Assembly (NCBI GenBank): GCA_009192285.1
Contig: WBVU01000012.1
Coordinates: 1,302,001 to 1,366,000, forward strand
DNA from: Morchella semilibera
Taxonomy: Eukaryota > Ascomycota > Pezizomycetes > Pezizales > Morchellaceae
Reading direction: 5' to 3'
Length of the DNA: 64,000 bases
The position numbers were made by a program, and so were the translations under genes. Under the pieces are notes generated by a model. It had not been told where the DNA came from. It did not search any database and was given only the letters and a program-made list of their open reading frames with translations. Within the stretch, counting starts at the first letter, position 1, and each line of letters begins with the position of its first letter. Positions 1-64,000 of the stretch are shown in pieces.

Positions 1-3000
1 ACGGACCGCTACTGTAGAACCCATTACGTAATACTAGGCATTAATAGTAGTGTCTACCCGTTTTGAGAACGAGTGAGAAGTAGTGATGCAACGGTGGGGG
101 GAGAGTTAGGCACAACAACAACACGTGTAAGGGGCAGCTCTGTAGATCTGTCCTGTGCTACATAACACCTTTGACGAGGCTGTGGGTTTCCCACGTGGAG
201 CCACCGTAAACTGCTGCCCAGCCAGCTTTCAAACATCCAACCCAACCTCGCTCGAAACTGTTTTAGACAGCAATGGGCAAAGTTATACCAGAGCTATTAC
301 ACCTGCGACTAGAATGAACCCGCTAGAACTGTAGGGGGGGCAAGACATGCCATGTCTTAACACAATAATTTGGGGATTCGCTACATGCCACCCTCATCAA
401 CCACTATCAAATGTGTGAGAGAGTGTGTGGATGGGACGGCTGAGCAATAGTGCGACTATAGAACCCTAGCCCTGAAGATCATCTTCATCCGCCTCTTAAC
501 TCTATCGGCCTCTTATCTTCCGGACGTAACCCACTACATTCATGAATTATAAAAATATCTATTTAAATTTAGGTTCCTATATATATAGTCCCCAGTTCTT
601 TGATATTGGAGGAGTTACCACAGCAGTGTACTCGGGTGTTACAACAGCAGACCACTATTATAACTCTCACATGGGCAGTGGATCTCCATGAAAAGGTCTT
701 TGGCTGACGTACTCTATGGGGGTCTTGGAGATAGTCGCTTCCCAAGGCCTAAAACTCTATTCGATATCGAGGGCTGCCAATTCTCCGAAGTCAAGGCCTG
801 CCTCAAAGGTTTAAATTAGGGATTTACAAAGGCGTAGGCTACCGTCCGAGACATTTACAAAGTCGACGGCCCCGGACACCGCCATCCTATTTATGCTTAT
901 AAATGCCAGTTGCCCCCGATAAAAAGCTCTCAGCCAGTAAGAAAGCAAGCAAACTTAGAGCCTCTTCAGGGCTATCGGTGGCTTGTTGGCGTATGAGATT
1001 AGAGTTTTCTCCTCGAACCCGCTTGATACCACAAAATATCCCGAGTCCCTATCCAGGTGGAGTATATCTTTAAACTTGCCGACAAGAAGCGGATAGCTAC
1101 ATGTAAATGCTTAATGAGTCCCTGAATTTCTCAAGCGCTCATGTGCTCTCCTGTGGTTGAGAGTCGTACCTCTGTGAGAGCATGGGCACAAAGGGGAGTA
1201 GTAGTGGTTGGCTGGTGTTGTCATCCCCGCGTGGGGCAAGAGGTGATGGGGGGGTGTGGTCGGTCAAGCTCTAGTACAAGCCGGGTCATAATCATTTCCC
1301 GCCTTAAAACCCTACTCATACCTGACGAAACTCCAATTTTATTCATCCCACCAGATTTTACCTCATCCACTACACTATGCCTTGTCTTCTCCATCTCCTC
1401 TTTTTCTTACCGCCACTGGATGCAAGTTTAACTTTTCGTGAGTATTAAGCTGTGCATCACACAACAAATAGGCAAGCAAGTGCGGTTACCCATCTACTAC
1501 GTCCATGACCCCCAGGTATTTTGTAGGAAGTATCTGGGCATGCGTGTAACGAACCTCCGAGCCCAACAGTGTGAGATTCTCCGTGCGTGTCTCTCCTCTT
1601 AAAGCAAAATTTGCAAGTGCGCCCTCCCATAGGGCTGGATGCGGCAACGTTGAAATCCCCCCTAACCAATGGTTCAGAGATTGCGTGCTTAAGTCAAGCG
1701 TCGTGGCAAAATAGCTCACGTGGTTTGGAATCGAGAGCCGGGGCATAAAGCAGTCGGGCTTCAATCCACGGCGGCCAATATAACGCCGCTACGACCCTAG
1801 TATTGACCTCTAGTTGGCTCCTCTTGGCCACATCGCTCTACCATACCATGGTCCGGTTGAAGCTTAATACCAACCAAATTAGAGCCCCTGTGTCACAGTC
1901 AAAAGTATTTGGTTCTACCAATGTGCTAGGTTAACTCTTTGCCCTTTATGATCACTTCTTGTTACCAAATGCTGAGAACGGGCGTGTATCGTGAGGGTCT
2001 TGGTGCGCGGGTTGTTGGGCGGGTTTGTAGCTGAGATAAGTACGTTGGTTTAACGATTTGAGTTGCAACTGACTAGTTATCGAACTCATTATGGGAAAAC
2101 ATAGGTAAGAGATATTAGGGGTAGGGTGTTGAATGTCGTGGTTTCCCGTTGTGGTTGCTGGTGGTGGAGAATGGTGTATCTGGTTGAAAGACGGATCGAA
2201 GCGCAATAGGCGGCCCATAGTCCACCACCACCCACCCGCCATAACCCTAGCCCACTACCACTCACCCTCCACCCACTTCGCCCCCACTTGCCATCATGAT
2301 CGGGAGAGAACCCCTCTATCTAACCCTTCTAGTAGTGCTGGAAATACACACATAATAGGAGCCATCTAGCTAGATAGCATTCCTTCGTGTGTTTTCACGA
2401 CTGGGAGCTGATAACATCCACACGGTATTGAACCTAACCCTCACCTCATGAACCTCTTTGCTATGGAAGCGCCTTTTGTGACCCATTTTAGTGTCTCCAC
2501 AGTCCATGAATATCTCGATTTCCCGGAAATCACCACGCTATTGGGGCTATTATGTCTCCGTTTTTACTACGACAGGCCAAGGAATAGGGCTATAGCTCTC
2601 TAGATACTGTCTACGAAACAGCATGGGTGGATCATGATTTATCACTCGCCTGGACTTCATACAGCTACCATGGCGAGATCAGGTCACAATTGGCAATTCT
2701 GTTCGGCCTAGAAAAACCAATGCAGATACGAGAATACATTCACGAGCAACGAACAACAACTCAAAGAAAAGGACCTTTGAAACCTGTCATTTCATATAAC
2801 ACACCTGGCCTCATCTCCAGTGGCCTATGTAGAGAGACCAGAGTAACAGAAACTGAGGCAATCTTGAAACCCGCAATAAGTGTCTTGGCCGTGACGGCTG
2901 TAAAGAAAGTTTTTTACTCGTCTATATCCGAGGCTTTCAGAGAGGGGAATTAGTATACAGTTTCAAAACACACCAAGTTCTTTCATCTCGGCTGATGTGG

Positions 3001-4125
3001 GGTACCTGAGATTCACGAAATCTCACTCGTTTGCTCCTTTCGGCTAATTGTGCCAGGTACATACATAATGCAGACACATGTGAAATACAACCATTTACAT
3101 TGGTGTAATTATGCGAGCCGTGAAAAGTCTTTCCCGCTCAAAAATGTGAGGGACGTGATATCACATTCAATTGATCTATCTACACAATTGAGAGTTAATT
3201 ACAATGTTTGTCGGTTTGTGGGGAATTACAGACAAGGAATTGATTGAGACTATATCTAAAACACCGGCTATACAGCTTTCTACTCGTTCGATCTGTAGGC
3301 CGGTACTGTAGGTATTCATCCTTTCATATTGTATGTATTGGAGCTGGTACATACATATACAAGATGAATAGATACATGTAGATTAAAGAGCGGGATTTTT
3401 TATTTACTCTATTCTAGAGGACAGACAGACATACATGTATCCCTCGATTCGTTTCAGGCGCGATTACATAAACAACAACTGATCTGAATGCATCCAATTG
3501 CAATCTAATCCAAACCAACCAACCAACCAACCACCGTTCACCATTTTCATCCTCTGGTGTCAGCCTCTCTCTCTCTCTCTCTTCCTCTCATCTCTAACGA
3601 ACGAACGGACAGAGGCGCGAGAAGAGAGACAGACAGGTAGGGTTCAGGCAGCTCATTCAACTTACATCCTATCTCTCCTCTCTCTATCTCCCTCTCCCCC
3701 TCTCCCCCCCACCACCTCTCTCTCTCTCTCTCTCTCTCTGCCAATCAATCCATTCGTATCTCAGCCACCTGAGAAGGAAGAAAGCAAGCCCCACGTAGGT
3801 CTCGTCCATCCGCATCCAAAACTGTGGATCTTGCCTTACCTATTTACTGCGCATACACACACACACATCCCACATTCAGCCAGCATCATACATACAGAAG
3901 ATACAGAGACTAAAGTGCCTCCTCAGCAGCAGCAGCATTAGAGATAGCTAGCCAGCTACGCCTATCTACATACGGTAGATAGACACACACAGACAGGCAG
4001 ACATCCTCGCACATCAAACGCCGCCATCCCGTCCGTCCAATCCACACTCTTCCCTCCACCCCCCCTCTACCACTCATTCAAACCCTCCCCCCCCCTTTCC
4101 TCAGGGAGCCCCTAACTAGCTCCAA
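1..4125. other. Gene-poor 5' stretch, no supported gene
   Basis: I find no reading frame here with a recognisable domain or a convincing exon chain. The longest open frames (96, 108 and 147 codons) have no family features. The last ~600 bases before 4126 are pyrimidine-rich and are probably the promoter and 5' leader of the cap methyltransferase gene. The palindrome TACATGTA occurs at 1098, 3373 and 3432. Confidence 0.6.
3562..3740. repeat. CT-rich microsatellite / pyrimidine tract
   Basis: Two CT dinucleotide runs (about 3564-3582 and 3715-3740) with C- and T-rich sequence between them, 390-560 bases upstream of the ABD1 start codon. Pyrimidine-rich leaders are common before highly transcribed fungal genes; a role here is inference. 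Confidence 0.7.
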
Positions 4126-6222
4126 ATGTACGATTCCGCACGGGACTGCTTCACCGAGCAGCAGGTTGCAGAGCAAAAAGCACTTGCAGCCGAAGCCGCA
4201 ACCCGAGCCGACCAGGAGCGCGAGCCCCGCCGCCGCATCAGCACTGTGGGCGACCTCCTGAGCCCCGTCGACGATGCTGCCTCTGCCGCCTCTGCCTCTT
4301 CTCCCCCGACCACATCTACACCAGCCCCTAGCAAGCCCTCCTCCTCCTCACCACCCACCACCACCACCACCACAACAACAACAACCACAACAACATCGAG
4401 GATGCCTGACACGCACTCTGCCCCGCTAAAGCGCAAAGACCGCGAACGCGGTGGGACCCCGCCCTCCCGCGACAACGATGCCAAACGCCGGCGTGGTAAT
4501 TCCCCATACCGCGACAACGATGCCAAACGCCGGCGTGGTAATTCCCCATGCCGCGACAACGATGCCGGACGCCGGCGCGGTAATTCCCCATGCCGCGACA
4601 ACGATGCCGGACGCCGGCGCGGTAATTCCCCATGCCGCGACAACGATGCCGGACGCCGGCGCGGTAATTCCCCATACCGCGACGACCGCCGACGCCGCCG
4701 TGACGATGACAATACCGGAAAACGTCGGCGTGTTGACGGCGGTGGCTCTGGGCCCTCCCCCGAGGAGCGGAACATATATGCCCCTCGTCGCCGGTCACGT
4801 TCTCGGTCACCCCGTGGCGGAAGACAACCGTATCAGCGGCGTCCAGTCTCCCCCGGTAGCCGGTACCGGTTCCGCTCGCCCCCACCACTGATTCCCCGGC
4901 GTGACCCATCGCCCCCCCCTCAAGTTCGCGACACTTCTCCCCCGCGCCAGCGAAAACGCCCCGGCCTGAGTGCCCGCTTCACCGAAGCCGAGCGCGAGGC
5001 ACACCGCGCTGCCATCGCCAAACGAGAAGCCGAAGCCGCCCGCCTCGCAAAAGAGAGTATCCAAGCTCGTGGCGTCAACGAGATCGTCAAAGCCCATTAC
5101 AACGACAAGCCCGAGCTCGGTAAGACTTGGCGCGAGACCCAATCCCAAATCAAGGGACTCCGGAGCTTCAACAACTGGGTCAAGTCCACTATTATCCAAA
5201 AGTTCTCACCTAACGACGGCTTCGACCCGCGTGCCAGCCACCACAACAGCGAGCGCATCTTCGTCCTCGACATGGGCTGCGGTAAAGGCGGCGACCTCCT
5301 CAAATGGAAGAGCGCTCCACAACCCGTGGAGCTCTACGTCGGTGTCGACACCGCCGACGTCTCAATCGACGATGCCCGTGAGCGCTACAATCAGATGCGG
5401 GGCGGCAACCGCCGCGGCGGCCGACCGCTCTTCGACGCCCGTTTCTACGCAATGGACTGCTGGTCGCACTGGATCGGCGAGCTGCCCCTCATCAATGATA
5501 TTGGGGCGGACCCAAACGTCGGCCCCGGGGCCGCAACCCGCTGGAGCAAGGGCGGGGGCTTCGACGTCGTCACAATGATGTTTTGCATGCACTACGCCTT
5601 CGAGTCCGAGACTAAATGCGCGACGATGCTGCGCAATGTTGCTGGAGCATTGAAGAAGGGCGGGCGCTTCATTGGCACGATCCCGAGCAGCGATGTGATC
5701 TCAGCGAGGGTCCGTGGGGAGCATCTGGACCCGGAGAAGAAGAAGGAGGTGTTGAAGGAGGAGGGCGAGGACGCCGAGTGGGGCGTCCAGGAATGGGGGA
5801 ATAGCAAGTACCGCGTGAGGTTTGCCGAGCCACCGCCACGAACGGGCGTGTTTAGGCCGCCGTGGGGGTGGAAATATAATTTCTTCCTGAAGGAGGCGGT
5901 CGAGGAGGTCCCGGAGTATGTGGTGCCATGGGAGGCGTTCAGAGCGTAAGTTTGCCTACTGCTACCCAGGATTGGATAGACCTTGGGGTGAAGGATGGTG
6001 GCTAATATTCTATTGAAATGTAGAATTGCGGAAGACTATAGCTTGGAACTCATTTATAAGAAGCCCTTTCACGACATCTGGCGCGAGGAGCGCGAAGACC
6101 GCGACCTTAAGGAGCTGGCGGAGCGTATGGGTGTCGTAGGCCGCGATGGTAGCTTCGCAATTGATGATGAGCAGTGGGACGCGTGCGGGCTCTACTTGGG
6201 ATTCGCGTTTAGGAAGATATAG
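4126..6222 (+). CDS. ABD1: mRNA cap guanine-N7 methyltransferase (Abd1)
   Basis: Transfers a methyl group from S-adenosylmethionine to N7 of the cap guanine of nascent mRNA in the nucleus. Exons 4126-5945 and 6024-6222 (intron GTAAG...TAG, 78 nt) give about 672 residues, longer than yeast Abd1 (436) because of a ~330-residue N-terminal extension. The extension is low-complexity: a poly-Thr run, five 14-residue Arg-rich repeats (4468-4677) and an RS-like stretch with many SP dipeptides. The methyltransferase domain follows: AdoMet motif I VLDMGCGKGGDLLKW near residue 380, then GVDTADVSI, the FDVVTMMFCMHYAFE block that binds the cap guanine in this family, and KKGGRFIGTIP. After the intron the reading IYKKPFHDIW and the C-terminal YLGFAFRK are as expected. 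The start is the first in-frame ATG; a start further inside the extension cannot be excluded. Convergent with IMP4. Confidence 0.95.
4468..4677 (+). repeat. Coding minisatellite, 5 x 42 bp, inside ABD1
   Basis: Five in-frame 42-bp copies encode RDNDA(K/G)RRRGNSP(Y/C). Copies 1-2 have K and copies 3-5 have G at the sixth position; the last three copies are almost identical at DNA level, which suggests recent unit duplication. A degenerate sixth start (RDDRRRR) follows. Low stop density on the opposite strand produces long antisense open frames that are artefacts. Confidence 0.95.
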
Positions 6223-7359
6223 TGTATAGGATTAATTTATGTTTTAGCGTTTTTTGTATTTCCCAACTATGAGGCGGGGGTTGGATCGGACTCGACTATG
6301 TGGGGATTTTTTATTGCTACAGGGGGGGGGGGGGCTCCGAGCAAAGGAAATCATTGTATTCTTTATTTTTTTACTTTTACCCCTTTATTCTGGGATTGGA
6401 GGGCTTGATATTGGGCGGGCGGCGGTGTGATGCTCTACTTTTTTTTTTTTTTCAGTGCTTTCATTGATTTAATGGGTGATACTGATACCGGTTGTTGGCA
6501 GGTTTTTAAAAGTACTATTTTGGATAATCAATCCCAGCTGCCTGTGCCTGTGGTGAACACGTGAGTGAGGATGGTCCCGAGTGAGAGTTCGTGATTCGTT
6601 TGTGTGCGGGGTTATCATTGGCCCTGGTATTGGTTATTTGCTATTCAGGGCCGTGAATAAAAGGGACGCTTAGACTATGGTTGTGACTTTGTGCCGCTGG
6701 GGGTTGGTGGGGGGGTCTACTCCTTAAATACCCCCCCCTCCATTCCAAGCCCTAACCTAACTTGCTTCAGTTATGTTACCCTGACCGCCAGAACGGGATT
6801 TGGTGAGCGGTAATTACATAAACTCATGAGCTCATAAGAGAGAGTGAAGAAGGATAACTGGAGAAGGGCCGGCCTACAGCCTCATGGGGGGTTTAATCTG
6901 GGTGTTGTTGGGCCCAATTGCTCGTGCAGGGGCCGGGTGTCTTTCTTTCTTTCCTTCAGAGAATTAAGGAGCGGCTCATTGCATCTATCGTTTTGGATAG
7001 ACCTACCACGGCGGTTTCTACTCCTGGGGGTTGGACGAGTTGATGGGTTGATGGGGCTTTTGTGACGCACTGGAGTTGGTCTCTGGCTTGCTAATATAGA
7101 CATGGACATGGACTGAACGGGCTAATTAGCTTGTGTACTTGCTCTGGGACACAGCTCATTGATATCATGTTATCTATTTTTAATAAATATAGACATATCT
7201 TCCCTTTCATGGTTTTATTACCCTACCCCACTCCACTCCACCCCACCCCCATCCCGTCAAGAAAGAAGAAAAAAAAAAAGGACAAAAAACACTGCAAAAA
7301 AAAACTCCAAGACCGAAAAAGAAGAAGAAGAAGTACATGTAGTAATATTGGCGCTCTCC
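6223..7359. other. Convergent intergenic region ABD1/IMP4
   Basis: Holds the 3' ends of two converging genes. A run of G (about 6326-6337), T runs near 6440, and an A-rich stretch at 7263-7330 close to the IMP4 stop are visible. TACATGTA occurs at 7334. No gene seen. Confidence 0.6.
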
Positions 7360-8439
7360 TTACAACAAGTCCCTCTTCCTCGCGGTCCTCGTGTAGTTTG
7401 CCAATCTCCACTCGTAGTCCGCATCCTTGTTATCCACAGTTCCCAACCTCAGCTCAAACAGCTTCATCTCCATCCTTGGCCCGACCTCGGCGAGCTCCAC
7501 GGAGTTGTACCCGGTCTTGACATAGACGTGGTGCCTCATACTGATGTAGTCGCCCTCCGCGAGGGCGAACGTCACCACCCTGCTCCCCTCCTTCATGCGC
7601 CCCGCTTCCCTGGGGGGAAACAGGTGCTTCAGGATCTGCACGACCCGCCTCCCCAACGGCGTGGAGAAGCCCTCGAAGATCAGGTGCGGGTAGCTCTCGC
7701 TGACGGTCCCGCGGCTGCTCCCGGGGATGTCGTGGCGCAGCACAACATTGTGGAGCGAGAAGAGCGCTGTCGGCCCGTGCGGGAAGTGCGAGATTGTGAG
7801 CGACGTGGGGGTGCCGCGGTGCTCGTGCAGGAGGATGAGGTCGCTGGTGCTCGTGGAGTGGCACGAGCTGCAGAGGAGTGGGAGGATGGTGTTGCCGCGG
7901 TTGAGGCGGATGGAGTTTGGGAGGAGGAGGCGGATCTCCTTGCTGAACTGGAGGAGGCGGCTGGAGGGGTCGCGTGAGGTTGTGATTAGGATCTTGGGGT
8001 CGACGATGCCCGAGAGGGTGGCGTATTCGTCGTCGAGGCTTTCGGATTCGTCTTCGTCGGCGTTGGGCGTGCGGGACTCGTCGTATTTGTAGTCTTTGCG
8101 CAGTTTGGCGTCGTTGGCGATTTCTTTGGAGAGTGGCTGTGGGGGGTGGAGGTTAGTGGGGTGCGTGATGGGGGTGGTGGGGGGGGGGAATGAACCTTTC
8201 CACTGGCAAGAGCGGCCTTTAAGGCAGAGCGCTTTTCGGCGATCTGGGCATCTTGAAGCTCAAGTTGTTTGCGATAGATAAAGTCACGCCTAGATGTTAA
8301 TAGCAGTTGTCAGTACGGGGTCTAACATTTTAAGGGTGCTACTTTCTAGAGATTACCTTTCGCGGGCATTTCTTCGGAGCTGCGATTGGATGTGTTAGCA
8401 TTATACGCATAGTTCCTAGTCAATTGAGTACTCACCATG
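7360..8439 (-). CDS. IMP4: U3 snoRNP protein Imp4 (Brix domain)
   Basis: Component of the Mpp10-Imp3-Imp4 module of the small-subunit processome in the nucleolus, needed for U3-dependent cleavages of pre-18S rRNA. Exons on the minus strand: 8439-8437 (the ATG alone), 8379-8357, 8289-8196, 8136-7360, giving 298 residues (yeast Imp4 has 290). The N-terminus reads [20 protein letters not shown], typical of the family, followed by [12 protein letters not shown]. The Brix domain follows with [55 protein letters not shown] and the C-terminal [20 protein letters not shown]. Introns are 57, 67 and 59 nt; the third has a weak donor GTTCAT. The first intron starts directly after the start codon, so simple ORF callers will lose the N-terminus. 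It shares a divergent upstream region with the small protein at 9134. Confidence 0.95.
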
Positions 8440-9133
8440 GTTTCTAGCTGTTATTGATGCTTTCGTGCAGTTATTGATGTTGGTCTGGTAGCAGTATTAG
8501 TATCGGTAGTGGTCAAAGTCCGGAAGGTTGAATCAACAATGCGGCTCAACAGGAATTTTCTGCAACCCACTTTAGTGTTTATTAGTGGTGGTTGGTTGTA
8601 ACCTAACCCTTAGCCTTTTTTGTTTCAGAGCAGACACCAACTATCACTCGACCAAAGTACCAATATTGAGACAGAAGAGGTACTGTGCATATCGAGTGAG
8701 TTTTGTATGCACGGATCCCTCCAAAGAGAAATCTTGCCAATCTACTTATTGCCTGTTCAAGCATAGTCAAATTGCTACAAACTACAATGTGGTAGCATTG
8801 AGCCCCGCGGTCGTGGCTAACCGGGCCTAACATGAGTTAATGATAATGCTTACACACATACTCCAAACAGTAACCAAACGTACATGTAGGTAGTAATGCG
8901 GTGTATTGTAATATCTGCGTTTTGGGGAGTCCACTTGGAGAGGGCACATCCCTACCCGTGGCTGAAAACCACCCTCTCCAGCCACTCAAACCCTGCTCGC
9001 ACAGCCACCCGGAGCAATCAGGATCTCAATGACCTGACCTGACGTCGAAGCCCTCCCCATCCGCCCGCCCTACAATTCCATCCCATCACCTACTCCCATC
9101 TTTACCAATAAAAAGAAAAAATCTCTACTCACA
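8440..9133. promoter_or_regulatory. Divergent promoter region IMP4 / small membrane protein
   Basis: 694 bases between two divergent start codons. TACATGTA at 8881. An A-rich stretch with AATAAAAAGAAAAAAT lies just before the start at 9134. A CRE-like heptamer TGACGTC is near 9039. No gene is supported; the open frame at 8585-8830 has no family features. Confidence 0.5.
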
Positions 9134-9801
9134 ATGTCCGGAGCTGCCGCCCAAGCTGGAAAGTCCGTCCTCGCAAAGGGCGCAAAGCGCGACCCTGAAC
9201 TCTACGTACGTTTTCGTTCTTCCCCACTACCACCCCCCCCCTCCCCACTTCCCGGGGGGGCGCCCGAAACGGTTCAATGCTGACTTCTTGGGCCCGCAGA
9301 TTCTGATGGCGGTCATGTCTGGCGCCTTCGGCCTTGCCGGGTTCTACTTTGGTAACCGACACTCGTACTGATTGGTTTGTACCGTGATACTGACTGGCGG
9401 GTGGTACACATAAAAGGCCGCAAGCCCACCTCCGCAACCTCTGAGGAGAAACGCATCAATGTTGCCAAGAACTCCATGCCATGGCAGGGAGAGGGCGATG
9501 GTACCAGTGCCCGCGAGAACTTCAAGTATGTCTGTCTGTCCGGATGAGAGGATCGCGGGGTGCTAATGGGGGTGCGGGTGGATAGGTACAGGTACCACCC
9601 TGGCGGTGATTCCCGCAACCCCCCCAAGGATGCGCCCAGCGCTTTGCACTCTGTGATTATCCCAAACGTCAACTTGCCGAAGGTATGAAACCTCCACCCG
9701 TGTTCGGTCTGTGCTGGAAAGAAGGCTGCGGGGCTAATGTGGTATGTGTGCGGTAGGAACTCCACGAGAAGTACAACAAGTGGGGCAAGGACGGATACTA
9801 A
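9134..9801 (+). CDS. Small conserved single-span membrane protein, probably mitochondrial; function unknown to me
   Basis: Five exons (9134-9205, 9300-9351, 9417-9525, 9586-9682, 9757-9801) with clean GT-AG introns of 60-94 nt and clear branch points (TACTGAC, GCTAAT) give 124 residues. The protein starts MSGAAAQAGKSVLAKGAKR, a basic amphipathic-looking head, then one hydrophobic segment (ILMAVMSGAFGLAGFYFG, residues ~25-42), RKPTS, a polar region with NSMPWQ and YRYHPGGDSRNPPKDAPSAL, and ends PKELHEKYNKWGKDGY. The consistent phase across four introns and the strong terminal motif argue for a real gene. The single span next to a basic N-terminus resembles accessory subunits of mitochondrial inner-membrane complexes, but I cannot name it. 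Confidence 0.85.
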
Positions 9802-10375
9802 GCTATCTCATCCAATCTGGCCGGCAACAAGATCAACGCAATAAATGCATTGGCTTCCCCTCCCCCCCTTTTTTGTCGCGTTTTGACTCTTTCTTGTATA
9901 CCAATTGTGTGGTGTTGTGAGTTGTATAGAGGAGTGGATGGATTGGTTTTGTAAGTAGGTGAGTAGTAGGGAGGGTATCATGAGTGCTTTTTTTTTTTCT
10001 GTTGTCTTTTGTCGGCGGGAGGGTTATCGGATTAATCAACCATAGCATTTTTTTTTCACATCTTGAATCCATAGCAGCACAAGAAACCACCAAAACAGAA
10101 AGGCGAAAAAAAAGCGTGAAACATGGAAAGATGGTACCCGCTTAATGATATCTCGAACTACTTTAGCAACACAACTCCAATACTGTTTGCAGTAGCAACC
10201 AACAAACCAGGAAAAAGAGATAAATTAATGAGAAAAAGAACATAATCCGCCCTCCCCCGCCAGGGTTTCGGGGGATGCACCCGCCAGTCAACAAGCCCCC
10301 TCTCTTTTACTATTTCCCCATCACTCATGCTCGTCTATTCATTAAATTACCGTATGGTATAGTAGCACGCCTAGT
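9802..10375. other. Convergent intergenic region
   Basis: 3' flanks of the small membrane protein gene and cdc4. T-rich runs at 9988-9999 and 10050-10057 and A-rich stretches near 10108 could be 3' processing signals. No gene seen. Confidence 0.5.
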
Positions 10376-11063
10376 CTAGTTCGCGAGGATCATCTTCACG
10401 AAGTCCATGTAGTTGACCTGGTCTCCATGTATATCCATTCCCTTCAATAGCTCGTCAACCTCCTCATTTGTGAGCTTCTCTCCGAGAGATGTAAGAACTA
10501 TCCCCCATTTATACAAGTTAGCCACAATCCATTCCTTCCGCCTCGTCGCCCAAACCACCCCCACTCGTTTCCCTCCTAACTCTGGAAAATGGGGACAAAA
10601 AAGGAACAAACCGTAGCGCAGCTCTCCAACACCAATATACCCTGTGAGGTCCTTATCAAACACCTGGAACCCACGCACAAACTCGTCGGGCTCTCCCGGG
10701 TCACGGAAACCGTTAGGACGGTTGAGGATCTTGAGGAATGACTCAAAGTCCACTGCATCTTCATCAGCTACCTTCAGTTCCACGGAGGAGGAGGGATAAC
10801 TCACAGTCTCCCTTGGCGGCAGAGTTGTGGATCAGGTCTTCGACTTCGGCGTTCGTGGGGTTCTGGCCGCAAGCGCGGAGGAGATCCCCAAGCGAGGTGA
10901 GAGGGATACGGCCGTTACCGCGCTTGTCGAAGAGAGCGAAGGCTTCTTTGTAGTTTGTGGTTGCCTGTACGGGGTGGTGGGGATGTTAGGTTAGCTATGA
11001 GTTCGAATAGGGGGGGGGGGGCTTGCTGTGGAGGTGTGGGGAACGGCGGCGGGGATATACCAT
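10376..11063 (-). CDS. cdc4: Essential myosin light chain Cdc4 (calmodulin-like)
   Basis: EF-hand light chain that binds the IQ neck of class II and V myosins and is required for the cytokinetic actomyosin ring in fission yeast. Exons on the minus strand: 11063-11061 (ATG only), 10964-10805, 10752-10612, 10497-10376, giving 141 residues, exactly the length of S. pombe Cdc4. Readable blocks include [68 protein letters not shown] and [19 protein letters not shown], ending FVKMILAN. The EF-hand loops are partly degenerate, as in Cdc4. Introns are 96, 52 and 114 nt. As in IMP4 the first intron begins right after the start codon. Without splicing, a false start at 10804 gives a 142-codon chimera that reads through two introns. 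Confidence 0.95.
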
Positions 11064-12518
11064 TTTGAATGAAGTGTAGAGATTATGGGAGTTTGGTGGT
11101 GGGTTAGTCTGGAGATGGAGTTTTAGATGGGGTGAGATGGAGGGGTGAAGGTGTTGATAGTTGTGGTTGTTGTGTAAACAGGAAGGGAGGAAAACGTGTG
11201 TCCCTGTCGAGCGAGACAAAGCTCGCTAGTGGGGTGGGAGGTGATCGTCGACGCTTGGTTACGCGGAAAGGGGAAGGTGTAGCCGCATGCAGGAACTGCT
11301 GCAATTCAACAGCCAGCACCTATCGTCGTGACAGAGATAGATACATGTATCTACTTAGCTTAGATGGTAGTGATTATTAAAGAGCTTGTTTCAAAAATAT
11401 GTGCCTACGATAGGTAAGGGAGTAGCTCTGTACTCACGGTAAAGAGCTTCCAGGCGTAAGTGCAGTATTCCCGAATATATCGGAAACTAGTATAGTAGGC
11501 ACAAAAAAAGCCGTTATCAGGAGACGTTGGATACTTGAATTAGCACTCGTACACCAACATATAATCTGCACAATTAGGGACTACATACAAGGATACCGAC
11601 GGCTGGAAGGCCATGTAAAGAGAACAAGACTGGCTGATTAGTGAAAACCGACCGGCTAACGTTAACAACATGGACATTACCAGGACCCCCCCCCCCCCCA
11701 AAAGGGGGTGGACAAATTAAAGAGTTCATGGTAATGCCACAGTGGGGATGACAATGATATTATACTCTTGACGACGTTAGTATGGACGGACCCATTGGGT
11801 GGGACATGCATACACCCTTCACTGTAAAAGATGCCTCTATAACACACAAACCAAACGTAGCTACATGATAGAAGCCAGCTCCCAGGGGACGACGGGGGTA
11901 AGACCTTGTCGTAGCCTTCAGGTTGCATACATATCAATCAATCAGTAGGTGAACTTTCGGGTCGAGTGATAATCGGTGATCAATGGCTGACACATGATTG
12001 ATACTTCATACAGATCATGGATCCGGAGCTCCAACGCATATATCCGGGTCAGAGAGCCATAAAGAGCAGTCCGGTGTTCCCCTGACAGGCACCACAGTTT
12101 ACAACGGCCACATATAACGGACTTTTGTGCGGAGGCGGTTGCTGGAGTCCCTTATGGCCGCTACCTGCAGCGCTGCAGAACCATGGTTAAGTCTACATGT
12201 ATCTCCAAGTTACCCATTGATTGATATACCAGCTCATCTGTCTCTGTTATAGACTTCAATATATATAGTTGTCGGGATTGTGCTTGTGTAGTTTGGCTCT
12301 AGTCCCTAGCAAACACTTTCTCTTTTCCTTACCTATATATATGATGAGCCTATTTATTTCGATCACCACTTTCATAATACAACTTCGGCCACAGCACAAA
12401 ACAACGACACTCTGATACTCTGTTTTCACTTTACTACCGCATCAAGATCACACTCAGAGAACACATAACTTTTTAAAAAAAGGTTTTATTATTACTAGAA
12501 GGGGGAGGAAGGGAGGGC
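11064..12518. other. Gene-free stretch upstream of cdc4
   Basis: The first ~250 bases are the cdc4 upstream region, with a G run at 11010-11019 inside its first intron. A C run lies at 11686-11699 and TACATGTA at 11342 and 12194. A TATATATA sequence at 12259 and 12334 with CT-rich sequence after it looks promoter-like, but no gene follows on the plus strand, only the hairpin array. Confidence 0.45.
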
Positions 12519-13024
12519 TAAAACAAGCCGAAAGAAAAAAGCCTTCTTTCCCCTCACCCTCCCCCCACACACAAGCACATAAAACAAGTCGAAAGAAAAA
12601 AGGGATCGCAAGGATCCCTTTTCTCTCTCGATTCCGCCCCGCCCCCCGCACGCACACAATAAAACAAGTCGAAAGAAAAAAGGGACCACAAGGATCCCTT
12701 TTTTCTCCCGCCAGCTCTCTCCCCGCCAGGTTTCCTCTCTTCCGTATTTACCTTGCCCCAAGGCACAGGTAAAAACAAGTCGAAAGAGAAAGGGGGGGGG
12801 CTAGTTTGATTACCCCCCTCCATTCTCCATCCCCACCCCCAGAACCCTCTCGGCCACCACCCACAGGCACACAGAATAAAACAAGCCGAAAGAAAAAGGG
12901 ATCGCGCAGATCCCTTTTTCTAGCCGACACCAGACGTCGTACCCAGCCACACGAGGACTGGATAAAACAAGTTGAAAGAAAAAAGGTTCCAATGAGGGCT
13001 TTTTTTCTGTCCCTCAATGGAACC
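12519..13024. repeat. Array of six spaced repeats with unit-specific hairpins
   Basis: A ~22-base core, (A)TAAAACAAGYYGAAAGAAAAA, recurs at about 12519, 12579, 12659, 12770, 12876 and 12962, spaced 60, 80, 111, 106 and 86 bases. Five of the six cores run into an inverted repeat. Units 2 and 5 have GGGATC...GATCCC flanked by A-run and T-run (unit 5 is an 11-bp perfect stem around GCGCA). Unit 3 has a variant of that stem, unit 1 pairs GAAAGAA with TTCTTTC, and unit 6 has a long stem at 12985-13024 (GGTTCC...GGAACC). Unit 4 runs into a G run instead. Spacers are GC-rich and unique. Minus-strand open frames across it are products of the repeat. Confidence 0.85.
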
Positions 13025-14667
13025 TGTTGGTGTGGTGGCCTCGCGGCCAAGTCGTCGTCGGAGGAGACAGAGGAGGAGGAGGAGGTCGAAGGAAGGCTGA
13101 GGCGAATTGAGGTGTCCGTGGACAGCTCATATGGAGAGGTAAAGAAAGCGGGGCTTTCGTGGCTCGTGCTCGTGGTCTGTGGATAAGAGTATTAGCTTTC
13201 ATTTTCTCTGAGTAGATTGCTAGCTGGGGGGGACCTACAAGAGCGGCTGGTTCCAGGGAAAATCGATCCGTCTCATGGGAAATCGCCGAAAAAACGAAGC
13301 CTAGAGGGCGACGGGACCGGGTTGGGTGGGCTGGTCGGGCCTGGGGGCTGCTGTGGGTGGCGTGAGTCTGAGTTCGGGGCGGTTTGATGCCCGGGCCGGG
13401 CGGCAGCAGCTCGGTGTGCACCCTAGAGGGAGGGTGGGCGGAGTTGGTGCACTGGTGCGGCGTTGAGCGAGAGTCCACGCAAGGATGTTGGTAGGTTGTC
13501 TCTTGCAAACGGTTTTCGGGGCTCACTGGGCCTGTGTAGCTCTCCACCATGCACTCTCGCCTCACAATGCAATCGATCCTTGGCTTAGCGATTTCTGGCT
13601 ATCAAAAGGACCTTCCCTATTGCATTCTACGGGCGAGTGATGGCGTATGATTCCTCTCGAGGGAGATGCGTTGCTGCTAGAGAGCTTGGATAGATACTAT
13701 CTTGAAGCCCGCCGATTGATGTGGTCTTCTTTCACCGGATCCGCTTTGTGAACGTGGTAGGGAGCTCTCCTATCGGGCTAAATGTTAATGGACTGTCAGT
13801 TATGCGGCCGTGGGTATCCGAGTGGAGGTTCAAAGATATGATGAGATCTTAGAAGACGAAAAGTGGTATGGGGTGAAGGAATGGCGTCGTATATATCATG
13901 AGGATATATTATGTATCCTACATTCACATCTTTTGCCACAAGAGAAGGACATGCTTTTTGATGATAGATATCTAAAATAGTGGTTGATTAATTGAGCATT
14001 TAGGGGCCGGGATATATAAGGAATACAGGGATGCCAATATACATGTATATAACATATAAAATGTATCAGGAAGGAGAAGCCACGGGCCACAATCATAATC
14101 AAACACTCAGGCTTTGGGTGCTACGTCACATGGTACGCAGTGTTAGTGTTACATGAAAGGTCCTGGCTCGTGCGGTCAAATACTAGCACACTAGCCCATA
14201 GCAGATATGCACATAAAATACTGCCTATCTTTCAATGGAAAAACCCTGGGAAACTAAAACCATTCTCTAGACAAAATACTAGTCCCAAAAGTCGGGACGG
14301 ATTATGAGATTGTACCAGCAGTGAATAGGACGCAACCTTACCAATCGATTGACTACAGACAAGAGAGATGTCTTATGTACCCGTATAAGCCTAGACAGTC
14401 ACACACTTGTATGTGTGTACTCGAATTGTCCTAGCTAGCCACCTGGTTGACTACAATGTCATATTACAATATCAACGGATACAACAACAACCGAGTGATA
14501 CCCTGTGATCGAGTGATAGATTATGGGGAACTGGAGGTCTAACTACCTAACTACATGTATATAAGCCCCAGGCATTTGTTTTTAAAAGAATATGATTGAT
14601 AGATTTCTTTCTCTCCCCCCTTCCTATTAGTTGTAGCTATCGATTAATCTCAATACTGACAGATAAT
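13025..14667. other. Gene-free stretch
   Basis: No supported gene. The 183-codon minus-strand frame at 13014-13565 is proline- and arginine-rich with no family features. TACATGTA occurs at 14040 and 14552. AT-rich from about 13,850 on. Confidence 0.5.
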
Positions 14668-16347
14668 AGGATATGGACTGCTCGAAATAGGCAGTAGGAT
14701 CGTCAAAAGGAGTGAATTGATTCTCTGATAATTATCCAAACTGGATATCGTCTTTCCCTTTATAGTAATCAAAATAAAGAAAAATATCTGTATAAGGAAA
14801 AGCGACGTCTATAAAGAGAATACAAAGAGATAAAGAAATAGTGATTCGTCAGCTTCTTTATATGGAGACATTCCAGCAAATACTGCTAACCCCAGAAAGG
14901 GAATCCGCTACTAGCTCGTCAATATCCAAAACATACGAACCCCACTGATCAACTCTACAAGATAGCCCAGCCCATCATATCAACAATTACTTCAAGTCCC
15001 CGAGGTTAGTCCCCGAGGTTAATTACTTAAGATACAGGCCCTCCCACATCCATCAACCCCAACATACATGTATTTATAAACAACAACACATACATGACGT
15101 AGCTCTTCATGCAACCAGCCGGGCCGATCGATATTGGGAATTGCCCCCCCCCCCCCAAACAGGCCGACCACATTTCCAGGCGCTGGTGGGTGGTTCGGCG
15201 GATGGTGCGCCAGAGATGCATTGCCAAGAAATAGAGGGCTCATAAACTACAACGGCACAAATAAAAACATCGTGGCGTGGCCTAGTGGTAATACACTGGG
15301 TCTCGTCATATGACCACGACAGGTTCAAACCCTGGTGGGAGCAGTGATGAGAATGCCCAATATGGTAGCGACGCTCTTGAGGGATGAGTACTCACTCACG
15401 TAAGTCTTTTGTTGCCGGGTTTTTTTATTTTTTAATTATTTTTTTTAGCCCCGGAGCGGTCCTTGGGTGGCGCTCTGTATGGTTCGGCGGATATTGATGT
15501 GCCACAGACTAGGGGTTACCACCTCGCGACCGCGAGTTTAATCCTCTAGGACTCATAGCGAATAGTATCATGCCGCTGGCTAGGGGTTGCTTATGCTCCC
15601 ATTCGCCTTGCTTTAGCGCCAGATATTCTGCTGTGTAGGGTGTAGTAAGCGCCGCTGACGCTGACACTTTCGATTGGGCGCTAGAGGACTCCCTTTTTAC
15701 TGAATCGAAGACCGCATTATCGCAGAGATTAGCAAAAGAGTATTCTCCGTGATACGCCACAGCTTCTCCATCTGGAGTGCTTTCTTCATATGCGAGCGTC
15801 GTATGAAGTTCCTCAATCTCCGCAGCCCATCCATCCCTTATCGCTTGATTCAGGCATCGTGATGGCTATTTTGGTTCTTTTAGCGCTGGAGGGCTCAAAA
15901 CCTGGGGGTATCGGCGAGGTAGGATAGTGAATATTCTATTCGATCTATGGGTAAAGCCCCTGTTTATAGATAGATGGGAATAAAGACCCATACGCGGGGA
16001 GGGGGTGAAGGGATCATATCTCGGATCGGATAGGGAAGCTATCTTCCCGGTTCGGAAGGAAGCTGATGGGTTGTCTTTCTTTGTCTGGGGGGCAATGCCC
16101 AGGGTAGTGTAAACTGATTTGATATCAGGATATGGACTGCTCAAAATAGGCAGTGAATCGTCTGTATTGATTCTATGATGATTATCCAAAGTGGATATAT
16201 CGTCTTTCCTTTTATAGTAATCGAAATAAAAGAAAAATATCCGTATAAGGAAACATCTGAATAAGGAAGAGCGACGTCTATAAAGAGAATACAAAGAGAT
16301 AAAGAAACAGTGATTCGTCAGCTTCTTTATATGGAGACATTCCAGCA
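14668..16347. mobile_element. Repeat-bounded interval, unclassified element fossil candidate
   Basis: Two direct copies of one sequence, 14668-14878 and 16127-16347, bound this 1.68-kb interval. Both begin AGGATATGGACTGCTC and end GGAGACATTCCAGCA; they are clearly alike but differ by scattered substitutions and short indels. The interval holds a tRNA-derived SINE (15271-15447) and minus-strand open stretches (about 15509-15860 and 15866-16348) whose amino-acid texture looks coding-like but which I cannot assign. It may be a short element with terminal direct repeats, or two copies of a dispersed repeat that happen to lie together. I see no reverse transcriptase, integrase or capsid motif. It looks old and broken. 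Confidence 0.4.
15271..15447 (+). mobile_element. tRNA-derived SINE
   Basis: An A-box match TGGCCTAGTGG (15278-15288) is followed 33 bases later by a B-box match GGTTCAAACCC (15322-15332), the spacing of a tRNA-type RNA polymerase III promoter. The T-arm pairs (4 of 5 pairs) but the 5' side does not pair with the TGGGAGC that follows the T-arm, and the D-stem is poor, so this is not a working tRNA. A ~90-base unrelated body leads to a T-rich tail (15420-15447), the usual architecture of a SINE head, body and tail. Confidence 0.6.
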
Positions 16348-16556
16348 TAAATTACGGGTTTGGTGCTCACGGATTTGGCCCGCTATCCACGGGTTTGGTA
16401 GCTAGTCATGGGGTTTATATATGGCAGCCACGTATGGGTGGGTTCACAACCACCACGCGCGGGTTTGATCTTGGCCATGTGCAATTACGGCTTGGTATAA
16501 TCCCAGATGTTTTGGTGAGTAAAGAAAACAAAGCCTGCTGAGGAATTGCTGAGGAG

Positions 16557-17067
16557 CTGTTGAGAAAGGGTAGCGATGGTAGTAGTCAAAGAACCATGCC
16601 GGCCGGAGAGGTTTGCGGCCGGGGTTGCGGAGAATGTGTGAGGTTTCAGGAAGTTCAGTCATCCCAGCCTCACGGACAAAAGCTTCAACAGTTTTAATTA
16701 AAGTTGGGAAAGAAGATCTTCTCGTCAGAGGTGGCGGTGGTATCAGGTAATGAACAATGGACATAGGATGCACGGATGAACTGTGGGCAGGAGCTTTTGG
16801 GTTTTCATAATTGAGGCCCTGTTGAGAAAGGGCAGCTATGGTAGTAGTAAAGAACCATGCCGGCCGGAGAGGTTTGCAGTCGGGGTTACGGAGGTTTCAG
16901 GAAGTCCAGTGTCCTAAAGTCGGACCAAGCCCATTCGACGGACAGAAGCTTCAACAGTTTTAATTAAAGCTGGGAAAGAAGATCTTCTCGTCAGAGGTGG
17001 CGGTGGTGGTATCAGGTAATGAACAAGGACGTAGGATGCATGGATGAACTGTGGGCAGGAGTTTTCG
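16557..17067. repeat. Tandem duplication 1 (period ~262 bp)
   Basis: Copy 1 spans about 16557-16800 and copy 2 about 16819-17067. Both start CTGTTGAGAAAGGG and end in GATGAACTGTGGGCAGGAG. They share long blocks such as AACCATGCCGGCCGGAGAGG and CTTCAACAGTTTTAATTAAA, with substitutions and small indels. No gene is supported inside. Confidence 0.9.
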
Positions 17068-17131
17068 TGGTTGGGGCCTGGGCCCAGCCCGCCCATACAC
17101 TTGGAGGGGGGAAAACAAGGAGTGCGCCCTG

Positions 17132-17380
17132 CAAGAGAGGCAGATGTTACGTAGATCTCGAGCTAAAACTACAACCGCTTCTTAAAGCCGGCCGCGGGCC
17201 ACCAACACCCGCAGCTTCTCTGTACCGCGCCCAACCTCGGGGTATACGGTTGAAAACCAGCCTTCTTGGAACGGCAAGAGAGGCAGATGTTACGTAGATC
17301 TCGGGCTAGAACTACAGCCGGCCGCGGGCCACCAACACCCGCAGCGTCTCTGTACCACTCCGCGCGCCCAACCCCGTCAA
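17132..17380. repeat. Tandem duplication 2 (period ~143 bp)
   Basis: Copies begin at 17132 and 17275 with CAAGAGAGGCAGATGTTACG and share GCCGGCCGCGGGCCACCAAC. The second copy lacks a short segment after ACTAC. No gene is supported inside. Confidence 0.9.
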
Positions 17381-17639
17381 GCTAGCGGGGCGCCTCAACC
17401 ACCAACCACTCACTACAGGCCCACAACCGAAGCATGAACTACAATCATCAAATATGACTCGCCCGTCGAGTGACACGCGGTGATGCGACGGACAGGATAT
17501 GCCGTCGCGTGGTGGATACGCTGGAGAAACAAAACAAGGGCTCCAGCATGCAGACTGTGGATCTGGGCTTGGGACCTCATGGACACACGTCGCCATGTTT
17601 GAGCTCCTCATGCTGTGCCGGCGGGACCGTATCAACACA

Positions 17640-17850
17640 TCTGGTTCGCTCGCTCACATCATATTCGGAAGGAAAGATGCGCGCGAATATATAACTCGGG
17701 CAGGTAGAGGGTCTGCCATGATGTATAACACATACATAAGTATCTGGTTCGCTCGCTCAGATCATATTCGGAAGGATGAAAGATGCGTGCGTAGACATAG
17801 CGAGAGCGGTTGGGTGAAAGGTCTGCCATGGTGTATAGAAGTATATATAA
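17640..17850. repeat. Tandem duplication 3 (period ~102 bp)
   Basis: Both copies (starting 17640 and 17742) begin TCTGGTTCGCTCGCTCA, continue ATCATATTCGGAAGG, and contain GGTCTGCCATGRTGTATA. Moderately diverged. Confidence 0.85.
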
Positions 17851-18434
17851 TCTCTGCGCACCAGTCCCCGGCCCGACCGTTACGCCGCTAGGGGGAGTCT
17901 GCTATCAACTTTTGTCGCCGTGAGCTGTGAGGAAGAGCCGAGGTTCTGGTATAAGTCTTGGGTCGCTTGTGCCCATTGTGTTGTGGTGGGATGGCTCGGA
18001 GGCTGTGGTTGGCGGTTACTAGATAGTCCCCTCTCTACCTGGTGAGGGCCAGGGTTCTTGTTGGTGGTGTGGTTCAGCTGGGTGTTTACACTCCCGGCCG
18101 ACTAGCATATACGAGGGACTTGGGTCGTGGACCGGGAGAGTGGCATGGTCGGGGCTGTATATATGCATGTATAGATATAGGTATGGGAGGGGATGCTGTT
18201 GGCGATATAGTTCTGTGGGATCGGAGGGGGTGTGTGCTATGTATGTGGTAGGGCTGGGTAGGTAGTTAAGTGGAAGGTTGTTCTAGATGTGTATGTATGT
18301 GGCTCGAGCGCGGTGCAGCGGGGGTGGTGGTTGCCCGGTGTATAGATGACATTAACGATATGAGCTGTGTCAAGTTGGGGCGGGGGTGGTATATATAGGT
18401 GTAGGTGTAGGTGTGGGTCTCGTGGTAATATTAG

Positions 18435-18625
18435 GGATGGTAATAAGGGTAATAGAGTAGTATGGCTACATAGTGGAAATTCTCATCTGATGGTGATAGT
18501 CCACGGGAATTAGAAGGTAGGGGATGGTACTAATAAGGGTAATAGAGTAGTATGGCTACATGGTAGATAGCCGTACATATATAATGGTGATAGTCCACGG
18601 GGAATTAGAAAGTAGGGGGGAGGGA
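18435..18625. repeat. Tandem duplication 4 (period ~90 bp)
   Basis: Both copies share TAATAAGGGTAATAGAGTAG (18441 and 18531) followed by TATGGCTACAT, and later GGTGATAGTCCACGGG and GAATTAGAA. The second copy has a short insertion. Confidence 0.9.
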
Positions 18626-19164
18626 ATGGGTTCTTTATAGTCGAGTGGCCATGGGAGTATACTAGGGAGGCAATGTCGACGGTAGGATGGATTGCTTTAA
18701 TTACTACATATACTACATTACTAGCAATATAATACAGTAAAGATGCCTTATGCCTAGAGGGTTTGACACACTGTGGTCCATGGCATGTGGCATACGTATT
18801 TACGTAGTAGCAATGGCTGCATATTACCATGAGTACTCGTTCTTCCAATACTACGTATGTAAATATGGCAGTATACAGCTGCAATGATTCCCCAACATCC
18901 AATTACCCGCGCCCTGATCATTTCCTTACCCACCCCTAACCCACGCAAACAGCAATTCCTTTGTCACGGGGCGTTGCCTCGGCCCTTTGATGCAGTTTGC
19001 CTCGGCTTAACTGCATTTACTCCACGTCTTCCTGCATACACAAAGATTACTCTACTCTACTCTAGCTACATAGCGCCGGCACTGGAGCTGGTATAAAACA
19101 AGCAGCTAGCTAGCTCTACCGTACTAACCCGTACATACCGTATACACACACACACACAACCAAA
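18626..19164 (+). promoter_or_regulatory. Upstream region of the enoyl-CoA hydratase gene
   Basis: A TATAAAA box sits at about 19093-19099, some 70 bases before the ATG, and CA repeats (19145-19157) lie just upstream of the start. The rest shows no gene. Confidence 0.5.
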
Positions 19165-20425
19165 ATGGCAGCCCCCCACCCCACAGCCCTGCCCACGGGC
19201 ATCACGGCCCCGCCGCCCCCGCTCGCACACACGCTCGTCTCCTTCCCCACGCCGCAGATCCTGCTGGTGACCATCAACCGCCCCGCGCAGATGAACTGCA
19301 TCAACACGGCGGGCCACCGCGAGATGCACGCCCTGTTTGAGTGGTACGACGCCCAGCCGGCGCTCAGGTGCGCTGTTGTCACGGGCGCCGCCGGCGGAAG
19401 GAAGGATGCCTTTTGTGCTGGGCAGGATCTGAAGGGTGGGTTTGATTTCTTGTTTGTTCTTTTTTTGTGGTAGTGGGCGGGAAGGGCGTGGGTGTGATTG
19501 GCAGGTGCGGCGCGGCTATGGTGGGTGTGTAGCTAGCCGGCTTTGTAGGCCGGGCCTCAGTTGTTCAGCCAGTGGTGCCGGTTGAGTCCCAATTGGGCAG
19601 TAAGCTCTGATTGCTGTTTATGGCTTACTGGGACAAGTACTCAGAGCTAATAAGTGTATTTTCTACTCATGTATTTACTACTACCTATTACTATCTATTA
19701 CTATTTCCTACTATTTCCTCTACCTATAGCTATTTACCACCAATACCAATACTAACAACCCCAGAATGGCACACCTCCCTCACAACCCCCACCTCCCCCA
19801 CCGCAACCTCCGGCCCCTCCCACCCCCCCAGCGGCTTCGCCGGCCTCTCCCAACGCACAGGCGTAAGTCCCCCGCACCCCCCTAACCAAACCCCCCCTCT
19901 AACACACAACAGAAAAAGCCCGTGATCGCCGCCATCCACGGCCTCACCCTCGGCGGCGGCTTCGAGCTCCTCCTCAACGCCGACCTCGCCCTGTGCACGC
20001 CCACCTCGACCTTCTCGCTGCCCGAGTCCTCGATCGGCGTTGCCGCGTTCGCCGGCGCGCTCCCGCGGCTCGCGCTGCTCGTGGGCCTCCCGCGCGCGAG
20101 CGAGCTGGCGTATACGGGCCGCGTGCTGACGGGCGCCGAGGCCGCGGCATGGGGGATCGTTAACCGGGTTGTCCCCGGCGGGCGCGACGAGGTGCTTGCG
20201 GCGGCTGTGGCAATGGCCGAGAGCGTCTGTGGCATGAGTCCCGATAGTGTGGTGGTGAGTAGGTTGGGGCTGAGGAGTGCGTGGGAGGGTGGGGGCGTTG
20301 CGGAGAAGGTTGCGGATGTGTGGGAGGGGGTTGGGGCGCGGTTGAGGGCGGGGGAGAATGTTAAGGAGGGGTTGAGGAGCTTTGTGGAGGGGAGGAGGCC
20401 GAAGTGGGGGGATAGTAAGTTGTAG
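19165..20425 (+). CDS. Enoyl-CoA hydratase/isomerase (crotonase) family protein
   Basis: Crotonase-fold enzyme, expected to hydrate or isomerise 2-enoyl-CoA thioesters in peroxisomal or mitochondrial beta-oxidation or a related acyl-CoA route; the exact substrate cannot be read. Exons 19165-19435, 19765-19862 and 19913-20425 give 293 residues. The first intron (329 nt) has a textbook TACTAAC before its acceptor; the second is 50 nt. Motifs: ILLVTINRP, the CoA-binding AFCAGQDLKEW created across the first intron, SGFAGLSQRTG, KKPVIAAIHGLTLGGGFELL and FSLPESSIG. The two acidic positions used by hydratases (E of GGGFE and E of LPES) are both present. The C-terminus ends GDSKL, close to but not exactly the canonical SKL peroxisomal signal because the final residues read S-K-L after D. 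That makes a PTS1-type SKL terminus, so peroxisomal import is likely. Confidence 0.92.
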
Positions 20426-20896
20426 GTGGGGAGGGAATGTAGTAGTAGTATTTGTAATAGGAATATAGTAGTTGCTCCAAAGATCGTTCACCGAAGAGAT
20501 TGGTAGTAGTTGTACAAGTAACTAAAAAGCAGTGGCATAAGTACCGGTGACACCTTTGGCAGTCGGAGGTCACAGCTATATAGTCAATAACTCTCTCTCC
20601 GTCTCTAATAACTCATCCTATTATTCGATAGCCCGCAACATCAATCGATCTGATCTCAAGTTGTGGGTTCATCCTTCAATCGATGGATAAATAGTAGTTT
20701 TAGTTAACAATTCATTCACTCCGTTCACCGATACACTTTTACTTCACTTTGAACACCAAGACTAGGATAGTACCTAGGCCTATTCTCTGTCGTTCTGTCA
20801 TTTCCTTTCGAAGTATATAGAAAAAAGATTCAGGAAGGAAAAAAAAAGAAAGAGACAGGAAGAAAAGACACACAATCATCACACTTTTACTTTTTA
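20426..20896. other. Convergent intergenic region
   Basis: 3' flanks of the hydratase and EMC4 genes. A-rich sequence at 20820-20860 just beyond the EMC4 stop. No gene seen. Confidence 0.5.
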
Positions 20897-21595
20897 CTAA
20901 AACGCCGCCGCTGAAGACTCCAACGGCACCCTCTCCCTCTCCCAAGCCAGCCAATCCGAACGCGTAGTCCTACGACCCCCCCAAAGTCAGCAAACGTATT
21001 CCAACAAACCATGACCCCCCTCCTCTCCCCATAAGAGTATACATACGGCAGCAATCCCATTCCATTCACCTTCCATATTCCCAGAGCGATCGTAGCCACC
21101 TGTAGCGCTATATACGCCGCCTTCACACTATACAACCTGGCCCTCGTGCGCTCATTCTCAAACCTTGCAAACGCCGGCCCAACCCCAGCGAGCGCCTTCA
21201 GCGGGCCCATGAACAGCATGGCCGTCATCATGATGCTGAAGATCTGGAGGGTGTTTCCGGACATGTACATCATGATTGCGTTCATCGGGATGCTCTTTGC
21301 GGGTGCGAGGGCAATTTCCCAGGCCTTCTTGAGGAAGAGGTCGTCAGTCTCGATGGGGTTCGGCGTTGGTTGGGGCTTGGTCCCGGGTTTCTACTAGGAA
21401 TTAGTATTGGAAGAAAGAGTGGAGAGTAGGAGGAGGAAAGAGGAAAGGACATACGGCCTTTGGAGAGGAGTGGAAGCCGGGGGGGTCCAAGGTGGTACTG
21501 GTGGGGGTAGATTTAGGCCGCGGAGGTGAAGAAAGATCGATTACCCACTGGGGGGTGGGCGGAGGGGGAAGACGCGGGGGGCCAGAGGGTGCCAT
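20897..21595 (-). CDS. EMC4: ER membrane protein complex subunit 4
   Basis: Subunit of the ER membrane complex, which inserts tail-anchored and multipass proteins. Exons on the minus strand: 21595-21455, 21390-21047, 20969-20897 (introns 64 and 77 nt), 185 residues, matching the usual 180-190. The N-terminal ~45 residues are Pro-rich and cytosolic. Then come TDDLFLKKAWEIALAPAKS, the family block MNAIMMYMSGNTLQIFSIMM, a hydrophobic segment with ALAGVGPAFARFE, a second hydrophobic segment ending ALGIWKVNGMGLLP, and, after the second intron, TTRSDWLAWERERVPLE, all characteristic. The first intron has TACTAAT close to its acceptor. Divergent from APL2. Confidence 0.95.
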
Positions 21596-22180
21596 TTTAG
21601 ATATAATGATAGTTCTGGGTTGTGGGTTTGTGAAATGTAACGAGTGGTGGTGGTTTGTGAAAGAAAGAAAGAAAGAGAGAGAGAGGTTAGTCCTAGGCTG
21701 AGTGAGAGAGGTGTGAGGTGTGAGGTGAACAACTATGCACTAATTTGGCAGATGATTATGTCAGCCGGAGGGAGGGGATTTGGTAACCGCCCCTTAGTTC
21801 GGATGTTTGAGAGTTTGAGATGATTGGCCCACTCGTTGACTGACTGAAATATTGAGGATTCTGACTGACTGATTGATTGACTGGGGAATTAACTTCATCT
21901 CTATCTCCATCTCCTCTGTCTATCGATTCACATCAAATACATATCTATCCCATCTAATATCTAACTTACCTCTTATACTCTACAGCTACTCCTGCTACTA
22001 CTGCTATTCTACTACTACTACTTCTACTACTACTACCACAGCTATTACTACTACTACTTAGACAACTTCTCTCTACTGCTACAAACTACAACTTCAATTC
22101 CCCCCTCATACCTGGCCGATAATCCTCCCATCCAGAACCTGCCCACCAAGCTCTCCCGCCGTCATCCCCCTTCCAGCACC
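21596..22180. promoter_or_regulatory. Divergent promoter region EMC4 / APL2
   Basis: 585 bases between two start codons. GAAA repeats at 21660-21680 lie on the EMC4 side. A CTA/ACT trinucleotide stretch at about 21985-22075 probably forms part of the APL2 leader. No gene seen. Confidence 0.55.
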
Positions 22181-24873
22181 ATGGCCAGTGGCGGCGATGC
22201 CCGTTTCTTTGCTCGAGTCTGTCCACTGTCCACTCATCTCACCTTTCAATCAAGCCTTCATTCCTTGCTCTTATTCTTCTTCCTCTTCCTTCCCCGCCTG
22301 CCCCTTCTCACTAACTGACGATGGTACCAGGGCAAAGTAGCCGAGCTCCGCGCAGAGCTCAATAGCGACAAGAAGGACAAGAACTTCTCGCGCAAGAAGA
22401 TCGCGCTCAAGAAGATTGTCGCAAACATGACCATGAGCAACAATGACATGGCCGCGCTCTTCCCTGACGTGATCCAGTGTATGACAATCCCCACGCTTGA
22501 GATCAAGAAGATGTTTGTCTCGCCCCCCCCCCCTCCACCCTCCCTTTCTCCCCTCCCCGGGAAAGAGCAAGGAGAAGAAAAGAGAGTAGCTGTAGCTCAG
22601 TACTAACTGAAACACTCCCCCCCACCACTCAGGTGCTTCCTCTTCCTCGTCAACTACGGCCGTGTCAAGCCCGACATGGCCCAACGCGCGCTCCCCATCC
22701 TCATCAGCGACATGGAGGACCCCAACCCGCTCGTGCGCGCCCTCGCCCTCCGTACAATGTCGTACATCCACGTCCCGCAGTTCATCGAGGCGACCGTGGA
22801 GCCGTTGCGCCTCCTGCTGCGCGACAACGACCCCTACGTCCGCAAGACGGCGGCGTTCTGCGTTGCGAAGTTGTATGACCATGACCGTGAGCTGGTGGAG
22901 GGGTCTAGCAGCAAGGGCGGCGTGGCCAACGCAGCTCAGGGACTCATTGAGGGACTCAATGGATTGCTGAAGGATGATAATTCGACGGTGGTGGCGAGCG
23001 CACTGGTGGCGCTGATGGATATCTGGGAGAGGAATGAGAATATTAAACTCACGATTGATCATACGAACGCGAGTAAGATTGTGCAGATCTTGCCGGATTG
23101 CTCAGAGTAAGTACTGTAATTTCTAGGCTGCGTCACGGGGGATCACTCATAAGGCGGCGGACGCATCATATGCCAGCACTCGGCTTGTCCCCCACCCTGC
23201 ACTTGCGGTAGAGGGCCCTGCTAACAGACACAGATGGGGCCAGACCTACATCCTCGAAGCGCTCATGGCCTACGTGCCGCAAACCACCGACGAAGCCTCT
23301 ATCATGGCTGAGCGCATCTCCCCGCGTCTACAGCACTCCAACTCCTCCGTAGTCCTAACGTGCATCCGTGTGATTCTGTACCTGATGAACTACATTTCGG
23401 ACCAGAAGGAGATCAGCAATCTGTGCCGGAAGCTGTCGCCGCCGCTTGTGACGCTACTTGCCAAGGGGCCGGAGGTGCAGTATCTTGCGCTGCGAAATGC
23501 GCTGCTGATCCTGCAGCGGAGACCGGAGGTCTTGAGGAACGATATCCGTGTCTTCTTTTGTAAATATAATGATCCGATATATGTCAAGGTCACGAAGCTG
23601 GAGTTGATCTTTATGCTGGCGGGTGAGGATAATATTGAGGAGGTATTGACGGAGTTGAGGGAGTAAGTGCTTTTGTGTTTTTTTTTTTTAGGGGGCGAGG
23701 GGTGCTCTACTATTTCATATTATTTCTTTTGGCACCCCCCCCCCCACAACACCGTGGTGGTGGTTATTTCTCCATATGCCTATTTTTTACCCCTATATAC
23801 CTCCGGACTACCCCCTTCCTTCCTCTATCTACGACCCCACTAACACCCCTCAGGTACGCCACCGAAATCGACGTCCACTTTGTGCGCAAGTCCGTCCGCG
23901 CCATAGGCAAACTCGCCATCAAGATCGAGCCCGCTGCCCGCCAGTGCATCAACACGCTCCTCGAGCTCGTCTCCACAAAGGTCTCCTACATCGTTCAAGA
24001 AGCCACCGTCGTCATCCGCAACATCTTCCGGAAATACCCCAACCAATACGAATCCATCATCTCCACGCTCTGCGAGAACCTCGACTCCCTCGACGAGCCC
24101 GAGGCCAAAGCCGCCATGATCTGGGTCATCGGCCAATACGCCGACCGCATCGAGAACTCGGACGTCCTCCTCGAGGACTTCCTCTTCTCCTTCGCCGACG
24201 AGCCCGTCGAGGTACAACTTGCGCTGCTGACTGCCACAGTCAAGTTATTTATCCAGCGCCCCACCAAGGGGCAAGACCTGGTGCCCAAGGTCCTCAAGTG
24301 GGCGACCGAGGAGACAGACAACCCAGATCTCCGCGACCGCGGGTACATGTACTGGCGGCTTCTGTCCGCGGACCCCGCAACGGCGAAGAAGATCGTCATG
24401 GGCGAGAAACCGCCCATCACCGCCGAGGCAGAGAAGCTGGACCCCGCAACGCTCGAGGAGATGTGTCTCAACGTTGGTACGCTGGCAACAGTGTATCTCA
24501 AGCCCGTGAACCAGGTATTTCGGACGGCGCGGCCAAAGCGGCTGACGGACTCGCCGGCGCTGCAGCGACACATGCTGCCCACGGCGATTGCGGAGGAAGC
24601 TGCGCGGGCGGCCATGAGCACCATGGCTGGCGGTACGGGTGGTGCGGGAGGAGTAGTGCCGGGAGGAGTGGATCTGCTGGGAGGCGATATCAGGGAGGCG
24701 GTGGACCAGGCGGACGATTATTTCGCTGGTGTTGGGAGCGGGTGGGCGGGAATCCGTTTGCGGTGGTGGGCGGGCCAATCCAAGGTGGGGGCCAGTATGG
24801 TGAGTCTACTGTGAATTCCGAGGAGAGGTTTTGGGAGAAGTTGGAGAGTGGGCGGAGGGTGGTTTTTTACTAA
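22181..24873 (+). CDS. APL2: AP-1 complex beta-adaptin (Apl2-like), one apparent frame break near the 3' end
   Basis: Large subunit of a clathrin adaptor acting in trans-Golgi/endosome sorting. Exons: 22181-22216, 22331-22512, 22633-23106, 23234-23662, 23854-24873; introns 114, 120, 127 and 191 nt, the first two with weak donors (GTCTGT, GTTTGT). The HEAT-repeat trunk is complete: [127 protein letters not shown] and [16 protein letters not shown]. After YFAGVGSG the frame runs to a stop at 24814, but the +2 frame reads [19 protein letters not shown] and ends at 24873, a more natural hinge tail. One missing G in the G-rich 24740-24750 would join them (about 713 residues). No ear domain, as usual in fungal Apl2. 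AP-2 beta is the alternative, judged less likely. Confidence 0.9.
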
Positions 24874-26498
24874 GTTGGTAGGGGGAGGTGTGTGCATTTA
24901 TGCGGGTCGGGGGCTGGAGGGACGGGTTGCGGGGACGGGTTTGGTTGGGCAGATGTGCTGACGTGATATGTGTGCATGGTAGTTGTGAGCCAGGGCGCAC
25001 CGCAGGACCTGTATTCGCCGGGTACGGGGGGGGATCTATTGCTGCTGTAGTAATGTGGATGGGTATGTATGAGTGAGTTTTGTGCCATGGCAATGGGGTT
25101 AGTATCTCTGATCTGTGCGCGGGCTTTTCCTTTTCCCTTTTCCTTTCTGACAATCGCTGTAAAAAATTGAACCATATGCTGTCCCTAGCTAGTAGCTCTG
25201 TGTGAGTGATACCAGATCTTAATTGAGTTGCTTCTTTCTCTGTTCTACTCTTCTCTTCCTTTCTTTTTTTTTTGGTGGAGGCTTGGGGGGAGAGTGTGTG
25301 GGTCATCGTTGATCTTGATCTTGAGTAGATTGTTCGTATATTTATATTTATATATATATATGCTTGTGTCTGTGTTTGTGTTTCTGTGTGTGTGGCCGGC
25401 TATTACTCTGCCTCCTGTAGACTGGCCCGATGCGTCCAGAGGTTTACATGCAGTCAAAGCCAAAGTTTTAAAGCCCATGTACCCCCCCGTCGCACCGCAC
25501 CATAACTAGACCCAACTCCCACTGCGTGCGTGATAATAGGTATCAAGTACAGTCCTGACACCCCACGACGCAAACTTGTCTTGTAACTCTACCCATATAC
25601 CCTCCTTGCAAAAAGGAGGGATATATGAATATATGTACCCAAGTCCCCCCCCCCCCCCGTGGGGGAAGGTCTTTCTCTTCCATTTGTATTTATATATGTG
25701 TGGGTGGGTGGGGGTGTGGGGGTGTGGATCGAGGCAGGTCACTAACTTGCTGCTAGTTGTAATTATATTATTTAGGGTTTAGTTAGATGGAGAGCTAGAG
25801 ACATGAATTGTCTGCTCTCCCGGTCTCGCTCTCCTGTGTGAAGTCCGTGATACGCGTATGTAGATCTATGAGGTAGTGCTGGACGGTGCCCAGGGTTTGC
25901 CAAGGGGTCGTGAATCATAATATATCACTCGCTGCGCTAGGGCCTTGGCATTGTAGGCTTGTCTTCATAAAACAAAGTCCTGAGAGTAAGGTGATCTAAC
26001 GATGCACGTGTTCTCCCCACACACACGGATATAGCGACATGTTGACATGCATTATTTCTAGACAAACACAACTAATGTTGAACGTATTACCAGAAGCACA
26101 CTATCTAGTTAAAGCATGACTGAGAATGCTAGAATGTCGAATCGAATGTAGAACAATTATGCCTTCATCCCTGCCACTGCAGTGTATTACCTGAAATACA
26201 ACTGAGACCGAGCTCCTTCAAACATTCATCCTCCGCTTGCAATACAATAGCAAATATCTCGAGCAAGTATTGTAAAACAGTTACCAACGCCGTACCTGTC
26301 ATATGCGCAGAACAATATTTCCGAGATCCTAGCTCCTTCAGGGATATAATCCCCCCTCAGAAAAACAATCAAATACTAAATGCACTCATCCATATAGAGA
26401 GAGCACATTATTTTAGCTTGTGGGGGACGATTTGATCCACTCCATGCCTTGTTCGAGAATTAATATTCAGACTCAGAATCCGATAGCTTTTTTTACCG
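24874..26498. other. Convergent intergenic region, gene-free
   Basis: TA-rich microsatellite at 25339-25362, C run at about 25648-25660, GT-rich stretch at 25690-25725. No supported gene; open frames here are short and featureless. Confidence 0.5.
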
Positions 26499-27467
26499 TT
26501 AGCACGTAGAGGAAACATTATAGGCATGTATTTTTGTACTAACCGCAGTCTCTACCCCATGTTCTGCCTCCCATGCCTCTTGGAGCTGAGCCTCTGCCAT
26601 AACCCTGCCTCTCAAATAATCACGAAAAGCATCCGTTTCCCAATGTTTCATAGCAATCAACAGCAATCTTAGTAGAGAGGGAACCTCATTCGGGTCGACA
26701 GGCAAATTGTCACCAAGGTTACTCTCGGATATCTCATAAGCCATCTCCTCTTCTTCCCGCTGAGGCCAATAGTACCTTTCATCATTAGAGAATACAACTT
26801 CGAAACCCTGAAGTCTTTTCTGCATCTTCCTCTCCCTCTCTCTTCTTAGAGACAGCGCATGCTGTCTCCACCCATAAGGAATATCTACCGGCACCAGTCC
26901 TATTAGATTCGTCCTATTTGGGTCTGCACCAAAATACAAAAGCAGCTCAACAAGTCCGCGCCTACGCTTCTCGACAGCAAGAAATAACGGGCCCCCAATG
27001 TTCTCCTCAAGGGCGTTGGGAGTATAGCCATTTTCAAGCAATAGTTTTGTCAGAAGATAGTTCCCTTTTTTGACGGCCAACATGACCAAGCTCCAGTACT
27101 CAACACATTCATGTTTGGAAGCCCCATTTTCTATAAGCACCGCAGCCACCTGTCTGCTTCCAGCCTGAACGGCAGCCTTTAAAGCTGTGATATAGAAGGA
27201 TTGTCTCCAGGTACTATTGCCTGATTCCCAGCGGGAATTGACATCTGCTCCTTTCGCGATGAGAGACCTAACACATCTATCGTAGTTCCTATATAATGCT
27301 CGCGCAAAGCGTCTTTGAATCTCACCGACAGTAAGGAGTGAGCTTAGGAGAGATTTTGTCAGATGGTAGATTCGATGGTTGGTTCTAACGAAACGGCTGA
27401 GATTTGTAGCATCAAGATTCTCAGCGATGATATAGAGAAGCTCGTTCGGGAGAGATGTTAGAGACAT
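26499..27467 (-). CDS. F-box protein with ankyrin repeats
   Basis: Single-exon gene, 322 residues. The N-terminus SLTSLPNELLYIIAENLDA (residues 2-20) followed by TNLSRFVRTNHRIYHLT is a fungal F-box, the docking site for Skp1 in SCF ubiquitin ligases. Residues ~58-200 hold ankyrin repeats, e.g. YDRCVRSLIAKGADVNSRW, ALKAAVQAGSRQVAAVLIEN, GNYLLTKLLLENGYTPNALE and RRRGLVELLLYFGADPNRTN. The C-terminal ~120 residues are charged and unlike any family I know. The likely role is substrate selection for ubiquitination, by analogy with other F-box/ankyrin proteins; the substrate is unknown. Such genes are numerous and variable in filamentous fungi and often sit in accessory regions, as here next to a MITE cluster. 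Confidence 0.85.
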   Translation of the reverse strand: MSLTSLPNELLYIIAENLDATNLSRFVRTNHRIYHLTKSLLSSLLTVGEIQRRFARALYRNYDRCVRSLIAKGADVNSRWESGNSTWRQSFYITALKAAVQAGSRQVAAVLIENGASKHECVEYWSLVMLAVKKGNYLLTKLLLENGYTPNALEENIGGPLFLAVEKRRRGLVELLLYFGADPNRTNLIGLVPVDIPYGWRQHALSLRRERERKMQKRLQGFEVVFSNDERYYWPQREEEEMAYEISESNLGDNLPVDPNEVPSLLRLLLIAMKHWETDAFRDYLRGRVMAEAQLQEAWEAEHGVETAVSTKIHAYNVSSTC

Positions 27468-27969
27468 ATCTGGTTGCTACTGGTGCACGGGATTGATAGA
27501 AGCCTCCTTGCGTCTGTATAGGTTTTTTTTTTGGGGGGGGGGAGAATTGAGACACGGGGACTGCTGGATGATGAGTTGTGGGAGGAGGTAATTGATTGGT
27601 GGGGTGGAGGGGGGCGGGGTATTTAAACTTAATGCCATCATAGGCCCTGTGCATACGTGTGCTAGTGGCTACATGTAGGGTGGTTACTCCGAGCTTGGGG
27701 GCTTCTGTGTACAGTCTACCTGGCCCGTAGGGACCTAAAATGTTTGTTCTACTCCGTCATACGCGGTACAGCGGTGGACACTCAAAACCGACCCTTAGTT
27801 ATGTTGTTCTAGAGGCTATGGGGAAGTGATTTTTGGCTTGTTTCGGAATCCCTTCTTCTGTAGGACTGTTGAGAGTAGACAACAGAACCATTCTACACAA
27901 GGATTTTCTTCCTGGACGGTGTTGTGGTGTTGATAGTCAGTAGTTGAATGGTCGGTTCTTGTCCGCCAC
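27468..27969. other. Upstream region of the F-box gene
   Basis: Minus-strand promoter side. G run at 27532-27541; TACATGTA at 27669. No gene seen. Confidence 0.5.
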
Positions 27970-28159
27970 TATCGCCTGGTGGGCTGAAACATGCTCAGGA
28001 TCTGGTGCTTTGCATATTGTACAAACTTGGCGCTTGCATTGCCAAATAGAATAATACTACAATAAGAATTTCAACAAAAAAGTCCCACAAACAGTAAGTT
28101 TTGACCAAAGTTTGCCAAGGCTGCAAAGCACTGAGCACGTTTCGGCCCACCAGGCGATA
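27970..28159. mobile_element. MITE-like element, family B (190 bp)
   Basis: Terminal inverted repeats of about 21 bp or more: left TATCGCCTGGTGGGCTGAAAC, right (reverse complement) TATCGCCTGGTGGGCCGAAAC, with similarity continuing through RTGCTCAG and TGCTTTGC. No coding capacity. TA at both ends may be part of the target-site duplication. Confidence 0.75.
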
Positions 28160-28220
28160 CCTCAGCACTAGCACTTGGCACTTGGCACTCAGATGTCACC
28201 TCATACTCGCAACTTCATAT

Positions 28221-28353
28221 TAGAGCGTATTGGCCAACAACTTCTGAGCCTAAATATTTAGCTCTTGGCGACTGGTTTTGGTGCGGATAGCCCCCCAAGA
28301 GCTCAAGATTTGTACTCAAAATTTGAAAATATGAGTGTGGCCAACACGCTCTA
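28221..28353. mobile_element. MITE-like element, family C (133 bp)
   Basis: Left end TAGAGCGTATTGGCCA and right end, reverse-complemented, TAGAGCGTGTTGGCCA: 16-bp inverted repeats with one mismatch and TA at both tips. Interior non-coding. Lies 61 bases from the family B element. Confidence 0.65.
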
Positions 28354-28851
28354 TTGCATGCTATTCCTGGCTTTTTTGAGTGTATCCAATACTACATGTA
28401 GTCGTGCGAGTACTCGCAACCTCATAGCGTTTCTGAATGTAGTCTTGGCGGTTTTTTGAGTGTATGCAATATTAGTCGGGTTCAAAATCGCTATGAAATT
28501 GCCTAATTCGAGACGTAATATATATAGTAATCAGGCCTAGACGATTTTATTAGACCTAGCCTTAAGAACGAATGTTCTTAGTAGATGATCCACCAAACCG
28601 GATCTCCCCTTCGGCTTCGGGGTCTAAAAAAATGCATGCAAACATGCTGAGAGGGCTTGACCTGCCTAGGAAGTTGATCGACTGGGGAAATAGTGGACTG
28701 GGTAAGTGACCTCCCTCCACCTCCGCCCCACATCGAAGTGTAATAGTTCTCTTGGTGTACGTATGCAGGACCCCTCCTTACACAGAAAAAATCAATAAAC
28801 ACTAACTGTAACAAATATGATGACTAAAATTAATCTCAACAAAAAATTGTA

Positions 28852-29163
28852 TATGGAGCGGTAAATGTGTCAACAGTAACTTCACCAATTGCAACGGTGG
28901 TATAAGCACTGAATTTCAGTCCTTGTTCCAGTATAAATGCTGACTTTCAGTCTTTATTCTGCATTATCACAGTTTCACACCAGTGGTAAAATAGCTGCCA
29001 CCAGTGGTGAAATTCCCACCAGTGGACAATGTTCATATATCTGGCATTATATAGCCCCCTTTTGGCCAAAAGGTCTGTGCTTTTATCCATTTTAAGGTAT
29101 AAATTCTAGTATCACTTTCACCACCGGTGGTAAAATCACTGTTGACACGTTTACCGCACCATA
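28852..29163. mobile_element. MITE, family A copy 1 (312 bp)
   Basis: Inverted ends TATGGAGCGGTAAATGTGTC / TATGGTGCGGTAAACGTGTC (right end reverse-complemented), continuing AACAGT. The interior has imperfect CACCRGTGG palindromes and the blocks TTTGGCCAAAAGG and CATTATATAGCCCCC. Same family as 44184-44545 (opposite orientation) and 44707-44866. No coding capacity; a non-autonomous DNA transposon with TA ends. Confidence 0.85.
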
Positions 29164-30386
29164 AACTGGTAAGACATGATTTATTTTAAAGTACGGAGTT
29201 TAGCTGACTACATGTATTTAACCCGTCACGTATAATAGGACAGGTATGAGATTATGATCCAACATTAAGAGCCCACACCCCCGATCCTTCAACTGACGAC
29301 GATACGCCATCACCATCTATCGACAAAAAAAGCTTGGAGGTTCAGTTTCTGTGGGGTGGGCCGAGAACTAGGTCCGCTGGAGGCTTGAGTGCTCGGTGTT
29401 GTTTATCATTGAAGCCGTCCTAAAAGCTATCGCCATTCATGATAGCCTTCCAACATAAGAAAACAAGTAATATTGAGAGTATTTCAACTTCCAAGCTATA
29501 AGGAGGGACTACTAAAGTAGTGTTCTGGGATAGTAGTGATTGGATCGGCTCACTGGCAGGAATGTCGGGCCTGGGAGCTGACAGTGTGGTAAAGCAGCCC
29601 TCTCGTGCATCCTTCTGTATAGGGAGGGTCTTGCTGGAGGATCAAAACGTTGAGGTGTGTTGAGATGCGGATTTTGGACCTAACTAAGGGGGTTATGTTG
29701 ACACTACCTTAAAACCAAGGTCGGTCAAGTGTAGTATTGGGTTTGGGGAAGATTACTCCCCCCAAGAGTCTATTTGTCTCACTACTAGATTTTATGAATC
29801 CACATCTACTCTAGCTCATATAAAGCTAGTTGATATCTAATTCCTCAAATTCTTGTCACCATTTCCTTTTAGCCCCTCCTTTTTATTTTACGGATTTAAT
29901 CTCGTTAATCACATTTATAAGTCTCTATAAAGAAACTCCCTTTCGAAGGACCTATCTCAATTCCATTGAACCGTTAACTAGAGCTAGGGAATCGGGTGTA
30001 AGGTCACTATTTACGATGTTTTCCCCCTGTATATCCTTTTATACCATAGATTGCCCTACTTAATACTGCGTCGTATCTATTTGGCTTGTAGTATTATCCT
30101 AGATGTGCCGGCAGTTATACCCGGGTCACCTTGATCTTGAGAAATAGACTTGTAGGGTCCTGTTGGGTGGTAGAACTTCAAAGAAAGCTTGACAATAAAT
30201 TAAATAAACAAAGAACCCGATATATCTGGAGTAAACAAAGGAAGGAAGAACCCGGATATACATATACACCCTAAAGCCAAAAACTATTGCAAAAAGAAAG
30301 AAAGAAAGGAAAGAAAAAGAGGAAAGGGGAAAGGAAGGAAAAGAAAAGAAAAGAAAGCCGTCTGTACACTGGTATCGCAGTTTGAG
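29164..30386. other. Gene-free stretch with polypurine tract
   Basis: TACATGTA at 29209. A nearly pure A/G tract at about 30293-30357 (GAAA, GGAA and AAAG units) lies ~30 bases past the stop codon of the giant gene. No gene supported. Confidence 0.5.
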
Positions 30387-33300
30387 TTAAACACCTGCTT
30401 CAAAGTCTTTCTCCGATAGTAGCCTTCCGTGTACTATTTGCCCCAAATGACTAGCAAAGAAATCTTGGTCCTTGCGCCGAAATGCGATTAATTCTCTCAG
30501 GAGAGGGATCGGACTTTTAGAAAATGGTGATTCAACCTGCATCCCTAAGGATCTACGGTACTGCGGTTCCACAAACCCGTCGCTATGATTCATAACGCCA
30601 CCACTTGAAGTTGACTGTTCGATACTAGAGAGACCCAAGAACTCGCAAAGTCTCTTATAGGTTTTGTAATCTTTCAGATATACTTGACCGGCAAAGATGT
30701 TGAGCTCATCCACTAGATTTTCGGGAGTATGGGCCCGATCCCTCAACTCCCCAAGGAATGGTACCATCCCTTTTGTAACCTTTGGCGAATACATATGAAG
30801 ATTAACAAAAGTAGAGGCTCGTATCTCAGGAAGCAGTCCGTTAACCTCGTATGGACTCATTATTACTAATTGATCACCTTTACCTCTATCCGTGGAGATA
30901 ACCCAGCGAACAGGGCGGAGGAAATTATCCATCTTAGCACCAGATCTTATCTGGACCGTCTCGGCGAAGTCTTTTGTAACGAGAAGTTTTGACGACCAGG
31001 CACCAGGGTTCAAAAGCTGGCCCGCAGCAGAGGTTTCAAGTATGCTCTGAAATGCTGGCACAAAGCCCTTTGAATTATTGGCAATAATTCCGGTTCTGAT
31101 AAAATTGCGGACATCTTCATGGATTTGGTGGTCAAGAGGCTCCCGCTTTCCTGGACGCTCGACTTGCTGCTCCCTTTCAATTTCGTATGAAAGCTCCCGC
31201 TCCTGTTCCTCCTGGGCATGGGCCCCACGAAATGAATCAACCTCAAACCGCGCGCATCTTTCTCTAATGTAGAACACTTCTTTTCTTCTTTCCTCCAGCT
31301 CCTTGGGAACGGGCCCGAACAAGTCTTTGTCACCAAACTTCTCTAAACCAAATTGCTCCTCTAAACTTTTTGCCTCTTTCTCGCGTAATGAGTCTGGGAG
31401 CTCTTTGGTGTTCCGAGCTCTAGAATATGCGAGGTCTCGGCGGTGGAATGAAAAGCCTTGCTTGGCCCATATAGGGATATTATTTCGGTTACTGGTGCAT
31501 GTTTCATTCATGCACCAATATAAAACATCAGATACGCTACCGCCGGGACCCTGCGTGATATTCTGTATCTTTCTGTGAATCTCTGGAGGAGCGCAAAACA
31601 AGACCGATTGGCCTTGACCAAGTTTTCTCATCCTCATGCATGCTTTAAGGAGGTTGGTTGTCAGCTGATGGCCATTATATATATTACAAATGGGGCAAGT
31701 TCATCCTCTCACCTTGGACTAGTCTATCTTTTGTTAACTTTGGCCCAAGAGTCACCGCTGCTCTACTATTCATGGGTAACTTCAAGTCTGTGCCCCGCGT
31801 ATGAACCTCGTCAAGGTACACTAAGCAACGGTCCATTTGTTTCGAAAAAGTAGATAACTCAAAGGCCTCTGTGGTTCTATCCTCGCTGAGAACGGTGAGT
31901 TCATCGTTTTCGTTGAAAAATATAACTGCCTGCCAGCGGGCTCCGGAAGCCTTTGTCTTAGACAGCCAGTGATCTGCGACATCCCGGTTTCCCAACTCTA
32001 GAATCTGTGCCCCCACATCCAGAAGCACCTTTTTGTGTTAGCTAGGGTTTTCCAATAAGACTGGGAAAATATACCTGAATGGGGGGTTCCTTCGCGACCA
32101 ACATCTCTAAAAGTTTGTCCGTATCCATGCGCTCTCCGTTATTCTCGGCACATATATAGCTGTTCTCGGGTTGAAGAAGAAAGTTGAGAACTTTTGCGTT
32201 AGTGTTTAGCTGCTCAGGTCTATCGTATTGGAGCACTGATAAAGGTAAGAGGTCTCGGTTGTCATTTGTTCCACTAAATCCTGTCGTAGGGTGACTTTTC
32301 TCTGCGCCTATATCCCAGCCTGAGGAAGACAATTTAAAAGGAAACTCTTTTGCATGTTTGGGGAAAACAACTGAAGAGAGATAAAAGTCTATAACCCGTT
32401 TATTACGATAAAAGAATGGGAATACCGTGTCTTTAAATTCTTTCTCGTCTTGTAGGTTGATTCCGCTAAGTTTGTGATGGGTCTCCGGAACTACGTTTTT
32501 CAAGTCGTTCATCCACATTTCGTATTTATCTGCTGCAGCTGGTTTCGAGAGCCTGAAGAGGAGTTTGAAGCAATCCCGGAGTTCGTTTTCAGTCAAACCA
32601 CCGTAGTAGTAGCTCAAACAAGTTAAAGTTATCGCAACATCTGGGTGGCTGAATTCTGCTCTCGGAGCTGGGACATCCTTGGCCCGGTAAGGGACCGCGA
32701 GTAGTGTTTTGGGTATTCTTCTTGGGGCTAATCCGTAGTTGACTCTCCACCTCTTTTCCTTCAATGCAAAGAAAATAACGCCTTCAGCGATGAGTCCTCG
32801 GAGTAATAATAAGGCAACTTTGGAAGCTTTGTCTGTTTCGAAGTGTGCTAGTAGAGGTTTAATATGCTTCTGATCAACCTCCCTATCTGTAATAAATTTA
32901 TATGCCAAGTCACACATAGATTTTTCGAATCCTCGGAAGGAAACGGCAGGAATATCGCCTTTGATGACACCTGAAGCAACTTCATTCAACAGCGTTTTGC
33001 CTGCTTCTGACTTCAAGATACGCGTGGTCGGAAACCTTCCTGGTGAATCTTCCTCCAACAACTCTATATCTTCTTTGCTGGCCGCACCTGCGTGCCGTTT
33101 TACCAGATCGAAAATCCCTTGAACAATGATCCAACGATCTGGGGAACTTTCGAGAGACTTTTGTTCGCCGATTGTGTATATTAACTCGTTTTCGTGACTT
33201 AAAATCTCGTCGGATTCGTCCAGTATATCCCGTGAGTTTATTTCCAACCAATGTTGTGTATCAAGCAAGAGTTTTGCGAGCTCTTTGTCACCGCTTCCTA

Positions 33301-36300
33301 ATCTCTCGAGGCCTATAAGCTTGAAAGAGAGTATATGCTCGGGCTGGACTAAAAGGATCCCTCTTTCTTTTAGACACGCATTATACAGCCCCTGGAGTTC
33401 TTTGGCCTTAGTCATATCAAGATCCACCGCCCGTGAAAATGGCATTGAAAATATTCGCCGATTGGTTAAACCGCTGAGTTTCCGGACCAATAATTGAAAC
33501 ATCTGGGCGGAGAGTGGTCTCAAAACCATCACGCGAACGAGTTTCTCGCCATCCGCAAGAGCAGCAGAGATCATGGGCACGATGACAGAGGATTTTCCTT
33601 CTCCCATGTTTAACTGCAGCACCTGTGATACTTTAGCAAACATCTAATTCAAAGTTTCAGAGATATAGTACATACCTGATTCTTTCCGGTCGTTGGGCTC
33701 ATCATTTCATAGGCAATTCGAGCTTGCACGGCACGCACTAAAATGTTATTTTCAATCTCTAGCAGGAGCCAGTCCGGGTTCTCTTCCGGGTCCCATTCTT
33801 CGTGACCTTCGTTAATAGTCTCCCTGTCAAACTCTATCTCATCCCCAACGCAGGCCAAAAGACGTTCAGACCGCTGGACCCTTGTAATTGATTTTCCGTA
33901 AAAAACAAGGGCTTTCTTCCATTGTTCTCCCAAAGTGAGTGGCGTGTTCGCTGGGAGCTTCTGGAGTAAAGAAATGGGGGATATGCACGGCCAGAGGCCT
34001 GACATATCCATCATACACTCAGCAACTCCTATTGGGGCTAGAGCCCTTCGAATAGAATTAAATATTAACACCATATCATTTTCACACTCTTTGCAAAACG
34101 TTTCCATATCATTTTCACGCTCTTTGCAAAACGTTTCCATCTTAGCTGTTGGGTTATAATCTTCGAGGGCTCTTAGACTATCAAGCATTTCAGTAGCATA
34201 TTGCCTTTCAAACTGTCCAAGATGTGTTTCTCCGAATTTTTGCAGCAGTCGATTAAGCCGGTTGGTATTTTCTCCATGGAATGCTGTTGTATGTTGTGGT
34301 TTTGGTTGGACCGGTACCGCTCTTGGTGTTTTGAGAAAATTGGGGATGTCTCGTGAGAGGAGGGTTTCAATTAAAACTCCCCCAGGCGTCCGACCCTCGT
34401 GAACCCTGCATGGTTGAAATTTGTAACTATCAATGTGAGGCTTTATTGATTTTGACGAATCTAAAACGTTTTGTATACTTGAGATGTGTTCACGAAACCC
34501 CTTATTCCGATACCAACTAGCAAACATAGGTCCAATATTTTTCATAATATCCGACACTTTGGTAAGTCGATAGTTTTTTAGTGGGGGTGATGGGCAAGCA
34601 CATGGCCATTGGCTCATCAAGTGTTTAACCAAATCTCTAGACTCTGAATCTAAGCTTTCCTGATAAGCTGAATATTGGCGTTTTTGTAACTCTGACTCGC
34701 TCTCTCCCGGATGGGCCTTCCAAGATGCTTCCTGGCTTGAAGTAAAAGCAACCTTGTAGCCGGGGTTTTTGATAACTTGGTTCAATTCACTCTCAAGAGG
34801 AGCGTATCCCATATCTAGGTCATAGGATAGATGGCAAGGGGCAGTTAGAGTTTCGAACTTCGGATTCGTCGCAAATGCCAATAGAGACCCGACAACTCGT
34901 GGATCAGTCCCTGAGTACCCAAGTGTTGATAAGAAAAACATCAACTGGTACCTATTTTCGTTGTTTTGTGCCTTGCAACAAGCGTAGTAAACTGAGCCCC
35001 AAATACCCCCAATACCTCCAATCGCTGTGTCCTGGCTTGTCCACCGATGATCATATCCCAGCCGAAATTTTTTATCAGTAGTGGAGCCCCCAATATGTCC
35101 CCACTTCTCAAGAACCTCCATGATCTGACTTGACTTATCGAGACTTGGGAGCCAAAGATTCACTGATCTGGATATGTAATAATTCTGAGTCTTTTCGAGC
35201 TTATCAAACTTAGAATCCCTTGCAGCGTAAAAAGTATCCTTGGTTGTTTCCAGCGCTGAGCCCCCAAATTCCTCTTTTCGATAGGTGGAATTTCGGACTG
35301 CTGCCCTGTTGAGTAATTTGGTGTCGCTCTCCTCCTGGTGGTAGGGCTCTACTTCAGGCTCATCCCTTTCCCGTAGAACATGAAATCTGGTCGCGTGAGC
35401 AAATACATCCATCACGACTTGATGATATGCATCGTGTTGTATAGTCGATGCAATTGGTTTCCATTCCACAGTCTGCATCACTTGAAGATGGCGTGGATAG
35501 TAATTGCGGCTTGGCGTGAGAGATGCTATATCGCGAAGTATCATGATTTCTTCAGGCTTTAACCTCTGGAAAGAAAATGTTGCTGCTGACCGAAGATTAC
35601 TGAGGGCTTCTTCCGTACCAGTACGATTGGTAAGCGGATCTGGTAGACAATGTGAGGTAACAGCATGTAGGTATGTTTTGTATAAATGACTTGCCAAGCT
35701 AGTGTTGGAGACAAGTCGACCAAGTCTGCTGTCAACAGTATAAGAATAGTACTGAACTCTTGATAAGTCTTGCGTAAGGATCCTAACGTTAACATGGTCT
35801 CCGTGATTGCGTAGGTCGACTTTCCCGTATGGAATAATGACGTTACGGACGGTACCACGACGCAATACAAGCCGGTTTACAAGTCCGCTCAAAGTCCCTA
35901 TATTCTGATTTGGATCTATAATTGCACCCCTAAACTGTTTGGATTCTAATGCATTATCCCTATTCATGCAGAATTCCAACTTTAACCGAGGTAAGCGGAT
36001 CGATAGGGATGATTTTCCTTCCTTCGGTCTAAAGCTCATTTCCATACGAGCTGTAGTCTCCAAAGGACCAAGCACCGATTCGAGCATTCGCGCTGTTGGG
36101 CTCCGAATATCAAGCACCCTCTCCTGGCCCAGGTTCATATATATAGGCGCGGTACTAGAGAATGCCATGTGCCAATTTTGTTCAGTAGATGTCCACGGAT
36201 GGCTCATTGGTCTAAACTCGATATCTCCGGTATTAATATCCATCCAGTGCACGTATCCTTCAACAAATTGCTCTGGAAAGTCGCCTATTATCTTTTTACG

Positions 36301-39300
36301 CGGAACGAGTTCATATTCTTTGGTGCTATCTGGAACGCATGTCCTGATAACTAGGTCGTCTCCGTACATGGCGAAATGAACCTAATTTATATTTCAGAGA
36401 TATGCCTCCTATATTTAATGGGAAGTTCTGTAGGGGCTAGAGTAAAAAGGCTGCTTTATCCTTTTTATGGAGTTTAGGTCTATTGAACCTAGCACATCTC
36501 CAATGTCTAGAAGCGGTTTTGAAAGAAATTTTTCTCATACCTGATGATTCAATCTAAGACCCTTCAGGTCTTCGGACTCTGGGTCAGAAATCGGATGTTT
36601 GATCTGATAACGCATTCCAGGCATCGAAGATGGAAAGACATCGAGAACTTTCTAAAGAAAGAATCAAATTAGAGGCCAACACACTCTTCATTTGGAACGG
36701 GACTTACTCCGCTAAATAACTGTTGATAGGTCGGGTGCGAAACAAAGTTCAAAGGCATTCTACCAACTGGTGATCCATCGATAAGTAGTAATCCGTTTAG
36801 GAGATTATAGTGTAACTTCTGACTACGACTCCCTGCTCCTTCTTTGCTGGTGGTCATCAACCATCTTTCTCTAGGTCCGCAATACCTTCGCCACGACAAT
36901 ACTCCTGGGATGTAGCTCGGATGGGTCTGTTTCGCGATTTGATTGAGACCCTCACTGAAGGTTGCTCCTGATAGACCCCTGCGTATGTACTGTTCAATCT
37001 TATGTGATAAACGTCTGTCCCTATCCAAGAGATGTTTGACATTCCGAGAAAGATTACCATTGACTGGTGTGTTGTCATGCACATAGATGGCACATTCGAT
37101 CAGAGTTGCGACATCTTCGACTGAATTGAGGACACTTTTCAGATGATCTTCTCTGTTATCAACGTCGTACGTTGACCTGCATATGGCAGCCACTTGTAGA
37201 ATCCGAAGCTGCAGGTCCTTCATACTTGCCTCAATATTGCATTCCTGCGACCTTTTCACTAATTGACGAGTCCAACCCAGCACTACTTTCCTAGCTCTTA
37301 ATAATAGGCAAAAACATCTCTGTGTAATGTCCCTGTCCTTATTGGTTGATAAAAGGCGTGCTGTGATGTTTATCAAAATCCTGGCAGATGTGCTCTCTAG
37401 CCAATTGGCTTCGATACTTGTGAGCATGGACTCAAGCTCCTCGAGAAGAGTGTTCCCAAATGGGGATCTTTGAAGAATGGTGTGACATTCCCTATAGGCG
37501 TTTTCTGGGTCACGAGGTCCCGCTTGCCATGCTGCTTGCATGAACAGGGAGTACACAGCTTCGTCGTTGAACGCTAGAATACGTGCTCTAACTTCTCGGG
37601 AAATGTTGTGCCACTGAAGACGATGGCCGGCTCTCAAGGTGCCAAATGCGTCGTATTCGTGTAATGAGAGGTCGTTTGGGCAATAATTCTGGTTTGATAT
37701 GACTTCATTGGATGTATGGGAATATCCATCGACTGCGTACTGTAACTCCTTGTACGTACTTGTACCCCCAGAATCTTGAACCAAGAAAGCGCAGTCCTTC
37801 CTTATATCGACATTTCCGTGCAGAACTTTGCACCATTCGAGTTTTCTGTTATCAAATAGGGCGTAATTGAGGGCATTATCAAGGCACAGAGTACGGTCTG
37901 AGAAACCTGAAGGGTGGCCACTATAATGAGACCTATAGAAAGACTTTGTTGATGAGCACCATACAATGCGTTGTCCATAATTTTTGTAATACCGCGACAA
38001 GCCTCTATATTCCCACAGGTTCTCCTCTGGTTTCTTATCCTCATGGGGCTTTTCGGGAGAACAGATATTGACAAGAATGTTGTGGGTTTGATCCCTCCAT
38101 ACACTGAATCCCATTGGACAATCAAGCTCAAAGACAACCGCCATACGATCAAACCTATCCGCCGGAAGTGGCCATTCGTGGATGGTTATCGACATACTGG
38201 CCGCCTGTGATTGTGGGCCACACTTTGGGCATGCGTTTATGTGCCAATCCCACCGAGTATAGTGATTCGTTGGATAGTTGCACGAGTTGGAATTGTGTTT
38301 TGCCATCAAAGCAGTATGCCTCTCTACCATCTGCTTGTATTCTATTATCTTCTCCTCTTTCTCTTTCTGCGCGTCGGCCAAAATTATCTCTTCGAGTTGT
38401 TTGTGGTGTTGCGACTCTGTGAAGTATCGTACGGCGAAGGATCCTCCGCTTGGGGGCGAGAAATCCGACAATATCGGTGGATACTTAGCTCCCGAATTGC
38501 GCTGCTCAATATAAGTCTCAATACATTGTAGGCGCTCCATTTGCTGATATCTCGGTAGGAGAAGCGGCTCGAAAAGCTCTTTAGAAAACCCAGGGGCGTA
38601 GTCAGAGAGTAGGGGGTAGTGGGAAACTGCTATTTTATCCAGAGCGACCCATAGTTCGTAAGTTGTCAAGAACATAATCGACATGCTCTCAGGGTTTAAC
38701 GCATATTCTTCTTTTGCAGTGGCAGTATAGTCGTCGATCCATCCCGAAAGCGTTCGAAAGGCTCCCTCACGGTTTGTAAACGACCGTAACTTATCGACAG
38801 TCCAGCCGTTGAGGCTCTCTTGCACCCACTGCTCAAAATCGGCGAGGAGGATAGGGAGTTCATCCGCGGAGACTTTGGAAAACTCACGTGTAGATGTTGG
38901 CTCGCGTGGTGGGTGGTTGACATTGAATGGGAGTCGATCAGGGTTAGCAATTTCACGGCTCATCACCTTTTTGAGGTACTCTTTGCTATTGTTAAGAGAT
39001 AGCCGGGAATCTTCTTCGAGAGATAGGCTGTCGGGCTTCCACCGAGTAGCTTCTGAATGGAATTCTTGTATCTGTGTCCATATCTTCTGCAATCCTTGCT
39101 GATTCTTAGAAGTTATTTCAGAGGCTTTTTCCAACACAAATCCTGGAACCGCGGCGGACTTGATATCTCGGAGCTTATAAGCTCGACGGCTCAACTTCGT
39201 ATTCATGATGAACAGTAGGTCGCTGCCCACCTTCCCACTCTTTACAGCAAGATCCAGAATATCTGCAAGGAAATAGACCATGAAACTCTTATAGTGCTCC

Positions 39301-40303
39301 CTTTCCTTCAAGACGATTTGCATCGCAACCCGAACTACCAACCACAAGGGAGATCTTCGCCATGGTAGCTTGACATTTTTCCACAAAACATCATCCGCGA
39401 TCCTCTTCTGGAAGCGGTTCACTTCGGCAGGTCTTCCAATGCCAAGCAAGATTCCCGTGAGCATTTGCGTGATGAACTCCGGGTCTGCTGTGTCTCTTAT
39501 CTCAGAAACATCCTTCCCAGCTTTATGGGCTACCGGGATGGCGCTCTCAATAATATTATCATTCATCTCTTTTGCAAAATGGACAAACTCTTTACAGAAG
39601 CTGGGGTCTTGAGCTCTGGAGATTGGAATAGCAATGGCTGGGCCGGGGTATGAGACTAGGAGCCTTCTGGGGGCGCCCATAACTGCCTCGTTGGTAGCGG
39701 AGGCCTCAAAAGAGGTGAATAGCATCTCGGAGCCGAGGTGCTGAAGAATAAGGCCGGCATTCTGGGCAGCAATGTGCAAAGTGATCACATCTACAAACAT
39801 TCATATTAATTAGTAAGCTTATAACAGCACATACACTCGGCGGGAGTCTAAGTAGTCCAGTTTATTAGACCAATATATTTCCAGATAGATATATTCAATC
39901 CCTGGAGATAAACCAACAGAATTCCACGCCCGGGCTTCCTTCTAAACTATCGGCATTCATGACTCCAATAAACCAGACCATTGGGGGCTTCCGGACAAGC
40001 TATATATGCCATCTAAGTGGTTTGCTACATACCTCCCATATACATTCTCTGGATTGCATCACTCAAGCTCTTACTTGATAAAGACGATTTGCCCTGTATG
40101 TCATAAAGATTGTTGAGCATTGCGACTGCTTGGCCCCATCGGTCACCTTGCCACCCCAGCCTCTCCTGATAGCGAATAGCACTTGATTTTATGAGCAGCA
40201 AGAGCTCCGAGTTTTTGTTTTGAAGTTCTTTGTCCGCCTCATGGGGCAGCTTTGGCGGCAGAAAGACATGGTTGATGATGAAATTGAGGGTGTCTTGATC
40301 CAT
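30387..40303 (-). CDS. Giant DUF6606/DUF3638/DUF3645 protein with SecA-like ATPase motifs
   Basis: Seven exons on the minus strand: 40303-40033, 39790-36708, 36651-36541, 36381-33676, 33622-32075, 32028-31713, 31642-30387; introns 242, 56, 159, 53, 46, 70 nt, all in phase, 3,096 residues without a break. It matches the family of ~3,000-residue fungal proteins often labelled ubiquitin hydrolase-like. The N-terminus (FIINHVFLPPKLPHEAD) is the DUF6606 end. A His/Cys cluster with CPKC lies near residues 610-640. The DUF3638 core begins VLQLNMGEGKSSVIVPM (Walker A-like GEGKS ~2064-2068) and has DESDEIL (~2192-2198). The DUF3645 part has LDEVHTRGTDLKLP (~2645-2658), then LVQACMRMRKLGQGQS across the sixth intron. 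I see no confident protease catalytic set. An ATP-driven motor is my inference; biochemical role unknown. Confidence 0.92.
34073..34138 (-). repeat. 33-bp in-frame tandem duplication in the giant gene
   Basis: Two adjacent 33-bp copies differ by one base and encode METFCKEREND followed by METFCKECEND (R/C at the eighth residue). Recent slip duplication inside exon 4. Confidence 0.95.
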
Positions 40304-41952
40304 AGTGTTTCGCCGATAACTAACCAATACACAAATAACTATCAGCTTCAATAGACACCCCACTAATATAAAGTGAGCTCCTCATACATGTGGTGGATAA
40401 ATATTCGATTATTGTTGTGAAAAAAAAAAAATGCAGATATTGCAATGGCGCGCCTAAAGGTGATTGAGGTCAAGAGGCACAAGTCTAGCTAGCTATATGG
40501 TCCTCAGGCGCGTGTGTACTGGTACAAAGGTGTGCTGTACGGAATCCAAGTTATATTATATAGTATCCTATGAGTACATGTTGACAGGGATTTTGCCGCC
40601 CTTGCTGCTGCCTTAAGAGTAAAAAGCAATTAACAATGGGTTGCCTGAAAGCGCGCATCACAAATTATCACTCGAGAGATAAGGCAATGCATGATAAGCG
40701 CGGCAGCCTAGAGTACCCGAGTACTGATAACCACCAGAACAAGCGATCAAGAGCCGACTACCAATTTTAAAACTCTTCACGCAACCGATCAAACTAGTTC
40801 GATTCTCTGGTGTCTATCTACACTTCGAGTCCAGATCGGGGCACCTAGCAAGGCTTTTTTTCCTTTATATATGTCAAACACGAAGGACAGACGCACACGC
40901 CGTGAAAGCTGTCGATCCCGGCATACGTGGCCCCCACAGCACGGCTGCAATCTACCAAGACGCGGGAGCAGCCCAGAAGTTGATAGCGCTAGCGAAAGGA
41001 GCGTTTTACGCGTTTGAATAATGGGACCCCTGCCCAAATTATCACCGGGTTTCATGTCGGAATATACTCGCGCGTTAATTAAGTCCTGGGAAATTTGTGA
41101 GCCCGTTGCTACCAATAATTCTCAGGACTTAATTAATAAAGCCGCGTGTTTGCTTAGCAGTGGATTACCCCACCGTCTACGGGCTAGGTAGCGGATATAC
41201 ACGCTTGATCATGAACCGTCACTCGGTCGCCTAACCTGGCTGTAGGGCTCTAGAGAGGGTGAGATTACTAGATCCTATGTACTACGCCATATGTACGAGA
41301 AGACGAGCTGTTTCGTGACCCATGCTCTCCCCCTTTACAAGTACATCGGATGTCATATCCCATAAAAGGCATCTCGTTTGAGGGCTGTTGCCTTGAGCTA
41401 TTTGCTTTTCCTAAGCTAGGGCGATATCAGCTTGGAACCCTTATGTTTGTCTCCCGAAATGCCCAAAATAGCAGTTACAGTCGTCAACATTAGTATCGAT
41501 AGGCCCATCAGGTTGGCGCCGGTAAGATTAATATCTCAGTAGGATCAAATGATCAGCCAATCATATATGATATTTTCCACCCATACAGATATTTGCCGAA
41601 TACAGCATACTGGTAGGTATCACATGTATCTACGACACTGATATCTAAGTCGGTAGTACCCGTCGTCCCAATCGAAGATATGCTGCCTTGGATAGATGTA
41701 CCTACATACGCACCATCATACAATATGCAGAAAATCATTGCATTATCGCCAATTATATTGCCCAAGACCCTGGCACTTTCGTGGCTGGGCAGCAACCCAA
41801 TTATGCAGGTACTATGTGTCTACCCCGGGAGGCGGGTTTCGAACCCGGGCTGGGGGGAGTAGTAATCTGAGAGGAGCCCCTTAATACTTTGCTTATGACT
41901 TCTCTCCGGCATCGAGTACATCTCCACCAATACTTCTTCTACCACCACCACC
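40304..41952. promoter_or_regulatory. Divergent upstream region, giant gene / acyltransferase
   Basis: 1.65 kb between divergent starts with no supported gene. The 108-codon minus-strand frame at 40789-41115 shows no family features. A T-arm-like palindrome GGGTTTCGAACCC at about 41835 has no partner A-box. Confidence 0.5.
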
Positions 41953-43363
41953 ATGGATAACATTGCCCAAACTCTTCGGCCAGTTGGTGAGGCTCCCTCC
42001 CCACCAGGCCATTCCCCCAGCGCACCTACTAACTACCCCCCAAGGCATGCTCGAGAAGTGGTCGACCGTCCGCCACAACCTTAGCTTCTACATCAATGTT
42101 GCCGTGACAGCCCGATATACCTCAAGCGCTTCCAACCCTCTCACTAAAGACACCATCTACCGCGCCCTCGGCGCCCTCATCGCCACACACGCCCCACTCG
42201 GCACCACAATCCTCGGCGAAAACACCCCGCACCCCAAATTCGCCCGCCTCGCGCGCATCAACCTTGACGAGATCGTGACAACTACACGCTTGCATGCTAC
42301 AACGCCTGCCGCCGAGCTCGCCGAAACCGACGAAATTTTGTCCTCGCAGCACAACCATAAGTTCCTCGAGCTTGGTCGTCTCCCGCCATGGCGCGTCATT
42401 ATTATCGCCCCCCGCACGCCTGACCCTGCCACACGTGGCGTTGATGTGGCATTCGTCTATCATCATGCCATTGGTGATGGCGCTGCAGGCCTTGTGTTTC
42501 ATCGTGCACTGCTACGTGCGCTAAATACGCCATATGAGGCGGGTGTAGAGGCACCGAGTGTCATTACGCCGCCGGAGCTACCTCTGGCGCCGCCGGTGGA
42601 AGGCCAAGTGTCGCTGACGACGTCGGTGTCAAGGCTGTGGTCCCAGGTGTGGTCCCGGAAGTCAGGCGCGGGACATTGGTGCGGCGCGGCGATCCAGATT
42701 CCGCTCAAGAATGTTGTTCGGACGGTGGTGTTCCCAGCAGATGTTGTTTCGAGTCTTGTGACTGCTTGTCGGAGGGAGGAAACGACGGTAACAGGGCTAC
42801 TCCAGGCGGTGCTGGCAAGAGCGTTTTTCGGGGTATTGAGTGAGGAAGAGGCAGAGAGGCTATCGATAACGGCAGCGGTGGATTTGAGGAGGTTTATGCC
42901 AGGTACGGCGGAGGAGACTATGGGTGTATTTGTATGCTCGGTTTCCGAGGTGCATGAGCGTCGAGCAGCGGCGGATATATGGAGTGTAGCAAGGCGGTGT
43001 AAAGCTGTCCTGCAGAAGGCGGTGGAGGCTGGTACGAAGGATACTGATACTGGGTTGCTCAAGTATTTGAGCGGCTATGAGAAATATTTCCTCGGGAAGC
43101 TGGGGGGGCGGCGGGAGCAGAGCATGGAGCTGTCGAACCTGGGGGTGTTTAAATGTGCTCTTGGTGGCGAGTGGGGCATTAATAGGATTTTGTTTAGCCA
43201 GAGTGCAAGTGTGAGCGGGTGCGCGGTGGAGTTTAGTGTAGTAAGTGTGGTGGGCGGGGAGATGTGTGTATGCGTTAGTGTACAGGAGGGAGTTGTTGAG
43301 GAAAAGATGCTGGCCGATGCAATAGAGGCGTTTGAAGCTGCCTTGGTGGAGTTGGCAGGGTGA
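41953..43363 (+). CDS. Alcohol acetyltransferase-like (BAHD/CAT-fold) enzyme
   Basis: Resembles fungal alcohol O-acetyltransferases (ATF1-type family), which esterify alcohols with acetyl-CoA; the true acceptor is unknown. Exons 41953-41986 and 42045-43363 (58-nt intron, donor GTGAGG, branch CTACTAACTA) give 450 residues. Splicing makes the family N-terminus TLRPVG-MLEKWSTVRHNLSFY; the unspliced open frame starting at 41963 has an unrelated head. HHAIGDG at residues ~151-157 is the HxxxD catalytic motif of the CoA-dependent acyltransferase fold. Later AAVDLRRFMP and ELSNLGVFKC match the structural NVR/DFG-type positions of the fold only loosely. The genome context (giant protein on one side, repeats on the other) does not suggest a cluster. 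Confidence 0.85.
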
Positions 43364-44183
43364 GTGGTGTGTACCCCTCCGTGTGTAATGTAGCGGGGGT
43401 GATATCCGCGGGGCCTTGCCTGTGTTTGTGAGTTATCAAGGTGTAAATATTCAGGAGGTTGAACGAAGTCCTTCTCTAAGGGAGTATAAAATGTAGTCAA
43501 AGCATCATTTAGAGTATGACATTGCGTTGGCCTTAAACCATATATGCATACAGACTTGGGCTATTGTGTCTTTTGACTCCCAATTCACGAATACCCATGC
43601 ACTGTGCAGTGTGGACGTCCTATATATGTAAGCCTGGGGCTGGGCTAAATAAGATAATAGAGAACCCGACAAGGGCTCACGAACAAGACAAAAAGTCAGG
43701 TATTTGCCTGCAATTCGAGTGACGAGGTGGCCTAGGAACCTTGAAAATAGAGAGAGGTAGTAAGGGTACCATCTATTATTTGGCAATTTGTCTCAAGGCG
43801 CACCCATCCCAAAATATGTGGCATTGATGTACGTATATAGCAGTCGGTTTTTATATAAGATGCAACAGCTACTGGTTTGTATATAAAATCCTATTGCCTT
43901 TGGTTAATACTGTTCAGTAAGCAAAAAAAAAAAAAAAAAAAAAAAGGAAGAAAAGGAACTGGAGTTCTCTGCGAGGAACAAGAGGACTACCTTAGATGAC
44001 TAAGTCAATTAGCTAAATAACTCCGTCGTTTTTCACTAATTGACATACACTTACTAAACGACTCCACTAAGTGACTCTAAATGACACTTATTCTCACCTC
44101 CCCCCCTAATTATATAAATGACTCTCGCTCCACTAAATGACTCTCGTTCCACTAAATGACACTTGAATTTAACCATATCCTAT
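43364..44183. other. Gene-free stretch with poly-A run and reiterated CTAAATGACT motif
   Basis: A run of about 23 A at 43923-43945. From about 44000 to 44165 variants of ACTAAATGACTC recur at least six times in loose tandem, including two copies of ACTAAATGACTCTCGYTCC-like units. No gene. Confidence 0.6.
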
Positions 44184-44545
44184 TATGGTGCGGTAAATGT
44201 GTCGGGAGTGGTTTTGCCAACGGTGGTGAAAATAATACCAACATTTATACCTTAAAATGGATAAAAGCACAGACTTTCTGGCCAAAAGGGGCTATATAAT
44301 GCCAATCATATATACAACATTGTCCACCGGTGGGAAAATTCACCACTGGTGGCAGGTATTTTACCACCGCTGGGAAAGCTTTATAAGTGTTGGCATTAAT
44401 CCTTGAATATTCACAAACGTAGCATAAAGACTGAAACTTAGCATTTATACTGGCACAAAGACTGAAATTCAGCACTAATACCACCGGTGGTAAATAGTTT
44501 ATCAACCGTTGGTGAAACTACTTTTGACACGTTTACTGCTCCATA
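44184..44545. mobile_element. MITE, family A copy 2 (362 bp)
   Basis: Ends TATGGTGCGGTAAATGTGTC and, reverse-complemented, TATGGAGCAGTAAACGTGTC. Internal block order is inverted relative to copy 1 (GGCCAAAAGGGGCTATATAA near the left end, GACTGAAATTCAGCA near the right). Several CCACCGGTGG-type palindromes. The flanks carry TA on both sides. Confidence 0.85.
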
Positions 44546-44706
44546 ATCCTATATAAATGACTTAATTTGCTAAGTGACTAGAAACCCGAAAAAACTGTCG
44601 CCAAGGACTAAATATTTAGATTCAGAGTCTTGGCCAAGAACCCCAAATATTTTTAACTCATTAACTATATAATAATAATATGATGCGGTAAAAATATGGT
44701 GCGGTA

Positions 44707-44866
44707 TATGTAGCGGTAAATGTGTCGAAAGCAATTTTACCAACGGTGGTAAATTATTTACCACCGGTGGTATAAGCACTGAATTTCAGTCCTTGTTCCA
44801 GTATAAATGTGCTTATACTACCGGTGGTAAAATTACATGTACTTTTGACACATTTAGCGCTCCACA
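44707..44866. mobile_element. MITE, family A copy 3, short form (160 bp)
   Basis: Left TATGTAGCGGTAAATGTGTC and right, reverse-complemented, TGTGGAGCGCTAAATGTGTC. Contains TTTACCACCGGTGGTA and the block GCACTGAATTTCAGTCCTTG that is identical in copy 1. Two further partial left ends (44679 and 44695) lie just outside, as if copies had inserted into each other or ends had slipped. Confidence 0.75.
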
Positions 44867-44875
44867 ACTAAAATA

Positions 44876-46660
44876 TAACCATAACCCTGGTATGACTACA
44901 TGTAGTCAAGGACACCTCTTCGCCCTGCCCCTTTACCCCCTACGTCTAAGTTCCCTTTAACACCACAATCATTAGGTAAGTTATGTCTACGATCACCAAC
45001 TCCCGCCCCACTCCGAACACAGACAAATATATAGGTAGATACATATAGTAAAAAAAACAATTGAAAACGAAAGCTTGTTTACGTCCCCTAATTATATAAG
45101 TTACCCTGGTATGACTACATGTAGTCATTTATTAACGGTGGTCATACACATGACCTTGTGATTTAGTGCTAATTGACCTTACCACTCCCACTAAATGACT
45201 CCACCAAATGATCGAGTCGTTTATAACTTACCCTTAGAGGAAGGTATGCATACTACTCCAAAGTTACAAGATTAAGGCCGCACCGCCAGGTGCTCCTTAG
45301 TATCTACCCGCCGGTCAATTCAGGGTGTATAACCACCAAGCACCTAGCAATGTATGTTCTCGTGATGGAAAGGAGAAATCCTATAATCATCCTCAGATAG
45401 ACTAATCACGGAGATATATATAACGTTAGTGACACGGGTCACACATACAGTAGCAAAAAATAGTTCGCCGTCACACTAAAATAGCACTGCAGAAAACACA
45501 AGGGCCACAATTCAAATTTTCTGAGCGCGGTGTAGGCACTGGTGTGGCCAATATTCACCCGAGACACTTAGCGGGGGTATTGAAAGAATTTGCCCACTTT
45601 TACGACCCTACTATCTGAGAAGTGACACTGCTACCTGAGAAGTAAGGATCACGGCCTAATACTAGGAAGCTAGGAGCTAGTTAGGATCTATTCAATTGAT
45701 CAAACGTAAATATATGTAAATATGAAGACTTATATGTATGTAGGTAATTATAAACGGCAATGATAGCTAAGGCTCAGCAAAATATTCTTCCATGTCTACA
45801 TGTAAGACTGTCACGTCAGAAACGTTGCTTGTATGGATAGAGTGGCTGGGCAACTCCAGCTTCATAATATATCACTCGCTCCACCACCATATCTGATTTA
45901 TTGATTTTAGACCTCCTAGGACTCAGGGAAATGAATGTGCCTAGGGATGTTGTCAGGCACGAAAGTTGTATGTATGACTGCTATAATTTATGTAAGTAAA
46001 ACACCTGTGTTTTACTGTAGTCAGGTCAATGGACAAGTCTCGTACTCTTCGCATGTCAAATTAACGATTGTTAGATATTTCTTTCAAACGGTGTCGTGTT
46101 CCGTCCGTCGGCCTCGGTGCATGCCATGGTACTTGTCCTGTTCGCTACATGTATCCCCCAACCAAGTCACTTAACGATCTCGCCCTATTGTTTCGACACC
46201 GACTATCATGTATTTAACCACGCTACACGTCTCTACAAACAATATAACCGCCACACTACACAAACCTCGCCTCCAGCATTCAGTAGGAGTGTGTGCATAT
46301 AATTTGGCGCAGGAAAGTATACTTCCAGGCGTAAGACGATTGAGTCGATTAGAAGTCGAATTATTTAAATTTAACATGAGGCCGCCACTGTAGTCGCGTA
46401 TAATCACTCCGCAGAGCGTGGAGGTGTTGGCTGTATTCGTCATCATAACATAGATTGTTGTATGTACTATACATGCTCCGCAATCATTATTTTTTCCATA
46501 GACGTATCCCAGCATTGAACTCCCGCACTCCGCGCAGAAAATGGGGAGGCCGACAACAAAAGTATAAAAAGCATTAGCTGCTTGGACAACAGAAACACGT
46601 GTGAAAAATGAGTATTATAATCTGCAAGGGCAGAAAGGCATTCACATATGCACAACTCAA
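44876..46660. other. Gene-free AT-rich stretch
   Basis: Contains TACATGTA at 44897, 45117, 45797 and 46146; the first two lie in the same longer context CTGGTATGACTACATGTAGT. More ACTAAATGACTCCAC-like sequence at 45190-45215. No supported gene. Confidence 0.55.
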
Positions 46661-49200
46661 CTAATTCAGCCCCCTCTTCTCACTCTCAGAATAGAAAATG
46701 ACCATACGCCAGACTTTCTTGACCATCGTTTCTCCATCCTCGCCAAGTGCCTGTAGGATTTGTTAGCGGACGTATAAAAGAGAGCTAAGAATTGTGTTCT
46801 TGCCATTTCTAACTCCTTCACAAGGTTCTCTGCAGTGCCGCGCTTACGAATGTGTTCAAGAACGAAGCCAACAAGCTCTTGCTCTTGCACACCGAGATAC
46901 TAAACCCTGATTAGCATGATATAACTTTAATGGAGGTGGGGGGGAACAAACCTCCATTATCTTTTTCTCAACAAATGGTTGCAGCTTCTCGACGATGATA
47001 GCTTCATCCACATGATCCACTGAACTTTCCAATCAAACAACCCTGACCTATCGCTCGGAATCTCCTGAGCAAGTTGTTTCACTAGTTTCTCCCTGGTCTC
47101 TTCGTCCATAACACTTGAGGCGTCGTATGTGATTGGTACCAAAACTCTTCTCCTGGAGCTGTCATCCTCCTCCTCATCTTCCAACAACCCTTCAACCTCA
47201 GCAGCTGTCTTCCTTCTCGGCGCGCTAGCCTCTTGCTTCTTCGACGCCGCAGCACCCAAGGCAAGCTTAAACTTCTGAGGCTCCTTAACTGTTGCCGCAG
47301 CCTTCTCCATTTCCTCTGCTTGTCTAGCAAGGAAGCTATCCGCCATGCTTTCTGCCGCGCGCTTCTTGTCGCCATCAATCTCTGTCTGCCGTATCTCGGC
47401 AGCGCGGTCACGGTCATCTAGCTCTGCCTCTCTAGCACGGAAAGCCGTACGGTTGCGCATCCAGACACTCCGATCAACATAATACTCCTCAATCTTCTTT
47501 TCTGCCTCAATGTCATCATCCCATGCCTCGAGCCGTTTTGCCATCGCCTGCTTCTCAACAGCCTCTCTGGTTTCGTCCTCGGCGTCTCTGTGCTGCTCCC
47601 TCTCCAGTGCACTGGTTCGTGACCTCTCACGATTGAGCCAGCGCCTTTCGTGGTCAAGGAAATTTTTCTCCGCATCTGCTGCTTTCTTGGATTTTCTTCT
47701 TCTTTCAAGCTCCTCGTCGCTTGCATCCGAATCCTCTTCTTCCTTGGAGTACAAATATCCATTTAGATGATTACCATTAACGAAACGCTACACCCTTCTG
47801 GTAATCGCGAGGAATTTGTACACCGGCAGCTGGGCCGGTAGGAACACGGGTCGAAGGTCCATCACCACGAAGCCTACTTGGTCCAATTGGGATAGCATTT
47901 GCTCCACCAGATGGGCCTGTAGGTGCGCTCGAAGGAGGTGGAGAAGACGCTAGACGGTTAATCCGTGGCCCAGCATTCCTCTCGCGCTCCATCTTTTCAA
48001 TCTCTTCCTCTCGTTTCAAACGTTCCAGATCTCTGCGGTTAGAGCGTTCACGGAAAGCAGCAATCTCTTTCGCTACCATTTCACGCATATCTGCTGGGAT
48101 ATCACTCAGTTCGTCATCTGCAGAGAGAGGGATTGTTACAATTTCTGGCTGTTGTTGTGTACTTGACGAGTCGGGCTCGTTCTTTGCAGGAGCTTCAGAT
48201 TCTGATCTTGTGGTGTTGGGGGAGGCGGTGGCGTCTGGCTTGGTTGAGGCGCGTTTTGTAGGATCGTTGAGCTCTGAGATAGTTGTCGCGATAGCCGCAT
48301 GAGCGCCATCGATGCGGGATTGCCGAGCAGAAGCGTAATCAGGTTGTTGTCTTTCCTGGTGTTCCTGATAGTTTTCGATGAAAGTGGTCGAGTTGTCATC
48401 GATGACAACCTAAGTGACTATTAGCAAAATGTAGTTATGGCGAGGAGGTGGGATACAAACCATTAACTTCGCAGCTTCCCCTTTATCGTCAACAGCAGGT
48501 ATCTCTAAATCCTTAAGAACTTCGATTGCGCACCCAAGACTTTCAGGGTCTTCATATTCCGCGAACCCAAACTTGCACGGATCCCCATTTTCATTTGTAG
48601 CTCGTGTCCACTTTTTCAAGTTTGCTGCAGACTATACAAGAAACATAAGCATGATTGAAGAGCTCCCAATTGCACTGGGGAAGAAAACAAAACACCCTAC
48701 CCTTAGTATCTTTTCCATCCACTCATCACCTAAGCTTCCCGGAATACCACCCACGAAAACCGTCTTCAACTGCTCTTCAACCGTTGGCGGAACTAAATCA
48801 ACAACCGTTTCCCTACTAAACATTTGCCCGCTGCCTCCCATGCCTCCCATGCCCTTACCACCGGCACTGGGTACAGGATTCTGCCTTGTCACGCTCGTAC
48901 CCAGTCTAATGATTGGCGCGTTGAAGTTGATATTTGGCAGATTAGCAGGAGGCACAAAACCGGCCATGCCAGGGCGAGTGGGCATATTGGCTTGCATCGT
49001 GCCAGGTGGTGCACCGCCGGTACCTGGGGGAGGGGGGAGCCCGGGGGCTCCGGGCGCGCCAGTACCTGGAGGCATACCAAATGATGGAGGCATCATCCCG
49101 GTAAAGCCCGGGGGCATTTGGGGACGGCCATACTCTGAGAAATTAGCTACGAAGTTGTGCTTTGAGTGGAAAGGCGAAACTTACGACCGTACGGATACAT
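46661..49200 (-). CDS. RBM25-like splicing factor (RRM + Arg/Glu-rich + PWI), two apparent frame breaks
   Basis: Nuclear pre-mRNA splicing factor of the RBM25/Snu71 type. Minus-strand exons: 49200-49185, 49134-48701, 48631-48461, 48409-46952, 46899-46804, 46750-46661. A Pro/Gly-rich head (MPPGFTGMMPPSFGMPPG) precedes an RRM (TVFVGGIPGSLGDEWMEKIL ... CKFGFAEYEDPESLGCAIEV), then acidic and Arg/Glu-rich helices, then a PWI domain (EKLQPFVEKKIMEYLGVQE, GFVLEHIRKRG, KKVWRMVIFYSE). The last intron (46803-46751) is GC-AG: without it the end of the PWI domain is lost. Inside exon 4 the frame must change twice: an extra base near 47782 (YQKGVAF then VNGNHLNGYLYSK) and a missing base near 47017 (LFDWKVQW then DHVDEAIIVEK). 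Both flanks are well conserved in style, so these are probably sequence errors; a damaged gene or programmed +1 shift at TTTC is possible. Confidence 0.85.
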
Positions 49201-49501
49201 TGAATGAAATGTGCTTCTTGAAGGGATTATCTAGATAGTTTCTATACTGCGCACGTGTAGAGAGTTATAGGAGAATGTGACAAATGGGCGCGTTTATAGA
49301 GGGGAAGCTAGTCAATACGGTGAACAGCCGTTGTGAGCGTGTGGAAGTTGTTTGAGAAGGGCGTCGTGAAATGTCTGGGCAAAAGAACGGCTGCTTATGT
49401 AACAGATGGTGCGAAAACAAATTCAACCCCAGGAACAACCTGCGATACCGTAATATACAATTGTCTACGACCCACCGCCTCAACCCTCCTAGCAGTACGT
49501 G
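49201..49501. promoter_or_regulatory. Short divergent promoter RBM25-like / MRP21
   Basis: Only 301 bases separate the two start codons, so the two RNA-related housekeeping genes probably share one promoter region. No TATA box stands out. Confidence 0.6.
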
Positions 49502-50062
49502 ATGGAGCTCCGGTGTCTTTTGCGGAAGGCACTCGTCACAAAGCCTCCTTTGGCGTTTCCTAAATCTTCCTATGCGATCTCTACATACTCAATTCGGGCA
49601 TTCTCAAACACCTCTGGTCTTTACTATCCCCCGCCGCCGAACCCCGCTGCAACCAAAGCACCCAATGCCTCCTCAGGATCAACCATTAATGAGCTTCTGG
49701 AACTGGTGAAGAATAAAACCGGGCCGGCGCGCCGCAACTTCGAGCCACTTCTCGAACCAAGCGAGATCTCCCGTGGTCAAAACCTGAACGGCCCTCCTCT
49801 CGGAAACAGGACCCCCCCGCGCACCGGACCTTCGGCAGGAAGAAGTGTTGAGGTCAAGGCTGATCTACCATCGGCACTGTCGAGGTTGAGGATGATCCTG
49901 ACGGCGAACAACGTCAAGGCAGATCAAGTTATGCAGAGGTTCCACGAAAGGCCGGGATTGAAGAAGAAGAGATTGAAGAGTGCAAGGCATAGGAAGAGAT
50001 TCAAGGCTGGATTCAAGAAGTTGGTGACCATTGCCATGGAGATGAAGAGGAAGGGATTGTAA
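49502..50062 (+). CDS. MRP21: Mitochondrial ribosomal protein bS21m (Mrp21)
   Basis: Small-subunit mitoribosome protein. Single exon, 186 residues. The N-terminus (MELRCLLRKALVTKPPLAFP ... STYSIRAFSNTS) is basic, Ser/Thr/Leu-rich and acid-free after residue 3, as expected of a mitochondrial presequence. A Pro-rich linker follows. The S21 domain fills the C-terminal ~45 residues: VMQRFHERPGLKKKRLKSAR then HRKRFKAGFKKLVTIAMEMK. The start is the ATG at 49502 next to an in-frame GTG. The length is like yeast Mrp21 (177). Confidence 0.88.
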   Translation: MELRCLLRKALVTKPPLAFPKSSYAISTYSIRAFSNTSGLYYPPPPNPAATKAPNASSGSTINELLELVKNKTGPARRNFEPLLEPSEISRGQNLNGPPLGNRTPPRTGPSAGRSVEVKADLPSALSRLRMILTANNVKADQVMQRFHERPGLKKKRLKSARHRKRFKAGFKKLVTIAMEMKRKGL

Positions 50063-50597
50063 AGGCGGGGGGAGTTGATAGGACTACGGGGAGTTACGGG
50101 TATGGGACGGAGCATTGAGAATGCGGCCGTCTGTGCTGTGTTGATTTCCCACCGGTACTTAGAATTACGGCGAGATATCAGGGCTCATTGTGGGAATAGT
50201 TGGCTGTTGGCTTATCCAACAAGGTGCCAAATGGTAACTCTGTACGGAAAGAAAGGCCGGCATAAGACGGATATATATATCGCGAACCTCCATTTGTAAA
50301 TTCCAATCCTCAAGCAAATACCTATACTTTCTATGTGATATCAATAGCCGCCCTCTAATCGATAAGTGCAACGAGACATCTCAGCTGCCCACCCCCGTCC
50401 TACTTGAGCCTCATGTGTTTATTACTACGAACACCTCTCCTTTAATCTCTTCTCGAATACTTACCCAACAATTTTTACGGGATTATATTGTCGCCATTTT
50501 CGCCTCCATTCGCCCCCACGAGCGCTCCATTTCTTCACCCATATAACTATAGATACATTTACACGCCCCTGAGCGCTCAAGTAGAGCTCTCGCAATC
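50063..50597 (+). promoter_or_regulatory. Intergenic region MRP21-MCD4 (same strand)
   Basis: 535 bases between co-oriented genes; CT-rich near 50440-50530 before the MCD4 start. No gene seen. Confidence 0.5.
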
Positions 50598-53500
50598 ATG
50601 GCCCGCTTGGGACGCACCGGCTTCTTAGCCGTCGCAGTCATATTCCACTTGTTCTACCTTTACTCAATATTTGACATTTATTTTGTTTCACCCATTGTCT
50701 ATGGCATGCGACAATATTCAGTCGATGCTGCGGCACCAGCCAAACGATTGTTCCTAGTTGTCGGTTTGTTCCCCCCTTATGTCTTAAGCTTACCACTTCA
50801 ATCACACTGACGCCCGGGAATAGGTGATGGCCTCCGAGCAGACAAATGTTTCCAGGAACATACCGACCCAGATGATCCGTCGGTTTCAGCACATCTCGCT
50901 CCTTTTATACGTTCTCGAGTACTCACAGCTGGTACTTTTGGTGTTTCGCATACCCGTGTTCCAACAGAATCACGACCTGGACACGTTGCCCTGATTGCGG
51001 GATTATATGAGGATGTGAGCGCTGTCACAACTGGATGGAAGATGAACCCCGTTGGGTTTGATTCGGTTTTTAACAGGAGCCGACATACGTGGAGTTGGGG
51101 ATCTCCGGATATCTTGCCTATGTTCAAGCATGGCGCCAGTGATCAGGACAGGGTCGATGCGTATAGTTATGACGAGGAAATGGAGGATTTTACCGCTGGT
51201 ATGTAGAGTACTAGTACGCAGAGGGACCATAGACTAACATGCTACAGACGCAACGAATCTGGATATTTGGGTCTTTGACCGTGTCCAAGAACTCTTCGAA
51301 TCAGCCTTAACAAACTCAACACTATATGATATGCTCCATCAGGACAAATTAGTATTCTTTCTACATCTACTAGGCCTTGACACAACCGGACACTCCTACA
51401 GACCCTACAGTCCAGAGTATCTTCGCAATATCAAAGTCGTCGATCACGGTCTGGAGAGAATTCACAAGCTAGTCAACGACTTCTACAAGCATGACGGCCA
51501 GACTGCATGGGTATTCACCGCAGACCACGGTATGAGCGATTGGGGTTCTCACGGCGATGGTCACCCCGATAACACTCGTACACCGCTTGTGGTCTGGGGA
51601 TCTGGTGTACGAAAGCCTCTCCCACCACCCAAGAATATACCTACAGGTCATGAGGATGGCTTCTCGGCGGATTGGGACCTGAATGCGGTGCGGAGAGTTG
51701 ATGTTGCCCAAGCGGATGTTGCAGCGCTAATGGCATACTTGGTGGGACTGGAGTGGCCAGTTCACTCGGTTGGGGAACTGCCGCTAGAATATCTAGATGC
51801 TGAGCCGGTGGTGAAAGCGGAGGCGGCATGGACTAATGCAAAGCAAATTTTAGAGATGTATAGGGTTAAGGAAGGTATGTTCGAAATCTGCTTTGACTGC
51901 TTTGGCTACGGCCGGGTGATGGGCTATGATCCAACAAAATCCATGCCAAGGAAATCACTTAACTTGGAAACAAGCTGATATAAAATAGAGGTGAAGAAAA
52001 CCACCATGATCAAATATAAACCATTCGCAGCCTTTGGGGAGGGTTCACAATCACTTGAGTCTCGTTTTATGGAGATCCGTCTCCTCATTGACAACCACAA
52101 ATACGTTGAGTCAGTTGCCAAGTCTCAAGAACTGATTAGGCTTGGGCTTGAGGGTCTCAGATATCTCCAAACCTACGATTGGTTGTTCTTGCGTACTCTT
52201 GTTACACTTGGATATCTTGGCTGGATCGCGTTCGCAATCACGACTGTGATAGACCTTCATGTGCTACACTCCAAAGCTGAGCACTCAAGAACAGTCACGA
52301 GCACTTTGTTTTTCTCTAGTGCCTTTGTTGTGCTGTATAGCGTACTTGTGGTACAGAGAAGTAACTGGACATACTATGCATATGCACTTTTCCCAGTCGC
52401 TTTTTGGGAGGAGGTCTTCGCGAGGCGGAAGGGGTTGTTCCAAGGGGGTAAGATGCTTGTGAACCATCTTAGCGGATTCCCGGGGATTTTAGGGCTGGTT
52501 TTTGAGGCTATTGTTTTCTTAGGAATACTGGAGGCTATGGTAGGTTTACCCGCTTCTGGAATCTAGGAGGGAGAAATATGAGGGATTAACGAGGCGATGG
52601 TATACTGAAAATTTCGGCACGATACTGGTTGACCAAGGGTCCCGAGAAATATTCACCTTACTCTCCCTCTAACCCCAAATATTCCGTCCTGGCCGTGTGG
52701 TACAGGTGAGATTGTATGCTAATCTTCGCCGGGTTTGTAACGATAGGTCTGGGGTTATTTCCAACGAGAGGTATTTACCGCTTGCTTCTGCCTCGCCGCA
52801 TTCTGGCCTTTGTCATATGGTTCCGGTTTTGTCCGACAAAACAAGCTTCTGGTGACGGGCTGGGCCATCTGCTGTGGGTTGATGAGCACCTTCACACTGC
52901 TCCCTGTACTGAAACAGGAGAGCGAGAACCTTATGTATGTCTCCCCAGCCTCGGCTAATAATATTAGCCCCGAGGTAACTAATCACAATTAATAGATTAC
53001 TTGGGGGAGGACTCATGTTCGGGCTGGGATTTTTGTATATCACGTTCGGCGAGCGTGTGGGAGGTGGTGTACAAGATTGGGTCTCAAAAACCATTTTAGG
53101 TCTTCAGGTATGTGATATACAATTTACCCCACAATTTTCAACGTGCGCTGACGATCGCGGGATAGGTCGGACTGATTGGGCTTGCTATGTACGTCACGCA
53201 CTCAAGTGTCAGATCTTTACAAGCAAAGCAGGGTCTCCCGCTGGGGAACCAAATTGTGGGGTGGAGCGTCCTCGGTTCGTTTTATCACTTTCCCCCCATG
53301 CAATCTTGCTTCCGCCCCCACACTCTTGCTTACAGTTTTGTGTACTCTGCTAGTCTTATCGATTACTGTCCCGTTCCTGCATGGGATCCGACCACAGAGC
53401 TACTATTTCCACAGATTGGTTGTAATATTCCTCACATTCTCGCCGACCTTTGTCGTTCTCACGATTTCATATGAGGGACTCTTCTATGTGGTATTTTGCC

Positions 53501-54108
53501 TTACTCTTGTAGCATGGGTACGCCTTGAGCACAAGATCTACCTCCACTCTCATCACCCTACCAACAGTCCCATGACCAGCAAGACACTACCGGATGCAGC
53601 ATCCACTGCCATTGACTCCACCGCAGGGACAGGCGAATGGCGTTCATTGACCCTCGCCGATTCCCGTGTAGCCCTGTTCTTCTTTTTCCTGATCCAAATT
53701 GCCTTTTTTGGCACTGGAAATATCGCTTCTGTGTCTTCCTTCTCATTAGACAGTGTTTATCGTCTCATCCCCGTCTTTAGCCCCTTCGCCATGGGCGCAC
53801 TCCTGATATTTAAGCTCCTCATCCCATTCGCTGTCATCTCTGCAAATTTGGGTGTACTAAATCGCCGCATCGGTGTAGCGCCGAGTGCGCTTTTTATGGT
53901 CGTTATGGCGATCAGTGATGTCCTCACATTGAACTTCTTTTATATGGTCAAAGATGAGGGCAGTTGGCTGGATATCGGCACGACGATTAGTCACTTTTTT
54001 ATATGCGGACTTCTGGGTGTGTTTGTGAGCGCTTTAGAGTTTCTTAGTGAAGTGTTTGTTGGTGGGGTCAGTATGGAGGATGTAGGGGATAAAAAGAAGG
54101 TGCAGTAG
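50598..54108 (+). CDS. MCD4: GPI ethanolamine phosphate transferase 1 (Mcd4/PIG-N)
   Basis: ER enzyme that adds ethanolamine phosphate to the first mannose of GPI precursors. Eight exons: 50598-50763, 50824-51198, 51248-51874, 51989-52539, 52747-52934, 52996-53107, 53166-53274, 53336-54108, all in phase, 966 residues (yeast Mcd4 919). An N-terminal membrane segment ([20 protein letters not shown]) leads to a luminal alkaline-phosphatase-fold domain: [12 protein letters not shown] (metal ligand), [13 protein letters not shown] (Thr nucleophile), [17 protein letters not shown] and [20 protein letters not shown] (metal ligands). The C-terminal half is a multi-span membrane domain, e.g. [36 protein letters not shown] and [19 protein letters not shown]. 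Introns are 49-114 nt except the fourth (207 nt). Many exons are short, so automated models may skip exons 5-7. Confidence 0.95.
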
Positions 54109-57100
54109 AGGTGGTTGATCGACATCGTTACACTTATACATATCCATAGCTTTTTAGATTGGTTAGAAGTTTTTGTTTTTCGGAATACCTAGGGTTTTTG
54201 ACAGCTACATACGCATTTATGCTTACTGGTAACGAAGACCCGCGGGAAGGGTTCGGGATATTTTCGGCTGTGACATGTGAAATGATGGAGAAGAGCTTGT
54301 ACTACTAGTAGACGCAGCTGGGTTAGGGTTATGTGTGTATTATCGATTTTGCCGATGTCAATGATCGGTGTTTTGTTTAGTATGCTAAAAGTGGAATATG
54401 CCTCGTGGTTAACCTTTAATGTGCCATGTACTGACCTGAAAGACCCCCAAAGTCCCCAAGGGGCAGCTTTCAGACAAAACGTTGAGTACTTGAGTTATGT
54501 AAGGAGGGTCTATTCTCATTTTTGAATACCTACAACTGTACGTAAACCCCCCCAATGACTCAGCGGGACTAGTCTTTTCCTCGAGTGATCACCTGTGATG
54601 CCCTATCCTGCGCCGCCAGAGGAACGGAAAAAACATGCCGCAAAATCGTTCGATGTTTTATATGGACTTCCGCTCCGAACATTAAGCCTTCACTCTCATC
54701 CCTTTTTCCTCTTTTCCTCCCCTCAGGAATATACGGAAGCTGGGGAGAAACCTATACCCATCACACTGGGTCCCCCATCCCTGGGGGCGCCATCCGCCAG
54801 CCCCTTTCGCGCCTCGGCGTAACATGACATATAATTACAACCTCAAAGGACTGGATCTGGTTAAATAGAACCCCATCTATTACCACAGGACAGGCACATG
54901 AACCCACAATTGTTATTATAACAGGGTGCCATATATAGTGTTCCTGGTAGTAGTGGTGGTAGAGCTACATGTAGTACTGTGTCATGTCACTCATGAATCC
55001 CGCAGAAGGAGGTCGTCAAAGCCTTCCAGGCCTGCGGATAAAATGGCCAGCTAGGAGGAGGGAAAGAAAAATCAAGCATTCGGATCCTCCATTCCCCCCC
55101 TTCTCTCTCTCCCTCTCCCATGAAAGGGGCTCGGGGCGGTTGGTTTGGGTCGGTCTGGATACATGATATTGTAATTACGCGTCGCGGAGTAGGAGAGGGG
55201 CGCAAAGGTTCCCCCAGAGTATGTACATGGTATGCTTCGTATCTACTCGGAAGATACCGTGGGTTCTAAATTGGAAAACTAGAATGTTTGTCACATGCCA
55301 AACGGAGAATTTTTTCTCCACATGTGATTATTGACAGACTAGTGTAGTAAAAATACCATAGCTGGAAGCTAGAATCATGGGGACCTTTTCTGGCGCCTGT
55401 ATAATGTACCTATCATATGCTCAGCCCTATGAACAGACAGATAGAAGTACGAGGGGGGGGGTTTGAGGTACTAGTACGTACATACTCTACACCCAGCGCT
55501 GTATTTCAGTGAGACTATAATCAATAGTTACACTGTTCAGAGGCCCTGTCGTCCAGTACTGATATGGCCTGTGACAATCACAGTTAATTGCACAATTGCT
55601 CAAAGCAGCCACCTGCCAGGGAAGCGAATACGGCGACCATATCTAGCTCATTTGCCCCCAATTTCAATCGCGACTCCTATTTTATTTTAATGCGGGGAAG
55701 CGGCCACCGATCATGATCATGATCATCCAGGAACGTGGTGATTTTCCTCGTCAAGCTCCCCAGCACCTAATCTACCTACTACCAATGTACCTACCTACCT
55801 ACTCTATACATACCTACCTACATGTACCTACCGTTTCTTTTCTTCCGTGATCACATGCCACCACCACCACTGCCACAATCTACATAGGTATATCGGGCTA
55901 AATACGTACATACATGCACGGCAATAGAGGTTACTCTATTTACACACATGTATGTAGATGTGGATAGGCCTGAGGTATATTGAAATTATTGAGAAAGAGC
56001 CTCTCAAGTGTGTATTGTACCAATGTGTGGGAACAGTCTCAGAAAACGTCAAGTGATAGTCCCGCTTATGCACTCCATAAGTACGCAAATTTGACCACAG
56101 TCGGTCGCAGCACAGGGTCAGGTCACCCCAAATCTAGGTAGAATACACCCGGGGTCGCACTTCGGGCGTCTCCGAAGAAAGGTCCTTGCGTGATTCTCAC
56201 GTATACGAGTCATGAAGTACTGCACAGCACGCTATAATGACAGGTAGTATCATACATACATGTACTTACATATCATGTAGATGATTCTGGAGCACTGGGG
56301 GTGAAGTTTGGGATAACGTGTCGTCATGGGAATACATGTAAGTACAAGTATGTACCATACTATGGACGGATGGACGGATGGACGGATCAAAGCAAAGGCT
56401 CAAGGGTTCACTCACCTTTCAACAACTCCGACTTCAATTCTACCTTTCGAATTTCGCCTCCAAGGAAAAACAGATGCAAGATCAATCAATACATGTAATC
56501 AGAGGTACATGATACATACATGTGGGGCTCCGACCTTTTGCCAATGACGGAACTTGCCGGCGAGGACTCAGGCAAAAATGGGATGGACGGACATCACTTC
56601 GTCTCCATCGATCCTTGTATCTCAAGTAGCTCGACAGATTGATTTGCATTACAAATGCTCTCCAATTCTAGAAGCGAGATTGGGAGGGTATGAGAAAGTT
56701 CTTTCTTTCGCGAAGCAGCGGCCGGAGGAAGCATGAAACAAACGTGGGGTTGCCTTGGGTGTTTTGGGTAGATTTGAGATCTAGCGGCGTCGAGTCAACC
56801 ACTGGTGGTGATGTGACCCTACCATACATGACATGAGAAGTGTCCACCATCGAGAAATAGGTACAACATACATACATACCTACAAAATAGGGTACGTCCA
56901 CTCTAATTTAGGCCTCCAGAATCTAGGCAGGGAGGCAGATGAGATGTGTAGGCATGTAGGTACATATTTATTACCAGATACGCGATGGATTGCCAGGTCA
57001 GCGGAAGGACTGGAATCCGATTTACGGCCCGAGTTGCGGGGTTATCCTATTCAATTTGATACAGCAGCTAAGAGAGAGAGAAAAAAAAATTGAAAGCAAA

Positions 57101-57741
57101 AAACATTTCGCTCACCCTTCCGTTTCCTCTTGACTCAAGAAGTATTTTCGTACGGCGTGAGCGCCTGGCTGTTTCTGGCGTCTTGCACCTTACAAAAAAA
57201 GCCGTTGGTGCATCAATCGGGCCTTTGCTATTTATCGCCGTTGCATGACACCTGCGCGTAGAGTAACGCAACATAGAGACGCCCTCCGAGAGCCAGAACC
57301 ATCCTACCCCCTCATACGTACATAGGGGAGTTGTTTGAACCCCAGTCGGAAGGGAGAAGAGATCCTGGCATTCGTTGTGCGAAGGTTAATACAACATCGG
57401 AGGACCAGCCTCGTCCACACACCCCCCACTACCCATTACCTACTCTGCTTGCTACCTGCCATTCCTATACTTACCTTACTTACTTACTTACCATACTTAC
57501 TTGCCTTGCTTTCTTAACTGGCCTTACCAGAAACTAAACAAGCATTATTATCAAACTTACTACTACCACAGTAAGCCGTTGCTTTCCGGACTACAGCACA
57601 CAAGTCAGCATCAATAGAAGAATCCAGAAAGTAACAAAGAGACAGAAACAGAGAAAGAACTACTGGATAAACACACACATATACATACACACAGTATCAC
57701 ATTCGAACCTCAGACCTTCCCCCCAACCTTGATTTTCACGA
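54109..57741. other. Gene-poor 3.6-kb stretch
   Basis: No firm gene. A 75-codon open frame starting at the ATG at 54598 (PYPAPPEERKKHAAKSFDVL...) has a CT-rich tract ending CAG in its middle and could hide a two-exon small gene, but I have no family support. Simple repeats: TACC units at 55775-55830, (GATCAT)3 at 55712, GGAC/GGAT units at 56362-56387, TTAC units at 57472-57505. TACATGTA at 54966, 55819, 56257, 56333 and 56490. The last ~400 bases are a C/T-rich leader of the next gene. Confidence 0.5.
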
Positions 57742-60700
57742 ATGACTCCAGATACCGAGAGCAGGGCCGAGAGCTCACGCGGGACGGCCTCGCCCGCAGC
57801 CTCGTCGTCGACATCTGCGGCGCCGGCCTCTCAGAACCCGACACATCCAAGCTTTCGGAGGTACGCTGCGATTCCTCGCTCTTTGACTTTTTGTTTTCCC
57901 CCTACGCATAGAAGAGGAGCAGGCGCGGGGGAGAAGGAGGAAGAGTAATAGTAGTAGGAGGGGGAGGGGAGATTCGCTGACGGGAAACCTGGTTATTATT
58001 GTGGCGCAGACAACGTGCGGCCAGAGCTTGTGAAGTGAGTGTCTAGAAAGAAAAAACAATATTTGTGGGGCCTATTTCGTGTTGGAACGCTGCTCTTTCT
58101 TGAGAGGTTGTGAATGAGTGGTGACGTGAGGCTAACATTGAGGATTTGGGGGGATGCGATAGACATGCCACGCGAGAAAGGTACGGAATATTAAACCTCC
58201 ATGCAGTCCAACCGCAGCCAACCAGAGTCACAACGGTACTAAAGCTCAGGGCGATATATAGGTTAGATGCGACGCAGCAAGCTTAGGAGTACCGTGCACA
58301 AATTGCGTCGCATTCTCAATTGAATGCAAGATCCCGACTCCGAAACGTAAAAAGGTCGCTGGTGTCAAAGGTCGAGATGACGACAATAGGTACGACAAAC
58401 AACCTTTTAGCTTAAGGTGATGGATCCCTTATAACGGATTTTCTTCTTTTTGGTTGTTTTAGTTCGGAAAGACAAAGCTCGGTACAAGGTCCATCGCCAT
58501 CGCCGATAGAGAACACCCAGATGGACTTTAATAGGACACCACAAACCACTGTCTCCCCAGGACAGGATGGAACTCCGGTGGCCAATTTCCCAGAGGCAAA
58601 GTCGGCCCAGGTGATTACGGACTCAGCAACCATGACACAATTCATGAAGCCGAAGTTCGCTCGGGCACCTATCAAGGAAGCCGGAAGAGTCGCATATCTC
58701 GGTATTTTTCTGTCAAGGATGGCTTAAGCTGTCTGGTAATCAAGGCTGACAAGTAGGCAGGCGAATCCTCAAATCTCAGCTTACTAGTCCATGATAAGCA
58801 TGGTACATCTGATGTCGTTCACTATCCTCTTCCTGAAAATATCCGTGGTAGTAGAGCTAGGTTGACAGAACTCGACACAATTGAGATTGATATCCTCCAC
58901 CAGCGAGGCGCTTTCTTATTGCCGCCGAGAGCACTGTGCGATGAGCTTGTAGAGGCGTACTTTAAATGGATTGCACCTATTGTTCCGGTTATCAATCGCT
59001 CACGGTTCATGCGGCGATATAGAGACCCCAAGAATCCACCATCGTTGTTGCTGCTGCAGAGTGTGTTGTTGGCAGGGAGCAGGGTATGTCAGAATCCGCA
59101 ATTGATGGACACAACGGGAAGCACAACCCCTGCAGCAATGACATTTTACAAGAGAGCGAAAGCACTCTACGACGCAAATTACGAGGATGACAGAGTTACG
59201 ATTGTGCAGAGTTTGGTGCTTATGGGATGGTATTGGGAAGGACCGGAAGGTGGATCTTCTTTCTTGCTTGAATTCCCTGAGTGGTGAGTGGTGGGGTACT
59301 AACAAAACTATCCTAGACGTAACAAAAAATGTGTTTTACTGGAGTCGGGTAGCTACAATTGTTGCCCAAGGATCGGGCATGCATAGAAGGTTTCCCCCCA
59401 TCTTCCCTACTTTACTTGCCGGGGTTTCCCTGATATAATTCTCCGGCAAATACTCACATCACAATATAGCGTCGAACACTCGCAGCTTTCCCAGGCCGAC
59501 AAGCGCTTATGGAAACGCATCTGGTGGACTCTTTTCACCCGCGACCGCATGGTCGCCGTGGCGTTGGGTCGCCCTGTACACATCAACACTGATGATTCGG
59601 ATGTCGAAATGGTCTCTGAAGATGATTTCCTCGACGACGAGCCCGGCTTTCCCGCCGAATACCCGCCAGACCCACTTCACGTGCAGTTCTTCCTCCATCA
59701 TGTCAAGCTTTGTGAAATCATGGGTCTGGTGCTATCACAGCAATACTCTGTCGCAAGTAAAGCCAGAAGACAGCACCAGATTGACCTTGTGCACAGCGAT
59801 CTCGCGCTGGCGGATTGGATGCTCCATGTGCCATTAGAGATGCGATATCATGTGGGGGACACCAGCCGACAGAACTTTTGGGCTGCGTTACTGCATAGCA
59901 CCTACTACACTACACTGTGCCTGCTACATCGAGCCCATATGCCGCCCGCAACGACAAGCACAAACGGCGCAAGTTACTACACATCAATAGACGAATCATA
60001 CCCATCCCGCAACATTGCCTTCAAAGCCGCAACCGCCATCACCTCCATCATCGAAAACCTTATCGGCCACGACGAACTCCGCTACTGCCCCGCCTTCGTC
60101 GTCTACAGCCTCTTCTCTGCCCTCATCATGCACGTCTACCAAACCCGCAGCACCAACCCCGTCGTTGTGGCCGAATCCAAAGAGCGCATGAAGAAGTGCA
60201 TGCAGGCCCTCAAGGAAGTCTCAAAGATCTGGATCGTCGCGAAAATGGTCTACACGCTCTTTGAGTCCATCCTGGGAAACAAGGCCCTCGAGGAACGCCT
60301 CCAAAAGTCGGCAGGCCGCCGCCACCACAGTAAGTCAAAGCAGCGCCTAGCCCAGGCCGCCGTGATCAGCACGCCCACGTCCACTGCGCCGTCACCGGGG
60401 CCTCACGCGCCCTCACAAGTACCAGCACCGGCACCCATGTTGACGACCGAGCCGATGAAGAGGAAGTTTGACGAGATGGACCTTGCTGGGATCCCTACGG
60501 GCCCTGTGCCCACTGTCTCATATGTGCGTTCGCGCCCGCAGACTCCGGCCCCGCCGTCGCTCATCCAGGACTCTCTCACGCCCTCGAGAGACACCTTCAT
60601 GACAGGAACTCTGGGCACCTCCACGCGACCCACCACTCCCTTCCAGCCGCCGCTAAACCTGCCCCCCGGCACACCTCCAGACCTGTACCTCGTGACCCGC

Positions 60701-61121
60701 TCCTCGCCGCCCATCTCTCAGAGCCTCTGGGAGAACTTTCAGCCGAACCAGCTCTTCCCCGACGACTCGGGGATCACATACCTATCGCCGAGCCAGCAGA
60801 ATCCTGCGCTGGACCCACAACTAACGCAGCAGGGGCTGCAGCCCCAGCAACAGCAGCAGTTTGTGGGGGGCTTGGGGGGATGGCCGAGCCACTTCGATGA
60901 GCTGGGTCAGGGGGACAGCAGCAGGGGAGTAGTCCGGAGGATACGTGGAGTAATAGTAGTAAGGGAGGGATTGTACCGACGACGTTGAATGTGGAGGATT
61001 GGTATGTATTTCCTTGGGGGGAGGGGTTTGGTAATTCAGTGCTAATATAATTCGGTGTAGGTTTAATTTCTTTGGACTGAATGGAGAGCTTAATACGCTC
61101 GATAATGCGGCGTCGTTGTAG
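57742..61121 (+). CDS. Zn2Cys6 transcription factor, CTF1/FarA-FarB type, one apparent frame break
   Basis: DNA-binding activator of the cutinase factor-1 / fatty-acid regulator group; in other fungi these control fatty-acid and cutin-monomer use. Nine exons: 57742-57860, 58010-58034, 58163-58180, 58262-58389, 58463-58701, 58761-59249, 59317-59389, 59470-61001, 61061-61121 (about 894 residues). The zinc cluster is assembled from four exons: RRQRAARACE + TCHARK + VRCDAASLGVPCTNCVAF, then SIECKIPTPKRKK; cysteines spaced 2-6-8-2-6. The fungal-specific regulatory domain follows: EAGRVAYLGESSNLSLLVHD, YFKWIAPIVPVINRSRFM, DVTKNVFYWSRVATIVAQG, RLWKRIWWTLFTRDRMVAVA and LGRPVHINTDD. The C-terminus is Pro/Gln-rich and ends EDWFNFFGLNGELNTLDN, reached only if one G is restored in the run at 60910-60914; as written the frame stops at 60988 after an Arg-rich tail. 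FarA versus FarB cannot be decided here. Confidence 0.88.
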
Positions 61122-62087
61122 TGATATGGATGGTGCAAAAGCTGAAGATTGAGATCGATCCATGGAATGAAAAAAAAAAGGAGAAAAAGGAGAAAAAAAG
61201 CGGGCTTTAATTTATTATTATTATTTATTTCTTTGTCACGATTTCCGAAAGCTCTCCCTCTCTACCTACTTCATATCCGTTCCGTGTTTCCCATTCATGC
61301 AGTGTAATTGTACTACTTTTGGTTTGGTTGTTTTTTTTGTTTGTTTTTTTCGGGGGAGGGGGAGGTTTTCTGCGAATCCTTAAAAAAAATCAACGGCTAT
61401 TGTTACTGGAAGCTCTGTGGGTTCTCCCTTTCTTCACAGATTATCACTCGTGCCAAAGTCCTGCCTAAAATCAAACCAGGGGCCGATCGGGCCACACACA
61501 TGCCTGGAGACATCTTCTTATACTGACAACATGCACATGGCTAATATCTCGAGCCCTGAACACACCCATGGAAGCCATTGCACCGATGTGTTAATGTGAG
61601 GCTGCAATAATGTCATAGGGCGACATCTGTGAGCAGTAGTAGACAGTGGTGTTATGGCCTGGGCCTGTGATGGATATATGCAGATGCTCTATCACTGCTG
61701 GTTAATCCCCAGTCTTCGAGTGGCTTTTATTTTGTCTACAGAGCACTTTATGTAGCTGGGTAGGCAGATACTTAGGTATTCGTGCCTTCTAATTCTGGGT
61801 ATACAAGTAAGTAGTTATATATACCCATATATTCACCTATAGTGGACGATATAGAAGACGAGCTCCCACCAGATATAAACACACCTAGATATCTGCCTAC
61901 CTAAATATTACTTATATATAACACCGTAAAAACGTCGCGATCATTACCATTCAGCCAGTCAGGGTTAGGGGACAGACTTGATGCAATGTCAACCACACTT
62001 CCAAAATCCTCATTCCTCATTCCTCATCCTTCACTTCTCTTCACAGCTCCCCCACCATCACCACCCCCACAACCAACCAGCAATTGC
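61122..62087 (+). promoter_or_regulatory. Intergenic region TF - thymidylate synthase
   Basis: 966 bases. A/G- and T-rich sequence just past the TF stop (61167-61230) probably includes its 3' end. An upstream in-frame ATG for the next gene is at 61986. No exact MluI cell-cycle box (ACGCGT) is seen. No other gene. Confidence 0.5.
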
Positions 62088-63139
<1,052 letters not shown>

Positions 63140-64000
63140 GGGCCCACGGTGAGTATGGTGAGTGGGGGAGTTCTTTGCTTTGCTTTGCCTTTTTTTTTGT
63201 TTTTTTTAATGAGATACCAGAATAAAAAAATAAAAATAGAATAGAATACAAACAGAGACAGAAAGGATAGGCAGTATCAATGATGTGTGAAAAAAAAGGC
63301 GACCAATTGGTTTTTGTAAAAACAGCTAGCTCTAGCTCTAGCTAGGTCTTGCTCGACAGCTCTATCTCCCTCCTTTTTCTTATCCTTCTGCCCATTTCTT
63401 TTATAGTGCGCCGTTTGGGGTGAGGGGGTGGGGGTCCGTATGTTCATACGCCAGACCAATTAACTGTACTGTTGGTGTGCTGTGGTGGGGGGTGTACCTA
63501 CCATACTCCGGGTACGTGTTTGCAGAGGTTGCAATGGGTGTACCTACCTTAGTAAAGTACATGCAGGAATATACAATACACATGAGGCGGCGCTTCACGA
63601 GCCATCACTCACGCCGCCAAAACGTACCTTATCGTTGGCTAAGCCGTCATGAACTATCACTCACACACACTCACTCACTCTTTTTTATACCCAGCAAGCA
63701 GGAAATTACTACATACGTACATGTATCTACCCGCGATACAAACACAAAACAAAAACACAAAACACAAAGGAGAGGGAGGGGGATATCTACCGCAAGCTAG
63801 CCGGCTAGCCCGGGGAGATAGGGTGCCTAATCTATTGACTACTGCCAGCAACAAAAGAAATGGAAAGGAGCGACGGCACCGAGCTCTTAAGAGGTGGGTA
63901 GACCAGAACCGGAACTAGAGCCAGAAACGATAACACAAGAACTAGATAGATGCCACCAAAAATTAAACAAAACACATCAGAAACATAGTAGCAACGATAG
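63140..64000. other. Noncoding 3' end of the window
   Basis: T- and A-rich sequence after the thymidylate synthase stop (63188-63245). AGCTCT repeats lie near 63330, CACT repeats at 63660-63680 and TACATGTA at 63718. No gene supported. Confidence 0.5.

What the first reader, a model, noticed from the sequence alone, without database searches (positions are those of the whole stretch)
31600..33645. SecA-like motor motifs inside the giant DUF3638/DUF3645 protein
Seen: NMGEGKSS (Walker A-like), then ~125 residues later DESDEIL followed by ENELI, then ~450 residues later DEVHTRGTDLKLP and LVQACMRMRKLGQGQ. Known: bacterial SecA has GEGKT, the DEAD-type DEVDSIL...EARTPLI, the motif V signature GRGTDI.LG, and motif VI Q.RGR.GR.G in the same order. 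The order and local wording match one by one (DE.D.IL, RGTD.KL, Q..xR.R.xGxG). Inference: DUF3638 and DUF3645 are the two halves of one RecA-like SF2 ATPase in a ~3,096-residue eukaryotic protein, which would make it a protein- or nucleic-acid-moving machine rather than a plain hydrolase. This is the strongest candidate here for an under-described system.
Basis: partly seen in the sequence, partly recalled or inferred. Interest (0 to 1): 0.75.

Follow-up and report, generated by a model that had tools for sequence, protein, structure and literature searches.

The report
Giant fungal protein hides SF2 motor
A 3,096-residue fungal protein known only by 'unknown function' labels carries the sequence motifs of an ATP-driven helicase-type motor, and relatives of similar size and layout occur in many Chlamydia-like and Legionella-like bacteria, but what the motor moves is still unknown.

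Summary
The motifs are real. They lie on the minus strand in an intact 7-exon, 3,096-aa gene. In 49 aligned rows (4 fungal loci, 45 loci from bacterial records, one held twice), most of the invariant or nearly invariant residues are SF2 motif residues: Q2041, G2066-K2067, D2192-E2193, T2509, Q2678, R2682, R2684. Profile comparisons place lobe 1 in SF2; the AAA+ control ClpB does not match. Lobe 2 rests on conserved motifs, spacing and a low-confidence model.

Two corrections. DUF3645 is not the second half: it lies in a ~310-residue insert between motifs II and III, and the RGTD lobe has no Pfam match. The family is SecA-like in motif order and in that insert, but fails SecA membership; lobe 1 scores nearest RecQ.

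New here: the motor starts at residue 1,792-2,367 in six chlamydial proteins and 2,015 in the fungus. DUF3638 passes its cut-off in 94 of 232 Chlamydiota and 55 of 143 Legionellales genomes. Most likely an ATP-driven translocase or remodeller; substrate open.

The parts
30387..40303 (-). whole gene, 7 exons (40033-40303, 36708-39790, 36541-36651, 33676-36381, 32075-33622, 31713-32028, 30387-31642), 3,096 aa
   Evidence: hand-built splice model, GT-AG introns, no internal stop; no transcript seen
39255..40303 (-). N-terminal DUF6606 (PF20255); the exon-2 part, aa 92-269, is matched; exon 1 is inferred to hold the start of the model
   Evidence: Pfam E 1.4e-67 on exon 2, profile 83-266 of 267
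35512..36315 (-). aa 1178-1445, region upstream of the motor shared with chlamydial homologs
   Evidence: HMM of bacterial upstream regions: 41.4 bits with 44 rows, 38.2 bits with 40 chlamydial rows alone
33086..33804 (-). DUF3638 (PF12340), aa 2015-2236, across the exon 4/5 junction = SF2 lobe 1
   Evidence: Pfam E 9.5e-97 on the spliced core; DEAD E 0.0093 over aa 2039-2200
33724..33726 (-). Q2041, Q-motif-like glutamine
   Evidence: 49 of 49 rows
33590..33604 (-). motif I / Walker A GEGKS, aa 2064-2068
   Evidence: G2066 and K2067 in 49 of 49 rows
33200..33220 (-). motif II / Walker B DESDEIL, aa 2192-2198
   Evidence: D2192 and E2193 in 49 of 49 rows, D2195 in 45 of 49
32621..32725 (-). 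DUF3645 (PF12359), inside the roughly 310-residue insert between motifs II and III
   Evidence: Pfam E 5.8e-18; P2375 49 of 49, P2368 48 of 49, F2381 44 of 49
   Evidence: T2509 in 45 of 49, G2508 in 40 of 49; aligned to SecA SGMTGTA
32008..32019 (-). D2577-A2580 (DVGA), motif-IV-like start of lobe 2 (assignment inferred)
   Evidence: D2577 in 47 of 49 rows, the other 2 being gaps
31774..31812 (-). motif V DEVHTRGTDLKLP, aa 2646-2658
   Evidence: G2652 in 41 of 49, D2654 in 42 of 49 rows
31608..31716 (-). motif VI QACMRMRKLGQGQ, aa 2678-2690, split by an intron
   Evidence: Q2678 in 46 of 49; R2682 and R2684 in 43 of 49, the other rows being gaps
30387..31607 (-). C-terminal tail of about 400 aa, no Pfam match, only weak likeness to bacterial tails

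Best explanation
The giant DUF6606/DUF3638 protein is a superfamily 2 (SF2) ATPase of the helicase/translocase type. Shown by sequence: lobe 1 (DUF3638) carries the Q residue, P-loop, DE box and, after a long insert, motif III; a second conserved block carries motif V and motif VI. Inferred: this block is the second RecA lobe; ATP is held between the lobes; K2067 and D2192-E2193 bind and hydrolyse it; R2682/R2684 act as the arginine fingers; motif III couples hydrolysis to lobe movement. The roughly 310-residue insert between motifs II and III sits where SecA (recalled) carries its preprotein-binding domain and most likely touches the substrate, while the long N-terminal region (DUF6606 and an uncharacterised part shared with bacteria) most likely selects or scaffolds it. 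The cycle would pull or remodel a chain. Whether the chain is polypeptide or nucleic acid is not decided.
For: Invariant residues fall on SF2 motifs across 49 fungal and bacterial rows. At E <= 10, 20 of 45 members touch ResIII (best 2.1e-4) and 13 touch DEAD (best 1.3e-4), the window protein at 0.0093 from the Q residue to motif II. hhalign family vs RecQ scores 52.2 over 141 columns, like SecA vs RecQ at 52.5, against a best of 24.1 in 60 column shuffles; Mfd 40.4 vs 24.1 and UvrB 27.2 vs 24.8; RecG 35.8 vs 23.3, SecA 35.8 (motif II) and 34.5 (Q to I) vs 28.6; ClpB 22.2 vs 24.9, i.e. no match. V-VI spacing is 24-27 residues, as in RecG, Mfd and RecQ (25-27); II-III spacing is 273-368, against 162-283 in SecA and 26-39 in RecG, Mfd and RecQ. 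Foldseek of the lobe-2 model: 33 of the top 50 are SF2 motors by title. Members L141 and L157 show QxxGRxxR. Sub-threshold PF12340 hits in five genomes, read by eye, look like Mfd, PriA and other helicases.
Against: Lobe 2 has no profile hit above shuffle level to any family compared and no helicase C-terminal Pfam model among those listed (25 of 54 families). The SecA motif III block (28.1) does not beat the best shuffle (28.6). SecA vs RecG scores 78.6, far above the family's 35.8. The +7 arginine of motif VI is present in only 2 of 43 rows. hhalign E-values are for single comparisons.
Confidence: 0.82

Rival explanations
1. It is a SecA-type polypeptide translocase: a true SecA relative grown into a giant protein, threading polypeptides with the II-III insert as its preprotein clamp.
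For: Motif order I, II, III, V, VI; DESDEIL/DEVDSIL and TGFSGTN/SGMTGTA align in hhalign; a large II-III insert as in SecA and unlike RecG, Mfd, RecQ; with a chlamydial reference row one SecA block (36.1, 46 columns) falls inside the insert, though not with the window row; SecA chains at ranks 10, 18, 25, 41 of the lobe-2 fold search; giant chlamydial proteins with a true SecA_DEAD domain exist (L189).
Against: A SecA HMM of 23 rows finds none of 49 members at E <= 0.001, best 0.056; no SecA family among those listed; motif V not aligned in register; V-VI spacing 26 against SecA's median 62; RecQ scores higher.
Confidence: 0.28
2. It is a nucleic-acid helicase or remodeller (RNA or DNA), for instance of surveillance or silencing type, with its own large accessory regions.
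For: Nearest profile match is RecQ lobe 1; DEAD and ResIII models; UvrB leads the lobe-2 fold search, with MrfA and MDA5 in the top ten.
Against: No nucleic-acid-binding domain in Pfam scans of five of the seven exons or of six full-length chlamydial proteins; the II-III insert is unlike RecQ, RecG and Mfd.
Confidence: 0.45
3. The SF2 core is a regulatory nucleotide switch or a former motor, not moving anything.
For: The canonical +7 arginine of motif VI is present in only 2 of 43 rows.
Against: Walker A lysine and Walker B DE are invariant in 49 of 49 rows, and arginines at +4 and +6 in 43 of the 43 rows with data, which argues for selection on hydrolysis.
Confidence: 0.15
4. The motif likeness is chance, or the P-loop belongs to another class (AAA+, STAND).
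For: AAA_30 and AAA_22 models touch 3 and 2 of 45 members at E <= 10; dynein is the top Foldseek hit of the first, weak model.
Against: The ClpB control does not exceed shuffles; RecQ, Mfd and RecG do; ordered motifs are conserved over great distance. STAND proteins were not compared.
Confidence: 0.04

Closest known systems
SecA preprotein translocase ATPase (PF07517 SecA_DEAD)
   Same: motifs I GEGK, II DExD, III TGT, V RGTD, VI in the same order; large insert between II and III
   Different: no SecA model match among those listed or with a SecA HMM; insert matched by DUF3645; ordinary V-VI spacing; motor placed after about 2,000 residues
RecQ-type SF2 DNA helicases (TIGR00614)
   Same: best profile match of lobe 1, 141 columns from before the Q residue to past motif II, far above shuffles
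   Different: II-III spacing 35-39 against 273-368 in the family; lobe 2 not aligned
RecG/Mfd translocases
   Same: Q-to-I block above all 60 shuffles; V-VI spacing about 26
   Different: no II-III insert, spacing 26-30
DUF6606/DUF3638/DUF3645 family (PF20255, PF12340, PF12359)
   Same: this is the family it belongs to
   Different: Pfam gives no function; in the held library DUF3638 is named in 4 papers, in the passages seen only in passing

Membership tests
SF2 helicase/translocase superfamily | motif I GxGK[ST] and motif II DExx (canonical forms recalled) | tested here: met
   G2066 and K2067 49 of 49; position 2068 T in 31, S in 18; D2192 and E2193 49 of 49
SF2 helicase/translocase superfamily | motif III [ST]-[AG]-T | tested here: met
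   T2509 45 of 49; forms SGT, TGT, SAT and TAT seen
SF2 helicase/translocase superfamily | motifs V and VI downstream, about 26 residues apart | tested here: met
   V-VI 24-27 in the 46 of 49 rows measurable; Q and two R kept, the second R at +6 and an R at +7 in only 2 of 43 rows
SF2 helicase/translocase superfamily | tandem RecA-like fold | tested here: inconclusive
   low-confidence models; 33 of 50 top hits of the lobe-2 model are SF2 by title, none at E <= 0.001
SecA | match to a SecA sequence model | tested here: not met
   SecA HMM (23 rows) against 49 members: none at E <= 0.001, best 0.056; no SecA family among those listed (25 of 54 and 25 of 31 families shown)
SecA | large insert between motifs II and III | tested here: met
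   family 273-368 (46 of 49 rows), SecA 162-283 (15 of 23 rows measurable), RecG/Mfd/RecQ 26-39
SecA | preprotein-binding domain fold, scaffold and wing domains, SecYEG binding (recalled) | not testable with these tools
   the insert had low pLDDT
AAA+ | profile match to an AAA+ unfoldase (ClpB) at the P-loop | tested here: not met
   best ClpB score 22.2, within the shuffled range (maximum 24.9) and away from the P-loop

The most novel reading that the evidence does not exclude
DUF3638 proteins are a separate, ancient class of giant SF2 translocases that evolved a SecA-like substrate insert independently, move polypeptides through or off a large N-terminal scaffold, and are shared by fungi and host-associated bacteria, with the bacterial copies multiplied into repertoires (up to 11 scored matches in a genome, a lower bound) that act at the host interface.
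Probability: 0.25. Interest if true: 0.85.

Novelty: new variant of a known kind. Interest (0 to 1): 0.6.

Why it matters
A domain labelled 'unknown function' and reported in passing from fungi, a ciliate and microsporidia gets a testable enzymatic class with named catalytic residues, and a giant-protein family shared with Chlamydiota and Legionellales becomes one problem instead of several. The motif table turns it into point-mutant experiments (K2067, E2193, R2682/R2684), and the corrected place of DUF3645 points at the insert most likely to touch the substrate.

Tried and rejected
DUF3645 as the second RecA half: rejected, Pfam places it in the insert. Single-sequence PDB search with a paralog: no helicase or SecA; the top row (VopV) has no stretch that passes on its own. 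PDB search with the family profile: best DinG 0.09, then CHL1, XPD and PriA mixed with antibodies, suggestive only. Viral contigs: no relatives; the 3 pattern hits were not relatives. Plasmids: none with one bacterial core. The first genome-contig scan found none. NCBIfam gave nothing at E 0.01 on two chlamydial proteins and two window exons; PADLOC gave scattered weak hits (best 2.9e-4 in 1 of 45; typeIV_DinG in 2 of 45). First hhalign runs used wrong-strand ORFs for some SecA rows; redone and the first results dropped. Alignment A3 had a misaligned window exon-7 row, dropped for A4; A5 was trimmed to A6. Rows dropped before counts: A2 (45 rows) leaves out L039 (same locus as L139), L035 and the fungal rows L3 and L4; the tree (46 rows) leaves out L039, L035 and L131. 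SecA spacing was measurable in 15 of 23 rows, RecG 14 of 15, Mfd 8 of 11, RecQ 20 of 20, UvrB 9 of 13, family 46 of 49. Because L042 may be a eukaryotic contaminant, the upstream HMM test was repeated without it; it held. The pdb_via library was not available.
Full report
Gene. The finding lies on the minus strand. Seven exons (40033-40303, 36708-39790, 36541-36651, 33676-36381, 32075-33622, 31713-32028, 30387-31642) give 3,096 aa without internal stops. The genome (56,756,124 bases in 23 contigs) has introns and a fungal-type transcription-factor ORF nearby, so it is taken as a fungus; its name is not known to me. DUF3638 occurs at this gene and at C12, C13, C4, C21 and C22; the C12/C13 pair and the C21/C22 pair are identical over the 3.7 kb fetched, so I count four distinct loci. 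Identity of the other three cores to this one is 52-57%, and all four keep GEGK[ST], DESDEIL, SGTND and HTRGTD. All show ACMRMRKLG after an intron at the same place in motif VI (implied by the frames).

Corrected domain map. DUF6606 lies at the N-terminus, DUF3638 at aa 2015-2236, and DUF3645 at about aa 2357-2391. DUF3645 is therefore between motif II (2192) and motif III (2507-2509), and the exons with RGTD and motif VI have no Pfam match at E <= 1.

Relatives. A DNA pattern for Q-x-x-MGEGK[TS] in the genome-contig collection gave 33 stretches. An HMM of the four fungal cores found real relatives in 5 of them: L042, L043, L039, L019, L035 (E 6e-54 to 4e-12). In the 232 genomes of the phylum of L035, taken as Chlamydiota from its title, 110 had a PF12340 match at E <= 0.001 and 94 passed the curated cut-off. 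Five genomes with sub-threshold hits, four of them without a passing match, were searched again; six such ORFs, read by eye, look like Mfd, PriA and other helicases, so 94 is the safer count. In the order of L019, taken as Legionellales, 56 of 143 genomes matched and 55 passed. Many of the listed open frames are 2,000-5,000 aa. Forty chlamydial regions, chosen from those hits, were fetched; with the five loci above, 45 of 45 matched the fungal core HMM at E <= 0.001. In six full-length chlamydial proteins of 2,914-3,487 aa the DUF3638 match starts at residues 1,792-2,367, comparable with 2,015 of 3,096 in the fungus. One region holds two such genes side by side (L294). An HMM of bacterial upstream regions also matches the fungal protein at aa 1178-1445: 41.4 bits with 44 rows, 41.8 bits without L042 and the duplicate, 38.2 bits with 40 chlamydial rows alone. 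Kinship therefore reaches beyond the motor; the C-terminal tails match only weakly. A tree of 46 cores puts the four fungal copies together (100/100) and L042 next to them (100/98); it is unrooted, so the direction of any transfer is open.

Motifs. Motif names and canonical forms are recalled knowledge. Across 49 rows: Q2041, G2066, K2067, D2192, E2193 and P2375 are invariant; G2064 is 96%, D2195 92%, T2509 92%, D2577 96%, G2652 84%, D2654 86%, Q2678 94%, R2682 and R2684 88%, the missing rows of the last three being gaps. Other strongly kept positions are not SF2 motif residues: P2368, F2381, L2027, M2063, L2198, G2209. Alignment A2 lists much the same set. Motif III appears as SGT, TGT, TAT or SAT. 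Two divergent chlamydial members (L141, L157) read QTVGRLRR and QHVGRLRR; these are the only 2 of 43 rows with an arginine at +7, the others having G 21, Q 9, K 7, L 2, E 1, D 1 there.

Similarity to known motors. Scanned one by one at E <= 10, 45 of 45 members hit DUF3638, 20 touch ResIII (best 2.1e-4) and 13 touch DEAD (best 1.3e-4); 25 of 54 families were listed and no SecA model was among them. With hhalign (single comparisons, so E-values are not database-wide) the family scores 52.2 with RecQ, 40.4 with Mfd, 35.8 with RecG, 35.8/34.5/28.1 with SecA at motif II, Q-I and III, 27.2 with UvrB, and 22.2 with ClpB. The best of 60 column shuffles was 24.1 (RecQ), 24.1 (Mfd), 23.3 (RecG), 28.6 (SecA), 24.8 (UvrB), 24.9 (ClpB). 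So the SecA motif III block alone is not beyond chance, and the UvrB match is marginal. As yardsticks, SecA scores 52.5 with RecQ, 54.2 with Mfd, 35.8 with UvrB, 26.7 with ClpB, but 78.6 with RecG. Lobe 2 gave no block above shuffle level. With a chlamydial row as reference, one SecA block (36.1) falls in the insert; it is absent with the window row and was not pursued. Plain HMMs of SecA, RecG, Mfd, RecQ, UvrB and ClpB find no member at E <= 0.001 (best: RecQ 0.0015, Mfd 0.0054). The link is therefore at profile level, through lobe 1, and to SF2 as a whole.

Geometry. Median spacings I-II, II-III, III-V, V-VI are 136, 309.5, 145, 26 in the family (46 of 49 rows); 104, 180, 119, 62 in SecA (15 of 23); 101, 27, 126, 26 in RecG (14 of 15); 101, 26, 117, 26 in Mfd (8 of 11); 96, 35, 114, 27 in RecQ (20 of 20); 295, 56, 114, 30 in UvrB (9 of 13). 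The big II-III insert is a SecA-like feature; the V-VI spacing is ordinary SF2.

Structure. AlphaFold on an 811-residue stretch of L043 with seven rows: mean pLDDT 52.0, pTM 0.32, with better parts in lobes 1 and 2. Foldseek gave no hit at E <= 0.001; rank 1 is dynein (0.0099), 11 of the top 50 are SF2 by title, SecA at rank 15. Lobe 2 alone (276 aa, four rows): pLDDT 56.7, pTM 0.51; no hit at E <= 0.001, but 33 of the top 50 are SF2 motors by title, counting large complexes by their named motor, led by UvrB (E 0.013, probability 0.90), with SecA at ranks 10, 18, 25 and 41. No control model was searched, so this is supporting evidence only.

Literature. DUF3638 occurs in 4 held papers and DUF3645 in 1; PF12340, PF12359 and the InterPro numbers I recalled occur in none. 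Passages seen: a figure-legend label for a microsporidian large gene family (PMC5423893), a Tetrahymena novel gene whose mechanism is called undefined (PMC12615304), an expanded family in Hypomyces (PMC6627653), a gene table in A. oryzae (PMC6237848). SecA or SecA-like domains in proteins of intracellular bacteria or their phages are in print (passages in PMC5062602, PMC3482391; PMC8195603, for actinobacterial secreted toxins); none of these is among the papers that hold the word DUF3638. Subscription papers and preprints were not searchable, and whether Pfam's clan list already files DUF3638 with P-loop NTPases could not be checked.

Verdict. The SecA reading holds as 'built like', not as 'is'. 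The two-DUF reading is wrong. Substrate and biological role remain open.

Noticed in passing
L189 (G102:C4, open frame 5,178 aa): A giant chlamydial protein with a SecA_DEAD match (E 2.5e-24; FTGEGKS, DEVD, GLSGTLG, AGRGTDLK, QGFGRTARSG), apart from the DUF3638 family but in a genome that also carries it.
   Followed up: partly
L294:15-17744: Two giant genes with DUF3638 matches (2,863 and 2,917 aa) head to tail with under 400 bases between them; a few other chlamydial contigs list matches about 10 kb apart.
   Followed up: partly
L042 (Bacterium isolate M30B43): Closest non-fungal row to the fungal copies; filed as bacterial but may be a eukaryotic contaminant.
   Followed up: no
G000 C12/C13 and C21/C22: Identical DUF3638 loci at nearly the same coordinates on paired contigs, suggesting two haplotypes or nuclei, or redundancy, in the assembly.
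   Followed up: no
window 26499-27467, minus strand: Ankyrin-repeat ORF near the giant gene.
   Followed up: no
window 41963-43363, plus strand: Alcohol acetyltransferase-like (AATase) ORF next to the giant gene.
   Followed up: no
window 4126-5949, 51991-54108, 62297-63139: ORFs matching mRNA cap methyltransferase, PIG-N and thymidylate synthase: ordinary housekeeping neighbours.
   Followed up: no
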